From positions 62,001-126,000 of the forward strand of contig JALHMI010000016.1 of the NCBI GenBank assembly GCA_022844125.1: DNA of 64,000 bases, read 5' to 3'. This DNA is from Pirellulales bacterium (GTDB lineage Bacteria > Planctomycetota > Planctomycetia > Pirellulales > PALSA-1355). Within the stretch, counting starts at the first letter, position 1. Every line of letters begins with the position of its first letter. Shown here in pieces: positions 1 to 64,000 of the stretch. Under the pieces are notes generated by a model. It was given only the letters and a program-made list of their open reading frames with translations. It had not been told where the DNA came from and did not search any database. The position numbers and the translations under genes are program-made.

Positions 1-1823
1 ATGTTCGACGGCCCGACGATGTCCACGCCGCAGGCAAATTTCTCCGGCGTGAACGTCAGTCCTACCAGCGTGGCGTAGCCGCCGTAGCTGCCGCCCATGA
101 TCGCCACGCGCGCCGGATCGGCGATCTTTTCGTTTACGGCCCAATCGACCGCGTCGATCAGGTCGTCGTGCATCTTGCCCGCCCATTCTTTGTTGCCGGC
201 GTTGGTGAATTCCTTGCCAAGCCCCGTTGAGCCGCGATAGTTCACGCTCAAGACGGCATAGCCGCGGTTGGCCAGCAATTGATGCTCGGTGTCGTAGCCC
301 CAACTGTCGCGCGCCCACGGCCCGCCATGCACCACCAGCACCATTGGCAGCGGTTCGTTCGGCCGGCCATCGCCGTCGGGATCCGATGCCACGGGCAGCG
401 TCAGATAGCTCACCAGTTCCAAACCGTCGCGGGCCTTGATCACCTGCGGATGCATCTTCGCCAGCGGCTGCCCTTCCAGCGACTTGCGATTGGTGAACAG
501 GAAGTCCGCCTTCTTGTTCGGCCGGTCGTACAGATAGTAGCGCACCGGGCCATCGTCCATCACGTAAGCGACGATCCACTTGGTGTCGTCCTGCGTCCGG
601 CTGGCGATCTGCAGCTCGCCATCGGCCACGCTCTTCAAGTAGTCCAGGTCGCCTTGAATCGCCGGGTCGAGCACCTGCCACTCGGGCCGCGTGTAATCGA
701 AGCTCACCGCCTGAATGTTCTTTTCGGTGGGATGCGCCACCACGCCGCTCAGATCGGCCTTGTCGCTCGAGGCCAGCACCTTCTGGGCGCCGTCGGCCAG
801 ATCGATCTCCACCAGCGCGCTTGTGTTCCGGTCGCGGCTGTCAGTCAGGTACAGCTTTTGCCCGGTCTTGTCGAAGCCGGCAATCGCCGTGGTCAGCGTG
901 TCGTCCGCGCCAACGTTGATGTAATCCTTCCAGCCCCCGTCGCCGTTCGGCTCCAGGTACTGCAGGCTGCCGTCCGGCATCATTTTGGAAGCGAACCGCA
1001 CCTTGAAGTCATCATCCACGACGTAGCCGGCGAACTCCGTGTTCTTCTCCAGCAGTTCCTTGTCGCCGGTGGCGATGTTGATCTTGTACAGATCGTGAAA
1101 CTGCGGATCACGGTCATTGATCCCCACGATGATCTCGCTGGGGAACTTCTCGCTGACCCCTTCGATCTGCGCGGCCACCCCCTTCATCGGCGTCAGGTCC
1201 TTCGTCTCGCCGCTCTCGAGGTCCACGCTATACACGTGCCAGTCTTCGTCCCCCTTCGAGTCCTGCACGTACAGGATGTGCTTGTTGTCGTAGGCCCAGG
1301 AGTACGAGCGGATACCGCGCTGCGTGTCGTTGGTCACCGGCTTGGCTTCATCGGGCTTGTCGACCGGTCCGACGAACACGTTCAGCACGCCGTCCTTCGG
1401 CGCGAGATAACTCAGCTTCGTGCCGTCGTGGCTCAGCCGGGCCGAAGCTTTGTCGGGATTGCCGAACAGCACCTGCCGCGGAATCAGCGGCGTGCCGTCC
1501 GCGGCCGACGGTTTCGCCGCCGGCTTGGCGGCTTCAGGCGCTGGCAGTGCGGCTTGAGCTTCGGCGGGCTTCTCTTCAGCCGACGGCTCGAGGTCCGCCG
1601 GACCGGGAAGGTCGAGCTGCGGCTCGCTCGCCGTTTCCGCGACAGCGGCAGCCGGCGCCGCCTCGGTTGCAGCAGCAGGCTCCGTCGCAGCAGGCTCCGT
1701 CGTATTCGCCGATTCTGCTGGCGGAATCTCTTCCGGCTCGGGCTTATTCGCCTTCGTGGCACAGCCCACGATCGCCGTCAGTACACAGACCGCCGCTAGT
1801 CGCCGAAGTTGTTCGCTGCTCAT
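1..1823 (-). CDS. S9-family prolyl oligopeptidase lipoprotein (3' end outside window)
   Basis: This reads from an ATG at 1823 to the window edge without a stop, so the C-terminus is missing. The N-terminus has a lipoprotein signal with a lipobox-like LTAIVGC, then an Ala/Pro/Glu-rich linker of about 90 residues, then beta-propeller-like sequence, then an alpha/beta-hydrolase domain. The nucleophile motif GGSYGGYA (GxSxGG, Ser codon near 88-90) and an upstream oxyanion-type HGGPW segment mark the S9 dipeptidyl aminopeptidase/acylaminoacyl peptidase family. These enzymes release di- or oligopeptides outside the cytoplasm. The Asp and His of the triad should lie beyond the window. An AAAGGA ribosome binding site lies about 12 nt before the ATG. 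The family call is firm; the exact substrate is unknown. Confidence 0.9.
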   Translation of the reverse strand, partial: MSSEQLRRLAAVCVLTAIVGCATKANKPEPEEIPPAESANTTEPAATEPAAATEAAPAAAVAETASEPQLDLPGPADLEPSAEEKPAEAQAALPAPEAAKPAAKPSAADGTPLIPRQVLFGNPDKASARLSHDGTKLSYLAPKDGVLNVFVGPVDKPDEAKPVTNDTQRGIRSYSWAYDNKHILYVQDSKGDEDWHVYSVDLESGETKDLTPMKGVAAQIEGVSEKFPSEIIVGINDRDPQFHDLYKINIATGDKELLEKNTEFAGYVVDDDFKVRFASKMMPDGSLQYLEPNGDGGWKDYINVGADDTLTTAIAGFDKTGQKLYLTDSRDRNTSALVEIDLADGAQKVLASSDKADLSGVVAHPTEKNIQAVSFDYTRPEWQVLDPAIQGDLDYLKSVADGELQIASRTQDDTKWIVAYVMDDGPVRYYLYDRPNKKADFLFTNRKSLEGQPLAKMHPQVIKARDGLELVSYLTLPVASDPDGDGRPNEPLPMVLVVHGGPWARDSWGYDTEHQLLANRGYAVLSVNYRGSTGLGKEFTNAGNKEWAGKMHDDLIDAVDWAVNEKIADPARVAIMGGSYGGYATLVGLTFTPEKFACGVDIVGPSN

Positions 1824-1992
1824 GGAAGTTCGTGTCCTTTCGAAAAAGCGATCGGGGCCATCTGGTTCCGAACCGTCGGGTTTCGCCCGTGGCCTAAAGC
1901 TTATCGCTCACCTGCCAAGTAGCCAAGTTTAGCAGCCGCTAAGTTTAGCGGTTCCCCACCACCCGGGTTACACTAGTAGTTCCCCTGGCGAA

Positions 1993-4512
1993 TTGTTCTC
2001 CCACGGCACGGGTTTCGTGGTCGACTCGCAATCACCGCCGCGCTCCGGACAACCGACATACCAGCCGCTGGTCGTCGTGCTGCTGGCGGTCTGCGCGGGT
2101 ATCGCGCTCGATCGCTGGTTGGCGATCTGGCTCTCGGTGTGGTTGATCGCCGCCGCCGGTGCGTGGCTCGTGTGGTGGCAACTTTGGCGACGTGCCGCAT
2201 TGCGATCGGCCGCCTGCCTGCTGCTCGCGAGTGCCGTGGCCATCGCCGGCGCCTGGCATCACTGCCGCTGGTCGTTGTTCGCGGCCGACGAAGCTAGCGT
2301 CTTCGCGCCGGCCGCTCCCGGTCCCGTCGCGGTCGAGCTCCGGGCGGTCGATGGTTCGCGCCGCATTCCCGCCCCGCCGCCCAATCCCCTGCGCACGATC
2401 GCCCAGCGCGAGCGTACCCGAATCGAAGTCGAGGTGCTCGCCGTGCGACATCGCGACGTCTGGCAACCCGCCTCGGGGCGAGCCACGTTGCTCGTCGACG
2501 GCAATGTCCTCGACGTCAATGCTGGCGACACGCTGCGGGCCTTCGCCCAGTGGTCGCGCGCAAGTGAGCCGGGAAATCCCGGCGAGTTCGATTTCTCCTC
2601 GATTGCCCGCTCGCGCCGCGAACTGGTGACGCTGTTCTGCGAGTTTCCGGAGTGCCTCACCAGCAATAACGCCGGCTGGGCCTGGCCGCGGTTCGCCAAC
2701 CCGGCGCGGCTCGTCGATTGGCTCCGCACGCGCGGTGAATCTCTGCTCTGGCAGAACCTCAGCGATCGCACCTCGGGCCTCGCCTCGGCGATGTTTCTCG
2801 GCGCTCGCAACGAACTCGATCCCGACCTGGCCCAGGCCTTCGTCGAAACTGGCACGATCCACCTGCTCGTCGTCTCGGGGTTAAACGTCGGCATCCTGGC
2901 CGGCTTCCTCCTGATCGGGCTGCAGGTGTTGCTCGTGCCGCGCGGCTGGGCGCTCGCCATCGTGATGACCGCCTGCCTGCTCTACGCCGCCACGACCGAC
3001 GGCGAACCGCCCGTCGTCCGGGCCACCGTGATGGTGCTGGTCGGTTGCCTGGCGATGTTCCTTTCGCGCCGCCCTCTGCACTACAATACGCTCGCGGCGG
3101 CGGGACTCGTGGTACTCGCGATCAATCCCGCCGAACTTTTCTCCGCCGGCACACAGCTTTCGTTTCTCGCCGTGGGCGTGCTGGTGTTCGTCAGCGAATC
3201 GCGGCTCGGCAAACGCGAGCTCGATCCGCTCGAGCGACTCATCGCCCGCACGCGTCCCCTACCCGAGCGCATCGCGCGGCGGCTCGGCCGCAACTTCTGG
3301 CGAGCCACGATCGCCACGACACTGATCTGGCTCATCGTCGCGCCGCTGGTGATGGCTCGTTTCCACCTGGTGTCGCCCGTGGCCGTGCTGCTCGGCCCGC
3401 TGCTGGCGATTCCGGTCACCATCGCGATGGGCTGCGGCTTTGGCATCTTTCTCACCGGCTGGTTACTGCCGCCCGTTGGCGCGATGCTGGGCAAGCTCTG
3501 CGAAGCGATGCTGATGACGATGCAACTCAGCGTCGAGCGTGCGCGCGAGCTGCCGCTCAGCCATCTGTGGGTCGCCGGACCTGCCGATTGGTGGCTCGCC
3601 GGCTTCTACGGCCTGCTCATCACCGCGGCGCTCGTGCCCCGCTGGCGTCCTTCGCGGCGCTGGACGATTGGTCTCGTGGCCGGCTGGATCGCCATCGGGT
3701 TTGGCATCTCGCTAATTCCGGCCAGCGACCGTGACCAGCTTCGCTGCACGTTCCTCTCCGTCGGCCACGGCTCGGCCGTCGTCGTCGAGCTCCCCGGTGG
3801 CCAGACGCTCCTCTACGACTGTGGCCGTCTCGGCTCGCCCACCTCTGCCTCGCGGATCGTCTCCGGCTATCTCTGGTCGCGCGGGATCACGCATCTCGAC
3901 GCGGTCGTCGTTTCGCACGCCGACGCCGATCATTACAACGCTCTGCCGGCGATCCTCCAGCAGCACTCCGTCGGCATTCTTTACGTCTCGCCCGTGATGT
4001 TCGACGACCCCTCCAGCCGGGCGCTCGCCGCGGTGCGCTCTTCGATCGACGAGCACGCTGTGCCGCTCAAAGAAGTCTGGGCCGGCGACCGCCTGCGCGC
4101 TGATGACGATGTGAGCATCGAAGTCATGCACCCGCCGCGGCTCGGCGTCATCGGCAGCGACAACGCCAATAGCATCGTGCTCGCCATCGAGTATCAGGGC
4201 CGGCGAATCCTGCTCACCGGCGACGTCGAACCGCCCGGCCTCGAGTCGCTTTACGCCGAACTCCCCTACGACTGCGATGTTAGTATGGCCCCGCACCACG
4301 GCAGTATGGCTAGCGATCCGCCGGGCTTCCTGGCTTGGGCAACGCCTGAGTGGACCGTCATCTCTGGCGGCCAGTCCGATCGCGTGCCTGCGGTCCGTGC
4401 TGCTTTCGCGGCCCAGGGCAGCGAAGTCTTGCACACGGCCGAAGCCGGCGCAATCACCGTCGCAATCGCAGATGGCCAGGTGTCGGTCCAGGGTTTTCGC
4501 CCCGGCGAGTGA
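1993..4512 (+). CDS. comEC: ComEC/Rec2-family DNA uptake channel
   Basis: An 839-residue membrane protein. ComEC carries single-stranded DNA across the inner membrane during natural transformation. The order is typical: N-terminal hydrophobic helices with a DUF4131-like soluble part (about residues 20-230), a Competence domain with many membrane segments (about 270-570, including the VVSGLNVGIL signature), and a C-terminal metallo-beta-lactamase domain with SHADADH at about residue 640 and a later APHHGS motif. There is no ATG near the 5' end. The longest reading starts at TTG 1993; GTG 2017 is an alternative. Other competence genes are not seen nearby, which is common because comEC is often solitary. 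Confidence 0.9.
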   Translation: MFSHGTGFVVDSQSPPRSGQPTYQPLVVVLLAVCAGIALDRWLAIWLSVWLIAAAGAWLVWWQLWRRAALRSAACLLLASAVAIAGAWHHCRWSLFAADEASVFAPAAPGPVAVELRAVDGSRRIPAPPPNPLRTIAQRERTRIEVEVLAVRHRDVWQPASGRATLLVDGNVLDVNAGDTLRAFAQWSRASEPGNPGEFDFSSIARSRRELVTLFCEFPECLTSNNAGWAWPRFANPARLVDWLRTRGESLLWQNLSDRTSGLASAMFLGARNELDPDLAQAFVETGTIHLLVVSGLNVGILAGFLLIGLQVLLVPRGWALAIVMTACLLYAATTDGEPPVVRATVMVLVGCLAMFLSRRPLHYNTLAAAGLVVLAINPAELFSAGTQLSFLAVGVLVFVSESRLGKRELDPLERLIARTRPLPERIARRLGRNFWRATIATTLIWLIVAPLVMARFHLVSPVAVLLGPLLAIPVTIAMGCGFGIFLTGWLLPPVGAMLGKLCEAMLMTMQLSVERARELPLSHLWVAGPADWWLAGFYGLLITAALVPRWRPSRRWTIGLVAGWIAIGFGISLIPASDRDQLRCTFLSVGHGSAVVVELPGGQTLLYDCGRLGSPTSASRIVSGYLWSRGITHLDAVVVSHADADHYNALPAILQQHSVGILYVSPVMFDDPSSRALAAVRSSIDEHAVPLKEVWAGDRLRADDDVSIEVMHPPRLGVIGSDNANSIVLAIEYQGRRILLTGDVEPPGLESLYAELPYDCDVSMAPHHGSMASDPPGFLAWATPEWTVISGGQSDRVPAVRAAFAAQGSEVLHTAEAGAITVAIADGQVSVQGFRPGE

Positions 4513-4632
4513 TCGGTTTTCTCCGGCATTCACACGCGTCGCACCCGCTGGCAGCTCCCCTTGGGGGCGAACGGACGCGATAAGTGCAGTACAATCCAAC
4601 AGGCTGCCACCAAAACCGGATGGGAAATAGCA

Positions 4633-4854
4633 ATGTCCATCAACATCGACGATCTTCGATCGCTTTCGCCTGAAGAGAAACTGCGGATCATCGAGATCAT
4701 GTGGGATGATTTGAGCGCGAACGATCAGGAGATTCCCCTGCCAGCCTGGGTGAAGGAAGAAATGGATCGGCGAAGTCAGGAATTGCGGGACGACCCGAGT
4801 ATCGGTCTGCCTTACGACGAGTTTTGGGAGCGGATTCGCAGCCGCTATGCCTAG
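4633..4854 (+). CDS. Addiction-module antitoxin, PF09720-like
   Basis: A 73-residue acidic protein starting with MSINIDDLRSL. The LSPEEKLRIIEIMWDDL segment and the C-terminal part with EEMDRRSQEL are typical of the small 'putative addiction module component' family (Unstab_antitox). Such proteins bind and neutralise a ParE/RelE toxin encoded just downstream. The ATG at 4633 is preferred over the longer frame from 4561 because the family begins at this point. The stop overlaps the toxin start by 8 bp, so the two genes are translationally coupled. Confidence 0.85.
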   Translation: MSINIDDLRSLSPEEKLRIIEIMWDDLSANDQEIPLPAWVKEEMDRRSQELRDDPSIGLPYDEFWERIRSRYA

Positions 4855-5146
4855 GGCTATCCTACTTCATCCGCACTTTGAAGCGGACGTGCAAGAAGCG
4901 GCGGATTGGTATCACCAACAATCGCCAGGGCTTGGCAACGTTCTCCTGTCCTACATGAACGCCCGCGTACAAGAGATTATCCAGCAGCCCGAGCGATTCG
5001 CCTGGCACACCGCCGGCTTTCGCTATTCGAAGATTGCCAAGTTCCCATATATGTTGCTGTTTAATGTCACAGACGAGTTTGTCGAGCTGGTATCTTTCGT
5101 CCATGTCTCTCGCTCGGATGATAAACTCCGCGAGCGATTCAACTAG
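4847..5146 (+). CDS. ParE/RelE-type toxin
   Basis: A 99-residue basic protein of the ParE/RelE superfamily, which either poisons DNA gyrase (ParE-like) or cleaves mRNA at the ribosome (RelE-like). The family pattern is clear: an N-terminal beta strand (ILLHPHFEADVQEAADWY), a helix, then FRYSKIAKFPYMLLF and a C-terminal strand ending VSFVHVSRSDDKLRER. It overlaps the antitoxin gene by 8 bp. Which target it hits cannot be told from sequence alone. The module may be mobile between strains, but no insertion sequence flanks it. Confidence 0.85.
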   Translation: MPRAILLHPHFEADVQEAADWYHQQSPGLGNVLLSYMNARVQEIIQQPERFAWHTAGFRYSKIAKFPYMLLFNVTDEFVELVSFVHVSRSDDKLRERFN

Positions 5147-5176
5147 CTTCCAACCCCCAGGACACCACGCACCGCA

Positions 5177-6409
5177 ATGCGAGCCATCGACGCGACCCGC
5201 CTGTATTTCGACCGCGCCGCCGACCACATGGACATGTCCGAGAGCATGCGCGAGCTGCTGCTCACAGCCAAGCGCGAAGTCTCGGTGCAAATCGCCGTCG
5301 AGCTGGACAGCGGCGACTTTGCCACATATATCGGCTATCGCGTCCAGCACGACGACGCCCGCGGCCCCATGAAAGGCGGTCTCCGCTTCCACCCCGAAGT
5401 CGACCTGGGCGAAGTCCGCTCGCTGGCTGCGCTGATGACCTGGAAGACGGCCCTCGTCGACCTGCCGTTCGGCGGCGCGAAAGGGGGCATCGCGATTGAC
5501 CCCTCGAAGTTCAGCCCCCGCGAGCTGGAGCGCATCACCCGCCGCTTCATCGATGGCATTCACGAACTGATCGGCCCCGACGTCGACATCCCCGCTCCCG
5601 ACATGGGCAGCAACTCCGACGTGATGGCCTGGATCATGAACCAGTACCAGAAGTACCACGGCTTCAACCCCGGCGTCGTCACCGGCAAGCCCGTCGAGCT
5701 CTACGGCATTCCCGGCCGCGAGGAGGCCACGGGCCGCGGCGTGGGCATCCTGGCCTATAAGATGACCAGCCGCCTCGGCCGCAAGCCGCAGCAGACGCGC
5801 ATCGCCCTGCAAGGCTTCGGCAACGTCGGCTCGCACGCGGCCAAGTTCCTGCACGAGTCGGAGTTCAAGGTCGTCGCGATCAGCGATGTCTCGGGCGGCT
5901 ACTACCGCCCCGAAGGTCTCAACATTCCGCAGGCCCTGCAGCATGCCCGCGAACACAAAAGCCTGAAGGGCTACAAAGAGGCCGAGCGGATCTCAAACGA
6001 AGAGCTGCTTGAGCTCGACGTAGAACTCCTGATTCCCGCGGCGCTGGGGGGCGTGATCACGGCGGCAAATGCTCCGAAGGTGAAAGCCCCCTTGATCATC
6101 GAGGCGGCGAACCAGCCTGTCTGGCCGGATGCCGACGCCGTATTTGACGAGCGCGGCACGATCGTCCTGCCGGATATTCTCGCCAACGCCGGCGGCGTCA
6201 CGGTCAGCTACTTCGAATGGGTGCAGAACCGCCAGCATTATTCCTGGGGCATCAACCGGGTGCGCCAGGAACTCGACAGCGTGATGTCGACCGCCTTCGA
6301 ACGCGTCTGGTCGCTCTCGCAGGAACGCAAGGTGAGCCTCCGCACGGCCGCCTACATGCTCGGCATCGGCCGCGTCAGCCGCGCCACGGTCCTCGGCGGG
6401 ATCACGTAG
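5177..6409 (+). CDS. gdhA: Glu/Leu/Phe/Val dehydrogenase, probably glutamate dehydrogenase
   Basis: A 410-residue enzyme for reversible oxidative deamination of glutamate to 2-oxoglutarate and ammonia. The substrate half has [10 protein letters not shown] and [16 protein letters not shown] with the conserved lysines, then PAPDMGS. The nucleotide half begins with [10 protein letters not shown], a GxGxxG Rossmann motif. The length and motifs fit the hexameric bacterial class of about 420 residues. It starts 30 bp after the toxin gene but is probably transcribed on its own. NAD versus NADP preference is not clear from inspection. A leucine or other amino-acid dehydrogenase is a less likely alternative. 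Confidence 0.9.
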
Positions 6410-6436
6410 TGCGCTTCGAGCGCGTGTCGCACTCGC

Positions 6437-6464
6437 CTAAAGCCTGGGGAATACTTTCCCCTGG
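6437..6464. repeat. Dispersed hairpin repeat, copy 1
   Basis: The segment begins CTAAAGCC and continues into a hairpin at 6443-6464, with GGGGAA and TTCCCC arms around a TACT loop plus a CC/GG base beyond one mismatch. A second copy with the same lead-in occurs at 10283-10310. It lies just after the gdhA stop in the gap before the convergent threonine aldolase gene, so it could also act as a terminator, although there is no T-run. Confidence 0.7.
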
Positions 6465-6481
6465 ACCGAGCAGCGCTAACG

Positions 6482-7564
6482 TTAGTAATGCACATCCGCC
6501 CCGGCCGTAACTTTCACCCCCGGCGCCGCGGCGGCCACTTCGCCCAGGATCTCGCACGCTCGGGCAGTATCCGCCTCGTCGACATCCAGGTGCATCACGG
6601 CCCGCACTTGCTGGGCACCAATCGCCAGCATCAGCAGCCCCGCCGCCTTGAGCTTCTCGCAGAACTCGGCCGCGGTCCCCAGCTTCGGCTCCACGTGAAA
6701 GATCACGAGGTTCGTGTCGACCGCATCTCCGATCAACTTCAGGCCCGGGATATCGCCCACCGCATCCCCCAGCTTCTTCGCGTTCGCATGATCTTCGGCC
6801 AGCCGCTCGATGTGATTGTCGAGGGCATATAGCGCCCCGGCCGCGATGATGCCGGCCTGACGCATGCCACCGCCGAACAGCTTCCGCACCCGGCGTGCCT
6901 TCTTGATGTGCTCCTTCGTTCCGACGAGCGCCGAGCCCACCGGCGCGCCGAGCCCCTTGCTGAAGCACACGCTCACCGTGTCAAAATGCTGCGCCCAGTC
7001 GCGTGCGTTGATGCCGCTCGCCACCACGGCGTTGAACAGCCGCGCGCCATCCAGATGCGTCCGCAAGCCATTGGCATGCGCCCAATCGCAGATCGACTCC
7101 ACCACGTCGTACGGCTGAATCTTTCCCGCGCCCCGATTGTGCGTGTTCTCCAGGCACACCAGCCGCGTCCGGCACAGGTGCTCGTTGTCCGCCCGGATCA
7201 AACCCGTCAGCTGTTCGAGCTGCAGCACGCCGCACGCGCCGTCAACGGTCCGCGTCGCCAGTCCGCTAAGCTGCGCGTAGGCCCCCTGCTCGTAGTTGTA
7301 GATGTGGCAGCCGCTCTCGCAGATGAACTCATCCCCCGGATCGCAGTGCACGCGCACCCCGATCTGGTTCGACATCGAGCCCGAGGGAACGAAAACCGCC
7401 GCCTCTTTGCCCAGCAGTTCGGCCACCCGCTCTTGCAGGGCGTGTACCGAAGGATCTTCGTCAAAAACGTCATCCCCCACGGCGGCCTCGGCCATCGCCT
7501 TCCGCATGCCCGGCGTGGGCCTGGTCACCGTATCGCTGCGAAAATCGAGCACTCGCTTCGGCAT
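6482..7564 (-). CDS. ltaE: Low-specificity L-threonine aldolase
   Basis: A 360-residue PLP enzyme of fold type I that splits L-threonine or allo-threonine into glycine and acetaldehyde. The start at 7564 gives MPKRVLDFRSDTVTRPT, the classic N-terminus of the family; a longer frame exists upstream but lacks homologous character. Visible motifs are GDDVFDEDP, ENTHNRGAG, HLDGARLFNA, and FSKGLGAPVGS with the PLP-binding lysine. It converges on gdhA and is divergent from hisD. The aldolase call is strong. Substrate stereospecificity (low-specificity versus L-allo) is inferred. Confidence 0.9.
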   Translation of the reverse strand: MPKRVLDFRSDTVTRPTPGMRKAMAEAAVGDDVFDEDPSVHALQERVAELLGKEAAVFVPSGSMSNQIGVRVHCDPGDEFICESGCHIYNYEQGAYAQLSGLATRTVDGACGVLQLEQLTGLIRADNEHLCRTRLVCLENTHNRGAGKIQPYDVVESICDWAHANGLRTHLDGARLFNAVVASGINARDWAQHFDTVSVCFSKGLGAPVGSALVGTKEHIKKARRVRKLFGGGMRQAGIIAAGALYALDNHIERLAEDHANAKKLGDAVGDIPGLKLIGDAVDTNLVIFHVEPKLGTAAEFCEKLKAAGLLMLAIGAQQVRAVMHLDVDEADTARACEILGEVAAAAPGVKVTAGADVHY

Positions 7565-7787
7565 GTCCTGAGACTCCGCGATGGGCCATGAAAGGTGGGC
7601 TTTTCCTCGTGCGGGCGGCTGGCGAGAATAGGGTGCCATTCGGCCACCGGCGACCAGGACCGTCATCCTACCCCTCGCGTGCGCCAGTGACCAGATGCGG
7701 CCGGTTGGTCAGCGCGAAACCGCATTCCCGCGAACCTGCCGCCCGCGGCCGTCGTCTCCCTGTTATCCCCACTCCAGCGATTGTCTT

Positions 7788-9155
7788 ATGCCCGAAGCTC
7801 CGCTCAAGATTCAGCGCATCGACAGCCGCTCCGCCGATGCCCGTGCCGCTTTGCTGCGGCTGCGCGAGGCGCTCAGCCCGCGCGGCAACATCGTCAGCGA
7901 GGCCGGCCGCCAGCGGACCCGCGAAGTCTTCGGCGAAGAGCTCTCGCCGCAGCAAGTGGTGGAGCGCATCTGCCGCGATGTGCGCGAACAGGGATTAGCC
8001 GCCGTGCTCGACTATTCCCAGCGGATCGACAAGGCCGAGCTAACCGCCAGTACCATCCGCGTCGAACCTGACAAGCTCGCCGCCGCGCACGCCAAAGCCG
8101 ACCCCGAGCTCATCTCCGCAATCGGCCGCATCCGCGAAAACATCCTCGAGTTCCAGACCGCCCTCGTCCCGCAGGACGTTCGCATCGAGCGCCCACACGG
8201 CAGTTATCTCCAGCAGCGATTTCGACCGCTCGCCCGTGTGGGCATTTGCGTTCCTGGCGGCGCGGCCGCTTACCCTTCGACCGTGCTGATGACCGCCGTG
8301 CCGGCCCAAGCGGCGGGCGTGAAGCAACTGGCGATCATCGCCCCGCCGACCCCCTTCGGCGCCTACAACGACGACCTGCTGGCCACCTGCCACGAGATCG
8401 GCGTCAGCGAAGTCTACCGCCTCGGTGGAGCGCAAGGTATCGCGGCTCTGGCCTATGGCGTTGAAGGCCTCCCGCGCGTCGATAAGATCGTCGGTCCAGG
8501 CAACATGTTCGTCGCCCTGGCTAAGAAAACCGTCTATGGCGAAGTCGACATCGACTCGATCGCCGGCCCCAGCGAAGTGGTGGTGATCGCCGACGACACC
8601 ACGCGACCTGACTTCACGGCCGCCGACCTGATTGCCCAGGCCGAGCACGCGCCGGGCGCCAGCATCCTGATCACCTGGAGCGCGAGGCTGCTCGAAGCGA
8701 CGGCCGCGGAGCTCGCCAAACAGACCGCGCATCTCTCGCGCGGCGACCTGGCGCGGCAAAGTCTCGAACAGTTCGGCGCGCTGGTGCTCGTGCGCGATCA
8801 GGCCGAGGCCATCGCGCTCGCCAACGAGATCGCTTCCGAACACTTGCACATCGCGGTCGATGAGCCCGCTGCCATCCTGGCCGGCATTCGCGATGCAGGC
8901 GCCGTGTTCGTCGGCAACTACACACCGGTCGCCGTGGGCGATTACGCCGCTGGCCCCTCGCACGTGCTCCCCACCGGCGGAACTGCCCGCTTCGCCAGCG
9001 GACTCTCGGCCCGCGACTTCCTGCGCAGCCACAGCGTGATCCACTGCACGCGCGAGGGCCTGGCGGCCCTGGCCGACGACGTCCGCACACTGGCCGACAA
9101 GGAAGGACTCAGCGCGCATCGGGCGAGCGTCGACGTCCGGCTAGCCGGCAAATAA
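7788..9155 (+). CDS. hisD: Histidinol dehydrogenase
   Basis: A 455-residue enzyme that catalyses the last two oxidations of histidine synthesis, histidinol to histidine with NAD and zinc. Key segments are VPGGAAAYPSTVLM, GGAQGIAALAYG, VDKIVGPGNMFVALAKK, DSIAGPSEVVVIAD and AQAEHAPGAS, with the zinc and catalytic Glu/His residues, and a C-terminal AGPSHVLPTGGTARFASGLS. The ATG at 7788 fits the family N-terminus better than the in-frame upstream extension to 7695. It is followed 29 bp later by hisC and then hisB, so the three form a partial his operon. The other his genes are not in the window. Confidence 0.95.
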   Translation: MPEAPLKIQRIDSRSADARAALLRLREALSPRGNIVSEAGRQRTREVFGEELSPQQVVERICRDVREQGLAAVLDYSQRIDKAELTASTIRVEPDKLAAAHAKADPELISAIGRIRENILEFQTALVPQDVRIERPHGSYLQQRFRPLARVGICVPGGAAAYPSTVLMTAVPAQAAGVKQLAIIAPPTPFGAYNDDLLATCHEIGVSEVYRLGGAQGIAALAYGVEGLPRVDKIVGPGNMFVALAKKTVYGEVDIDSIAGPSEVVVIADDTTRPDFTAADLIAQAEHAPGASILITWSARLLEATAAELAKQTAHLSRGDLARQSLEQFGALVLVRDQAEAIALANEIASEHLHIAVDEPAAILAGIRDAGAVFVGNYTPVAVGDYAAGPSHVLPTGGTARFASGLSARDFLRSHSVIHCTREGLAALADDVRTLADKEGLSAHRASVDVRLAGK

Positions 9156-9184
9156 AAATCATCCCTGCCATACGCGATACAAAC

Positions 9185-10231
9185 ATGTCCTACTTCCGCC
9201 CTGAAATCGAGCAGATGGCCGGCTACGTGCCGGGCGAGCAGCCGCAAGGCGGCAAGTTCATCAAGCTCAACACCAATGAGAATCCTTACCCCGCCTCGGC
9301 CGCCGTCGGCCGCGCCATCACGGCCAGCATCGAGCGCGGGCTGGCCAAGTATCCCGACCCTCTGGCCACCGGTTTCCGTCGCCGCGCCGGCGAAGTCCTG
9401 GGCGTCGGTCCCGATTGGATTCTCTGCGGCAACGGCAGCGACGACATCCTCACGATTGTCACCCGCGCGCTCGTCGGCGCGGGCGAGTGCCTGCGGCTCC
9501 CCTACCCCAGTTACATCCTCTATCGCACGCTGGCCCAACTGCAGGGCGCCCGAAGTGAAGAGATCCGCTTCCAAGCCAACTGGTCGCTGGCCGACGACTT
9601 CACCCAGGTCAGCCGCGATACGAAGCTCGTCTTCCTGCCCAACCCCAACAGCCCCTCGGGCACCGTGCTTCCGCCCGAGCGCATTTTGGAAATCGCGGAG
9701 CGGCTCCCGTGTCCGCTGCTGGTCGACGAGGCCTACTCCGACTTCGCCGACGCGAACTGCCTGTCATTGATTGCCAAGAGTGACAAGATCATGGTCTCGC
9801 GCACGCTCAGCAAATCTTACGCGCTCGCCGGCCTGCGGTTCGGCTTCCTTGTCGCCCAGCCGCACCTGATCGAGCAGTTTACGAAAGTGAAGGATTCCTA
9901 CAACGTTGACGCCCTGAGCATTGCCGGCGCGACGGCGGCGATCGACGATCAGGCCTGGCTCCGCGAAAACGTCGCAAAGGTTCGCAAGACGCGCGACCGG
10001 CTCACCGCAGGCATGCGCGCCCTGGGCTTCGCCAGCGTCGATTCCGAGGCCAATTTCGTCTGGAACCCGCACCCCGAAATTCCGCTCAAACCGCTCTACG
10101 AGCACCTCAAAGCCGCGCAAATCCTGGTGCGATACATGGATTATCCGGGCTGGGGGGACGGGCTGCGGATTTCCGTCGGCACAGACGAGCAAATCGACGC
10201 TTGCCTGGCCGTGCTCAAATCCAAGATGTGA
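9185..10231 (+). CDS. hisC: Histidinol-phosphate aminotransferase
   Basis: A 348-residue class I/II PLP aminotransferase that makes histidinol phosphate from imidazole acetol phosphate and glutamate. Motifs include [10 protein letters not shown] near residue 30, [25 protein letters not shown], and [17 protein letters not shown], which holds the PLP lysine, followed by a C-terminal [10 protein letters not shown]. The length matches the family (about 350). It sits between hisD and hisB in the same direction, which supports the histidine assignment over other aminotransferases of the family. Confidence 0.95.
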
Positions 10232-10282
10232 AAGAATTGAGGAAGGTGGTTCGCTGTGATGGACTGAAACCGTCCATCATCA

Positions 10283-10310
10283 CTAAAGCCCGGGGAATAC
10301 CTTCCCCGGG
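10283..10310. repeat. Dispersed hairpin repeat, copy 2
   Basis: The lead-in CTAAAGCC is followed by a perfect hairpin at 10289-10310, CCCGGGGAA-TACC-TTCCCCGGG. It matches the element at 6437-6464 with three differences. It sits between hisC and hisB inside a co-directional operon, so a strong terminator role is doubtful; RNA processing or stabilisation is possible. Confidence 0.75.
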
Positions 10311-10326
10311 AACCCGCCTCCGTGAA

Positions 10327-10356
10327 TCACGAGTCACTAACTCACGAGTCACTAAC
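10327..10356. repeat. Two perfect 15-bp direct repeats
   Basis: The unit TCACGAGTCACTAAC occurs twice in tandem just before the hisB start codon at 10366. It could be slippage-derived or a protein-binding site. Nothing else identifies it. Confidence 0.6.
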
Positions 10357-10365
10357 TACTCCCCC

Positions 10366-10953
10366 ATGCCTCGCTCCGCTGCCATCCAGCGCAAGACCGC
10401 CGAGACCGACATCCAGCTCGAGCTCAACCTCGACGGCTCCGGCTCGTCGAACGTCGACACCGGCGTCGGCTTTCTCGATCACATGCTCACGCTGTTTGCC
10501 AAGCACGGCGTGTTCGATCTGAACGTGAAGGCGGTGGGCGACCTGCACATCGACCAGCATCACACGGTTGAAGACACCGGCATTTGCCTCGGTCAAGCGG
10601 TGAAGCAAGCGCTCGGCGACAAGCAAGGCATCCGCCGCTACGGGCACTTCACGCTGCCGATGGACGAAACGCTGGTCACGTCGGCGGTGGATCTCAGCGG
10701 CCGGGCCTACCTCGTCTGTCGCGTGGAGTTCCCCACCAGTAAGATCGGCGAATTCGACACCCAGCTCGTCGAAGAGTTCTGGCAAGCCTTCGCCGGCAAC
10801 GCGCTGTGCAATCTGCACCTCGTGTTGCACCACGGCCGTAACAGCCACCACATCAGCGAAGCCGTCTTCAAAGCGACCGCCCGTGCCCTACGCATGGCCG
10901 TCGAGCACGATCCGCGCTCCCCCGGCATCCCCAGCACCAAGGGCAGCCTGTAG
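10366..10953 (+). CDS. hisB: Imidazoleglycerol-phosphate dehydratase
   Basis: A 195-residue enzyme that dehydrates imidazoleglycerol phosphate to imidazole acetol phosphate, the substrate of HisC. It has the manganese-binding signatures twice, as the internally duplicated family requires: [14 protein letters not shown] with [15 protein letters not shown], and then [23 protein letters not shown]. The start at ATG 10366 is chosen because [22 protein letters not shown] begins the family alignment; the upstream in-frame sequence from 10201 is not conserved in character and overlaps hisC. It is a monofunctional HisB, without the phosphatase domain seen in enterobacteria. Confidence 0.95.
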
Positions 10954-10974
10954 CGCGAAAGCGCGAAGGACCCA

Positions 10975-11005
10975 ATCCTAGCCCGAAGCGTGCCAGCGAG
11001 GGTAC
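10975..11005. repeat. Short planctomycete-type intergenic repeat
   Basis: The stretch TAGCCCGAAGCG ... GCGAGGG in the hisB-pfp gap resembles an arm of the inverted repeat at 15686-15751 (AACCCGATGCCTGAGCGAGG). I infer that it is a degenerate copy of the same dispersed family. It lies between convergent genes. Confidence 0.4.
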
Positions 11006-11070
11006 CCGGCTCGAACGCGCTGCCTCATCCAACCGCCCTTCGCTTCGCCGGATGATCTTTCACCCCCGAG

Positions 11071-12372
11071 CTACTCGTTGACGTAGATCTCCAGAAACCG
11101 CGCCAGGCGATGGAAGTCGCTGTCCGGATCGACGAACCGGACCATCGTCACCAGCGTGTCGGGATCGATCAGCTTCTCGAACGGCACATAGTTCAGATCG
11201 AGCTGCCCTGAAACCGAGACCATCACGCCGTCGAGGCCTTCTTCCACCAGGGCCCGATACGCACCCACACCAAGCTGGCTGCCGAGCATCACGTCGAACG
11301 CATGCGGCCTCGCACAGCGAACCTCGTAGCCCAGCTGCAGGCCCGTGATCTTGCGCTTCTTGCCCGTCTGGTTGTGGTACTCCTCGGCGATCAGCTTCGA
11401 GAACATCCGGCTCAGGTTGAGCTGCGAAATGGCAATGTGCCCGTGCTCGTCGCGCGAGACACCCTGCAGATAGCTCGTCGGCAGGAACTCGGCCAGCCCC
11501 TCGGCCATCACGATCACGCCGAACTCCTTCCGTTCGTTCTCGCGGGCCCGCATCGTCTTGACGACCCGTTTGACGACCTCTTCCACGTTCATGATCGTCC
11601 GCGTGCGGCGCTCGCCCGTCGTCGGATCGACCGTCTCCTCCGTCTGGCGGTACTTGCCGTTCACGTCCTCGACGCTGATCACAAAGCTGGCTTCGCCGGC
11701 AATCGCGGCACCATAGGCCAGCCAGCCCGCGCTGCGTCCCATCGTCTCGGCCAGAAAGTAGGCCCGGCTGGCCTCGGCGTCGGCCAGCAGGTTGCGGATC
11801 TCGCCTGCCAACGTGTCGACTGCCGTGAAGTACCCGAACGTAAAGTCGATGCCCGAATAGTCGTTGTCGATCGTCTTGGGCAGATGCACGACCGGAATCC
11901 GCGGCCCCGGCTGGGCGCGGTCCTGGTAGAGCTTGAACTTGTTGGCCGTCTTCAGCGTGTCGTCACCGCCAATCGAGATCAGCGCGTCGACGTCGAGTGC
12001 GCGGAGCGTCTGATACACCGACTTGAGCGGCGCAATCCGTTCCGGATCGTTCAAATGCGACGGATGCGAAACGTTCTTGCCGGGGTTCGTGCGGGCGGTG
12101 CCAATCAGAATCCCCTGCGAGTTGCGCGTCCGGCGAAGCACCGTGTGGTCGAGCTGCAAATAGTCGCGCCCCAGCTCCAGCGGCTTGTCCGCATCAAAGT
12201 CCACCAGCCGCGAGTAGCCGTTCATGATGCCAACCACCTGCAGGTCGTTCCGCAGGAAACTGTTGGCCGCCGTCGAGATCACGGCGTTCGCCGCCGGCGC
12301 GGGACCACCCGCAAACAAAATCGCAACCTTGCGAATTGAAGTATCAACCTTCGGAGGACGAGAAAGCGTCAT
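11071..12372 (-). CDS. pfp: 6-phosphofructokinase, PPi-dependent type
   Basis: A glycolytic enzyme that phosphorylates fructose 6-phosphate. Two signature positions point to pyrophosphate rather than ATP as donor: ISIGGDDTLK (GGDD instead of the ATP-type GGDG) and LPKTIDND (PKTIDND instead of PGTIDND). Other group motifs are AGGPAPAANAVI near the N-terminus and ETMGRSAGWLA. ATG 12372 is chosen; a GTG at 12390 would add six residues. The reaction with PPi is reversible, so it could serve glycolysis and gluconeogenesis. The donor preference is inferred from these two motifs only. Confidence 0.9.
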   Translation of the reverse strand: MTLSRPPKVDTSIRKVAILFAGGPAPAANAVISTAANSFLRNDLQVVGIMNGYSRLVDFDADKPLELGRDYLQLDHTVLRRTRNSQGILIGTARTNPGKNVSHPSHLNDPERIAPLKSVYQTLRALDVDALISIGGDDTLKTANKFKLYQDRAQPGPRIPVVHLPKTIDNDYSGIDFTFGYFTAVDTLAGEIRNLLADAEASRAYFLAETMGRSAGWLAYGAAIAGEASFVISVEDVNGKYRQTEETVDPTTGERRTRTIMNVEEVVKRVVKTMRARENERKEFGVIVMAEGLAEFLPTSYLQGVSRDEHGHIAISQLNLSRMFSKLIAEEYHNQTGKKRKITGLQLGYEVRCARPHAFDVMLGSQLGVGAYRALVEEGLDGVMVSVSGQLDLNYVPFEKLIDPDTLVTMVRFVDPDSDFHRLARFLEIYVNE

Positions 12373-12464
12373 GGGGAGCGTAAACCACACAAGAGGGATG
12401 TTCGCGATGGCAGCCGCCTAGGCCTCCAATGCACTGCATCGCGGCCGTCTGCCTTCAATCTGCC

Positions 12465-13811
12465 CTATTGTGTCAGTCCGCTGCGTTCGACGAAAGTGGT
12501 GTCGACGCGGCCTTCCACAAACGCGGCATGGCGCAAGATTTCGCGATGCAGCGGAATCGTCGTCTTGATGCCCTCGATCCGCAGCTCGTCGAGCGCCCGC
12601 AGCATGCATTCGATCGCCTCGTTTCGCGTCGGCTGATGCACGATCAGCTTGCCGATCATCGAATCGTAATGGGGCGAAACCGTGTAGCCCGGGTGCGCGT
12701 GCGAATCGAACCGCACGCCGAAGCCCCCCGGCACATACATCTTCTCGATCTTGCCGGGCGACGGTTGAAAATTCTTGGCCGGGTCTTCCGCGTTGATCCG
12801 GCACTCGATCACCGCCCCGCGCGGCACGATGTCGGCCTGCGTAAAGGGCAGCGGTTCTCCCGCAGCCACGCGAATCTGCGACTTGATCAGATCGATCCCC
12901 GTGATCATTTCGCTCACGGGATGCTCAACCTGAATCCGGGCGTTCACTTCGATGAAGTAGAAGTTGCCGGTCTGGTCGACGATAAACTCGACCGTGCCTG
13001 CGTTTGTGTATCCACAGGCTTTGACCAGCCGCACGGCCGCTTCGCAAATCGCGACCCGCGTTTCCTGCGTCAGGTGTGGCGAGGGGCTCTCTTCGATCAG
13101 CTTCTGATGCCGCCGCTGGGTCGAGCAGTCGCGCTCCCACAGGTGCACGACGTTGCCGTGATGATCGGCCAGCACCTGCACTTCGACGTGCCGGGGATGT
13201 TCGACGTACTTTTCCAGATAGATGCTGCCGTCGCCGAAGGCCGCTTCCGCCTCGGCCGCGGCTTGCGACAACGCGCTCTTGAGCGCCAGGTCGTTCAGCG
13301 CCACCCGCATCCCGCGGCCGCCGCCGCCGGCGCTCGCCTTGACCAGCACCGGAAAGCCAATTTCATGGGCGATCCGCATCGCTTCGCTCTCTTCGCGAAT
13401 CAGCCCGTCGCTACCCGGCACCACCGGCACCTTGGCCTCGCGCGCCAGCTTGCGGGCCGAGTTTTTGTCCCCCAGCCGGGCCATCGCCTCGGGCGTGGGA
13501 CCGATGAAGTCGATCTTGCAACTGCGGCACACCTCGTTGAAGTGCGCGTTCTCGGCCAGAAATCCGTAGCCGGGATGAATCGCTTGCACGTTGCCGATCT
13601 CGGCCGCGCTGATCACCCGATCGATTTTGCGATAGCTGTCCGAACCCTTGGCCGGCCCGACGCAGAAGGCCTCGTCGGCCAGGTCGAGATACGCCGCGCC
13701 GCGGTCCGCTTCGCTGAAAATGGCCACGGTCTCGACGCCCAGCTCCCGGCAGGCGCGAATGATCCGCAGCGCGATCTCGCCGCGATTGGCTACCAGGATT
13801 CTCTTGTACAT
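12465..13811 (-). CDS. accC: Biotin carboxylase subunit of acetyl-CoA carboxylase
   Basis: A 448-residue ATP-grasp enzyme that carboxylates the biotin on AccB with bicarbonate, the first half of the acetyl-CoA carboxylase reaction. It starts [18 protein letters not shown], the standard AccC N-terminus. Further motifs are [20 protein letters not shown] (glycine-rich ATP loop), the [19 protein letters not shown] segment, and [14 protein letters not shown] with metal-binding Glu and Asn. It lies 119 bp downstream of accB in the same direction. The in-frame region upstream to 13898 is not family-like. Confidence 0.97.
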
Positions 13812-13930
13812 CGAACGGACTCGTTTCTCGGGCGAAATCTTCTCAAGCTCGTGATGGCGGCCGAAGCTGGTCATGCCGCGCGCCCGCCGGCGATCCACTC
13901 GCGAGGCGAGGCGCGACCAGGCCGCCGCGT

Positions 13931-14422
13931 TTACTTATTGGGATCGATCTTGTACAGCGGCTGCCCAAACTCTACCGGCGCCCCGTTCTCGACCAAGACC
14001 TGCACTACCAGGCCCGACACTTCGGCCGGAATCTCGTTGAAGACCTTCATGGCCTCGATGATGCAGACCGTGCTGGTGGGGCCGATGTGATCGCCCACCT
14101 TCACAAACGGCGGCGTCTCAGGGCTCGAAGAGGCGTAGAACGTGCCGATCATCGGGCTCTTGATTTCGACCAGGTTGGCGTCTGAAGCGGGGGCCGCGGC
14201 CGGAGCGGCGCCGCCGGATGCGGGAGCGGCCGGCGCGGCAGGCCGCGCGACTTCGATGATTGGCTCGCCCCCTTTGCGCAGGCGAATCCGCTGATCAGCC
14301 TGCCGCAGGTCGATCTCGGCCAGCTCATGCTCATTCATCAGCTCGACGAGCCGGCGAATGCGCTTCACGTCAAAGATATCGCCTTCTTTTTCTTTGGACG
14401 GGGGTCCCGCCATCTTGCTCAT
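13931..14422 (-). CDS. accB: Biotin carboxyl carrier protein
   Basis: A 163-residue carrier. The N-terminal part ([18 protein letters not shown]) is the dimer-forming region. A Pro/Ala-rich flexible linker follows, then a C-terminal biotinyl domain with [10 protein letters not shown] and the biotinylation site EAMKVFNEI. The domain ends [10 protein letters not shown], as usual. ATG 14422 (MSKMAGPP) or 14413 could be the start; a longer in-frame extension overlaps the M24 peptidase gene and looks unlikely. Together with accC it supplies malonyl-CoA for fatty acid synthesis. Confidence 0.95.
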
Positions 14423-14451
14423 CTCCCAGGAATCCTCGGTTCTCTCGCCGC

Positions 14452-15543
14452 CTAGCTCACGATGGCGTCTTCCCACGTCTTGCTGACGCTGGTCAGAACT
14501 TCATGGCCCGACTTCGTCACCAGAATATCGTCCTCGATTCGCACGCCACCCCAACCCGGCAGGTAAATGCCCGGCTCCACGGTCACGACCATGCCGGGCT
14601 CCAACTTGCGATGCTGGCCGGCAGCCAGCCGCGGACCTTCGTGGATCTCCAGCCCGATGCCGTGCCCCAGGCCATGCCCGAAGTTCTTGGCGAATCCCGC
14701 CTTGGCAATGACGGTCCGGGCCACCTCGTCAATCTCATGACAGGTCTTGCCCGGAGCGATCGCGGCGATGGCCTGCTCCTGCGCCGACAACACAACTCTA
14801 TATATACGTTCGAGTTTGGGCGGGATTTTACCGGTCACTAATACCCGCGTCAAGTCGCTCATGTACTGCCCGCCGTTGGCTCCCCAGTCGACCAGGACGA
14901 AGTCATCCGCCCCGATTTTCTGAGCTGTCGGCCGGGCGTGCGGCAGCGCCGCCCGCGCTCCCACGGCCACGATCGACGGAAAGCTGCACCCCTTGCCGCC
15001 GAACAGCCGGATGTTGTTTTCCAGCTCGTCGGCCACTTCCTTCTCGGTCCGCTCCGGGCGCAGCGAAGCTTTCAGGATGCCAAACGCACGCTCGGCAAAC
15101 CACACAGCTCGGCGAATCTCGGCAATTTCGTCCTTATCCTTGATCAGCCGTAGCTCCTCGACCAGGTTGGCCGTGCTCACCAGTTCGGTCTTGGGCAGGG
15201 CCGCGGCGATCTCGTCCCGCGTGCCAACGGTCATCGAGCTCCCCTCGATCCCGAGCTTGCCGACCTTCGCCCGCGAGGCCACCTGGCCGATCCGCTCGAT
15301 CATGCCCACCCCCGGCGGCCGGATCGAGGCTTCCATCCCCGGACATTCTTCCTCGAGCTGGGTGGTGTAGCGCGGGTCGCTGATCACGACCTCGCCTTCG
15401 CCGAGGACCAGCAGGTAGCTGTCGTCGCCGGTGAAACCGGTCAGATACGTCACGTTGATGAAGTTCGTCACCAGCAGGGCATCGAGCCCCTGCTTCTTGA
15501 TCTGGCGGCGAAGCTTCTCGCGTCGGGCAGCGAATTGGCTCAT
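14452..15543 (-). CDS. M24-family Xaa-Pro peptidase
   Basis: A 363-residue metallopeptidase of the aminopeptidase P/prolidase family. It has a creatinase-like N-terminal domain (residues 1-125) and a C-terminal pita-bread domain with dinuclear metal ligands: VDWGANGGQYMSDLTR (two Asp), FGHGLGHGIGLEIHEGP (His), VTVEPGIY and GVRIEDDILVT (two Glu). It is the first gene of a run with accB and accC, separated by 29 bp from accB. This peptidase-accBC order is widely seen in bacteria, often with efp between; efp is absent here. Prolidase versus aminopeptidase P cannot be separated. Confidence 0.92.
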   Translation of the reverse strand: MSQFAARREKLRRQIKKQGLDALLVTNFINVTYLTGFTGDDSYLLVLGEGEVVISDPRYTTQLEEECPGMEASIRPPGVGMIERIGQVASRAKVGKLGIEGSSMTVGTRDEIAAALPKTELVSTANLVEELRLIKDKDEIAEIRRAVWFAERAFGILKASLRPERTEKEVADELENNIRLFGGKGCSFPSIVAVGARAALPHARPTAQKIGADDFVLVDWGANGGQYMSDLTRVLVTGKIPPKLERIYRVVLSAQEQAIAAIAPGKTCHEIDEVARTVIAKAGFAKNFGHGLGHGIGLEIHEGPRLAAGQHRKLEPGMVVTVEPGIYLPGWGGVRIEDDILVTKSGHEVLTSVSKTWEDAIVS

Positions 15544-15685
15544 GGTGGTGCGGTGCTCGTGGCTGCGGAGTCGCTTAGAGAATCAGGGGTCCTCAGAGCC
15601 ATTTGCTAACATTGCCCGCCGGTTCTGGCAAGGTGGAAAGCATCACGCACACTGCGTGCGGGGTTGATCATGTCGGTCGCACGTC

Positions 15686-15751
15686 TTCATAACCCGATGC
15701 CTGAGCGAGGCCTTTTCGGACGATTTTCTCGCTCACGCTCCGGGTTATGAA
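15686..15751. repeat. 66-bp imperfect inverted repeat
   Basis: The outer arms TTCATAACCCG and CGGGTTATGAA pair perfectly over 11 bp, and the inner arms GAGCGAG and CTCGCTC pair perfectly again after short mismatches. It sits between the divergent M24 peptidase and larB genes, about 80 bp before the larB start, so it is not a simple terminator. The arms resemble the short element near 10979, which suggests a dispersed family. Confidence 0.75.
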
Positions 15752-15831
15752 TGCGCCGAGAGACTCGCCCGGTATCGGTTCGCCCACGCCCCCCTTCGCC
15801 CTCGCTTCCGCCGTGGGGTAGGATTAAATGC

Positions 15832-16614
15832 ATGAACCCCACCCAGCTCGAACAACTCGCCCGCAAGCTCCTCGACGGCCGGTTGCCGCTCGAAGAGTTC
15901 CTGCTCGCCGCCACGGGCGAAGCCACTGCCGATCTCGACGAAGCCCAGATCGATCTCGATCGCCAGCGCCGCTGCGGCTATCCCGAAGTTGTCTTCGGCG
16001 AAGGCAAAACCGTTCCCACGCTGATCAAGATCTTCGAGCGCATGGTCGGCGAAGGGATCGACGTCTTCGCCACGCGCATCTCGGCAGAGAAAGCCAACGA
16101 ACTCGTACCGCTGTTCGTGGACGGCTACTACAACGAAGTCGCCCGCACGTTCCGCATTCCGCTCGCCGCCGAGGACGAAGATGCACAATCCACCGCCGGC
16201 CGCGTCGCCGTGGTGACTGCCGGCACGGGTGACCTGCCCATCGCCGAGGAAGCTCGCGAGACGCTGCTCTGGATGGGCGCTCGCACGCATCTCATCTGCG
16301 ACGTCGGCGTCGCCGGACCGCATCGCCTGATCGAACACTTGAATGAACTGGTCGATGTTGACGCCGTCGTGGTGATCGCCGGCATGGAAGGCGCGCTGCC
16401 GAGCGTCGTCGGTGGACACGTTGCTTGCCCCGTCATCGCCGTGCCCACCAGCATCGGCTACGGCGCGAACCTCGGCGGCATCGCGGCTCTGCTCAGCATG
16501 CTCAATAGCTGCGCGGCAAACGTTACGGTTGTGAACATCGACGCCGGCTTCAAAGGCGGGTACGTCGCCGGCCTGATCGCCGCCCGCACCGCCAAGGCAC
16601 GCCGCGAGGGCTGA
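15832..16614 (+). CDS. larB: LarB-type pyridinium-3,5-biscarboxylic acid mononucleotide synthase
   Basis: A 260-residue protein of the PurE-like family. LarB carboxylates and hydrolyses nicotinic acid adenine dinucleotide to start nickel-pincer cofactor synthesis. The N-terminal part has LLDGRLPLEEFL and DLDRQRRCGYPEVVFGEGK; the C-terminal PurE-like core has VVTAGTGDLPIAEEA, VVIAGMEGALPSVVGG and VPTSIGYGANLGGI. ATG 15832 is chosen because the upstream in-frame sequence runs into the inverted repeat. nnrD follows 3 bp later. larC and larE are not in the window, so the cofactor role is known for the family but not shown by context. Confidence 0.88.
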   Translation: MNPTQLEQLARKLLDGRLPLEEFLLAATGEATADLDEAQIDLDRQRRCGYPEVVFGEGKTVPTLIKIFERMVGEGIDVFATRISAEKANELVPLFVDGYYNEVARTFRIPLAAEDEDAQSTAGRVAVVTAGTGDLPIAEEARETLLWMGARTHLICDVGVAGPHRLIEHLNELVDVDAVVVIAGMEGALPSVVGGHVACPVIAVPTSIGYGANLGGIAALLSMLNSCAANVTVVNIDAGFKGGYVAGLIAARTAKARREG

Positions 16615-16617
16615 CGC

Positions 16618-17490
16618 ATGTCGCAAGAGTCAACCTCGCCGCTGCCCAAGCTCCCGCCGCGCGAGCCCGACAGTCACAAAGGCACGTTCGGTCACGCCCT
16701 GATCATCGGCGGTTCGCGCGGGATGGCCGGCGCCGTCGGACTGGCCAGCATGTCGTGCCTCCGCAGCGGCGCGGGCCTGGTGACCGCCGCCACCAGCAGC
16801 GCCGTGCAAGCGACCGTCTCCGGATACGAGCCTGCGCTCATGACCGTCCCGCTGCCGCACGACGAAGCCGGCCGCATCGTGGCGCTGGCGATGAGCGTGC
16901 TGGCTGAACAACTTCAAAAGGCCACCGCGATCGGCCTCGGCCCGGGACTTGGCCAGAGCGACACGCTCACCGAGTTCGTCGGCGAGCTCTATCAAACTGT
17001 CAAGCAGCCGATGGTCGTCGACGCCGACGCCTTGAACGCGCTTTCGAAGCAACCCGCGATCCTGCCCCGCGCCGGCGGCCCGCGCGTGCTCACCCCGCAT
17101 CCCGGCGAGTTCGCCCGCCTCACCAGCCGCGACAAGATTCCAGTCGAAGAGCGCGAATCGCTCGCCCGCGACTTCGCCAAGAAGAACGGCGTCGTGCTGG
17201 TTCTCAAAGGACATCGCACGGTGATCAGCGACGGCACGCAGCTCGCGCTCAACACGACCGGCAATCCCGGCATGGCCACCGGTGGCACGGGTGATGTCCT
17301 GACCGGCATCATCACGGCGCTACTTTGCCAGCAGCTCTCGCCCTCCGACGCCGCGCGGCTCGGCTGCCACGTGCACGGACTGGCCGGCGACCTGGCGGCC
17401 GACGAGCTCGGCCAGATTTCGCTGATCGCCAGCGACCTGGTGAAGTATCTGCCGATGGCCTGGCAGCTCACGCTGAGCGGCGAAGGGTAA
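16618..17490 (+). CDS. nnrD: ADP-dependent NAD(P)H-hydrate dehydratase
   Basis: A 290-residue ribokinase-like enzyme (YjeF C-terminal domain, CARKD family) that repairs damaged NADH and NADPH hydrates using ADP or ATP. Visible motifs are GTFGHALIIGGSRGMAGA, VDADALNAL, LTPHPGEFARL, VLKGHRTVI and NPGMATGGTGDVLTG, the catalytic-anion-hole segment. The epimerase (YjeF N-terminal) domain is absent, so NnrE must be separate. It starts 3 bp after larB, so the two are very probably cotranscribed. Both act on NAD-like nucleotides. Confidence 0.92.
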   Translation: MSQESTSPLPKLPPREPDSHKGTFGHALIIGGSRGMAGAVGLASMSCLRSGAGLVTAATSSAVQATVSGYEPALMTVPLPHDEAGRIVALAMSVLAEQLQKATAIGLGPGLGQSDTLTEFVGELYQTVKQPMVVDADALNALSKQPAILPRAGGPRVLTPHPGEFARLTSRDKIPVEERESLARDFAKKNGVVLVLKGHRTVISDGTQLALNTTGNPGMATGGTGDVLTGIITALLCQQLSPSDAARLGCHVHGLAGDLAADELGQISLIASDLVKYLPMAWQLTLSGEG

Positions 17491-17495
17491 AGGCC

Positions 17496-18569
17496 CTAAA
17501 TCGCGCCCATCGTCGCCGTCTCCGGCACCGGCGACGGCCTGCCGAATAGATACCCCTGCACGTAGTCCGCCCCATGTCGCACCGCCCACTGATACTCTTC
17601 AGGCGATTCGATCCCTTCGCAAATCGTGCGAATGTTCAGCTTGTGCGCCATGTCCAACAGGCGTGACGTGACCAGCGACTTGTAGCGATCCAGATGCACG
17701 TCGCGCATCAGGTGCATGTCGAACTTGATGAAGTCGGGCTTAAGCTTCGTCAGCAGATTGACCGAGCCGTAACCCGCCCCGAAGTCATCGAGCGCGATCA
17801 AGTAGCCGTGGTCGCGGTAATAATCCAGTATCCGCGGCAGGTGATCGGGATCGGCCACCGTGTCGCTTTCGACCACTTCGAACACGAACTGATTCGGCCG
17901 CATTTTTGAGTTGGCAATCGCCTGCACAGTGCTTTTCAGGCAGCTCGCCGGATCGTAGATCGCGGTGGGGTTGAAGTTGATGAACACCTTGCTCGTCAGT
18001 TCCTGTTTCACCGCCGCGTGGATGTGACGCAGCCGCAGCGCTCGATCGAGTTGAAACAGCAGCCCCGCGTCGCGAGCGACCTCGAACATCTCTCCCGGCG
18101 ACACCAGCCGGCCGGCGGCGGAGATCCCGCGCGTCAGGCATTCGTAGCCGAACACGTGATCGGGCCGCTCGGTGCAGATGATCGGCTGGAAATACGTCGC
18201 GACGCGACTCGCTTCCAGCATCTGCAAGAGCCAGCGTCCGCGGGCGCGGGCCAGCAGCGTTTGCAGGGTCTGCATCCGCCCCAGATCAGAAATCGAGATC
18301 GCTGCCAGCCCATCGAGGTGCAGGCAGCGCGTGCCGGCCTCTTCGGCCGAAGTCAGCCGGCCGTCGAGCACCTCCGCCAGCCGGGCCAGCTCGCACGACT
18401 CGAGATTGACGGCAAGAATGCCACCTGCCGGTTCGTCGCAGGCGACCGCGGCCGATCTGAGCGCTTCGCGAATCTTGCCTAACGTATGCCCAAGCGGCGG
18501 GCACAGATACAGCACTCCCTGCTCGCCCACCGCCTGTGGCAATAACTCACATCCTGGACACGCCCCCAT
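17496..18569 (-). CDS. EAL-domain protein, putative c-di-GMP phosphodiesterase
   Basis: A 357-residue protein with an N-terminal region of about 110 residues that is not recognised (it begins with CPGC) and a C-terminal EAL domain. The EAL signature itself reads YECLTRG, so Ala is replaced by Cys, but the metal-binding Glu is kept. Other catalytic positions are present: FNFNPTA (Asn), FEVVES (Glu), ALDDFGAGYGS (two Asp), FIKFD (Lys), CEGIES (Glu) and VQGYLFG. It is therefore probably active in hydrolysing cyclic di-GMP. It has no GGDEF, membrane or signal sequence and looks cytoplasmic. It converges with nnrD, ending 6 bp from it. Confidence 0.88.
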   Translation of the reverse strand: MGACPGCELLPQAVGEQGVLYLCPPLGHTLGKIREALRSAAVACDEPAGGILAVNLESCELARLAEVLDGRLTSAEEAGTRCLHLDGLAAISISDLGRMQTLQTLLARARGRWLLQMLEASRVATYFQPIICTERPDHVFGYECLTRGISAAGRLVSPGEMFEVARDAGLLFQLDRALRLRHIHAAVKQELTSKVFINFNPTAIYDPASCLKSTVQAIANSKMRPNQFVFEVVESDTVADPDHLPRILDYYRDHGYLIALDDFGAGYGSVNLLTKLKPDFIKFDMHLMRDVHLDRYKSLVTSRLLDMAHKLNIRTICEGIESPEEYQWAVRHGADYVQGYLFGRPSPVPETATMGAI

Positions 18570-18695
18570 GATTCCGCCTCTCCATGCAGCGCGCGAATGA
18601 AATTCCTGCGGGAACTCTAGTTCACACTTTGCGCGCGAGACCGGCGCAGTACTGCCTGTAGCGATTGCGCGGGCTGAAGGACCATCAGGTGGCCA

Positions 18696-20336
18696 CTACC
18701 GGCCCTCACCCACCCGTGCCGGATGCGGAGCCTCTGCCCCGTTGTGCGAGCCGTTCGTCGGCGGCAATGTGCTCGTCACGGCCGGCTCCCACTCGATCGC
18801 CAGTTCCACGTCGAATACCTTCTCGAACAGTTCGACTCGCTTCCGCGCGCCCCAAATGTCGACTTCCGGAAAGTTGTCTGCCGCCAGCCGCAAGGTCATC
18901 TGTTTCTTCTTGCCCAGTCCGACGAACACGGCGTGCACCTGCCGCGTGTTGCTGCGATCGAGCCCGCCGGCCAATCGCAAGATCGCGGCCATCCGCCGCA
19001 CGCGCTCCTGATCGCGCGTCGTGAGCTGCTTGAAGTTGGCGTGCTTTCGCTTGGGGTCGGCGCCGCGGTGATAACGCGCCACGTTCGCAATGATCTCCAG
19101 CTCGCTCGGCTGAAAGCCCGGCAACCGGCTGTGCAGGATCAAGTGGTAACTGTGCTTGTGATGCTGGTCGTAGTTGATCAGGTAGCCCACGTCCTGCAAG
19201 CGTGCCGCCGTCTCCAGCAGCACCTGGTCCGCCGGGTCGAGTTGATACTGCTCCACAAGCTGGGCATAGATCGAGCCTGCCAGCTTGGCGACGTGCTGGC
19301 TGTGGGCCATCTCGCAACCGCAATTCAGCGCCAGCCGTTCGATCGCCGCATCGCGATCGAGCGGCTTGTCGGTCCCCGGCCCGACCGATTGCTCGATCAT
19401 CGCCAGCACCAGGCCGTCGCGCACGCCGCGATTGTGGACCTGCACCGCGTTCACGTCGAAGCGTTCCATCACGCGATCGACGATCGCCAGCCCCGCCACG
19501 ATAATGTCCGCCCGATCGGGACTCAGCCCCGGCACGGCGGCGCGCTCCTTGAGCGGCAACTTCCGCAGCCGATCGAGCAAGTGCCGCACTTCCGCCCGGC
19601 TCACCTGGTACCCGCGCACGGGCATCCCCACCTGCCCCTTGGCGGCCATCATCATCGCTGCCAGGCTCGTGAACGTTCCGCCCGAGCCGAACAGCAGGTG
19701 CGGCTTGAACACGGGGTTCTTGGTGTGCTTCCGCAGATGTCGATCGATCGCGGCAATCAATTCGCCAAAGCCTTCGGCGGACGTCGTGTCCGGATATTCT
19801 TCGCTCAGCCGCACCGCGCCGAGCTGCGTGGGATACATCGCTTCGATCAGGTTGCCGAACGCCAACACGATTTCGGTGCTGCCGCCGCCAATGTCGACCA
19901 CGGCCACGTGCTTGCCTTCCAGATCGAACGCTCGCTGCACGCTGCTGAATGCCAGCCGGGCTTCCTGCTCGGCGCCGATGACTTCGATCTCGATGCCGAC
20001 TTCATCCTTTGCGCGGCGGCAGAACTCATCGCCGTTCGAGGCTTCGCGCACGGCGCAGGTCGCAATCGTCCGCAGCTCACTGACTTGAAAGCCCTCGGCG
20101 ATCTGCTTCATCCGCCGCAGCGCCGCGAGTGCCTTTTCGATTGACTGCTCGTCCAGCCGGCCGGTCTTGCTCAGGTGCTCGCCCAGCCGCGTGGCTTCTT
20201 TCTCTTCGTCGAGAATCCGATAGTTGCCCCCCTTGAGCGGCTCGGCCACCATCAGCCGCATGCTGTTGGTGCCGATGTCGATCGCCGCCATCCGCGAGGC
20301 GAGCTCGGGCGAAAGATAATACTGCTTGTCTTCCAT
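18696..20336 (-). CDS. ppx: Ppx/GppA phosphatase with C-terminal HD-like domain
   Basis: A 546-residue protein that hydrolyses inorganic polyphosphate or pppGpp. The ASKHA-fold half starts MAAIDIGTNSMRLMV and has VAVVDIGGGSTEIVLAFG and FGSGGTFTSLAAM. The C-terminal half (from about residue 335) is the HD-like region with HSQHVAKLA, LQDVGYLINYDQHHKHSYHLI and RYHRG. The length fits the long Ppx form. The two activities overlap in this family, so the substrate is not certain. It is divergent from ribF, with about 200 bp between the starts. Confidence 0.9.
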   Translation of the reverse strand: MEDKQYYLSPELASRMAAIDIGTNSMRLMVAEPLKGGNYRILDEEKEATRLGEHLSKTGRLDEQSIEKALAALRRMKQIAEGFQVSELRTIATCAVREASNGDEFCRRAKDEVGIEIEVIGAEQEARLAFSSVQRAFDLEGKHVAVVDIGGGSTEIVLAFGNLIEAMYPTQLGAVRLSEEYPDTTSAEGFGELIAAIDRHLRKHTKNPVFKPHLLFGSGGTFTSLAAMMMAAKGQVGMPVRGYQVSRAEVRHLLDRLRKLPLKERAAVPGLSPDRADIIVAGLAIVDRVMERFDVNAVQVHNRGVRDGLVLAMIEQSVGPGTDKPLDRDAAIERLALNCGCEMAHSQHVAKLAGSIYAQLVEQYQLDPADQVLLETAARLQDVGYLINYDQHHKHSYHLILHSRLPGFQPSELEIIANVARYHRGADPKRKHANFKQLTTRDQERVRRMAAILRLAGGLDRSNTRQVHAVFVGLGKKKQMTLRLAADNFPEVDIWGARKRVELFEKVFDVELAIEWEPAVTSTLPPTNGSHNGAEAPHPARVGEGR

Positions 20337-20540
20337 GTATCCGCCGGGGTTTGCGCGCCAGGAGCGCCTATGCTCTCCGCAAAGATAGCATATCCGGCCC
20401 GCTCGCGGCGAGTTTGCTCACTCTGGCAGACAGGCGCGTCAATGTGCGTTTTCCGCCGCAATTGACCGCGAGCGCCGTCGCGTCTCATAATTCCCTAATC
20501 CAGTTTCGGCCGACACCGCGTAATCGCTGGTTCCCCAATC

Positions 20541-21503
20541 GTGAAGCTCCTCCGCCATGTCGATGATCTTCCTGGCGAGCTCCGCGGCGGCGCGGTCACG
20601 ATCGGCAACTTCGACGGCGTGCATCTGGGCCATGCCTGCATTGTGGCCCGGGTGCTCGAAAAGGCCCAGGAAGTCGGCGGCCCGGCGCTCGTGTTCACGT
20701 TCGAGCCGCATCCGGTCCGCCTGCTTCGCCCTGCCGAAGCGCCGCCGCCGCTCACCTGGCTCGATCGCAAGGCCCAGCTGCTGGCCGATCTCGGCGTCGA
20801 TGCCGTGATCGCCTACCCCACCGATGAACGACTACTCTCGCTGACCGCAGACGCGTTCTTCGACGAAATCATTCGCAACAAACTCGACGCCAGGGCGATG
20901 GTCGAGGGACCCAACTTCTACTTCGGCCGCGGGCGCGCGGGCACGATCGACGTTCTCAAGCAGCTTACCGCCGAGGCCCGTATCAGTCTCGACGTGATCG
21001 AGCCCCTGGTCGTGGGCGGAGAGTATGTCTCCAGCTCGCGGATCCGCAAACTGATCGCCGCGGGCGACATGCGCGGCGCGCGCGAGCAACTCACGCAGCC
21101 CTATCGCATGCGCGGCATGGTCGTGCACGGAGCGGGCCGCGGCGCGAAACTCGGCTTTGGCACCGCCAATCTCGACGCGATCGACACGCTGCTCCCCTGC
21201 CCCGGTGTGTATGCTGGCCGCGGCATCGTCAGCGGCCAACGCTTTCCGGCCGCGATCAACATCGGACCCAACCCAACCTTCGGCGAGGCGGCCCTCAAGG
21301 TCGAAGTACACCTGGTGGGCTGGGATGGCTCGCCCCTTTATGGCGAAGTGCTCGAAGTCGACTTTCTCGAAAAACTTCGCGATACGCGGAAGTTCGCTGG
21401 GCTCGAGCAACTTGTCGCTCAGCTCGAAAAAGACATCCTCGCCAGCCGCCGGGCATTCCAAGACTTCGAACTGGCCGATAAGCTGGCAGGCGGCCCTGCA
21501 TAG
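20541..21503 (+). CDS. ribF: Bifunctional riboflavin kinase/FAD synthetase
   Basis: A 320-residue enzyme converting riboflavin to FMN and then FAD. The N-terminal adenylyltransferase domain has ITIGNFDGVHLGH-like sequence (TIGNFDGVHLGHA), FTFEPHP and VEGPNFYFGRGRAG, with SSSRIRKLIAAGDM near residue 170. The C-terminal kinase domain has GRGAKLGFGTANL, PGVYAG, INIGPNPTFG, VEVHLVGWDG and VDFLEKLRD. The length agrees with the family (about 310). The DHH phosphoesterase gene follows after 72 bp. FMN made here would serve flavoproteins such as the alpha-hydroxy-acid oxidase at 35726. Confidence 0.95.
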   Translation: MKLLRHVDDLPGELRGGAVTIGNFDGVHLGHACIVARVLEKAQEVGGPALVFTFEPHPVRLLRPAEAPPPLTWLDRKAQLLADLGVDAVIAYPTDERLLSLTADAFFDEIIRNKLDARAMVEGPNFYFGRGRAGTIDVLKQLTAEARISLDVIEPLVVGGEYVSSSRIRKLIAAGDMRGAREQLTQPYRMRGMVVHGAGRGAKLGFGTANLDAIDTLLPCPGVYAGRGIVSGQRFPAAINIGPNPTFGEAALKVEVHLVGWDGSPLYGEVLEVDFLEKLRDTRKFAGLEQLVAQLEKDILASRRAFQDFELADKLAGGPA

Positions 21504-21575
21504 AATTGAGGGGAGGACCCGCAGAGAAATCGGCGGGAGGACCCGTATCCGCCGACGCCTGACATTTACTTAGGA

Positions 21576-22574
21576 ATGCCCCGCACGATGTCGATCAATT
21601 GGCCCCGCTTCACCGAACTCGTCCGCTCGCACCACCGCTTTCTGCTCACCAGCCACATTCGGCCCGACTGCGATGCGCTCGGCAGCGAACTCGGCATGGC
21701 CGGCGTGCTCGAAGCGCTCGGCAAGGACGTGATCATCGTCAACGCTCAAGCAACACCCCCGAACCTCGCGTTCATCGATCCCGACAAAAAGCTCAAAACG
21801 CTCGGCGTCGACGTCGAACCATTCCACTTGGAAGGCGTCGAAGTCCTGATGGTGCTCGATACCAGCGCCTGGGCTCAGCTCGGCACGATGGCCGAAGTCG
21901 TTCGCTCCACGAAAGCCCACACGGCGATCCTCGATCACCACCAGGGCGAGGACGACATGGGCGCCGAACTTTTCAAGGATCGCACGGCCGAAGCGACCGG
22001 CCGCCTGGTGGTCGAAGCTGCACACCACCTGGGCGTCAAACTCACACCGGCCATGGCCATGCCGCTCTTCGCGGCGATCGCCACCGACACGGGTTGGTTC
22101 CGCTTCAACTCGACCAGCGAACTGACGATGCGCTATGCCGGCGACCTGATCGAAGCCGGCGCCGTGCCCAGCCAGATTTACGCCGCGCTCTACGAACAGG
22201 ATTCGCTCGCCCGCTTGCAACTGCGCGGCCGGATCCTGGCCCGCACGAAGACCGAGCTCGAGGGCCGACTCGCACACACGGCCGTGCTGAAAGAGGACTT
22301 CGAAGCGACCGGCGCGCTCCCCAGCGATACCGAAGACGTCATCAACCTCACGCTCGGCATCGCCGGCACCGAGGCGGCCGTGATTCTGGTCGAGCAACCC
22401 GCGGGCGGATTCAAGATCAGCTTCCGCAGCCGCACACCCAAGGTGAACTGCAACGAGATCGCCGCACTGTTCGGCGGTGGCGGACACAAAGCCGCTGCCG
22501 GCGCGTTCTCCAATGCACCGTTTGCCGAGGCTCAAGCCCAGGTGCTTGACGCTGTGCGCAAAGCCATGCGATAA
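21576..22574 (+). CDS. DHH/DHHA1 phosphoesterase, NrnA-like
   Basis: A 332-residue protein of the RecJ-like DHH superfamily. NrnA members degrade short oligoribonucleotides and dephosphorylate 3'-phosphoadenosine 5'-phosphate. The DHH part shows HIRPDCDALGSELGM, VLDTSAWAQL and AILDHHQGEDD, which carry the metal-binding Asp and His residues. The C-terminal DHHA1 domain ends with FRSRTPKVNCNEIAALFGGGGHKAAAGAF, the substrate-binding GGGH motif. A second ATG four codons later (21588) is an equally possible start. It probably shares a transcript with ribF. Confidence 0.88.
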   Translation: MPRTMSINWPRFTELVRSHHRFLLTSHIRPDCDALGSELGMAGVLEALGKDVIIVNAQATPPNLAFIDPDKKLKTLGVDVEPFHLEGVEVLMVLDTSAWAQLGTMAEVVRSTKAHTAILDHHQGEDDMGAELFKDRTAEATGRLVVEAAHHLGVKLTPAMAMPLFAAIATDTGWFRFNSTSELTMRYAGDLIEAGAVPSQIYAALYEQDSLARLQLRGRILARTKTELEGRLAHTAVLKEDFEATGALPSDTEDVINLTLGIAGTEAAVILVEQPAGGFKISFRSRTPKVNCNEIAALFGGGGHKAAAGAFSNAPFAEAQAQVLDAVRKAMR

Positions 22575-22771
22575 TTCGCTTCGCTGCCGGAGCGAGCGTC
22601 CCAAGCGTTCGCGTCCAGCGGTCCTACCCCCGAGTTTGCCCTGCCTGAAACGTTTGCCGCGCCGCTTGGATTGCAATCGCGAGTGCGGTCCCACCCCACA
22701 CGAGCATGACGGAACGACTCGGCCTCGAGTAGTGAGGCACGCACCCAACTTGTTTGTGAGGTTTGCGTCCG

Positions 22772-23332
22772 ATGGCTAAACCATCCCAGCCCGCTGTCAA
22801 GCCCGGCGACGACGCCCAGGAGCGGCGTAACTTTTTCACCAAGGTCGCGGCCGTCGTCATCGGCGGGTTCGTGGCCCTGATTCCCGCCGCCACCGGGCTA
22901 GCCGTGTTTCTCGATCCGTTGCGCAAGAAGAGCAAAGCCGGCGAGATGCTACCGATTGCACCGCTCGGCGCTGTGCCCGACGATGGCATTCCGCGGCAGT
23001 TTCCCGTCGTGGCCGAACACGTCGACGCCTGGACCCAGTCCAAGCAACCGATCGGCGCGGTCTACATTCGCCGCCTGCCGGGCCAGGAAAAGCCCGAGTG
23101 CCTGTCGGCCACCTGCCCGCACGCCGGCTGCTTCGTGGCCTACGACAAGCCAACCGACACGTTCAAATGCCCCTGTCACAACAGTTCGTTCGCCGTCGAC
23201 GGAGCGATCATCGAGCCGAGCCCTAGTCCCCGGGCCATGGACTCGCTCGAAAGTGAAATCGTCGGTGGCGAGATCCTGGTGAAGTACGAGAATTTTTACA
23301 CCGGCAAGGCCGAAAAGATCGTGAAGCTATGA
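22772..23332 (+). CDS. Rieske 2Fe-2S subunit of a cytochrome bc complex
   Basis: A 186-residue membrane-anchored Rieske protein. One N-terminal helix (VVIGGFVALIPAATGLAVF, about residues 28-46) follows a double-Arg-like QERRNFF. The cluster-binding motifs are CPHAGC and CPCHNSSF, giving the expected two Cys and two His ligands. It passes electrons from quinol at the Qo site to cytochrome c. The ATG at 22772 is chosen over an upstream TTG. Its stop overlaps the ATG of the cytochrome b gene by 4 bp (ATGA), a sign of coupled translation in one complex. Confidence 0.93.
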   Translation: MAKPSQPAVKPGDDAQERRNFFTKVAAVVIGGFVALIPAATGLAVFLDPLRKKSKAGEMLPIAPLGAVPDDGIPRQFPVVAEHVDAWTQSKQPIGAVYIRRLPGQEKPECLSATCPHAGCFVAYDKPTDTFKCPCHNSSFAVDGAIIEPSPSPRAMDSLESEIVGGEILVKYENFYTGKAEKIVKL

Positions 23333-25440
23333 AGGCGCTCGTCGACTGGTTGGACAGCCGTACCGGAATTCGCGATCTGATGCACGAAGCGCTCTATGAG
23401 CGCATTCCCGGCGGCGCTCGCTGGCGCTACGTCTGGGGCAGCACGCTCGTGTTCGCCTTCACCGTACAAGTCATCACCGGCTTCGCGCTCTGGATGTATT
23501 ACAGCCCCAGCGCGCAAACCGCCTGGGAAAGCGTCTACTACATTCAATATCAAACCGCCGGTGGCTGGCTGCTTCGCGGCATCCATCATTTCATGGCCCA
23601 GGCGATGGTCATCCTGCTCGCGTTGCATCTGATGCAGGTGATCATCGACGGCGCGTACCGCGCCCCGCGCGAGGTGAACTTCTGGCTCGGCCTGATCCTG
23701 ATGCAGATCGTGCTCGGGCTCTCGCTCACCGGCTACCTGCTCCCCTGGGATCAAAAGGGTTACTGGGCCACCCGCGTCGCCACGAACCTGATCGGTGTCG
23801 TCCCGCTCGTCGGACCCGCGCTGCAACAGCTCGTCGTGGGCGGCGCGGACTATGGCCATCACACGCTCACCCGGTTCTTCGCCCTGCATGCGGGCATCCT
23901 GCCGGCATCGCTCGTCGGGTTCCTCGTGCTGCACATCGCGCTCTTCCGCAAGCACGGCATCCGCTACAAGCTGCCGCCGAAGTTTGCCGACACCTCGTTC
24001 TGGCCCGACCAGGTTCTGAAAGATGCCGTGGCCTGCCTGGCCGTGCTCGCGGTCGTGCTGTTCCTCTGCATCCGGCCGATGTTCTCGGGCGAGCCCGAGC
24101 CCGGCGTGCCGGTCACCTGGGGCGCGGAGCTGGGCGCGCCGGCGGATCCTTCGAATCAATACTCGGCCGCGCGGCCTGAGTGGTACTTCCTGTTTCTGTT
24201 CCAGTTCCTCAAGCTGTTTGAAGGTTGGGGCGAATCGGGCGAGCTGCTCGGCGCGATCGTCATTCCCGGCGCCGTAATGGGGCTGTTGTTCCTGATGCCA
24301 CTGATCGGCAAGTGGAACCTCGGCCATCGGTTCAACATCGGCCTGATCGTCATCCTGCTCGCTGGCGTCGGCTACCTGACGTTCGCCGCCATTAACGAAG
24401 ACTACCAGGCCCGCTGGACCGATCATGGGCAATTCGCCGAGCTCCTCCCGGTGATCGAAGAACTCGGCAACGACGAGGAGAAAATCCACTCCCATTTCGC
24501 CGGCGATGCCGCCAGGATCGCCGAGTACCGCGAGCAGTACCAAGCCTACGAACACTACCGCAAGTCCGACGAGTATCTCAAAGCAGTCGAAGCCGCCGAA
24601 GTCGAATCGCATCGCGCGATCGAGCTCGCTTCCGGCCCCGAGATGATTCCACTCACGGGCGCCGTTACCCTGCTTCGCAACGACCCGCTCATCCAAGGCC
24701 CCAGGCTTTTCGCGCAGCATTGTGCGAGCTGCCACACCCATCTGCCGCCGCCGGTCGAAGGCGCCGAACCTTCGCCGCTGTTGGCCAAGGCCAGCGCACC
24801 GAATCTCTATGGCTTCGCCGACCGCGCCTGGCTCACCGGCTTCTTGAGCGCCGATCACATCGCCGGTCCGAACTACTTCGGCGGCACCGCCCATGCCGAA
24901 GGCGAGATGGTCGGCTATGTGAAAGACACGCTGAGCGGCTGGGAACCCGACGACGTGCGGAAGGTCGTGCTCGCGCTCTCGGCCGAGGCGAAACTGCCCG
25001 CACAGGCCGCGGCTGATGCGAAAGACTCGGCCGAGATCGAAGCCGGCCGCGCGCTCATCGCCAACGAAGAAAACTGTACGATGTGCCACAAGTTCGGTGA
25101 TGCGGGCGAGCTCGGCGCAGCCCCCGACCTGACCGGCTATGGCACGCGCGAGTGGCTCATCGGCATGATCAGCAATCCGATGCACGAACGGTTCTATCGC
25201 GACGCGAACGATCGCATGCCGGCCTTTGCCGAAAACGAAAACGGCGAAGGCAACCTGCTCGATGCCCACTCGATCGGACTGATTGCCGATTGGCTCCGCG
25301 GCGACTGGCTCCGCCCCGCGCGCGAAGAAGCCGCCGTTGAGGTGGCCGCCGAGAAAGCCGATGCTGACGCCCCTCCCCCGGCCGATCCTCCGACGAACAC
25401 CGAAGCCGCCGCGCCTGCGGCAGCGCCTGCCAAGAAATAG
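23329..25440 (+). CDS. Cytochrome b fused to a C-terminal diheme cytochrome c
   Basis: A 703-residue fusion. Residues 1-215 are cytochrome b with four helices and the heme-b histidines (GIHHFMAQ, ALHLMQV, HTLTRFFALH, FLVLHIAL). Residues 220-370 match the subunit IV or C-terminal b part, with the Qo motif PEWYF at 283-287. A charged linker of about 90 residues follows. Two c-type heme motifs come next, CASCH at 465-469 and CTMCH at 583-587. An Ala/Pro/Glu-rich tail ends the protein. With the coupled Rieske gene this gives a quinol:cytochrome c oxidoreductase in two polypeptides, the cytochrome c part facing outside the membrane. Confidence 0.93.
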   Translation: MKALVDWLDSRTGIRDLMHEALYERIPGGARWRYVWGSTLVFAFTVQVITGFALWMYYSPSAQTAWESVYYIQYQTAGGWLLRGIHHFMAQAMVILLALHLMQVIIDGAYRAPREVNFWLGLILMQIVLGLSLTGYLLPWDQKGYWATRVATNLIGVVPLVGPALQQLVVGGADYGHHTLTRFFALHAGILPASLVGFLVLHIALFRKHGIRYKLPPKFADTSFWPDQVLKDAVACLAVLAVVLFLCIRPMFSGEPEPGVPVTWGAELGAPADPSNQYSAARPEWYFLFLFQFLKLFEGWGESGELLGAIVIPGAVMGLLFLMPLIGKWNLGHRFNIGLIVILLAGVGYLTFAAINEDYQARWTDHGQFAELLPVIEELGNDEEKIHSHFAGDAARIAEYREQYQAYEHYRKSDEYLKAVEAAEVESHRAIELASGPEMIPLTGAVTLLRNDPLIQGPRLFAQHCASCHTHLPPPVEGAEPSPLLAKASAPNLYGFADRAWLTGFLSADHIAGPNYFGGTAHAEGEMVGYVKDTLSGWEPDDVRKVVLALSAEAKLPAQAAADAKDSAEIEAGRALIANEENCTMCHKFGDAGELGAAPDLTGYGTREWLIGMISNPMHERFYRDANDRMPAFAENENGEGNLLDAHSIGLIADWLRGDWLRPAREEAAVEVAAEKADADAPPPADPPTNTEAAAPAAAPAKK

Positions 25441-25456
25441 GAAGGGAAAGAGCATT

Positions 25457-25664
25457 AACCACAGAGGACACGGAGGAGCACCGAGGGGAAATCGAGGACA
25501 AGAAGTTGGTTCCGAAGACCATTTCGGCCGTCAGTCCCTCGTGAGAATGACTCTGATTTAGGTATTCTCTCTTTCTCTGTGGTCCTCTGTGCCCTCCGTG
25601 GTTCGTTCCTTCTTTTGACCACAAATCTCTGCCTTCCTCTCTGCGTACCTCCGCGCCCTCTGCG
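25457..25664. repeat. Purine/pyrimidine-biased dispersed repeat in inverted copies
   Basis: AACCACAGAGGACACGGAGG begins one copy at about 25457. A reverse-complement copy at 25576-25604 (containing CCTCTGTGCCCTCCGTGGTT) matches over about 29 bp with six differences. A more diverged copy follows at about 25630-25664. The gap between the cytochrome gene and moxR holds nothing else recognisable. Similar 'accacagagg' sequences occur widely between genes in many bacteria. Confidence 0.65.
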
Positions 25665-25770
25665 GTGAATATCTCCCTTCTCACCGTCACAAACCGGTTG
25701 AACATCGACCACCTGCCGCGCCACAATGGGTGCTCCCAATCGACACGCGAATTCACTTCCTGGAGCCCTC

Positions 25771-26601
25771 ATGTCCTTTCATCTCTTCACGGGCACGGAC
25801 ACCTACCTGGTCACGCCCGAGCTGCGCGACGCGGTCAACGTCGCCTGCGCGCTTGAGCGGCCGCTGTTGATCCGTGGCGAACCCGGCACGGGCAAGACCG
25901 TGCTGGCCGAAGCGATCGCCGAGAATCTGGCCAAGCCGCTGCTCACCTGGCACATCAAGTCGACCACCAAGGCCCAGGACGGGCTCTACGTTTACGACAC
26001 TGTGCAACGACTCAACGACTCCCGCTTCGGCGATCGCGACGTCAGCGACATCCGTCAGTACATCAAGCTCGGCCCGCTCGGCCAGGCGCTTCGCAGCGAA
26101 GAGCGCGTCGTGCTGCTGATCGACGAGATCGATAAGGCCGACATGGAGTTCCCCAACGACCTCTTGCACGAGCTCGACCGGATGAGCTTCGCCATCGCCG
26201 AGACGGGCGAACGCGTCACCGCCCAGCAGCGGCCGATCGTGGTCATCACGTCGAACAACGAGAAGGAACTCCCGGACGCATTCCTCCGCCGCTGCGTGTT
26301 CCACTATATTTCGTTTCCCGACCGGCAAACGATGACCGACATCGTCCGCGTGCATCATCCGAACGTCGAAGAACAACTGCTCAAGCAGGTGCTGCTGCGT
26401 TTCTACTGGCTCCGCGATCTGCCCGAGATTCGCAAGCGTCCCTCGACGAGCGAGCTGATCGATTGGATCGCGGCCTTGCAACGCGGCGGAATCACGCCCG
26501 AAACGATCGAAAAAGAGCTGCCGTTCCTGGGCGTCCTATTGAAGCGCGAAAGCGACATTGAATCGGTGCTCGCCAATCGCCGCTTCGGCCGCGTGAGCTG
26601 A
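25771..26601 (+). CDS. MoxR-family AAA+ ATPase
   Basis: A 276-residue chaperone-like ATPase. The Walker A motif is RGEPGTGKTVLAEAIA (about residues 35-50) and Walker B is VVLLIDEIDKADMEFPNDLL, followed by the sensor 1 segment IVVITSNNEKELPDAFLRRC. MoxR proteins work with VWA-domain partners to insert metals or mature complexes; such a partner is encoded next at 26715, 113 bp downstream. ATG 25771 gives the expected short N-terminus. The client is not evident; the cytochrome complex just upstream is only a neighbour. Confidence 0.9.
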   Translation: MSFHLFTGTDTYLVTPELRDAVNVACALERPLLIRGEPGTGKTVLAEAIAENLAKPLLTWHIKSTTKAQDGLYVYDTVQRLNDSRFGDRDVSDIRQYIKLGPLGQALRSEERVVLLIDEIDKADMEFPNDLLHELDRMSFAIAETGERVTAQQRPIVVITSNNEKELPDAFLRRCVFHYISFPDRQTMTDIVRVHHPNVEEQLLKQVLLRFYWLRDLPEIRKRPSTSELIDWIAALQRGGITPETIEKELPFLGVLLKRESDIESVLANRRFGRVS

Positions 26602-26610
26602 AGTTCTTTT

Positions 26611-26641
<31 letters not shown>

Positions 26642-26714
26642 TCTCCCAGATTTTCACCTTGCACTCTCACAACCAGACTGCGGAACTCGGCAAGACTCAA
26701 CACGTCCGCCAACC

Positions 26715-27920
<1,206 letters not shown>

Positions 27921-27945
27921 GCACATCGGCGGCGCGTGGTGGTGC

Positions 27946-27975
27946 CACAGGTGGCCGCGTGGCGGCTCACCTGTG
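27946..27975 (+). terminator. Possible terminator hairpin after the VWA gene
   Basis: CACAGGTG and CACCTGTG pair perfectly, with an inner CCGC/GCGG stem. It starts 26 bp after the VWA stop. There is no T-run, so Rho-independent termination is not certain. The rest of the gap to 28118 shows no gene. Confidence 0.45.
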
Positions 27976-28118
27976 TTCCTCTCAGAACGCCAGCGTGGTT
28001 TGCGAGGCGGACTATTTCAGATCGAGACGTGCACCGGTGACTGCTTCGCAGCGCCGGTGGCACACACGTCCGCTCAAGGGTGTGAGCTGCCTCCTCAGGC
28101 TCTGAGCGTGCCACCCGT

Positions 28119-29651
28119 TCACTGCCCGGGCCACTCGACCACTTCCTCACCGTTGGGCGTAAAGAGTTGCCGCAGCGTCTCGGTGTCTGCACCCCGCGGC
28201 AAAAAGTGCACCGCACCATCGGCGCTCAAGGCCAGGAAGCCTTCGCCGAAATGGTTCCCCAGCCCGGCCGTGGGATCGGCGGGATCGAAGGCGAGATCCG
28301 CCGGCTGCGTCCAAATCACGGCATGTTCGTCGTCCGTTTCGACGGCCAGGATCGTCTTCGACGTGCCATCAGTGAACTCGCGATAAGTCAACCCGCGTCC
28401 ATCGCGCCATGCGGTGGCAGCGCCGACCGGAAGCTGAATGCAGGTCTTCCCCGGCAGCAGTCCGGTCGTCAAACGATACACATCCGGCATCCGCTCGATC
28501 AGCTTGCGGTTGTGCTCGCTGTCCCAGGGTTCGTCGAGGTGGAACTCGTTATAGAGCGCTCGTTGGCCCACGAACGGTAGCAATTGCACGCGCCAGCTCA
28601 GCAGCGGCTTGCCGTTGGCATCGCGAATCGCCGTGTCGGGAAACTTCTTGTGGACATCGTAGTGGTTGTGCATCAGGATGCCGATTTGCTTAAAGTGGTT
28701 CGTCGCCTGTTGGCGGTTCACTGCCATCAAGGCACTATCAGTTACCTGCCGAAAAATATTCTCTCCCGGCGGCAACTTGGCGAGGTCCACGTTCAGCACA
28801 ATCTCGTCATTCTCCACGCGTTGCTCCGTCGCCGCCAGAACCGCGCCGAGTTGTACCGGACGGCCGTTGATCGCCCGGATCTTCCCCACGGTGCCGCTGA
28901 GGAATCCATCGAGCGAGCCGGCGAGCGCAATCGCGCTCTGCGGCGACTTCGTCCGCATGATCAATTTGAATGACTTCTCAGGCACGAATGCAATCACGGT
29001 CCACTCCGCCTGCTGCGACCAATCTCGCAGGATGTCGCCGCCATGCTCGGCCGGCAACGTCGGCAGCAAACTGCTGAGCACGTGCCGCTGATCGGCCGTG
29101 GGCGCAATGACAATCGCCAGCGGTGCGTCGCCCGCTGCCGCCAGTGCGGCGCTGACGCCCGGGCGCGGCGGATGATTCCCTGCCAAGGCACTATCCACCA
29201 GACCGGTGCCGCCAACCAGGCAGTAACGTCCCCGGGTGGCGACGCGCCGCCCGCTACTCGCCGTGGGCAGGCCCGGCAGCTTGGCGAACGTCTCCGCAGC
29301 TTCGGCCTTATCGAACGGGATCACGCACACTGCGTCCATCGCGAATGGTCGGCTCCCTGTTGGCAGTTTGGGGTCCACCTGCATGATCAAAATCACGTGC
29401 CTGACGCCCGCCGCGGTGAGCAGCTTCCGAAACACCTCCGGCAAATTGACCGACTGCGCCTGCAATGCACCGCCGAATGCCAGCGCGGCAAACGTCGCGC
29501 CCGGCTCATCGGCCGTGACGTCAATTCGCGCCAGCGCCACCGCGAACTCATCCATTAGCGCGGCCAGGTCTTCCTCATGATCCGCGGCCAGCGCCAGCGG
29601 GCTGGCCACCATCGTGAGCATCAGCGTGCCAATAGCGATCGGGCGAAGCAT
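28119..29651 (-). CDS. Exported DUF1559-like protein
   Basis: A 510-residue protein starting MLRPIAIGTLMLTMVASPLALAA, a Sec signal peptide with cleavage near AADHEE. The central region (residues 30-290) is unrecognised. From about residue 315 it carries the planctomycete DUF1559 pattern, with NHFKQIGILMHNHYDVHKKFP, LSWRVQLLPFVGQ and LYNEFHLDEPWDS, later ILAVETDDEHAVIW. DUF1559 proteins are abundant in planctomycetes and resemble pilin-like exported proteins, but here the type IV pilin N-terminal methylation helix is absent. The function is unknown. The neighbour at 29717 is in the same direction, 65 bp upstream. Confidence 0.75.
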   Translation of the reverse strand: MLRPIAIGTLMLTMVASPLALAADHEEDLAALMDEFAVALARIDVTADEPGATFAALAFGGALQAQSVNLPEVFRKLLTAAGVRHVILIMQVDPKLPTGSRPFAMDAVCVIPFDKAEAAETFAKLPGLPTASSGRRVATRGRYCLVGGTGLVDSALAGNHPPRPGVSAALAAAGDAPLAIVIAPTADQRHVLSSLLPTLPAEHGGDILRDWSQQAEWTVIAFVPEKSFKLIMRTKSPQSAIALAGSLDGFLSGTVGKIRAINGRPVQLGAVLAATEQRVENDEIVLNVDLAKLPPGENIFRQVTDSALMAVNRQQATNHFKQIGILMHNHYDVHKKFPDTAIRDANGKPLLSWRVQLLPFVGQRALYNEFHLDEPWDSEHNRKLIERMPDVYRLTTGLLPGKTCIQLPVGAATAWRDGRGLTYREFTDGTSKTILAVETDDEHAVIWTQPADLAFDPADPTAGLGNHFGEGFLALSADGAVHFLPRGADTETLRQLFTPNGEEVVEWPGQ

Positions 29652-29716
29652 GGATGATTCCTCGTAGATTGTGCCTGAGTGGATGATCACGCCCCGCGAC
29701 CAGTAAGCTCAACAAC

Positions 29717-31165
29717 TTAGGGTGTCTTTGCTATCGTGATTTCGTATTGCACGTCCGGAATTATGATCTTCTTTTCCGTCGAGCTCAGCACCGCCGTCTC
29801 CCCCTCGATGCGATACGCGAACGGACCGCCAGTCGCCGGATCGAGCGGCACCGGCACCTCTTTGATCTCGCCGAGCGTCGCCGGTAACTGGCCATCGTGA
29901 ATCGCGGCATACAGCCGCAAAGCCTCGACGACCCGCAGCATGGCGATTCGCTGCTCGATGCGTAACACCGCTCGATTCGAGGAGCTGACCGCCGGCAGCA
30001 TCAAATTGACCAGCACGGCCTCGGGCCGGTTGCGCAAACTACGAAGGCGATCATCGACCTGCTTGAATGCCTCGCGTGTCTCGACCGGCCTGTGTCGCGC
30101 CCAGATCACCATCTCATCCAGCAGCTCCCGATACACCTGCACCCAGCGCAGCAGCACCACCTGCATCGGATCCATCGCCTCGATCAAATGCCGATCCACG
30201 TCCGATTCCAGCAGTTGCCGCTTGCACGCCGGATAGGCCCGCAGCATCGCGGGTAGCAGCGCCACACGCGCGGGCATGCGCACATCGCGAGTCTCGCCGG
30301 AGTTGAACTCCACCCGAAAGCCGAGGTTGTTCCACTTCGTATCCATCAGCGAACCGATCTCGTGGGCCACATGCTCGAGTTGCTGTGGCGTGAGGATCGC
30401 CTTGTCCAGCAAATCGGCATAAGGTAGCGACCCGCGAATCCACATATCCTCCGACTCGATGCTCGCCGCCAGCCGGTCCGTCGACGTGGGGATGCTGGTC
30501 AGGGCCCAGTATGCGTTGGGCGAGCCGCTTTTGGCGATCCAGGTCACCACTTCCTCGTTGGCGACCCCCTGCACTGCCAGGCCGACCAGCATACTGACGA
30601 GCGTGCCCGCTTCGCCCAAGTGTTCCCCCATCGTGTACATGTTTTCCAGCACGAGACTGGCCTTGGCGTAATCCCCTTCCAAGATCGCCAACCGGGCTTC
30701 AACTGTCATCAACCGCGCCAGTTCTCGCATCTCCTGAATCTCGGGCAGCAGCGTGGCCACTCCCTGCTCCGCCAGCGGCAGATCCCACTCCACCCGCTTG
30801 CGGCGTGCGGCCAACCGAGCTTCCTCGAGCACGCTGCGAAAGCGCCCCAACGTTTGCCGGGCTTCCGCAAGCGGCAGCTCGGCGGCTGGCAGCTCCAGCC
30901 AGTCATAGATGTTCTGCCGCTTTTTGCTGTCGCGGTCGTCTTGCTGCAAGATGATGATCGCCCGGCCATACATCGCCGCCGCGTTCCCCTCGGAAAGCTG
31001 CCGGGCCGCGGGCGCAAAGCGATACCGCAAGAGCGGCTTTGGCGGCCCAGCCGGCGTCACCGTGAGCTGGATGACTTCCAGGTCGTCATCCGCCACCAGC
31101 GCCGTCGAAGCAACCAGCACAGCTAACACGGCAAGTAGTAATCGCCGAATCATGATGCGTTCCAT
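29717..31165 (-). CDS. Exported hypothetical protein
   Basis: A 482-residue protein with a signal peptide (MIRRLLLAVLAVLVASTALVA). The mature part is mostly helical, with segments such as ARQTLGRFRSVLEEARLAARR and IMLRVVEALRLYAAIHDGQLPATLGEI. The latter resembles a C-terminal module often seen in planctomycete exported proteins, where an 'RLYAAxHxGxLPxxL' element is followed by DPATGGPFAYRIEG. I do not know a function. It is probably cotranscribed with the DUF1559 gene downstream. Start codons at 31165 and 31153 are both possible. Confidence 0.65.
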   Translation of the reverse strand: MERIMIRRLLLAVLAVLVASTALVADDDLEVIQLTVTPAGPPKPLLRYRFAPAARQLSEGNAAAMYGRAIIILQQDDRDSKKRQNIYDWLELPAAELPLAEARQTLGRFRSVLEEARLAARRKRVEWDLPLAEQGVATLLPEIQEMRELARLMTVEARLAILEGDYAKASLVLENMYTMGEHLGEAGTLVSMLVGLAVQGVANEEVVTWIAKSGSPNAYWALTSIPTSTDRLAASIESEDMWIRGSLPYADLLDKAILTPQQLEHVAHEIGSLMDTKWNNLGFRVEFNSGETRDVRMPARVALLPAMLRAYPACKRQLLESDVDRHLIEAMDPMQVVLLRWVQVYRELLDEMVIWARHRPVETREAFKQVDDRLRSLRNRPEAVLVNLMLPAVSSSNRAVLRIEQRIAMLRVVEALRLYAAIHDGQLPATLGEIKEVPVPLDPATGGPFAYRIEGETAVLSSTEKKIIIPDVQYEITIAKTP

Positions 31166-31349
31166 TTCTCAAAAAGTAGTCTGCACTTACTCAACGAACC
31201 TTGGGTGGCCCTGACAACTTGTCAGGGTGCCTCCGGCACATGAGGGATCAGGCAACGCGTGCCCAATCATGAACGTTTCGATTGTTACACGCTTCCCCCG
31301 AACCCTCTGGTCGCTGCGAGGGAACCTGGGTGTCGCATTTTCAAAATCA

Positions 31350-31916
31350 CTACAACGTCGGAGTCATCTGCTGCACCGAATTGCGTCTCAATCGCTCGTC
31401 GCCCCACCTCAGCATCGGCGTGCGAGTCGCTGGTCGCCTGTCTTCCGCCTCGTCACGCACCGCGACCTCGGCGCTGCGCAACTCCGCTCCGCCAGAACCC
31501 CATTCCGGCCGCACGGTCAGCGGACGCGAGGAATCAAATCGACCGCTCGCCAGCGCCCGCGGCCAATCGAACTCTTCACGCGCCAGCCGAGAATCCGGCC
31601 CCGCGACTTCGCTCGACCCAGCAGCCTCCGGCACCTCAACATTCACCACTCCCGGCGCTTCGTCGATCTTCTCTGGGGTCGCCACCTGCTGCGGTCCAAC
31701 GGTCTGCGACTCCGGCGCCGGCCGCACGCCCAGCGCAAGCGCCAGCAGCAGCGAAGCTGCCGTAGCCCACTTCCATGGCGTCGCGCCGCGCGCCGCCGAT
31801 TGCTCGCCTAACCGAATCATCAGCCGGTCGCGATCGATCCGGCTCGCCCGCGGCGCAAGCGCCAGCAATGTTCGTTCGGTGTCGTTCAGTTCTTCGGGCA
31901 GTTCGTTTTGGGACAT
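31350..31916 (-). CDS. Single-pass membrane protein, candidate anti-sigma factor
   Basis: A 188-residue protein. Residues 1-45 are acidic then basic (MSQNELPEELNDTERTLLAL), one membrane helix lies near residues 48-65 (WATAASLLLALALGV), and the rest is a hydrophilic, presumably extracytoplasmic tail. Its start overlaps the 3' end of an ECF sigma factor gene by 31 bp, the usual arrangement for a membrane anti-sigma factor. The zinc-binding HxxxCxxC motif common in such factors is missing. The role is inferred from position and topology only. Confidence 0.6.
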   Translation of the reverse strand: MSQNELPEELNDTERTLLALAPRASRIDRDRLMIRLGEQSAARGATPWKWATAASLLLALALGVRPAPESQTVGPQQVATPEKIDEAPGVVNVEVPEAAGSSEVAGPDSRLAREEFDWPRALASGRFDSSRPLTVRPEWGSGGAELRSAEVAVRDEAEDRRPATRTPMLRWGDERLRRNSVQQMTPTL

Positions 31917-32389
31917 GCGACTCCCAACCTTTCGCGCAAGGGGGCCAGGCCGGCCGCGTACCTGCGGTGGGCTGCGCTCGACGAGCAGCCCACCAGTTCG
32001 CCAATCTCACTAAAGTTCAATCCGCCCCACAGCCGCGCCACCAGCACCTCGCGCTGCTCCAGCGGCAGCTCGCTGAGCGCCTCGGCCGCGGCCCGGGCAT
32101 CCATCGCATCGCCCATCGCCGGCTCAAACCACTCGACCGCCCGCCCCGCTTCCGACTCGTGCCGCTTGCGGCGATGCTCGGCCCGGCCGGCGCTGATCGC
32201 CCCCCGGCGAACCGCACAGTACAGCCAGCCGATCGGCCGCTCGGGGAGTGGCCGCTGTCTTGCCAGCTGCACGATCGCGTCCTGCACCACGTCCTCCGGC
32301 GCGTTGCACCAGGCCCGCGCATAAAGCTCCAGCGCAGCGGCCTGGGTCTCCAGGACGTGTTGCACCAGCTTGAGAACGGCCTGTTCCAT
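31886..32389 (-). CDS. ECF-type RNA polymerase sigma factor
   Basis: A 167-residue sigma-70 family protein. Region 2 has ELYARAWCNAPEDVVQDAIVQLARQ and region 4 has LSELPLEQREVLVARLWGGLNFSEIGELVGCSSSAAHRRYAAGL, a helix-turn-helix for -35 recognition. The start MEQAVLKLVQHV at 32389 fits the family; an in-frame extension to 32452 does not. It overlaps the downstream membrane protein gene, which may be its regulator. Which promoters it reads is unknown. Confidence 0.88.
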   Translation of the reverse strand: MEQAVLKLVQHVLETQAAALELYARAWCNAPEDVVQDAIVQLARQRPLPERPIGWLYCAVRRGAISAGRAEHRRKRHESEAGRAVEWFEPAMGDAMDARAAAEALSELPLEQREVLVARLWGGLNFSEIGELVGCSSSAAHRRYAAGLAPLRERLGVACPKTNCPKN

Positions 32390-32597
32390 CGGTCGAGCCA
32401 CGGCCCCGGTTGAGCAAACCGCTCGCTTCTGTAGAGAGGTCGCCCGCCGCACGATGCTGTCCCGCGCAAAAGCAGCTCGCGGACAGATTTCTTGCCCGGC
32501 AGTCGAGGTGCACGAGCCCGCCGGCCGGTTTCAACGGGCGGCCCCGATTATCGCCTCTCACCCGCGGCAGAGCTAGCTTTCAGCGCAAACGGTTCAG

Positions 32598-32765
32598 CGC
32601 AAACGGGGACATCACACGTCATCACTCGATTCGTCAAAAGGCGACATTCAGTCATGGCAACGCAAACAGGGACATCACGGAACATCACTCAATTCTTCTG
32701 GAAAACGATACTCAGTAATGTCCCCATTACGCTTACATTACGCCCACCCCATTACGCCCACAGTC
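32598..32765. repeat. REP-like patch: 63-bp direct repeat plus inverted GGGGACAT/ATGTCCCC
   Basis: Two copies starting CGCAAAC(G/A)GGGACATCAC lie at 32598 and 32661, 63 bp apart, and remain similar over about 60 bp. A reverse element, ATGTCCCCATTACG, follows at about 32718, then two short CATTACGCCCAC repeats. The stretch 32390-32876 has no convincing gene. GGGGACA-type palindromes are known from REP elements moved by Y1 transposases, but no transposase gene is here. Confidence 0.6.
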
Positions 32766-32876
32766 ATGTCTCATCACGCTTAGCATGCTGGCGGAGGATC
32801 CGCCGTGATGCGAGAATTATTATCCGACAGCCGAACCGCTCCGATTCTTCGACCTTCGCTCGCCGGATAGCCCGCC

Positions 32877-33746
32877 ATGACAATCAACTGCTTACTCGGC
32901 CCTACCCTGCTGCTGCTTGCAATCGCAACAAGCGCCCACGCCCAGAAACTCACCGCCGACATCCCCTACGTCGATCCCGGCCCCGAGCGGCAACGGCTCG
33001 ACGTCTATATGCCCGAGCGGCCGGCCGCGGAGAAGCTGCCCGTCATGTTCTGGATTCATGGCGGCGGCTGGCAAGTCGGCGACAAGCGCGACGTCGACAT
33101 CAAGCCCAAGGTGCTCACCGAGCGCGGCATGGTGTTCGTCTCGACGAACTATCGGCTGCTCCCCGACGTGACCATGGACGTGCTCACGCGCGACGTCGCC
33201 GCGGCACTGGGCTGGGTGCACCGCAACATTGCCCGGCACGATGGCGATCCCACGCGAATCTTCGTCGCCGGCCACTCGGCCGGCGCTCAGCTTGCGGCGC
33301 TACTTTGCATCGACGATCGTTATCTGAAAGAACAGAACGTTCCCTTCGACGTGCTCAAGGGCTGCGTCCCCGTCGACGGCGACACCTACGACATCCCCAA
33401 GATCATCATGACCGCCGAACTCCGCCAGATGCTCTATGGCGGCCGCCAGCCTACGTTCGGCCATCGCCAGAAGTTCGGCAACGATCCGGAAAAGCACGTC
33501 GACTTTTCCGCCGTCACGCACGTGGCCAAGGGGAAAGGCATCCCGCCCTTCCTGCTCTTGTACTTCTCGGGCAATCCCGACACCACGGCCCAAGCCAATC
33601 GCCTGGCCGCGGTGCTCAAGGCCGCGGACATTCCGGCCCGGGCATTCGGCAAAGGCGACACCAATCACGGCCGCCTGAACGATGATCTCGGCAAGCCCGA
33701 CGACCCTGCCACGCAGGAACTCTTCAAGTTCCTCGACGGCAAATAG
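32877..33746 (+). CDS. Exported alpha/beta-hydrolase, esterase/lipase family
   Basis: A 289-residue protein with a signal peptide ([17 protein letters not shown]). The hormone-sensitive-lipase-like pattern is clear: [14 protein letters not shown] (oxyanion hole), then [15 protein letters not shown] with the nucleophile Ser, and near the C-terminus [12 protein letters not shown] with the likely catalytic His. It probably hydrolyses carboxylic esters outside the cytoplasm. The substrate is unknown. It stands alone, convergent with the membrane protein gene at 33785. Confidence 0.85.
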
Positions 33747-33784
33747 AACTGGACTCACTTTTGCTGGCCCGCTCAAGTCCAGGT

Positions 33785-35545
33785 CTATAGCGGCGGCAGC
33801 GCGGCTAAGCGGCGATTGATGTCGTCGAGAATCGCCTGATACGCCCGACCACCCACGCCGCCGTACTGACTCTGCAGGTCGGCAGCGGAAATATTCTCAG
33901 GCAAGCCGTCGGCGGGCGGAAAGATCGCATCGACATCCACCCGGCGGGCCAGCCGCGCCTGCACGGCCCGAGCGCTGGCCGGATCGCGAATCGCGGCGAC
34001 AGCCAGTCGGTTGCCGGCGAAGTTGGCAAGCATGTCGGCGAACGAAAAGCCAGTGCCACCCGCCTTGGAATCGAGCTGCTCCTTCAATCGGCCGACGCGA
34101 TCGCTCGTGGCCTCGTTCGAAAGCAGGATCAAACCCGCGCTCACCCAGAAGTGTCGCGTCCAATCTTCGCGACCGCGGAGCGGCACGGTGCCCAGAATGC
34201 GGTTCGCCTGGGCTCGCAAGTCAGCGTCGAACACCTCGCCCACGAACGGTTCGAGATCCGTGTGACCCAGCAGAATCATCAGGGCGAAGATGGCCGCGCG
34301 ATTCTCGAGCACCGGGTCGTGATCGACCGAGCGCTGCTGCGCCAGCGCAAAGGCCTCCTGAGTAAGCGCTGCGAAACGGTCCGCAGCGGCGGGCAGCTTG
34401 TCATAGACCGCGATTAAACGCCGCAGATAGATGCCCGTCTCGGTGGAAACGTCCGGCCGCTCCCACAGAAGCTGCACCAGCGAGGGGACGATTTGCCGGC
34501 TGATCGCACCGGGCTGGAAAACGAAAGACACCGCGCCGCTTTTGATGTTCAGGCCATCGATCGCTTCGATGATCCGGCGAATTTGCGGGTCGTCGAGCAA
34601 GGTCGCATGCAGCGCCGAGGAGAGGATTCGCAGCAGCGGCCTGGGAATGGACAATCGCCCCACGCGAAGCTGCTCCACGTCGAGGTCCAGGTGCCCTTGC
34701 TCGACGGCCACTCGCCCCGTCATCTGGACGTTCAAGAATTTGCCCGCCGCCATCCGGCCTGGCAGTTCGATCGAGGCCTGCGAAGTGAACGTCGCCGGTT
34801 CGAAATGAACGTTCGCTCGCGATGGCGAGCCGCCCCGGCCCAGCGCGGAATTCACCAGCGCTCCCAGCTCGGCATCGGTGAGTTGCAAGGGTCGGGATTT
34901 GCCGTCCGGCGGTCGCGTCGCGCGGATTCGCTCAGCGAGCTGACTCTTGGAGGGGACACTGGCCGGGTCGACCTCGATCGCAAGCGGAGCATCGGAAAGC
35001 GCCAGCCGCAGGGCCAGCACGACGGTTCCCGCAAGCAGCAGCCCGAGCGTCGCCAACTGTCCGGCCGCCCACGCGAAGGAGCGCCTACCGCGCACGGCTG
35101 CCGAACCAAGGTGCGCTCCGGCCAGAAAACTGACAAACGGAAACAGCAACGAGCCGAGCGGCGGAAGCTCACTCCAGGCGATGGCCCAGCAAACCGCGAT
35201 CGTCAGCAGCCCAAGCAGCGACCAGCTCAACCAGCCTAGCCAGAACTGCCGACGCGAGCCGGCGCCGGACGGTGGTGGTCCCCAGGCAGGCGGAACCAGC
35301 AAGCCGAGCAGAAACGCGAGCAGATACAGATTCAATTCACGGCGGAGCAATCCGCGCACCCAGCCGATCGCCTCGGCCGAGCTTTGGAAACCCCAATCCA
35401 CCGGCTCGTAGGGAGCGGTCCGCGCTTGCCACGCGCGCAGCACGAGATAACCAACGTAAAGCAGCAACAGGCCGCGGAAAATCCACTGTCGCGACACACC
35501 CACGGGCGCCGCGGAATCGGACTCTACAGGCTGCGAATCAGGCAT
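33785..35545 (-). CDS. Multi-pass membrane protein of unknown function
   Basis: A 586-residue protein. The N-terminal 200 residues contain about five to six membrane helices (WIFRGLLLLYVGYLVLRAW, LYLLAFLLGLLVPPAW, LGWLSWSLLGLLTIAVCWAIAW and others). The rest is soluble. Its first part has alternating hydrophobic strands (ARVNVHFEP-like, LNVQMTGRVAV, HLDLDVEQLRVGRLSIP), which faintly recalls lipid-binding DUF2140/DUF2993-type domains. The last part is helical, with HFWVSAGLILLSNEATSD. I do not recognise a family with confidence. ATG 35545 is chosen over the longer frame to 35650. Confidence 0.6.
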   Translation of the reverse strand: MPDSQPVESDSAAPVGVSRQWIFRGLLLLYVGYLVLRAWQARTAPYEPVDWGFQSSAEAIGWVRGLLRRELNLYLLAFLLGLLVPPAWGPPPSGAGSRRQFWLGWLSWSLLGLLTIAVCWAIAWSELPPLGSLLFPFVSFLAGAHLGSAAVRGRRSFAWAAGQLATLGLLLAGTVVLALRLALSDAPLAIEVDPASVPSKSQLAERIRATRPPDGKSRPLQLTDAELGALVNSALGRGGSPSRANVHFEPATFTSQASIELPGRMAAGKFLNVQMTGRVAVEQGHLDLDVEQLRVGRLSIPRPLLRILSSALHATLLDDPQIRRIIEAIDGLNIKSGAVSFVFQPGAISRQIVPSLVQLLWERPDVSTETGIYLRRLIAVYDKLPAAADRFAALTQEAFALAQQRSVDHDPVLENRAAIFALMILLGHTDLEPFVGEVFDADLRAQANRILGTVPLRGREDWTRHFWVSAGLILLSNEATSDRVGRLKEQLDSKAGGTGFSFADMLANFAGNRLAVAAIRDPASARAVQARLARRVDVDAIFPPADGLPENISAADLQSQYGGVGGRAYQAILDDINRRLAALPPL

Positions 35546-35725
35546 ACGGCGACCGAGTGAGAGGAACCGACTTTTCCCATCTGCGTTTGAGCCTGATACA
35601 AACCCAGGCTCAGTCAGGCCAAGATTGTAGCAACGTGCTCGCTCGCCCACGTGTCCCCGGGAAGCGTTTCTGATATTTTGCTATCAGCTTCGACCAGTCC
35701 GTCCAGCCAGCACAGGAACCGCCCG

Positions 35726-36889
35726 ATGCCCAACTTCGGCGACTATCAACTCGAAATCTACTTCGCCGGCCTGCGCGGCGAGCGCACGCCCTTCCCGATC
35801 GACATCCACGAACTGGAAGCCAAAGCCCACACCACCATGCCGCGGGACCTGCTGTCCTATGTGGCGGGCGGCTGCGGCGACGAACGCACGCAGCGCATCA
35901 ACGTCGAGGCATTCCAGCGCTGGGGGCTCGTGCCGCGAATGCTCGTCAGCCCCACGCAGCGCGACCTCTCGATCGAAATGTTCGGCCTCAAGCTCCCCTC
36001 CCCCGTCTTCATGAGTCCGATCGGCGTGCTCGGCATCTGCACGCAGGATCAGCACGGCGACCTGGCCGCGGCGCGTGCGTCGGCCCAGACCGGCGTGCCT
36101 CTGGTAGCCTCCACGCTTTCGATGGATCCGCTGGAAGACGTGGCGCGAGAGTGCGGCAGCACACCCAGTTTCTTCCAGCTCTACACGCCGACCGACCGCG
36201 AGCTCGCCGAAAGCTTCGTCAAGCGTGCCGAAGCCGCCGGCTACAAGGGCCTCATCGTCACGCTCGACACCTGGCTCCCCGGCTGGCGTCCGCGCGACCT
36301 TTCGATGGGCAACTTTCCGCAGCTCCGCGGACTGTGCCTGGAGAACTACTTCTCCGATCCCGTGTTCCTCAAGAAGCTCGAAAAATCGCCACGCGAAGAT
36401 CTCCGCACCGCAGCCATGGTCTGGGCACGCCTGTTCGGCAATCCCCTCACCTGGAACGATCTTCCCTGGCTCCGCTCGATTACCAGGCTGCCTTTGATTC
36501 TCAAGGGCATCCTGCATCCCGATGACGTTCGCCGCGCCATCGACGCCGGCGCAGACGGCATCTTCTGTTCGAACCACGGCGGACGACAGGCCAACGGCGG
36601 CGTCCCGGCGCTCGACCATTTGCCCGAGGTGGTCGCCGCCGCGGGAAGCGTTCCAGTGCTGTTCGATTCAGGCATCCGCTCCGGAACCGACGTCGTGAAG
36701 GCTCTCGCCATGGGCGCCCGGGCCGTTGGCATCGGTCGTCCGTACGTCTATGGCGCGGCCATCGGCGGCACCGCCGGCATCCGCCACGTCCTCCGTTCGA
36801 TGCTCGCCGAAGCCGACCTGCTGATGGCCGTCGACGGCTATCCCACGCTGAAGGACCTTAATCCCGAGGCTCTGCGGCGGGTCGGCTAG
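35726..36889 (+). CDS. FMN-dependent alpha-hydroxy-acid oxidase
   Basis: A 387-residue TIM-barrel flavoenzyme of the lactate monooxygenase/lactate oxidase/glycolate oxidase family. It has the FMN-binding [12 protein letters not shown], the [10 protein letters not shown] strand, the LIVTLDTW strand, and the active-site motif [12 protein letters not shown] with catalytic His and Arg, then [31 protein letters not shown]. The long form with an N-terminal [14 protein letters not shown] resembles lactate 2-monooxygenase-like proteins. Products cannot be predicted. Its last 17 residues have a decayed copy at 52161-52211. The start at 35726 fits family alignments. Confidence 0.88.
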
Positions 36890-36910
36890 TCACGTCCATA
36901 CGAATCAGCG

Positions 36911-38989
36911 TTACCGTCCGGGCCCGGTCTTTTGCCCGGCGCGATCCGAAAGGTGATCCTGCGCGAGTGCCTGCGATGGCGTGAGGGACGATCTGTCGTC
37001 GTCAAAGCTGTCCCACCATCCGGCGGCCTGTTCGCTTGACCAACTGCCATGGCACACGCAGCTTGCCAGGGCTCTCTCGACTGCCATCACGTCGGAAAAC
37101 CTCTGGCCGGGATCCTTTTCGAGGCATCGTGCAACTGCGTGCGCGAGGTCGGGTGGAATCTCGGGATTCCGTGCAGCCAGGGGCACAACCGCCTCGGAGA
37201 GGTGCGCTGCCATCGTCTGAACCGAAGTTGAGTGCACGAACGGAGGCCGGCCAGTCAGCAGAAAATAGGCCACCGCGCCCAGGCTGTAAATGTCGCTGCG
37301 ATGATCGACATCCCGCACACCCCCGGCCTGCTCGGGCGACATGAATGCGGGAGTTCCTGCGATGGTGCCAAGGCCAGTCAGATTCTGGTCATCAGAGTTC
37401 AGGTCGTGCATGCGAACCAAACCAAAGTCCAGCAGCTTGGCGACGTCATACATTCCACCCACCTGGCAGACCAGGATGTTGGCCGGCTTGATGTCGCGGT
37501 GCACCAGGCCCACGCGGTGAGCCTCGTGCAGCGCTCCACAGACCTGCCGCAGCAAATGGACGACGCGCGCAGCAGGCAGCGGCCCGTATCGCGCCACGAG
37601 TTCGGCAAGCGAGGGGCCGGGCAGATACTCCATCGCGTAGTAGAAGGTACCGTCTCCCGCGAGACCATAGTCGTACACCCGCACTGTGTTCGGATGTGTC
37701 AGGGTCGCCATCGCCTGGACCTCACGTTCGAATCGAGAGAGCGAGCGTGAATCGCCACGGTACTCTGGCCGGATCAACTTTAAGGCACAGGGTCGACGGA
37801 GCAGCGCGTGCTCTGACAAGTACACTTCGCCCATTCCGCCAGATCCCAATCGCTTGATCAGCCGATAGGGGCCCACCTTTCCCGATTCAGAAGCGGCTTT
37901 CTGCAGCGTCGCAATCCGGTAAGCGCCAAAGACCGCGATCGCCGCTGCGAGTGCCATGTCGGTGATGGAGCACAACAGAAATCCAGTCACGGCGGTTGCC
38001 GGCACCGTGGACGTCGTCAGGGCCAGCACAGCGGCGATCGCCAGATATCCCGTCACCATGACTGCCACAACCAGAATGCAGCGCCGGGCCGTATTCGGGA
38101 TCAGAATTCCGTAGCTGACGATCGTCATGGCCCACGGCCAACTCATACATCTGGCGGCAATTACCGGGCCGATCCAACGATCCAACGCGAGGGCGGAAAA
38201 GAAGCCGACTTGAAAGAACAGGACTTGCTGATAGCCGAAATAGATCAACAGTCCCGTGAACAGTGCGACTTCGATCCGCCGCAGGGCCCGCAGCGAAAGC
38301 GGCACGCGGCTAGACAACAACACGGCGATGACGGCAAGCTCGGTCACGACGGCCACGTACAGCGCGGTTCGCCACCAGACCGTAAACAGGCTCCACAGGA
38401 CAGGCACATAGAACAGGAATGCCACAAAGGAGATGGTGGCAAACAAGCGCAGGCGACTCCGCAGCAGGGTCTGCACTTCGCGATCCGGCGTGCCGCTCGC
38501 GATAAAGCCAATCTGAGGCACGCCGCCGATCGCGCGGCGCACTTGGTTCAGCGCCGGCAACGACGCCGTCGAACCCGGCGCCCCAGGTTCCAAGGCCCGC
38601 TCGAGTGCAATCTGACTTTCGAGCACGTCGGCATGAGCCGGAAATCGAGCGCGATACTCCCGGGCCTGGGGCTGTTCTCCCAACCGTTGGCGGAGTAGAA
38701 ACTCGTGGAAGATGACGTCCACCACCGCTTCGCTATCCGCGGCCACCTGGGGATAGCGCCGCAGGTAACTCTCCGCCAGAATCCGCTCCCCGGCATGCCA
38801 GCGGCGGCGCTGATCCAGCCGCAACACGGTGGCCAGTTGTGCGGGCGTAAGTTGGCCCTCAGTGCTGAGGAACTCCTGCAAGCTGACCTGAGTGCCCTCC
38901 TCCCAGAGCAGCAGTAAACGCTCGGCCGGCTCGACGATATGTGCCGATGTGCCAACCGCCCCCGGAAAGAATGGTTCAGAAACATTCAA
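36911..38989 (-). CDS. Transmembrane Ser/Thr protein kinase
   Basis: A 692-residue kinase in an unusual order. Residues 1-170 are soluble with ALERALEPG-like helices and a region typical of planctomycete kinases (RRWHAGERILAESYLRRYP). About six membrane helices occupy 180-360. The kinase domain is C-terminal (from about 372): GSGGMGEVYL, CALKLIRPE with the ATP lysine, HRDIKPANIL with the catalytic Asp, and LDFGLVRM. The start is TTG at 38989, supported by an AGGGGA site about 7 nt before it; no ATG suits. The ECF sigma gene ends 55 bp upstream, so the two are probably one operon. Confidence 0.9.
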   Translation of the reverse strand: MNVSEPFFPGAVGTSAHIVEPAERLLLLWEEGTQVSLQEFLSTEGQLTPAQLATVLRLDQRRRWHAGERILAESYLRRYPQVAADSEAVVDVIFHEFLLRQRLGEQPQAREYRARFPAHADVLESQIALERALEPGAPGSTASLPALNQVRRAIGGVPQIGFIASGTPDREVQTLLRSRLRLFATISFVAFLFYVPVLWSLFTVWWRTALYVAVVTELAVIAVLLSSRVPLSLRALRRIEVALFTGLLIYFGYQQVLFFQVGFFSALALDRWIGPVIAARCMSWPWAMTIVSYGILIPNTARRCILVVAVMVTGYLAIAAVLALTTSTVPATAVTGFLLCSITDMALAAAIAVFGAYRIATLQKAASESGKVGPYRLIKRLGSGGMGEVYLSEHALLRRPCALKLIRPEYRGDSRSLSRFEREVQAMATLTHPNTVRVYDYGLAGDGTFYYAMEYLPGPSLAELVARYGPLPAARVVHLLRQVCGALHEAHRVGLVHRDIKPANILVCQVGGMYDVAKLLDFGLVRMHDLNSDDQNLTGLGTIAGTPAFMSPEQAGGVRDVDHRSDIYSLGAVAYFLLTGRPPFVHSTSVQTMAAHLSEAVVPLAARNPEIPPDLAHAVARCLEKDPGQRFSDVMAVERALASCVCHGSWSSEQAAGWWDSFDDDRSSLTPSQALAQDHLSDRAGQKTGPGR

Positions 38990-39044
38990 TGGGATTCCCC
39001 TGAAGTCTCTATCGCAATCCCGATCTCAGGCGCACAAAAAAAGT

Positions 39045-39632
39045 TCAGGCAAGCTCCTCGTCCAAACCCATCTGCTGCGAGATGCGCTCCACGGCTCGGG
39101 CATACTGCACGCGTCGTGCCGGTGCGCTGCCGCCCAGTTGAGCAGCGATTTGTGCCCACTTGAATCCCTCTTTACGCAGGTCGGCGATGGCCAGCTCCTC
39201 CGCGCTGAATGATTTGCGAAATCGCTCGAGCAGCTCCTGGCCAGAAACCTGTTCGCTGGGCGACGGCCCAGGATCGGCCACGGCGGCCAGTTCCTCGGCC
39301 GGAGCAGCGCGCCGCGCGTCGCGCCGCTGACTCTGCTGCCAACGTGCCGCGGCCGCCACCTTGTTGCGCGTCATCACCACCAGCAGGCTCACCAACCGCT
39401 CGGGCGTCTGCAGATCGTACTGGCCCAGCGCCGTCCGGGCGAAAAAACTGGCCAGCACCGATTGGCAGACGTCGGTCGAATCAAACACTCGTCGCAATCG
39501 TTCGTCTTCCAGCCGCAGCCGAACGGTGCGGCGAATCAGCGGCTCGTACTTGCGAACCAACTCCGCAGCCGCCTGCTCGTCTCCGCCGCGAATGCGACGA
39601 ATGAATTCATCAAAGGCTGCTTGCTGGGGCAT
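39045..39632 (-). CDS. ECF-type sigma factor paired with a Ser/Thr kinase
   Basis: A 195-residue sigma factor. Region 2 shows FDEFIRRIRGGDEQAAAELVRKYEPLIRRTVRLRL and VFDSTDVCQSVLASFFAR; region 4 shows EELAIADLRKEGFKWAQIAAQLGGSAPARRVQYARAVERI. This is the planctomycete type with the FDSTDVCQSV motif. ATG 39632 begins the homologous part; frames extending to 39848 add an unlike basic leader. The kinase gene follows in the same direction. In planctomycetes such sigma factors are commonly encoded with Ser/Thr kinases, and phosphorylation control is plausible but not shown. Confidence 0.88.
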   Translation of the reverse strand: MPQQAAFDEFIRRIRGGDEQAAAELVRKYEPLIRRTVRLRLEDERLRRVFDSTDVCQSVLASFFARTALGQYDLQTPERLVSLLVVMTRNKVAAAARWQQSQRRDARRAAPAEELAAVADPGPSPSEQVSGQELLERFRKSFSAEELAIADLRKEGFKWAQIAAQLGGSAPARRVQYARAVERISQQMGLDEELA

Positions 39633-39957
39633 CAAACTTCGAGAATCAAGGATGTCAGAGGGTCCGTGCCGGGGTCGCCGGGTCATTGTAATCGAAGCCT
39701 CGCCCAACAGCTCGCAAATTCGTCGGCAGTCGCTTTCGAACGCCGATTCCACCGATTTGGTTGCCAATCTTTCCTCGTCAGCGTCGTTCTTTGTGCGCTT
39801 TGGACACGGTCTGCGATTCCTCTCTAGAGGCCTTTTCCGACCGCGCAAGCACAGCGACCGCCATTAACCACCCGCGGACCGCATATCGCCGACGAGTCAG
39901 GACAACTGACGCGGCAAGATCGCACCCTCGATGGTCGCCTCACTCAAGAGACCCCAC

Positions 39958-41184
39958 ATGCACGTGAACCTTCTTAAGTCAGCCATCATGCTCCTCAGCG
40001 TCTGCGCAACCTGCGCCGCACCCCGAGCCGTCGCCGACCCCTATGTCATCACGGAAGTCATGAGCGGGCTGGTAACGCCACGCGGCCTCGCGTTCGGACC
40101 CGACGGCGGGCTTTATGTCGCTGAAGCCGGCAGCGGCGGCGCTGGCCCCAGCGTCGTGCTGGGGAACGGCTCGACCGCCTTTCTCGGCGACACGAGCGGA
40201 TTAAGCAGGTTGTTGGGCGGAGTCCAAACGCGTGTCCTTAGCGGCCTTCCTTCGGTCGCGACGGCCGCCGGGCTCGACGCAGGCGGGCTCCAAGACATCG
40301 CCTTCGACAGCTCCGGACAGGCCTTTGGACTCTTCAGCTTTGGCTCCGATGCCATGCAGCGCAACACCAATCTGGGTACGGCCGGCGCACCGCTGGGGAC
40401 CGTGGCAAAGCTGCCCCTCGGCGGCGGATCGCTCCAGCACGTGGCCGATGTCACGGCGCATGAATTCGCCAACAATCCGGCCGGCGGCGCACTCGACAGC
40501 AATCCTTTCAGATTCGCCCTCGCGCCGGGCGGAGGCTTGCTGGTCGCCGATGCCGGTGCGAACGACTTTCTGCACTCCTCCGCGGCCGGCGTGATCTCCA
40601 CGCTCGGCGTCCTGCCGGCCAAGCCCAACCCGTTGCCGTTCGGGCCGCCAGTATACCAGTCGGTGCCGACCTCGATTACTGTCGGCCCCGACGGCGCTTA
40701 CTACATCGGGCAACTGACCGGCTTTCCGTTTCCTCCCGGCGCGGCCAACATCTTCCGTTTCGATCCCACGACGCTGGCCATCACCGAGGCCTTCAGCGGC
40801 TTCACCAACATCATCGACTTGACGTTCGACGAGCACGGAATGCTCTACGTGCTGCAAGTCAGCAGCAACGGGCTTGCCTCGCCGCTGGGACCAGGCTCAG
40901 GTTTACTCATTCAAGTCGATCCCACCACCGGCGTTCGCACAACGATTGCCAGCGAGGGGCTCGTCTTCCCAGGGGGCGTTGTGGTCGGTCCCGACGGTGC
41001 GCTCTACGTCACCAATCACAGCAACTCCCCGACAGGCGGCCAGGTCCTGCGGATCGCCGAAGTACCCGAGCCTTCCTCGCTGGCGCTGGCCGGTGGGGCA
41101 GCGCTGTTGGCTGCGATCGGCTGCGGTCCGACTCGTGTTCGCAACCGCGGCGCTCGGTGCAAGGTGAACACCGCTCGATTTTAA
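39958..41184 (+). CDS. Exported ScyD/ScyE-like beta-propeller protein with PEP-CTERM tail
   Basis: A 408-residue protein. The signal peptide is LLKSAIMLLSVCATCAAPRAVA. The body has repeated propeller motifs (TPRGLAFGPDGGLYVAEAG, ITVGPDGAYYIGQLTG, LTFDEHGMLYVLQV, VVGPDGALYVTNHS) as in the ScyD/ScyE family. The C-terminus has VPEPSSLALAGGAALLAAIG followed by a basic stretch, the PEP-CTERM signal for exosortase-dependent sorting. The ATG at 39958 is chosen since the signal peptide starts there. The partner exosortase is not in the window. It heads the block of exported proteins that follows. Confidence 0.85.
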   Translation: MHVNLLKSAIMLLSVCATCAAPRAVADPYVITEVMSGLVTPRGLAFGPDGGLYVAEAGSGGAGPSVVLGNGSTAFLGDTSGLSRLLGGVQTRVLSGLPSVATAAGLDAGGLQDIAFDSSGQAFGLFSFGSDAMQRNTNLGTAGAPLGTVAKLPLGGGSLQHVADVTAHEFANNPAGGALDSNPFRFALAPGGGLLVADAGANDFLHSSAAGVISTLGVLPAKPNPLPFGPPVYQSVPTSITVGPDGAYYIGQLTGFPFPPGAANIFRFDPTTLAITEAFSGFTNIIDLTFDEHGMLYVLQVSSNGLASPLGPGSGLLIQVDPTTGVRTTIASEGLVFPGGVVVGPDGALYVTNHSNSPTGGQVLRIAEVPEPSSLALAGGAALLAAIGCGPTRVRNRGARCKVNTARF

Positions 41185-41274
41185 ACCCTAACAAGAATCG
41201 CCGGTAAGGGGCCCTGCATGTCTGTGCCAGGGTTCTGATCGGCCAGCCATACGCCCGCCAAAGGAGACACTCCC

Positions 41275-43308
41275 ATGTGGTTTCACTCAGACAGAAATCC
41301 TCCCTCTCAGGCTGCACGCAAGTCGACGCGACGCGGGCCGCGCAGCGCGCGAATGCGATCGGCGGGGCATCTCATTTGCTTCGAGCCGCTCGAAATTCGC
41401 AACATGCTCAGCTTCACGCCCGCGGTGACCTATGCAGCGTCTTATCCTCGCGCCGTCGAAGCCGGCGACTTCAACCAGGACGGCTACGCAGACCTGGTGA
41501 CGGCGGGCAATGATGCCAACGTCGGCGTGCTGCTCAACAAAGGGGACGGCACGTTCCACAACTCGGTTGGCTATTCCCACGGCGGCAACTCAGCGTACGA
41601 AGCGCTGGTTGGCGACCTGAACGCCGACGGCCAGCTCGACCTCGCAGTGAGCACAACCACCTCGCGGATCACTGGCTACTACTACGGCTACTATGGCGGA
41701 AGCTATCCGATTTACACCAATGACGGCCACGTGAAGGTTCTGCTCGGAAACGGCGACGGCACGTTCACGCCTGGCGCCACGCACGATCTGGGCGAGCTCA
41801 CTCCTACCTCGATGGCCCAGGGCGATCTGGACAACGACGGCGACCTCGACCTCGTCGTCGGCGGAACAGGCGTCAACGGAGGCACCCGGGTTCTGCTGGG
41901 CAACGGAGATGGCACGTTCGCCGCGCCGCAGTCGATCTCCAGCGCCAGCTTTTCAGCGCTGGACCTCGCCGATCTGAACGCAGACGGCAATCTCGACCTG
42001 CTGGCACTCAGTAGCGGCGTCGCCGTCGATTCGCTGTTGGGAAATGGCGATGGCACCTTTCAATCTGCCCAGAGAGTGTCAACCGGTCCCTACTCCAGCC
42101 AGGCGGTAGGTGATGTCAACGACGACGGCCAGCTCGATCTGGTCGCCGGCTATTCCCTGGCGAATTGGGGATATTACTACTACTCGCTGCAGGGTTACGC
42201 GGCCGTGCTTTTGGGCAGCGGCGATGGGGCGTTTGGCGGAGGCACCACGCATCTGCTCGATCAGAGTTACTCATCGCGACTCGCGCTGGCAGACTTCAGC
42301 GGCGACGGCGCGCTCGATCTTGTCTCGGTCAGCCTCTACTCCGGAAATGTCAACCTGCTGCTCAACGACGGCAACGGTACGCTCGGCCCCTACACGCCCT
42401 ACTCCACCAACGTTGCCAGCGGCGCACCCTACGACATCGTGGCGGCCGATCTGAACGGCGATGCCACGCTCGACCTCGCAATCGCCAACCCATCGTACGG
42501 TTCCGTGGCCGTGCTACTCGAGGGAGATCCCCCGCCGTTCGTGCCGTCGATAACCATCGGCGATGCTACGCTCACCGAAGGAAACTCCGGCACCCAGAAC
42601 GCAACCTTCACCGTCGCGCTCTCCGGGGCGTCAGCCAGTGTGGTCACCGTTGCCTACCTCACCTCTGGCGACACCGCCGCCGCAAACGATGATTACCTGA
42701 CCACCTCGGGCATGCTGACCTTCGCCCCCGGCGAAACCAGCCAGGTGCTCACCGTGCAAGTCAAGGGGGACACGCAGGCTGAAACGAACGAAACGTTCTT
42801 CGTCAACCTTAGTGCTCCCAGCGGCGCGACCATCGTCGACGGCCAAGGCCTCGGGACGATTCTCGACGACGACCCGAGCGTCAGCATCAGCGACGTAACC
42901 AGGTTTGAAGGCAACTCGGGCAACACAAGGTTCGTCTTTACCGTGAGCCTTTCGGCTGCATCCAATGCTCGCGTGGTGGTCAACTACGCCACCGAAGATG
43001 GCACGGCCCGCAAGCGAGACAACGACTACGTCGCCAAGAGCGGCAAAGTTACCTTCACCCCCGGCGAGACCAGCCAGACCATCACCGTGCTGGTGAAGGG
43101 AGACCGCAAGAACGAGGCGAATGAGTCATTCTTCGTGAACCTGACGAAAGTCAAAGGTGCACTGCTCGCCGACAGTCAAGGCGAGGGCACAATCCTGGCC
43201 GACGACCGTTCTCGGCTTGCCCACGTCTGGCACCTGCTGTTCTGGGCGGCGGTCGACGATGCGATCGACGATTTTCTGGAATCACGGCCCAAGAAGAGCG
43301 GCAGATAG
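41275..43308 (+). CDS. Exported FG-GAP/Calx-beta repeat protein, LExRxLLS type
   Basis: A 677-residue protein. Near residue 35-43 it has FEPLEIRNMLS, the LExRxLLS-like element found at the start of many planctomycete giant exported proteins. About seven FG-GAP/VCBS-like repeats follow (GDFNQDGYADLV, LLGNGDGTFTPG, LNADGNLDLL, calcium-binding DxDxDG-type loops). Two Calx-beta domains lie near residues 420-530 and 530-640 (each starting with TEGNSG or FEGNSG and containing TPGETSQ-like strands). The start has an AAAGGAG site. The gene is 15 bp upstream of the DUF4915 gene, so the pair is one transcript. A surface or adhesion role is inferred. Confidence 0.88.
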   Translation: MWFHSDRNPPSQAARKSTRRGPRSARMRSAGHLICFEPLEIRNMLSFTPAVTYAASYPRAVEAGDFNQDGYADLVTAGNDANVGVLLNKGDGTFHNSVGYSHGGNSAYEALVGDLNADGQLDLAVSTTTSRITGYYYGYYGGSYPIYTNDGHVKVLLGNGDGTFTPGATHDLGELTPTSMAQGDLDNDGDLDLVVGGTGVNGGTRVLLGNGDGTFAAPQSISSASFSALDLADLNADGNLDLLALSSGVAVDSLLGNGDGTFQSAQRVSTGPYSSQAVGDVNDDGQLDLVAGYSLANWGYYYYSLQGYAAVLLGSGDGAFGGGTTHLLDQSYSSRLALADFSGDGALDLVSVSLYSGNVNLLLNDGNGTLGPYTPYSTNVASGAPYDIVAADLNGDATLDLAIANPSYGSVAVLLEGDPPPFVPSITIGDATLTEGNSGTQNATFTVALSGASASVVTVAYLTSGDTAAANDDYLTTSGMLTFAPGETSQVLTVQVKGDTQAETNETFFVNLSAPSGATIVDGQGLGTILDDDPSVSISDVTRFEGNSGNTRFVFTVSLSAASNARVVVNYATEDGTARKRDNDYVAKSGKVTFTPGETSQTITVLVKGDRKNEANESFFVNLTKVKGALLADSQGEGTILADDRSRLAHVWHLLFWAAVDDAIDDFLESRPKKSGR

Positions 43309-43323
43309 AAAGCGAACACTCCG

Positions 43324-44478
43324 ATGCATAACCGATCCACTGGTTCTACGATCACGGCCCCGCGCAACGGCCAGCCGCAGTCGCCCGCGGACGCGATGGC
43401 GGCGCCGCCCCCACCCGTCGCATTCCATTACGCGCAGACGGACAGCTTCGTCGAATTGCTCTCGCGACTGGGAGCGTCGCTATTGGTCAGCACCTACCAG
43501 GCCAATAAGCTGCTGGCCGTTCGCGTGCAGGGGCCAGGGCTCTCCGTCCTGGTCCGCACGTTCGATCGGCCGATGGGCATCGCAGTCGATCCGCGCCGCC
43601 TGACCTTGGGCACGCGCAACCAGATCTGGACTCTCCGCAACGCTCCCGACATCGCGCCGCGAATTGAACCCGCCGGCGCGCACGACGCCTGCTACCTGCC
43701 GCGCTCGGCGCACGTCACCGGCGATATCGGCATCCATGAGATGGCCTGGTGTGACGACGAACTGTGGATGGTCAGCACCCGATTCTCTTGTCTCGCGACG
43801 CTCGACAAGGACTACAGCTTCGTGCCGCGCTGGCAGCCGCCATTTATCACCGCGCTGGCAGCCGAAGACCGTTGCCACTTGAACGGCCTGGCGATACGTG
43901 ACGGGCGGGCGACCTTCGTTACTGCTCTCGGCGAGACGGATACGGCCGGCGGCTGGCGCGCCGCGAAGGCCAACGGCGGCGTTCTGATCGACATCGCCAG
44001 CGGCGAGACCGTGGCCCGCGGCCTCTCGATGCCCCACTCGCCGCGCTGGCACGACGGCCAGCTATGGGTCCTGGAATCGGGCACGGGCGGCGTCGCACGC
44101 GTCGATCTGGCGACCGGCCATCGCGAAACGGTCCTCAATCTGCCCGGCTTTACCCGCGGCTGGGCGCTCGTCGGCCATTATGCATTCGTGGGGCTTTCCA
44201 AGATTCGCCCGACCTCAGCGATGGCGGGAGTGTCGATTGCGGAAAGGCGCCACGAGCTGAAATGCGGGGTGGCCGCGGTCGATCTGAATCGTGGGGTCAT
44301 GGTTGGCTTACTCGAATTCCAGACTGCCGTCGAGGAACTCTTCGATGTGCAGTTGCTCAAGTATCGTTTCCTCGAAGTCATCGGTTTCCAGAAGGAAGCT
44401 GTCGATCACACGTTTGTTGTTCCGCCCGGCGCCACCCCCCGGGTTCCCATCCCTGAAGGTCAGCGCGGTACTTCTTGA
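43324..44478 (+). CDS. DUF4915/TIGR03032-family protein, copy 1
   Basis: A 384-residue protein without signal or membrane helix. The family pattern is plain: ELLSRLGASLLVSTYQANKLL, FDRPMGIAVDPRRLTLGT, the HVTGDIGIHEMAWCDDELW segment, DRCHLNGLAIRDG, and LSMPHSPRWHDGQLWVLESGTG. The pattern looks like a beta-propeller. The biochemical role is not known to me. It follows the Calx-beta gene by 15 bp. The paralog at 50345 is in the same position behind the next exported giant. Its C-terminal EVIGFQKEAVDHTFVVPPG has a decayed relative at 51752. Confidence 0.85.
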   Translation: MHNRSTGSTITAPRNGQPQSPADAMAAPPPPVAFHYAQTDSFVELLSRLGASLLVSTYQANKLLAVRVQGPGLSVLVRTFDRPMGIAVDPRRLTLGTRNQIWTLRNAPDIAPRIEPAGAHDACYLPRSAHVTGDIGIHEMAWCDDELWMVSTRFSCLATLDKDYSFVPRWQPPFITALAAEDRCHLNGLAIRDGRATFVTALGETDTAGGWRAAKANGGVLIDIASGETVARGLSMPHSPRWHDGQLWVLESGTGGVARVDLATGHRETVLNLPGFTRGWALVGHYAFVGLSKIRPTSAMAGVSIAERRHELKCGVAAVDLNRGVMVGLLEFQTAVEELFDVQLLKYRFLEVIGFQKEAVDHTFVVPPGATPRVPIPEGQRGTS

Positions 44479-44672
44479 GACCGGTTACGGCAAGCTGCCA
44501 GGACGCGCAATCTGAGCTCTAACCGGCACGTGGCTGGGGGGTACTTGTGCGATTCGCCCAGAAACCTAGATGAATCAAGTAGCCTCACTCCTCGACGCGG
44601 GCTCCTGGCGGATCTGCCCCGACCGAGCGATATGTCCGCCGATTCTAGTTCGCAACACATTGGGGGTACACC

Positions 44673-47600
44673 ATGAGCGCTCGAACACGGCCGCTTGCCC
44701 ACCGCGGTTCATTTAGGTTCTCGCAGCTTCACCGCACGCTCGTCGCCGAGGCACTTGAAGATCGGACGCTGCTGTCGGCCAGCGGCAGCTCGTCGCCCGA
44801 CGACATTCTCGCGGCTCTGGCAGTCATGGCGGCTGAGTTCGCGACCGCGCCCAGTTCGTCATTCTCTTCCTCTGACGACGAAGTCAGCCAGCTATTGAAT
44901 CAGGCACAGCAGAGCGTAATCGCTAGTTCCATGGTGGCGCTGTCACAGCCTGAAGCGTCGTTCGCCCTGACCGCCCTCGATCAATACGTGGCGGCGCCCG
45001 ATCCGGCTTTCGGCTACAGCGTCGCCAGAACATTCGCTGGTGTTGGCTTCGACGGCTATGTGCTGAAGATGCAATCGCAGGAGTGGCGCACACCAGATGA
45101 GGTGAATCGCACGCTGTGGGAGCACTGGCTCATCATCGCGATTCCCCACCAGCTCAATCCCCAATCGAACTCAGCACTGCTGGCCATCACGGGTGGTAAC
45201 AATCGCAGCGCGACCCCGCCTTCCAACTTCAGCATTGCAGAGCTGGGCACGATCGCTGGCTTGACCGGAACGGTCGTGGCCGAACTGCGAATGGTTCCCA
45301 ATCAGCCACTGACATTCGCAGCGGAGACGCAACCGGCCGGCACCTTCGCGGTCCCCGGTGAGTCGCCCGATCTGGTCGAGTTGGACTTTCATTTCGATTC
45401 AGGTTTGGGCGGCCTGCAGTTCAGCTTCGGGTTCTATGACCTCGCCTCGGTGACGGTAGATCCGGTAACGCAAAAACGCGACTACGCAGTGCAGGCCATC
45501 AGCAGCGGCGCCTTGCTGTTTGATGAGCGAATTGACTCGCCCGGCTCACTTGTGGAGTACAACGTGGTGGCCCGATCCGAGTTGGGGTTTTTCATCGTTC
45601 CCGACGACACGGTCGCCAACTTCCTGGCTGATCCGAATGCCTACTACGGGGGCGGCAAGCGTGCGCCGCTGTTCTCACTGCCGAGTGCCAACCCCGGCCA
45701 ACTTGATCAGATGACGGTTTCTATCGAGCCGGGTGTAACTCGAATCCAGTTCGAGGATCTCAGTCGGGTTGGCGGCGGTTCGGACAACAACTTTACGGAT
45801 GTGCAGATCGCCATTCACGGCGGGCTTTCGCCGGTGCCACTCCCCCCAGGATCAGACATCTTCGGGACTTCCAGGACCGAAGACGCGATCATCGCGTACA
45901 CGTTCGATCAGTACCTGGCGACAGGCGACGACACTTGGCCGGCGCTACTGCCGATGGTCAAGAGTGCCGTCCGCGCGATGGACGCGGTTCAGCAATTTGT
46001 TCCCCAAATCGCTGCAGGTCACGCGATCGACGACTTTGTCGTCAGCGGAGGGTCCAAGCGCGGTTGGACCACGTGGCTGACTGCCGCCGCGGATGCAGCC
46101 TCGGCGGACCCGCGAGTCAAAGCGATCGTCCCCATGGTGTTCGACGCGCTCAATCTTGACGAACATCTCGCGCATCACAAAGAGTACTACGAAGGTGTCA
46201 CCGATTCGATCATCGACGGCTACTCCAATGCACTCAAGGATTACACGGCATTAGACGTGATCGAGGCGGTCAATACGCCCGAAGGTCAGCAACTGCTTTC
46301 GATTGTCGATCCCTATGAGTATCTCGATCGACTCACGATGCCGAAGTTCATGATCAACTCGACCGGCGACGAGTTCTTCGTACCCGATTCGGGCCAGTTC
46401 TACCTGGGCGATCTACCGGGCCAGAACTACGTCCGTTACGTGCCGAACACCAATCACGACGTGCTGGACGACTCCGACGCCGGCGAAAGCCTGATCGCTT
46501 ACTACGACGCAATCGTCAATGATCGACCGCTACCACAGTTTACCTGGTCGGTCGAGGATGGCGGAGCGACGATTCGTGTGAACTCGATTGACACACCACT
46601 TCAAGTAAACGTTTGGCAGGCGACGAACTATGCCTCGACAGACTATCGGCGTTCGGTGACCGGTATTCCTTGGAGCAGTTCTCCGCTGACCGCCCAGAGC
46701 GACGGCAGTTATGTCGCGCAAATACCCGAACCGAACCTTGGCAGCACCGCGTTCATGGTGGAGATGGTGTATCCGGGGGAGATTTTTCCGTTCAAGTTCA
46801 CGACCCGCGTTAGCGTACTGAAGGCCGATGAGGAGAGTCCGATCGAGCCCTCGCTCGTGCCGGAGTTGGTCGCTGACATCAACGACCGGACGCTGGATGC
46901 GAGCATCGCCAATCTAACGCCGGTGAATGGCACGCTGTTTTTCACGGCCTTCGACCGGGCGCATGGAACCGAGCTGTGGAAAACCAATGGCACGGCTGGC
47001 GGAACGGTGCTCGTGACCGATATCGCACCCGGGCCGAGTAGCTCTTACCCCTACGGCCTCACCAAAGTCGGCGGGACTCTGTTCTTCACGGCCTATAACA
47101 GCGAGACCGGCAGCGAATTGTGGAAGTCGGATGGCACGGCCGAGGGAACCGTGCTGGTGGCGAACGTACGACCGGACAATGGTAATCCCAGCGGATCCTA
47201 TCCATCAAGTCTGACGGCGATGGGCGGCTCGCTGTTTTTCACGGCGTACGATAACGCACACGGCCGCGAATTGTGGAAGTCCGACGGCACGGCGGAAGGA
47301 ACCGTACTGGTCGCAAATGTTCGCCCGGACGGACCCTACTATTCTCGTGGCTCTGATCCATTGAACTTGACGGCGATGGGCGGAACGCTGTTTTTCTCGG
47401 CCCAGCATGATGACTACGGCCGCGAACTGTGGAAATCCGACGGCACGGCCGCGGGGACCGTACTGGTTGAGGACATTCGCCCCACGAGCCACTATGGCTA
47501 TCCGCAGGGCTCCAACCCGGAGAACTTAACAGCCGTCGGCGGCAGATTGTTTTTCACGGCCTACGACGACGAACATGGCCGCGAACTGTGGAAATCAGAT

Positions 47601-50312
47601 GGCACGGCCGCCGGTACCCAGCTCGTGGCTGACATTCGTCCGACGAGTCCCTACGGTTATCCTCAGAGTTCATATCCCCTGAGCCTGACGGCGGTCGGCC
47701 GGATGTTGTACTTCACAGCCAACGACGTCGAACATGGCCGCGAACTCTGGAAGTCGGACGGCACGACCGCGGGAACCAAGCTCGTCGCCGATATTTCTCC
47801 AACGAGCACTTATGGCTATCCCCACAGCTCCGCTCCTGCCGAGCTGGTGGCGGTTGGCGGGACTCTGTTCTTCACAGCCAATGACGAAGTGCACGGCCGC
47901 GAATTGTGGAAGTCCAACGGCACGGCTGCAGGAACCGTGCTGGTCTCGAATATTGTCACGGACAGCCCGTATGGAACTCGGAGCTCCGATCCAACGGAGC
48001 TCACATCGGTGGGCGGCGCGGTGTACTTTGTCGCATACAGCGATGAGCATGGCCGCGAGCTGTGGAAGAGTGACGGAACGACCGCAGGCACGATGAACGT
48101 CGCGAACATCCGCCAGGACAGTCCGTATCCTATCGGCTCGTATCCGGCCAATCTGACAGTCATGGGCGGCAAGCTGTTTTTCACCGCGACAGACGACGAG
48201 CACGGTCTCGAGCTATGGAAGACGGGTGGGACTGCCATCAGCACGAGCCTGGTCAAGGATCTCATCGTGGATACGCCGGGTTCCTACCCCCAGCAGTTCA
48301 CCGAGATCAATGGCGTCTTGTACTTTGTGGCAAGTGATGATCGCGGCCAGGAGTTGTGGAAGAGCGACGGGACCGTTGCTGGTGCCGGGCTTGTCGCAGA
48401 TATTTTCCCAGGAGCAACAAGTTCCTACCCGGCGAACCTAACGAACGTCGGCGGGATACTTTATTTCACGGCCAGAGACGAAACGCACGGCTTCGAACTT
48501 TGGAAATCGGATGGCACGGCTGAGGGGACGGTACTCGTCGCAGACATTTGGCCGAGCGGCCCGTACGGCAATTCCGGCTCGTATCCACAAAACTTGGCAA
48601 ACATTGGTGGCCTGCTCTACTTCTCCGCTGACGACGGCAGGCATGGCCGCGAGTTGTGGAAGAGCGACGGGACGGAAGCAGGAACTGTGCTGGTCGCCGA
48701 TATCCGCGCCAACAGTCCCGGCGGCTGGCATCAAAGCTCTTACCCGGCCAATCTGACCGCAGTCGATGGATCGCTGTTTTTCACAGCCCAGGACGATGAG
48801 CACGGCCGGGAACTGTGGAAATCCGACGGCACGGCTGAGGGGACCCTCCTCGTTCTGGACATTCGTCCGGAAAGCTACTACAGCTACCCTTTCAGCTCCG
48901 CCCCCATGTATCTGACTGCGGTAGGCGGGACGCTGTACTTCACTGCCTACGAAGAGACCCATGGTCGTGAACTCTGGAAATCCGACGGCACCACCGAGGG
49001 CACCGTCCTACTGGCGGACAGCTACGACGAATTCCCCGGCGGTAGCTCCTATCCGTCCGCCCTGACCAATGTCGGCGGAGTTCTCTTCTTTGGGGCCTAT
49101 GGCAACGGCACGGGCCGCGAGCTGTGGAAGAGCGACGGCACGGTAGAAGGAACGAAACTAATTAGGGATATCGAGCTCGGCTACGGCAGCTCCGATCCGA
49201 CTAGCCTCACGAACGTGGATGGCCAAGTCTTCTTCACCGCCTTCCACCAGACATTGGGAATTGAACTCTGGACGAGCGATGGAACAGCGCAGGGCACGAT
49301 TCCCGTGAAGAACATACGCCCCGGAAGCAGCGGTTCGTATCCCGCGCAATTGACGAGCGTCGGTGGCAAGTTGTTTTTTGTGGCCCATGACAGTTATCTC
49401 GGCGGCCAACTGTGGCAAAGCGATGGGACCGCCCAGGGCACGGTTATGCTTCCTGCGCCCGTTGGTACAGACAGTGGGGGATTTTATCCAAACCAGCTAA
49501 CCAATGTGGGCGGAACGTTGTTCTTCAGTGCGACCGGCCAGAACATGGGCCAGGAGCCCTGGGCGTTGGTGCAGCCGATCGAAATCGACATCCGACCGGG
49601 TAGCGTGATTAACCTGGTCAATCTGGCATCATCCGGAGAAGTGCCCGTAGCGGTGTTTAGCTCTGCGACGTTCGATGCCAGTGCGATTGATGCCTCGACG
49701 CTGACGCTCGCCGGCGCGCACGTGGCCACAAAGCTTGACGGCACGCCGAAGTCGACCCTGGTGGACATCAATGGCGACGGCGTCGATGACTTGCTCGTGC
49801 GATTCGCCTCCCAGGGCCTGAACCTGGCATTCGGTGACACGACCGCGATGCTCGAAGGGAAACTTCTGGATGGTCAGCGGATTCGTGGCAGCGATCAGGT
49901 TCGCGTGCTGAAACCGCTCGGCAGTAGCCCGGCGAGTGCGGCCATCGGCGACCAGCAGCCTGCCAGTAGCGAGAGCGTTCTCCAGGTCACGGCCAGCCCT
50001 GCATCTGCAATCATTGGTTCCGCCGTGCCAGAAGCGGCGGGCAAAGATCGGCCAAATTCGCCGGCACTGCTCGAGAAGACTCGCGCGACGGTCTCGGCGA
50101 CAACCGACAAGATCGATGCTCCGCCGGCTGTTCAGATCGTTGCCAAGACGCCACATCTGCTCAGCAGATTACCGGATGGCGTACTGGCGAACTTGCTCAT
50201 GGAAGTAGATGTCGGCGAGGAGTTGCTGAGTCGCGTCGAGGATACACTCAGAGTTCCTGAACACTCGGCAGAGCTGCCGTTAACACTTTCTCGGGTTCTT
50301 CGGCAGAGGTAG
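44673..50312 (+). CDS. Giant exported protein: PhoPQ-related hydrolase domain plus 17 ELWxxDGT repeats
   Basis: An 1879-residue protein. Residues about 24-32 are EALEDRTLLS, the planctomycete LExRxLLS element. Residues about 95-690 resemble the PhoPQ-activated pathogenicity-related family, an alpha/beta-hydrolase: ITGGNNRSATPP, then VVSGGSKRGWTTWL with Ser at 461, MINSTGDEFFVPDSG (Asp) and VPNTNHDVL (His). From about 767 to 1630 there are 17 repeats of 47-53 residues starting (R)ELWKSDGTAxGT, likely beta-propellers. A Ca-type segment DINGDGVDDLL and a Ser/Ala-rich tail end the protein. ATG 44673 follows a GGGGGT site. Function unknown; probably surface-linked. Confidence 0.9.
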   Translation: MSARTRPLAHRGSFRFSQLHRTLVAEALEDRTLLSASGSSSPDDILAALAVMAAEFATAPSSSFSSSDDEVSQLLNQAQQSVIASSMVALSQPEASFALTALDQYVAAPDPAFGYSVARTFAGVGFDGYVLKMQSQEWRTPDEVNRTLWEHWLIIAIPHQLNPQSNSALLAITGGNNRSATPPSNFSIAELGTIAGLTGTVVAELRMVPNQPLTFAAETQPAGTFAVPGESPDLVELDFHFDSGLGGLQFSFGFYDLASVTVDPVTQKRDYAVQAISSGALLFDERIDSPGSLVEYNVVARSELGFFIVPDDTVANFLADPNAYYGGGKRAPLFSLPSANPGQLDQMTVSIEPGVTRIQFEDLSRVGGGSDNNFTDVQIAIHGGLSPVPLPPGSDIFGTSRTEDAIIAYTFDQYLATGDDTWPALLPMVKSAVRAMDAVQQFVPQIAAGHAIDDFVVSGGSKRGWTTWLTAAADAASADPRVKAIVPMVFDALNLDEHLAHHKEYYEGVTDSIIDGYSNALKDYTALDVIEAVNTPEGQQLLSIVDPYEYLDRLTMPKFMINSTGDEFFVPDSGQFYLGDLPGQNYVRYVPNTNHDVLDDSDAGESLIAYYDAIVNDRPLPQFTWSVEDGGATIRVNSIDTPLQVNVWQATNYASTDYRRSVTGIPWSSSPLTAQSDGSYVAQIPEPNLGSTAFMVEMVYPGEIFPFKFTTRVSVLKADEESPIEPSLVPELVADINDRTLDASIANLTPVNGTLFFTAFDRAHGTELWKTNGTAGGTVLVTDIAPGPSSSYPYGLTKVGGTLFFTAYNSETGSELWKSDGTAEGTVLVANVRPDNGNPSGSYPSSLTAMGGSLFFTAYDNAHGRELWKSDGTAEGTVLVANVRPDGPYYSRGSDPLNLTAMGGTLFFSAQHDDYGRELWKSDGTAAGTVLVEDIRPTSHYGYPQGSNPENLTAVGGRLFFTAYDDEHGRELWKSDGTAAGTQLVADIRPTSPYGYPQSSYPLSLTAVGRMLYFTANDVEHGRELWKSDGTTAGTKLVADISPTSTYGYPHSSAPAELVAVGGTLFFTANDEVHGRELWKSNGTAAGTVLVSNIVTDSPYGTRSSDPTELTSVGGAVYFVAYSDEHGRELWKSDGTTAGTMNVANIRQDSPYPIGSYPANLTVMGGKLFFTATDDEHGLELWKTGGTAISTSLVKDLIVDTPGSYPQQFTEINGVLYFVASDDRGQELWKSDGTVAGAGLVADIFPGATSSYPANLTNVGGILYFTARDETHGFELWKSDGTAEGTVLVADIWPSGPYGNSGSYPQNLANIGGLLYFSADDGRHGRELWKSDGTEAGTVLVADIRANSPGGWHQSSYPANLTAVDGSLFFTAQDDEHGRELWKSDGTAEGTLLVLDIRPESYYSYPFSSAPMYLTAVGGTLYFTAYEETHGRELWKSDGTTEGTVLLADSYDEFPGGSSYPSALTNVGGVLFFGAYGNGTGRELWKSDGTVEGTKLIRDIELGYGSSDPTSLTNVDGQVFFTAFHQTLGIELWTSDGTAQGTIPVKNIRPGSSGSYPAQLTSVGGKLFFVAHDSYLGGQLWQSDGTAQGTVMLPAPVGTDSGGFYPNQLTNVGGTLFFSATGQNMGQEPWALVQPIEIDIRPGSVINLVNLASSGEVPVAVFSSATFDASAIDASTLTLAGAHVATKLDGTPKSTLVDINGDGVDDLLVRFASQGLNLAFGDTTAMLEGKLLDGQRIRGSDQVRVLKPLGSSPASAAIGDQQPASSESVLQVTASPASAIIGSAVPEAAGKDRPNSPALLEKTRATVSATTDKIDAPPAVQIVAKTPHLLSRLPDGVLANLLMEVDVGEELLSRVEDTLRVPEHSAELPLTLSRVLRQR
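46971..49560 (+). repeat. ELWxxDGT repeat-encoding DNA (17 units of about 150 bp)
   Basis: The unit starts near codons for ELWKSDGT and recurs about every 141-159 bp. The unit spacing is not constant, because the loop after 'VLVADIRP' varies in length. Copies share long identical runs at DNA level such as GGCCGCGA(A/G)(C/T)TGTGGAA, which points to recent duplication or gene conversion. The region could vary in copy number between strains. Confidence 0.85.
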
Positions 50313-50344
50313 GTGCTTCAAAACTTGTCCAAAGCGATCTTCAC

Positions 50345-51457
50345 ATGAACGGAACTGATCTCCAGCTCGACGAAAGCATTCCGTCGGCGGCCACAGATGC
50401 CGCAGCATTGCAGCGCGAGGTGAAGTTTCGCCATTCACGAGAGTTCGTGCCATTGCTGGAGCGGCTGGGTGCCTCGCTGTTGGTTTCCACCTACCAGGCC
50501 GGCAAACTGGTCGTCCTGGGGACGCGCGATTCGCAACTCAACATCTCGTTGCATAACTTTGAGCAGGCGATGGGAGTCGCGATTCATCCGCACAGAATCG
50601 CGATCGGCAGCCGCGGCCAGGTGTGGTTCCTGAACAGTGCTCCGGAGTTGGCCGGACGGCTGGAACCGGCAGGCCGATTCGACGCCTGCTTTCTCACGCG
50701 CAAGGCTCTGGTCACCGGCAATATTCAGAGCCACGAAATGGCTTGGGTCGGCGAGGAACTGTGGATTGTCAACACGGCGTTTTCTTGTCTGTGCACGCTC
50801 GACGAACAGCACAGTTTTGCGCCTCGCTGGACGCCGCCGTTCATTACCGACCTGGAAGCCACCGATCGCTGCCATCTGAACGGACTCGCAATGCAGGACG
50901 GACGCCCTCAGTACGTCACCGCGATGGCCGAATCCAATCAACCCGCGGGTTGGCGGCCCACGAAAGCACACAGCGGGTGCATTATCGATGTCGCCAGCAG
51001 TGCGATTGTTTCACGCGGACTATCCATGCCGCACTCTCCACGGTTACATCGCGGGCAACTGTTGGTTTTGAATTCCGGCATGGGAAACATTGAGAGCGTG
51101 GACCGCCAGACTGGCAACCGCGAACCCGTGGCACTGCTGCCGGGCTACACGCGCGGTCTGGCTTTCTGCGAACAATATGCGTTTGTTGGGTTGTCGAGAA
51201 TTCGAGAGACGGCCGTTTTTGGCGGAGTGCCCATCGCCGAGCATCGCGAGCAGTTGCGCTGCGGAGTGGGCGTCATCGACCTCAACACCGGCGCAGCGGT
51301 GGCGTACTTCGAGTTTCTCAGCGGCGTGGAAGAGATTTTCGACGTGCAGGTCTTGCCCAATACCAGTTGCGTCGGCATCACCGGACCGTATCCCCAGCAA
51401 GACCATGCTAAGGACGTATGGATCGTGCCAAGACCTTGTGGCAAAATTAATCAGTAG
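50345..51457 (+). CDS. DUF4915/TIGR03032-family protein, copy 2
   Basis: A 370-residue paralog of the protein at 43324. The same landmarks occur in order: PLLERLGASLLVSTYQAGKLV, FEQAMGVAIHPHRIAIGS, LVTGNIQSHEMAWVGEELW, DRCHLNGLAMQDG, LSMPHSPRLHRGQLLVLNSG, then GGVPIAEHREQLRCGVGVIDL. It starts 32 bp after the ELWxxDGT giant. The C-terminus (GITGPYPQQDHAKDVWIVPRP) differs from copy 1. The pairing of a giant exported protein with a DUF4915 protein, seen twice, suggests joint action such as assembly or modification of the exported partner. This is inference. Confidence 0.85.
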   Translation: MNGTDLQLDESIPSAATDAAALQREVKFRHSREFVPLLERLGASLLVSTYQAGKLVVLGTRDSQLNISLHNFEQAMGVAIHPHRIAIGSRGQVWFLNSAPELAGRLEPAGRFDACFLTRKALVTGNIQSHEMAWVGEELWIVNTAFSCLCTLDEQHSFAPRWTPPFITDLEATDRCHLNGLAMQDGRPQYVTAMAESNQPAGWRPTKAHSGCIIDVASSAIVSRGLSMPHSPRLHRGQLLVLNSGMGNIESVDRQTGNREPVALLPGYTRGLAFCEQYAFVGLSRIRETAVFGGVPIAEHREQLRCGVGVIDLNTGAAVAYFEFLSGVEEIFDVQVLPNTSCVGITGPYPQQDHAKDVWIVPRPCGKINQ

Positions 51458-51697
51458 TCTTCAATCACAAGTCAAAGTAATGCTGGCCAAGTTCTCGTCC
51501 TGGCAGTTTCGGGAGAGAAGCCGCTTTCGGAGGGCTTTACCATTGGTGTACAGATGAAGCCGACTGAGGCCGTCCTCGGCTTCTCAGATGTGTCGCTGTT
51601 CGCAGATAAGTGCCTTCAAGACCAAGTACTAGATATCAAACGGATAACGTCCTGAAGGTTGCGCACAAATCGAAAGGGCAGTCCTAACGCTGGTTGA

Positions 51698-51826
51698 GGT
51701 TTGTTTGTCGAGAACGAACTCTACCAGCACGAAAGGACTCGCCGAGCCCGCTTTCCGGAAGTCATCGGCTTTCAGAAAGAAGACGTCAAGTAGACGTTTG
51801 TCGTACGACCGGGGCACAGGTGATCG
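51698..51826 (+). pseudogene. Decayed C-terminus of a third DUF4915 gene
   Basis: One frame reads FVENELYQHERTRRARFPEV, then IGFQKEDVK, then a TAG stop, then TFVVRPGHR. This matches the copy 1 tail (FLEVIGFQKEAVDHTFVVPPGA) with a stop in place of the His/Asp region. No start or N-terminal part is present. It is therefore a remnant of a further copy. The match was made by eye. Confidence 0.8.
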
Positions 51827-51905
51827 GGCAGACACCCCCACCCCAGTCTACTCAGGAGAGTGTTCATCGGCCCCCTCTTCCGCCCGCTATTACTCTGCTG
51901 CGCGA

Positions 51906-52099
51906 TTCCATTTCAGCTACCGCATGGGCACCACCGAAGTGCCCGTGGGACAGTTCACGGCGTTTCTGAACGCAGTTGCGGCCGACGATCCGAGTTGGCG
52001 GAAACCGACACAGGGTTTCGCGTAGCGCGCGTCCCCGAGCCGTCATCCCTGGCACTGGCAATTTGTTGCGTCGTGGGCTGTGGTACCGGGCTACCGCAA
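51906..52099 (+). pseudogene. Remnant of a SUMF1-like PEP-CTERM protein
   Basis: The first part reads FHFSYRMGTTEVPVGQFTAF then LNAVAADDPSW, the typical early motif of formylglycine-generating-enzyme-like (SUMF1) proteins. It stops at 52023. In another frame from 52028 follows VPEPSSLALAICCVVGCG, a PEP-CTERM signal. So the middle of the gene (several hundred bases in relatives) has been lost and the ends are out of frame. Confidence 0.78.
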
Positions 52100-52115
52100 G
52101 AGCCACTCACACCAG

Positions 52116-52157
52116 CATCGCCCCGCTCACCGGCGGCTTCCATGAAAGCCGATTCTG
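52116..52157 (-). repeat. Copy of the thioesterase 3' end or a dispersed hairpin element
   Basis: These 42 bases match 55140-55181 with one difference. There they encode the last residues (NRLSWKPPVSGAM) of the thioesterase at 55131. Read in reverse here the frame gives NRLSWKPPVSGAMLV and a stop. A small hairpin, CGGCTT-CCATGA-AAGCCG, lies inside. It may be a fragment of a lost thioesterase gene or a mobile repeat that supplied the tail of the live gene. Confidence 0.75.
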
Positions 52158-52160
52158 TGC

Positions 52161-52211
52161 TATCCGCCGCTCAAAGACCTTACGCCCGAGGCGCTCCGCC
52201 GCGTGGGCTAG
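52161..52211 (+). pseudogene. Decayed C-terminus of an alpha-hydroxy-acid oxidase
   Basis: The frame reads [16 protein letters not shown] and a TAG stop. The oxidase at 35726 ends [16 protein letters not shown] and a TAG stop. Two residues differ. DNA differs at more positions, so this is an old relative rather than a recent copy. Nothing upstream fits the same family. Confidence 0.75.
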
Positions 52212-52507
52212 CGGGAACAACCCTTGGACCGCCAGGGACTCGCCGGTCCGCTCGTCAGCGACCACCCTGGTAGCAAAAAAAGTCGAAAGTCTCGCTGTCT
52301 GCGGAGATTTCCCTCCGCGCGAGATTCGTTCCCAGCAATTTGCTTTAGTGGAACCGAAGTTGCACTCCACGCAAAGGCCTTAGCGCGTGACCCCAGCTTG
52401 GAGTGGCGCGAAGGGACCAGCGATCAAATCAGGTGCGCCATGATCTGCGCCTCGTGAGCGACCCCAGGCCACGCCGCTCATCCAGTGGGCTGCGGAGGGA
52501 GAATTCC
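52212..52507. other. Gap without recognisable gene
   Basis: The stretch after the gene remnants has no supported coding region. It ends with a GGAGGGAGAATTCC ribosome-binding region before the ATG at 52508. Confidence 0.5.
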
Positions 52508-53038
52508 ATGTATCGGCAATGTGTCGTCGCCGTCTACGCGAAGCTGTCGGAGGCACGCTCGGCGCTAGAGGCCCTCGAGCACGCGGGTTACTCGCCAGAA
52601 AATGTCTCCCTGGTTACATCCAGTGTGGAGCGACAGATCGAAAACACCGAGGCCCTGGAATACGGCGACAAATCTGCCGAACGCGGCGCCGCAGGCGCCG
52701 GAGTTGGCGCGCTCATCGGTGGTTTGCTTGGCAGTCCATTGCTCATGGTGCCCGGCATTGGGCCACTGCTCATGGCCGGCCCGATTGCAGCGGGCGGCGT
52801 GGTGGGGGGCCTGACCGGCGCCATGACCGGCTGGGGCGTCAAACCGGACAACCTCGCGGAATACGACGAACTGGTGCGCCAGGGCGACGTGATCATCGTC
52901 GTTGAAGGACCGCCTGACCGAGTCGCTCAGGCCCACGAACTGCTCAATGAGACCTCGGCCAAGCAAGTGCACATGCATGCCAAAACCAGTGCCGATCACC
53001 CCGAGATCGACGATCGCCCCGGCGGGACCGCGGATTGA
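52508..53038 (+). CDS. General-stress-type protein with glycine-zipper segment
   Basis: A 176-residue protein. Residues 1-45 (YRQCVVAVYAKLSEARSALEALEHAGYSPENVSLVT) form an alpha/beta unit as in the YflT/general stress protein 17M family. A Gly/Ala-rich hydrophobic middle (GAAGAGVGALIGGLLGSP and AGPIAAGGVVGGLTGAM) looks like a glycine zipper. A second alpha/beta unit with VRQGDVIIVVEG follows. The start has a GGAGGGAGA site and comes after the dead-gene zone. The family is usually induced by stress; the exact role is unknown. Confidence 0.78.
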   Translation: MYRQCVVAVYAKLSEARSALEALEHAGYSPENVSLVTSSVERQIENTEALEYGDKSAERGAAGAGVGALIGGLLGSPLLMVPGIGPLLMAGPIAAGGVVGGLTGAMTGWGVKPDNLAEYDELVRQGDVIIVVEGPPDRVAQAHELLNETSAKQVHMHAKTSADHPEIDDRPGGTAD

Positions 53039-53156
53039 GGGCCTGCATCTGATCGCGGCCGATCGCTCGCGAGTGGGTTTCGTCCGCGCGAATTCACCCT
53101 GGCCCTAAGCCAGGGTTGCACACGGCCGAACCTGTCATCGCTGCAGGCTGTCACCC

Positions 53157-54476
53157 ATGGTACAAGGATTATTGCGAATCGGCTTTTGGAGCGTGGCCTA
53201 TCTGGCCGTCGCCACGCTGCCGCTGGCAATCGCGCTGCTTGGCCAGGTGCCCAGCGGGCGAGGATTCCTCCTCGAACTGGGTTCGGGGCTCGGCCTCGTT
53301 GGATTCGCAATGCTCGTCGTGCAGTTTGTGAGCACGAGTCGATTTCGATGGGTGGCGCCTTACTTCGGCACCGACGCTCAGATCCAGTTTCACCGCGCGA
53401 CCGGCATCATGGTTTTGGCCTTCGTCGTGGCCCATCCGCTGGTGCTCTGGATCTCCAACCCCCAATACCTCGAGTATCTCGATCCGCGAGCGAACTTGCC
53501 GCGCGCCCTGTTCCTTACCGCCGCCACCGTGGCACTGGTGCTGCTCGTGGTGCTACCGCTGTGGCGAATCAGCCTCGGTCTGAGCTACGAATGGTGGCGC
53601 ATCACGCACGGCGGCCTGGCACTGGTCGTGATTCTGGTCGGAGTGGCGCACGGACTGCAAGTCGGTCACTACATCAGCGGTATTACGAACCAGATCCTCT
53701 GGGTAACAGGCGGCGGAGTCGCCGTGCTGCTCCTGTTGAAAACGCGTCTCTGGAAACCCTGGCAAGTCCGCAAGCGTCCCTGGCGCGTTGCCGATGTCCG
53801 CTCCATCGCTCAGGATGTCTCCCAAGTGGTCCTGGATCCCGACGGGCACGAGGGGCTGGCGTTTCGGGCCGGACAGTATGCGTGGCTCACGATCGGAAAC
53901 ACCCCCTTTGCGCTGCAGCAGCATCCGTTCTCGTTTGTCTCGAGCGATCGGGCAGGCTCGCGGCTGGAATTTGGCATCAAAGAAACCGGAGATTTCACCG
54001 CCACGATCAAGGACCTGCGCCCCGGAGAGCGCGCCTACCTCGAAGGCCCTTATGGTCGCTTCACGCTCGACCCGGCCGCTGCGGGGGCCGTGTTTGTCGT
54101 GGGCGGCATCGGAGCCACGCCGGCTATCAGCATTCTAAGAAGCTGCCGCGATCGTGGCGATCAGCGGCCGATGCGACTCATTTACGCCAACAATCACCTT
54201 GAGGACATCGCGTTTCGCGACGTGCTCGAGCAGCTAGCATCCGACATGAACCTCAGCGTCGTCCACGTGCTGGAGTCACCTCCGCCTGACTGGCAGGGAG
54301 CAACCGGTCGCGTGACCCCGGAACTGCTGGCTCGCCACCTGGCCGATTGCTCGAAACAGGACTGGCAATACTTTGTTTGCGGACCGGCCCCAATGATGGA
54401 CGCCGTGGAACGAGCCTTGCTGGAGCAAGGGGTACCGCTGTGGCGACTGGTCTCCGAACGTTTTGATCTGGTGTAA
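53157..54476 (+). CDS. Ferric-reductase-like transmembrane flavoprotein
   Basis: A 439-residue protein. About six membrane helices (residues 5-200) include histidine pairs in HRATGIMVLAFVVAH and WWRITHGGLALVVILVGVAHGLQVGH, typical of the b-heme ferric-reductase domain. The C-terminal half is a ferredoxin-reductase fold with an FAD-binding RAGQYAWLTIG and QQHPFSF, VGGIGATPAISILRSC for NAD(P), and FVCGPAPMMDAVE near the end. It would pass electrons from NAD(P)H across the membrane, perhaps to iron or oxygen. The small gene at 54488 follows 11 bp later. Confidence 0.9.
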   Translation: MVQGLLRIGFWSVAYLAVATLPLAIALLGQVPSGRGFLLELGSGLGLVGFAMLVVQFVSTSRFRWVAPYFGTDAQIQFHRATGIMVLAFVVAHPLVLWISNPQYLEYLDPRANLPRALFLTAATVALVLLVVLPLWRISLGLSYEWWRITHGGLALVVILVGVAHGLQVGHYISGITNQILWVTGGGVAVLLLLKTRLWKPWQVRKRPWRVADVRSIAQDVSQVVLDPDGHEGLAFRAGQYAWLTIGNTPFALQQHPFSFVSSDRAGSRLEFGIKETGDFTATIKDLRPGERAYLEGPYGRFTLDPAAAGAVFVVGGIGATPAISILRSCRDRGDQRPMRLIYANNHLEDIAFRDVLEQLASDMNLSVVHVLESPPPDWQGATGRVTPELLARHLADCSKQDWQYFVCGPAPMMDAVERALLEQGVPLWRLVSERFDLV

Positions 54477-54487
54477 CGAGCATCGCC

Positions 54488-54580
54488 ATGAGCCATGTCT
54501 GGGCAGCGCGTCTGGCCTACTTGCTGAGTGCGTTAATTCTCGGCGCGGTCACGCTGTTTGCATGGTTGCAGCGTGCCTAG
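54488..54580 (+). CDS. 30-residue single-helix membrane peptide
   Basis: This reads ATG to TAG with 30 codons: MSHVWAARLAYLLSALILG then AVTLFAWLQRA. Nearly the whole peptide is one hydrophobic helix with Arg at the ends. It starts 11 bp after the ferric-reductase-like gene, in the same direction. Small one-helix subunits are known in several membrane oxidoreductases, so it may be an accessory subunit. The ribosome site is weak and no homology could be checked. Confidence 0.5.
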   Translation: MSHVWAARLAYLLSALILGAVTLFAWLQRA

Positions 54581-54647
54581 GCCGCTTGCTGCCCCGCTGT
54601 TCAGCTTTCAGTTGGGCAAAGCCGTAATTCCTTTGAGGAGACCGAAC

Positions 54648-54857
54648 ATGGCCAACCAACAATCCAATCCGAAATCGCCCGCCGCCGAGGACAATCTTAC
54701 TGATCAGGAGAAAAACGAACTTCAACAGGAAATGCTCGACAAGCTGCCCGATAAAACCACCAAGGCCCAAGAATGGGGACATGGTTACGCCACGGGAAAG
54801 GACATTGCAACCAGCGGGGATCCGGATGCCAAGTCCGAGGAAACCCCCAACCAGTGA
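54648..54857 (+). CDS. Small hydrophilic protein, unknown
   Basis: A 69-residue acidic protein (MANQQSNPKSPAAEDNLTDQ as the start). It has a perfect GAGGAG site at 54635-54640, 7 nt before the ATG, which decides the start over an in-frame GTG/ATG upstream. The sequence is probably largely disordered, like small stress-linked proteins. It lies between the one-helix peptide and another small gene. No family recognised. Confidence 0.7.
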   Translation: MANQQSNPKSPAAEDNLTDQEKNELQQEMLDKLPDKTTKAQEWGHGYATGKDIATSGDPDAKSEETPNQ

Positions 54858-54905
54858 GAACCGCCATCAACCCCGACCTGCGAAATTCGCGTGGGAGAAC
54901 AAGCC

Positions 54906-55115
54906 ATGCAACACCCCCCTGACATTTACCTTGAGGCCGACGAGGATTCCATCGCCCGAGTTCATTGCACGCACTGCCAAGAGCAGATCGGACGAGTGCA
55001 AACGGTGCCCCCGGACAAGACCGGCGAGGAAGCAGATACGATGCGCCGCGAAGTCGAAGGCGAACTGTCGTTGATCGCCAACGAGCACCACAGCTTGTGC
55101 CGCGCCCGCGCGTAA
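54906..55115 (+). CDS. Small CxxC protein, unknown
   Basis: A 69-residue protein starting MQHPPDIYLEADEDSIARVH. It contains CTHC, which could be half of a zinc site, and a final Cys in SLCRARA. No second CxxC pair is present. It follows the gene at 54648 with a gap of about 48 bp, so the two may be cotranscribed. Function unknown. Confidence 0.6.
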   Translation: MQHPPDIYLEADEDSIARVHCTHCQEQIGRVQTVPPDKTGEEADTMRREVEGELSLIANEHHSLCRARA

Positions 55116-55130
55116 TCCAGCTACCGACTC

Positions 55131-55631
55131 TCAGACCCGCATCGCTCCGCTCACCGGCGGCTTCCATGAAAGCCGATTCTGCTCGGCCAGCAGCGCGTCG
55201 ATCCGCGCCAGAATCTCCACCGGGTAGGGCGTCGTCTTTCGCGCCGCCAGGTCGACCAGCGCGTTGACGCATTCGAAGTGGGCCGCCACCTTGCCGGTCG
55301 ACTCGTTGATCATGAACATCAGGTAGTGGATCATCTTCGCCGACCGCGCCACGATTCGGGCGTAAACCGAAACCTGGCTGCCAGCCAGCACCTCGTTCAG
55401 AAACCAGGTATGGTGTTCCAAGTCCATCGTCCCCGTGCCGCTCGCGCGGCGGAACTCGCGCGTCAGGCCGATTTGATCGTGCAGCGTGTCCCCCGCGTCG
55501 TCGAACAGCGCCACGTACCAGCGCATGTTCATGTGATTGTTCAGGTCCAGATACTCCTGGGGAATCGTGCGGCGCAGGCACACCGGCCGCAACGCAGCAA
55601 TGTCCTGGACCGCGATACTCTCAGGTTTCAT
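55131..55631 (-). CDS. Acyl-CoA thioesterase, hotdog fold
   Basis: A 166-residue protein of the 4-hydroxybenzoyl-CoA thioesterase-like family. The motif PQEYLDLNNHMNMRWYVALFDDAGD contains the conserved D-x-N-x-H-type active-site area, and the rest shows the strand/helix rhythm of a hotdog domain, with VSVYARIVARSAKMIHYLMFMIN. The last 15 residues are encoded by a 42-bp sequence repeated at 52116-52157. That may mean a repeat inserted into the 3' end and changed the tail. Substrate unknown. Confidence 0.82.
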   Translation of the reverse strand: MKPESIAVQDIAALRPVCLRRTIPQEYLDLNNHMNMRWYVALFDDAGDTLHDQIGLTREFRRASGTGTMDLEHHTWFLNEVLAGSQVSVYARIVARSAKMIHYLMFMINESTGKVAAHFECVNALVDLAARKTTPYPVEILARIDALLAEQNRLSWKPPVSGAMRV

Positions 55632-55839
55632 GTCACCCGCTCCCTTAACTATGTGAGTTTCATTGACCGGGCACTTCCAGGCGCGATCTTACCTTGCAAC
55701 CTCGGGAGCTGCACGGCCAGCAGCCTTGTTGGCCGGCTACCCCTTCGATGTAGACGATGGCACTGCTAGAATGTCCGCCATCTGTCTCCGGGCCGGGGCT
55801 GCGTCGGAGAGATCCCTCTCGTTTCTGGGCTGACCTATC

Positions 55840-58146
55840 GTGATCTTTGCCTGGCTGTCCGAATGGTTTGGTCGGCGCCGCCCTCTGGTCGCACTCTTCA
55901 TTGTGGCAATGACCGTCTGGGCGCTGGCGGGCACGCGTCGGCTGCAGTTCGACGATGTGCCGCGAAGCGTCTTCCAAAGCGACTCGGAAGAGTTCGTCTG
56001 GCTCAACCGCCTGTTTGCGGATTTCGGCTCCGACGACAACGACTGCCTGATCGTCGTCGAGTCCAGCGAGCTGTTCACGCCGCGCGGCGTGGCCGCGATT
56101 GGCGAACTGGTGCGCGGCGTGCGTTCCATCCCGGGCATCGACAGCGTCCGCAGCCTGGCCGACGTCGCCGTGTTTTCGCCGGAGCGGCCGGCGCATTCGC
56201 TGCTCCCCTCCGCCGGCGCCGCGCCCGAAGCTTACACGCAGGCCCAGCGCGAGGCGCTCGCCAACCCGCTGCTGGTCGGCCAGGTCCTGTCTGCCGACGC
56301 ACAAACGACGCTGGTCCTGGCCCGGCTGCAAGGCGACTCGATCTCGGTCAACCAGGTCGACGCCGTGCTGACCCCGCTCCGTGCGCAAATTCACAACGCC
56401 CAGTCGCAACTGCCGGGTAGCCGGATCAGGCTCACCGGCGTGCCTCCCATCCGCGCCGAAATCTTCGCCGCGGTGAAGCGCGACGGGCGACGTTTCGTGC
56501 TCATCGGCGTGGTGCTGGCCATCGCCATGGCTGCGCTGCTGTTTCGCCGCTTCTGGGCCGTGGTCATCGTCGCCGGAGCGCCCCTCACCTCCGCCCTCTG
56601 GTTGATGGGCGCGATGGGCTGGTTCGGCGCAAAGCTAAACGTCATCAACACGATCCTCCCCACGCTGGTAATGGTGGTCGGCTTCACCGACGCGGTGCAC
56701 CTGATGGTCGACATCCGGCATTCGATCGGCTGCGGCATTCCGCCACTCACCGCCGCGAAGCTCGCCGTCCGCCACCTCGGACCCGCCTGCTTCATGACCT
56801 CGTTCACCACCGCGGTCGGCTTCTTTTCGCTCGTCGTGGCCGACGTTGGCGTGATCTCGCGATTCGGCGTGCAGTGCGCTGCCGGCGCGGCGTTGGCGTT
56901 CATCGGCGTGATGACGATCGTCCCGCTGCTCAGCAGTTCGCGCATCGGCGGCCGCCTGCAAGTCCCCTCGGGCTTCGATCCGCTCGACTGGCACGTTGGC
57001 CAAAGCACGAAGTTCATCGATTGGATTCTCGATCGCCCACGCCTGATTACCACGCTCGGAATCACGCTGACCGTCATCCTCGCGCTGTCCTGCCTGCGGT
57101 TGTATCCCGATCATCACCTGACCGAGTCGATACCCGACTCGAACGAGTCGGTGCAGGCGGCGCGACATCTGAACGAAGCCCTCGGCGGCACGATGTCCGT
57201 CTTCGTGCTCGTGGAGTGGGACGAGCGGCTCTCGCTCGAGTCGCCCGAAGTACTCCGTGCGCTCGTCGACGCGCAGTCGCGGCTGCGCGAGATTCCCGAA
57301 GTTCACTATCCGCTCTCGCTCGTGGATCTGCTCTCGACATTGCCAAGCGGGGGCGACCTGCAAGCGAAGCTCCGGCTGCTGCCGCTGGTGCCCGCGGATG
57401 TCTCGCGGCGGTTCGTCCGAGCGGACAATCGCCGGGCCATGATCTCGCTGCGATTGGACGACCGCGGAACCGCCGCCCACCAATCCACGTTCGCCGCGCT
57501 CGAGACGGCGCTGGCTGCACTCCAGCAGCAGCACCCCGGCGTCGAGCTCAAGCTGACCGGCACGGCGGTGGTCGCTTCGCGGAACATCCTCTTGATGATC
57601 CGCGACCTGGTCGAAAGCCTGGCCATGGCCAGCGTGATCATCTTTGTCAGCATGGCAATCCTGTTTCGCTCGCTCCGGCTGGGATTGATCGCCATCCTGC
57701 CCAACACGTTTCCGCTCGCCGTCGCGGGAACCGTGCTCTGGGCGACCGGAAACTACCTGCAACTGACCAGTGTGCTCGTGTTCAGCGTCAGCCTGGGCAT
57801 CGCCGTCGACGACACGATTCACTTCGTCAATCGTTTCCAGCGCGAAATGGAAGTCGACGGCAATGTGCGCGCCTCGATCGAACGGGCCTTCGCCGCGGTC
57901 GGCGCAGCGCTCATCTCAACCAGCCTGATCCTGATCGTCGGTTTCGGCAGCGTGTTCCTCAGCGAGATGCCGCCCAGCCGCCTGTTCGCGATGCTCACGG
58001 TCACCTCCGTTACGGCGGCCCTCGTCGGAGACCTCGTGATCCTGCCGGCCATGCTCATGTGGTTCGTCCCCAATCGAGTTCCCGCTAGCGCTCCAGTGGC
58101 TCATCATCCGCCGCAGGTGGCGCAGCTGGGGATTCCGGACGTCTGA
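55840..58146 (+). CDS. MMPL/RND-family exporter
   Basis: A 768-residue membrane protein with the two-fold RND layout. Each half has one membrane helix, a large outer loop, then five helices. In the first half, FTDAVHLMVDIRHSI and FMTSFTTAVGFFSLVVADVGVISRFG are visible; in the second, LGIAVDDTIHFVNRFQREM and ALISTSLILIVGFGSVFLSEMPPSR. The conserved D in VDDTIHF is the usual proton-relay position. The start is GTG at 55840, since no ATG fits the first helix. It may export lipids or hydrophobic compounds; no partner is nearby. Confidence 0.88.
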   Translation: MIFAWLSEWFGRRRPLVALFIVAMTVWALAGTRRLQFDDVPRSVFQSDSEEFVWLNRLFADFGSDDNDCLIVVESSELFTPRGVAAIGELVRGVRSIPGIDSVRSLADVAVFSPERPAHSLLPSAGAAPEAYTQAQREALANPLLVGQVLSADAQTTLVLARLQGDSISVNQVDAVLTPLRAQIHNAQSQLPGSRIRLTGVPPIRAEIFAAVKRDGRRFVLIGVVLAIAMAALLFRRFWAVVIVAGAPLTSALWLMGAMGWFGAKLNVINTILPTLVMVVGFTDAVHLMVDIRHSIGCGIPPLTAAKLAVRHLGPACFMTSFTTAVGFFSLVVADVGVISRFGVQCAAGAALAFIGVMTIVPLLSSSRIGGRLQVPSGFDPLDWHVGQSTKFIDWILDRPRLITTLGITLTVILALSCLRLYPDHHLTESIPDSNESVQAARHLNEALGGTMSVFVLVEWDERLSLESPEVLRALVDAQSRLREIPEVHYPLSLVDLLSTLPSGGDLQAKLRLLPLVPADVSRRFVRADNRRAMISLRLDDRGTAAHQSTFAALETALAALQQQHPGVELKLTGTAVVASRNILLMIRDLVESLAMASVIIFVSMAILFRSLRLGLIAILPNTFPLAVAGTVLWATGNYLQLTSVLVFSVSLGIAVDDTIHFVNRFQREMEVDGNVRASIERAFAAVGAALISTSLILIVGFGSVFLSEMPPSRLFAMLTVTSVTAALVGDLVILPAMLMWFVPNRVPASAPVAHHPPQVAQLGIPDV

Positions 58147-58287
58147 GTCGTGGTGACTCTTCGCTTCCGAGCTGCCATCCGTGGCTGTGCTCAGCTCACC
58201 GATGCCGTTTCCGGCTCGATGGTCGCCCGACGCGTGCGCGAGGAAATTCACGGGGCGCCATGAGTAGCAGCGGCGACTGCGGCATTG

Positions 58288-58893
58288 CTAATCACCCTTC
58301 AACTGCCGAAGTTCGGCTTCGAGCTCAGTAATGCGGACCTGCAACTTCTCAATCACCGGGGCAACCTGCCTCTGCGAAAACCGCTTATGGATGTGCTGCG
58401 GGCAATTCACATCCCAAGCCTCGATCTCGAACAGCATGGCCCGCTCAACCTTCCCTGAATAGGACGCATCACGAAGCCGGTCGAGCAACAGGGGATCGCT
58501 TTCGACCACTCGCAGCGTTCCCCAGAGCTTGATGCGACGGCTGTGGGCGTAATCCATGAGGAAGATAAACGCCTGGGGGTTCTCCGACATATTACCGAGC
58601 GTGATGTACTGGCGATTGCCGCCGAAGTCGGCGAAGCCCAGAGTTTTTTCGTCAACCTTTTTGAGGAAGCCAGGGGTACCGCCTCGGTACTGGATGTATG
58701 GCTGCCCCTCAACGTTCGCCGTTCCCAGGTAGAACATATCCAGATCGGCCAAAAACGCTTCGAGTTCCGGGGTCACTCTCGTTTCCCAGCTTCCTCCCGT
58801 CTCCATGCGGGCGTAGCTGGCGCGAGAGCCTTTTTCGGCCTGAAGTGCCTTCACTGCCGGAGTAAAGGCGATGTCACTGGAAAATTGACGCAT
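58288..58893 (-). CDS. Pyridoxamine 5'-phosphate oxidase-like flavin-binding protein
   Basis: A 201-residue split-barrel (PPOX) protein. The core is FYLGTANVEGQPYIQYRGG, LGFADFGGNRQYITLGN and AFIFLMDYAHSRRIKLWGTLRVV. The last 35 residues (VAPVIEKLQVRITELEAEL) are a short coiled coil, useful for dimerising. Such proteins often bind FMN or F420. It is upstream-separated from the NTF2-like gene by the 17-bp repeat array. A role in detoxification is inferred from the neighbours. It could be transcribed separately. Confidence 0.85.
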   Translation of the reverse strand: MRQFSSDIAFTPAVKALQAEKGSRASYARMETGGSWETRVTPELEAFLADLDMFYLGTANVEGQPYIQYRGGTPGFLKKVDEKTLGFADFGGNRQYITLGNMSENPQAFIFLMDYAHSRRIKLWGTLRVVESDPLLLDRLRDASYSGKVERAMLFEIEAWDVNCPQHIHKRFSQRQVAPVIEKLQVRITELEAELRQLKGD

Positions 58894-58940
58894 CGCAGGG
58901 GCCTTTGTTGCTTGGTGATTCGGGGCGAGGACCGCTTACC

Positions 58941-59241
58941 GAATGACATGGTTTACCGAATGACATGGTTTACCGAATGACATGGCTTACCGAATGACAT
59001 GGTTTACCGAATGACATGGTTTACCGAATGACATGGTTTACCGAATGACATGGCTTACCGAATGACATGGTTTACCGAATGACATGGTTTACCGAATGAC
59101 ATGGTTTACCGAATGACATGGTTTACCGAATGACATGGTTTACCGAATGACATGGTTTACCGAATGACATGGTTTACCGAATGACATGGTTTACCGAATG
59201 ACATGGTTTACCGAATGACATGGTTTACCGAATGACATGGT
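58941..59241. repeat. Array of 18 copies of a 17-bp tandem repeat
   Basis: The unit is GAATGACATGGTTTACC. It begins at 58941 and repeats at an exact 17-bp spacing up to 59230, where the last copy is partial (GAATGACATGGT). Two units carry C in place of the second T (GGCTTACC); the others are identical. The lead-in at 58935 is also CTTACC. The array ends about 10 bp before the NTF2-like stop at 59251 and lies about 50 bp upstream of the PPOX-like start. The unit is not a multiple of three and the frames hit stops. Confidence 0.95.
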
Positions 59242-59250
59242 GCGCTGTTT

Positions 59251-59712
59251 TCAGCGAACGGTGGGAATTCCCGCGTCGTCCGCAGGTCGTGGCCCCGGAG
59301 CGGGCCAGTGAAATTTGCGTTCGTCGACGTGGATCGCCACGTCGTTGATGCTCGCTTCCCGCCGCCGCATCAGACCCTCGTCGTCAAACTCCCAGAGTTC
59401 ATTACCGTAGGCCCGAAACCACTGCTTGTGGACATCGTGGTATTCGTACTGGAATCGGACGGCGATTCGATTTTCTGTGAAACTCCACAATGACTTGGTG
59501 AGGCGGTAGTCGAGTTCGCGTTCCCATTTGGTTGTCAGAAACTCTCGAATCTGATCGCGACCACGCAGAAACCGGTCCCGATTGCGCCATTCCGAATCTT
59601 CGGAATAAGCCATCGACACTCGCTGCGGATCGCGACTGTTCCACGCATCTTCAGCAGCTCGGACCTTGGCCGTCGCGGTCTCCAAGGTAAATGGTGGCCG
59701 AATGATCCTCAT
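59251..59712 (-). CDS. NTF2-like (SnoaL/DUF1348) protein
   Basis: A 153-residue protein matching DUF1348. It has [30 protein letters not shown] near the N-terminus, [21 protein letters not shown], and [31 protein letters not shown], the usual family motifs. ATG 59712 is the true start; an in-frame extension to 60054 overlaps the next gene and is not family-like. The fold forms a small cone-shaped pocket, and several members are enzymes, but the substrate of this family is not established. It is likely cotranscribed with the AhpD-like gene 52 bp upstream. Confidence 0.88.
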
Positions 59713-59764
59713 GGCAGTTTCCTTGTAATCAGTTGCGATCGAAGCCGACCGGATGCCTGTGTGA

Positions 59765-60349
59765 TTAATGGGCGGAGCAAGCTTCCGTGCCGCACGTCGA
59801 AGTCGCGCAGGCTTCAACCGGTTCGACCTTGGGAATATCGAGATCCGTATCGGCCACGTTGTTGAGAAAGTTGGTAAAGCAGCCGAGCACCACGCTGGCG
59901 ACGATCTCGACGATGTCGGCATCGCCAAAACCAGCATCCCGTACGGCGGTGAGTTGTTGGTTACTGACCTTGCCTCGGCTTTCCAGCACGTCGCTGGCGA
60001 ACGCCAGAGCCGCTTTGGTACGGCGGTCGCCCGAGTTGCCGGTTCGACCTGCAAGAATGTCGTCGGCAGTCAACCCTGCCGAAGGAGCCACGGCACTCAG
60101 GATCGACGTGCAGTAACTACAGGAATTCGTTTCGCTGGTCGTGAGCTTCAACTGGTTGTGTAGCTTTATGCCGATTCGGGCTCCACCCATTGCCGTGCTG
60201 AAGGCAAGGAAGCTGTCGAGCACCGCGGGCGAGTTCGCCATCACCCTGGCCGTGTTGGGAATCATGCCGAAGGCCTGCTGCACCGTGTCGAACAGTTCTT
60301 TTGTGCGACCCGTGGCGACTTGCGGATTGACGGAATTGAGGCGTTGCAT
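59765..60349 (-). CDS. AhpD/carboxymuconolactone decarboxylase-like protein, variant active site
   Basis: A 194-residue protein of the AhpD-like family. The family redox motif is normally CxxCxxxH; here it reads CSYCTSIL, keeping both cysteines but lacking the His. The C-terminus is Cys-rich ([14 protein letters not shown]). The N-terminal half has [21 protein letters not shown], as in its paralog at 61517. The absent His suggests altered chemistry, perhaps a non-peroxidatic role. It lies in the same-direction row behind the hydrolase gene. Confidence 0.82.
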
Positions 60350-60478
60350 GGATCTTCTCCAGAGTCATTCAGGGACATTTGAGTGTGCCGCGCCGAGCAA
60401 CCGGCTCGGCACAGCGTTTCCAGATTCAGAGGGCACAGACAGCGGGGTATGGTGCGGTTGCAAATGATCTTGCCGGGA

Positions 60479-61444
60479 TTACCTGGCAGGTTGCTTGCCG
60501 AGGAAATCACGGATCAGCGTCGTGATTTCCACTCCGTCTTCTTCGAGGGCAAAATGCCCTGTATCGAGCAGATGAAACTCCAGACTCTTCAGGTCACGCT
60601 TGTACGGAAACGCACCGGCGGCAGGAAAGATCGGGTCGTTCTGACCCCAGACGATCAGCGTGGGCGGCTGATGCTTGCGGAGATACGCCTGCCACTGGGG
60701 GTACAACGGCGGATTGCTGCCATAGCTGAAAAACAGCGCCAGTTGGATCTCCTGATTACCGGGGCGATCCAGCAGCGGTTGCACATGCCCCCAAGTGTCG
60801 GGACTGATGGTTTCCACGTTGCGGACGCCAGAGGTGTACTGCCATTTCGTCGCGTCCAAGGTCAGCAGAGAACGCAGCCCGTCGCCCTTTTCTTTGCTGC
60901 GGTCACCCCAGTAGGCCTTGATGGGTTTCCAGAAGTCGTTGTCGAGCCCTTCGTCATAGGCGTTGCCGTTCTGCACGATCAGCGATCGAACTCGTTCTGG
61001 GTGTTTCACGGCGAGACGAAACCCCACCGGAGCGCCGTAGTCCATCAGATAGATCGAATAGTCTGTCAGTCCGACCTTCTCGGTGAACTTCTCGATCACG
61101 TTCGCCAGGTTGTCGAAGGTATAGTCGAATTCATCGACCGAGGGAGCCGAACTATTGCCGAAGCCAGGGTAATCCGGTGCGACAACGTGATACTTGTCCG
61201 CCAACGCCGGAATCAGATTCCGAAACATGTGAGACGAAGTAGGAAAGCCGTGCAGCAGTAGCAAGGTCGGTGCATCCTTGCGACCGGCCTCCCGGTAGAA
61301 CATATCGAGGTTGTCGATCTTGATCGTACGGTGCAGCACTTGCGTCGGCGGCGATGACTGCGCCTCATCGGCGTTAGCGGACAAGCCATACGCAATGATG
61401 GTGGGAAGCGTCATCGCAACGACGGTTTTTAGGAATAGATTCAT
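60479..61444 (-). CDS. Exported alpha/beta-hydrolase, haloalkane-dehalogenase/epoxide-hydrolase type
   Basis: A 321-residue protein. The signal peptide is [25 protein letters not shown]-like (first 25 residues). Motifs are [20 protein letters not shown] (HG oxyanion), [12 protein letters not shown], and [12 protein letters not shown], where Asp takes the nucleophile place, as in dehalogenases and epoxide hydrolases. Near the end is [11 protein letters not shown] with the catalytic His. It is between the two AhpD-like genes. A hydrolytic detoxifying role is plausible; the substrate is not known. Confidence 0.85.
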
Positions 61445-61516
61445 GGATTCACTCTGCAGGGGTAAAATTGGTGTTCTGCATGAAGCGATGCTCAGCAGAC
61501 GATGCGGTGAAAGTGC

Positions 61517-62104
61517 TTAGCGAGTCTCATCACAGCCAGGGATCGTTGCACACACGTCATGGTGGTCGACGAGTGGTTCGGCCTTGGGGAAGTCAATGTC
61601 CGTCTCGGCAACATGATTGAAGTAGTTGGTGAAGATATTGAGCGCGACATTGGCCACGACTTCGGCGATCGCGGCATCATCCAAACCTGCGACGCGCGCA
61701 TCCGCCAGCTCCGCATCGGTCACTCGCCCCTGTTTCGTCAACACCAGCCCGGCAAGCTGAACAATCGCGGCGGACTTCGATTCGACGGATGTCCCACGGC
61801 GGCTATCCAGAATCTGATCTGCCGTCAGTCCGACCATCTTGCCGATTGTCGAATGTGCGGCGAGACAATACTCACAGCCGTTTGCCTGCCCCACAGCCAG
61901 CGCGATCCGCTCGCGATCTTTGGCCGACAACGCACCCTTGCCCAACGCGCCGCTGAGCGAGAGATACCCGTCGAGGACCGCTGGAGCGTTGGCCATCGCG
62001 CGGGTCATGTTGGGAACCAGTCCCAGCTTGCCCTTCACGGCATCGAGCAACTCCTTGGCTTTCCCAGTAGCTGACTCAGGAACGATTTGGTGGATGCGTG
62101 ACAT
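61517..62104 (-). CDS. AhpD-like alkylhydroperoxidase/carboxymuconolactone decarboxylase family protein
   Basis: A 195-residue paralog of the protein at 59765 with an intact CEYCLAAH motif (CxxCxxxH). The N-terminal half has LGLVPNMTRAMANAPAVLDGYLSLS; the C-terminus is FTNYFNHVAETDIDFPKAEP then HHDVCATIPGC. The intact motif suggests peroxidase activity of the AhpD type. It is the first gene of the minus-strand row and faces the sigma-54 regulator across 229 bp. ATG 62104 is preferred; the track of codons before it adds two residues only. Confidence 0.88.
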   Translation of the reverse strand: MSRIHQIVPESATGKAKELLDAVKGKLGLVPNMTRAMANAPAVLDGYLSLSGALGKGALSAKDRERIALAVGQANGCEYCLAAHSTIGKMVGLTADQILDSRRGTSVESKSAAIVQLAGLVLTKQGRVTDAELADARVAGLDDAAIAEVVANVALNIFTNYFNHVAETDIDFPKAEPLVDHHDVCATIPGCDETR

Positions 62105-62184
62105 GTGCAAAACCTTTCGAGTGCGGAACCAGATAGAACCTCTTTTGCCAGCCGAGGAGTTCAGCCGGCGACGGCTTAATACAA

Positions 62185-62200
62185 ATCACTTTCCGTGCCA
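62185..62200 (-). promoter_or_regulatory. Candidate sigma-54 (-24/-12) promoter
   Basis: On the minus strand the sequence is TGGCAC-GGAAA-GTGAT. The -24 part is perfect; the -12 part differs from the consensus TTGCW at two positions. It is upstream of the AhpD-like gene at 62104, with a leader of about 70 nt. The divergent regulator is of the sigma-54 activator class, which makes the site more credible. It is a pattern match by eye. Confidence 0.5.
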
Positions 62201-62288
62201 CACTCGCGTGTTCGTCGCAAGTCATTACTGGAATTAGGATTACGTAGAAAAAGCTAGATCGAGAGGGACGACGAAATATCGGTGAAAC

Positions 62289-62300
62289 ACGATTTATCGT
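62289..62300. promoter_or_regulatory. Perfect short palindrome, possible activator site
   Basis: ACGAT-TT-ATCGT lies about 90 bp upstream of the candidate -24 box on the minus strand and 34 bp before the regulator's ATG. Sigma-54 activators bind such upstream sites. Only one copy is perfect. Confidence 0.35.
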
Positions 62301-62333
62301 TGTTGATTTACGAAGATTCGTCACAATTGCCGC

Positions 62334-63947
62334 ATGGTAAACCAACCTCTAAGTTCCGGGATTATCGGTGACCCAAAACGGCTTCTCCTCGAACTCGCGT
62401 CGCTGCACCAATTCACGGAACTACTTCCGCTAGCGGCTCAGCGACTGTCGGAAGCGTCCTCCGTGGCGCTCGTTCGGATTTGGCTCACACTGCCCCCTCT
62501 GCCGAACGATTGTTCGGCCTGCCGTTTGGCGAGTGAGTGCTCCAACCGAGAACGCTGCCTGCATCTGGTGGCAAGTTCCGGCCGATCGGTCGCCGACACG
62601 CATGCGAATTGGCAACGACTCGATGGAACATTCCGTCGTTTTCCCATCGGCGTGCGAAAGGTCGGGCAAATCGCTGCCACGGGACAGTCGCTCGAAGTCG
62701 CGAACGTGGAACAGGACCAGGTTTGGGTTGCCGCGCCGGACTGGATCGCGGCCGAGCGCATCACGTCGTTCGTCGGTCATCCCTTAATCCACCGAGGGGA
62801 AGTGCTGGGCGTGCTTGGTCTCTTCGCCCGCGAACGGCCGAGCGTCTCCTGCTTCGAGTGGCTGCGGATGATTGCCGATCATCTTGCGGCCGCCATCGCG
62901 AGTGCCCGAGCGGTGGAAGAGATCAATTCGCTGAGGAAGCGGCTCGAACAGGAAAACGAGTATCTTCGCGAAGAAGTGCAGCAGGCGGCGGTGTTTGGCG
63001 ACTTGATCGGACAGGCTCCGGCGCTACAAGCGGTGACTCATCAGATCGAACTCGTGGCGCCAACCAACGCCGCAGTTTTGATCCTCGGCGAGAGTGGCAC
63101 CGGCAAGGAAGTCGTCGCCCGTGAAATTCACCGTCACAGTCGTCGAGCAGAGCGACCATTGATCAAAGTCAATTGCGCGGCCATCCCGCGTGAACTCTAC
63201 GAGAGCGAATTCTTCGGACACGCCAGAGGTGCGTTCACCGGCGCGCTGCGTGATCGAGCCGGCAGGTTCGAACTGGCCGACGGCGGCACATTATTCCTCG
63301 ATGAGATTGGCGAGATCCCGCTGGACCTTCAGGCCAAGCTGTTGCGAGTTCTTCAGGAAGGGGAAATCGAACGCGTCGGCGAAGAGCGAACTCGGCGGAT
63401 CGACGTGCGCGTGATCGCCGCTACCAATCGAAATCTGCGCGCAGAATCCGAAGCCGGTCGCTTCCGGCAGGACTTGTTCTATCGACTGAGCGTGTTTCCG
63501 ATGGAACTGCCGCCGCTGCGGAAACGAGCCGAAGACATTCCGCTGCTGGCCGAACATTTTCTCAACCGCCTCGCGCGAAAGCTTGGACGGCCAAGGCTCC
63601 GCCTGACGCTGGCCAACGTGCAGGAGCTGCAAGGCTACGACTGGCCGGGCAACGTCCGCGAACTGCAGCACGTGCTGGAACGAGCCTGCATCGTTGCTGC
63701 CGACGGACGCCTGCGATTCGATTTCCATGAGGCCCCGTCGAAGCAGCGAACGCAGCCGCTGGAATCAAACTCAACCAGGCACATCCTAACCGACACGGAA
63801 CTGCGTGCCTTCGAGGCCAACAACATCAAAGCCGCCCTGGCCGAATGCCACGGCAAAGTCTATGGCTCCCATGGCGCAGCAGCACGACTTGGAATGAAAC
63901 CCACAACTCTCAACTCTCGAATCAAAGCTCTTGGGATCAAAGCTTGA
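62334..63947 (+). CDS. Sigma-54-dependent transcriptional activator with GAF domain
   Basis: A 537-residue regulator. Residues 1-190 form a GAF domain with a Cys cluster ([19 protein letters not shown]) that could bind metal or sense redox state. A short coiled linker follows, then the AAA+ domain from about 215: [15 protein letters not shown] (Walker A), [21 protein letters not shown] (the GAFTGA loop touching sigma-54), and [17 protein letters not shown] (Walker B). A C-terminal Fis-type helix-turn-helix ([24 protein letters not shown]) binds DNA. It is divergent from the AhpD/hydrolase row and very probably its activator. Confidence 0.93.
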
Positions 63948-64000
63948 CCGCCGGGTGCAAGAGTCCTGCCCTAATCACTCGGGTGGGCGTGACCTGAGCT

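Follow-up and report, generated by a model that had tools for sequence, protein, structure and literature searches.

The window, as the whole analysed stretch of 64 kb is called here, corresponds to positions 62001-126000 of contig C16 in the 6.44-Mb genome of a planctomycete, which is assembled in 27 contigs. The locus under study is a gap of 1,050 bases (51458-52507). It is bounded on the left by an intact DUF4915 gene (50345-51457) and on the right by a YflT/DUF1269-like gene, which starts at 52508. Gaps of at least this length are represented by 32 of the 597 found in a 1.25-Mb sample of the same genome. Comparison of the DNA by BLAST with its own genome and with those of relatives showed that the gap contains five coding scraps derived from four gene families (Table 1). 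No open frame extends across the pieces, which are distributed on both strands and exhibit truncations, stops, an in-frame TAG and frame shifts.

Table 1. Features of the gap at 51458-52507 (positions of the window; percentages are nucleotide identities over the length given)
Feature	Position	Strand	Remarks
Left part of the gap	51458-51642		begins directly after the stop codon of DUF4915 gene 50345-51457
Insertion sequence, IS256-like (mutator type), left terminus	51643 to about 51745	+	103 nt; truncated just upstream of the transposase start codon
DUF4915 (TIGR03032-like) gene remnant, 3' end	51748-51823	+	in-frame TAG
SUMF1-type PEP-CTERM gene remnant, near-N-terminal piece	51917-51992	+	match on contig C4
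PEP-CTERM end (GFRVARVPEPSSLALA) of a gene of this type	52013-52085	+	joined after the middle was lost
Thioesterase (4HBT_2) gene remnant, final 16 codons with stop	52106-52157	-	94% over 52 nt to 55130-55181
Alpha-hydroxy-acid oxidase (FMN_dh) gene remnant, final 17 codons with stop	52159-52211	+	79% over 53 nt to 36837-36889
Right part of the gap	52212-52507		up to the DUF1269/YflT-like gene

The peptide readable in 51458-51640 had no relative but itself among 97 genomes of the order. The right part of the gap gave no significant match within its own genome, and against 396 genomes of the order it gave just one match, chance-level and partly overlapping. A search of Rfam for structured RNA at the locus was without a match, and no tRNA was found there. 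Elsewhere in the window, at 58936-59241 and between genes, a tandem array occurs that consists of 18 copies of the 17-base unit TTACCGAATGACATGGT, 98% alike.

The DUF4915 tail shows 79% identity over 47 nucleotides to positions 44374-44420 of the window, which belong to an intact gene (43324-44478), 82% over 56 nucleotides to genome G007, and 75% over 73 nucleotides to genome G037, reaching the same stop position. A first-pass annotation of this DNA had placed a DUF4915 tail with a stop from 51698 onwards; the tail is real at the position given in Table 1, and the segment 51698-51745 was found to be part of the insertion sequence end. Between two DUF4915 genes of the window, the region 44673-50312 encodes a protein of 1879 residues in which numerous ELWKSDGT repeats accompany a PhoPQ-related domain, and similar repeat genes are present near DUF4915 genes at four other loci (L012, L017, L019 and L149). 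The tRNA-Ser called by ARAGORN at 48209-48302, inside this repeat-rich giant gene, is probably a false positive.

The SUMF1 piece is 76% identical over 75 nucleotides to C4:253192-253266, a segment that encodes roughly residues 57-83 of a related protein 369 residues long, and 82% identical over 56 nucleotides to genome G020. The PEP-CTERM piece is 84% identical over 38 nucleotides to C9:15838-15875. On these alignments, a putative SUMF1/PEP-CTERM gene has retained parts of both of its ends and its middle is gone. The earlier statement that all of the pieces are C-terminal does not hold, the SUMF1 piece being near-N-terminal and the PEP-CTERM piece representing the end of the gene.

The relative of the thioesterase tail is the end of an intact gene (55131-55631) with the same stop codon, and the orthologue in genome G003 is 77% identical. 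The oxidase tail, like the intact oxidase gene (35651-36889), ends at TAG, and 9 of its 12 differences in 54 nucleotides are in third codon positions. Matches of this tail in genomes G072 and G007 were dismissed as chance, lying inside unrelated frames with no stop at the end. Full-length relatives in the window thus exist for three of the four families, as had been noted before. The two tails are placed head to head with a single base between them and their stops directed outward. Both edges of the thioesterase piece are sharp, and the abrupt end of the similarity on either side of the two pieces shows that these are real joints. Their divergence is unequal, with 3 differences in 51 nucleotides for the thioesterase tail vs 12 in 54 for the oxidase tail (p 0.02), which suggests that the gene copies differ in age or that one of them was partly converted.

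This arrangement is what a tandem duplication would leave, if the duplicated segment had begun with the final 53 nucleotides of the oxidase gene (at 36837) and had ended with the final 52 of the thioesterase gene (at 55181), so that the thioesterase tail was followed by the oxidase tail at the joint, and if most of one or both copies had been lost later. The intact oxidase gene on the plus strand lies to the left of the joint and the intact thioesterase gene on the minus strand to its right, as the model demands, and it accounts for the abutting tails with one base between them and outward stops. Moreover, the closest relatives of three of the tails lie within 16 kb of a 6.4-Mb genome; the chance figure for this, 1e-7, was conceived after the fact and hence is no test. 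However, the regions 36.9-52.1 kb and 52.2-55.1 kb share nothing beyond the two tails, the tails are unequally diverged, and the divergence of the oxidase tail is mainly that of a coding gene. Such a duplication is considered rather unlikely.

The thioesterase tail could also be read as the trace of an element that entered the thioesterase gene at its 3' end, the 52-nucleotide direct repeats 52106-52157 and 55130-55181 being the attachment sites around a 3-kb element. The direct repeat of the 3' end of a gene, 94% identical and 3024 bases apart, would be in keeping with this, but the stretch 52.2-55.1 kb contains no recombinase, its genes being the one of YflT/DUF1269 type, one resembling ferric reductases and a small ORF, and the oxidase, DUF4915 and SUMF1 pieces would be left unexplained. 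An integration of this type is very unlikely.

The significance of the matches was assessed against 894 predicted genes from the 1.25-Mb sample. The scores were 79.7 bits for the thioesterase piece, 55.4 for SUMF1, 47.3 for the oxidase, 42.8 for PEP-CTERM and 41.0 for DUF4915, all five higher than the best of 200 dinucleotide shuffles (39.2 bits), while the next-best match in the real gap beyond the five pieces was at background level. The clustering of four families that was proposed in the first-pass annotation is therefore borne out by DNA similarity in register with stop codons and above all 200 shuffles. Compared with the closest relatives in their own genome, the pieces differ at codon positions 1, 2 and 3 in 9, 9 and 39 cases, i.e. 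39 of the 57 differences are in third positions (p ~7e-8). Such an excess is less expected from the unconstrained decay of a fresh copy and suggests that the pieces diverged mostly as working genes, which were later cut down. They are non-coding DNA with significant similarity to functional genes elsewhere, and the intact reading frame has been lost, as is the case for pseudogene remnants.

The earlier proposal that transposons should be sought at the joints was fruitful at the left one, where an IS256-like remnant is present. This left end shares 86% identity with two contig ends, those of C22 and C10, at which the beginning of a Transposase_mut-like protein comes next, and 75-83% with copies in genomes G020, G021, G052 and G055. 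Longer relatives of the C22/C10 protein score against Transposase_mut (PF00872) with E values of 1e-22 (a copy at locus L028) and 1e-19. The flanks of the copies diverge right before GATAACGTCC, which identifies GATAACGTCC as the border of the element, and it is the left terminus common to copies carrying a Transposase_mut gene that links the remnant to the IS256 family. The right end was absent from the 64-kb window.

The copies in the same genome break off at the end of C22 and at the start of C10, both contigs running some 168 bases into the same IS256-like element before they stop. No complete Transposase_mut gene occurs in this assembly, and intact copies of the element probably exist in the genome, having broken the assembly. 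The breakage of the 27-contig assembly at copies of this very family is, as judged from the assembly, a point in favour of faulty sequence or assembly, affecting either one real gene or contigs that were joined. Against it, the pieces come from four unrelated genes, lie on both strands and are diverged, not identical, so that no correction of indels makes one gene of them. An error of this kind is extremely improbable, as is a single intact gene emerging after correction, the outcome that was to overturn the earlier interpretation.

The relatives available for comparison were, at the level of the genus, the genome of the window only and, at the level of the family, four genomes. Among the 396 genomes of the order searched, including this one, the joints were found in none of the other 395; as far as can be seen from these genomes, they appear to be lineage-specific. 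No synteny at the locus was detected with G001-G004 and G021 or with 11 further loci, almost all of them from planctomycetes, and the orthologues of the thioesterase, oxidase and DUF4915 genes stand elsewhere in unrelated surroundings.

Taken together, the locus is best described, with a probability of about 0.8, as a lineage-specific pseudogene graveyard in which additional gene copies beside an insertion sequence were deleted one after another. The unequal divergence of the thioesterase and oxidase tails counts against this reading. The gap would once have contained, or have acquired, additional copies of four genes (DUF4915, SUMF1/PEP-CTERM, thioesterase on the minus strand and alpha-hydroxy-acid oxidase on the plus strand), and an IS256-like element would have been inserted at its left. 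Afterwards at least three events of the deletion type may have reduced the locus: one presumably fused the left end of the element to the DUF4915 tail, another would have removed the middle of the SUMF1 gene, and a third would have removed the 5' bodies of the head-to-head thioesterase and oxidase pair, both tails remaining. The order of these events is a proposal, that they were deletions is the presumed case, and the insertion sequence may have had a role in starting them. The data point to the deletion of former genes in preference to the repeated insertion of tails, and the locus is likely to have no present function.

It had also been suggested that repeated recombination or insertion at one spot left gene tails behind. 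Several events at one spot are indeed needed, but a special pattern of tails is not supported. Two joints and one deletion within a gene suffice for all of the pieces: since the oxidase tail and that of the thioesterase meet in head-to-head orientation, one joint yields both, and the joint between the insertion sequence and DUF4915 yields the third tail. By simple arithmetic, the chance that three tails are all 3' ends, given two joints and random gene strands, is about 1 in 8, and the pattern requires no special process. In the genome sample (597 gaps, 224 kb, from 1.25 Mb), matches to gene fragments were found in 12 gaps by DNA and in 26 by protein, several of them being the adjoining gene or a related stretch common to C16 and C22, and no preference for gene ends, and in particular for 3' ends, was observed across the 597 gaps. 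The small number of fragment-bearing gaps and the lack of such a preference make the locus an outlier in richness and not an example of a general process. That the spot repeatedly captures or keeps the 3' ends of nearby genes, by a local duplication process giving pieces of about 50 bp that end at stops, is highly improbable.

The contigs C16 (148558-180023) and C22 (26184-49111) of this assembly share several diverged similar stretches, with genes that are intact on one contig but look disrupted on the other, as if these were parts of a duplicated or mobile region.

The graveyard belongs to a known kind of thing and brings no new mechanism. As a small but clear case, it shows how superfluous genes are erased from a large bacterial genome, and it calls for caution, as a set of gene tails can arise from only two joints. 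With the IS256 family (Transposase_mut, PF00872) the locus shares a 103-nucleotide left end that matches the ends preceding Transposase_mut genes in relatives; it differs in that only this left end remains, without transposase and without right end. Decay of the same kind, in which long intergenic regions contain what is left of earlier genes, has been described generally for bacteria (PMC3899985). The degraded remnants known from Rickettsia, Buchnera and Sodalis-type symbionts (PMC3899985) have in common with the locus a long gap, short frame-broken pieces of genes and remnants of insertion sequences. Unlike in those symbionts, the pieces are found here in a planctomycete genome of 6.4 Mb, in the sample of which no overall decay was seen, and four families are represented within 500 bases.
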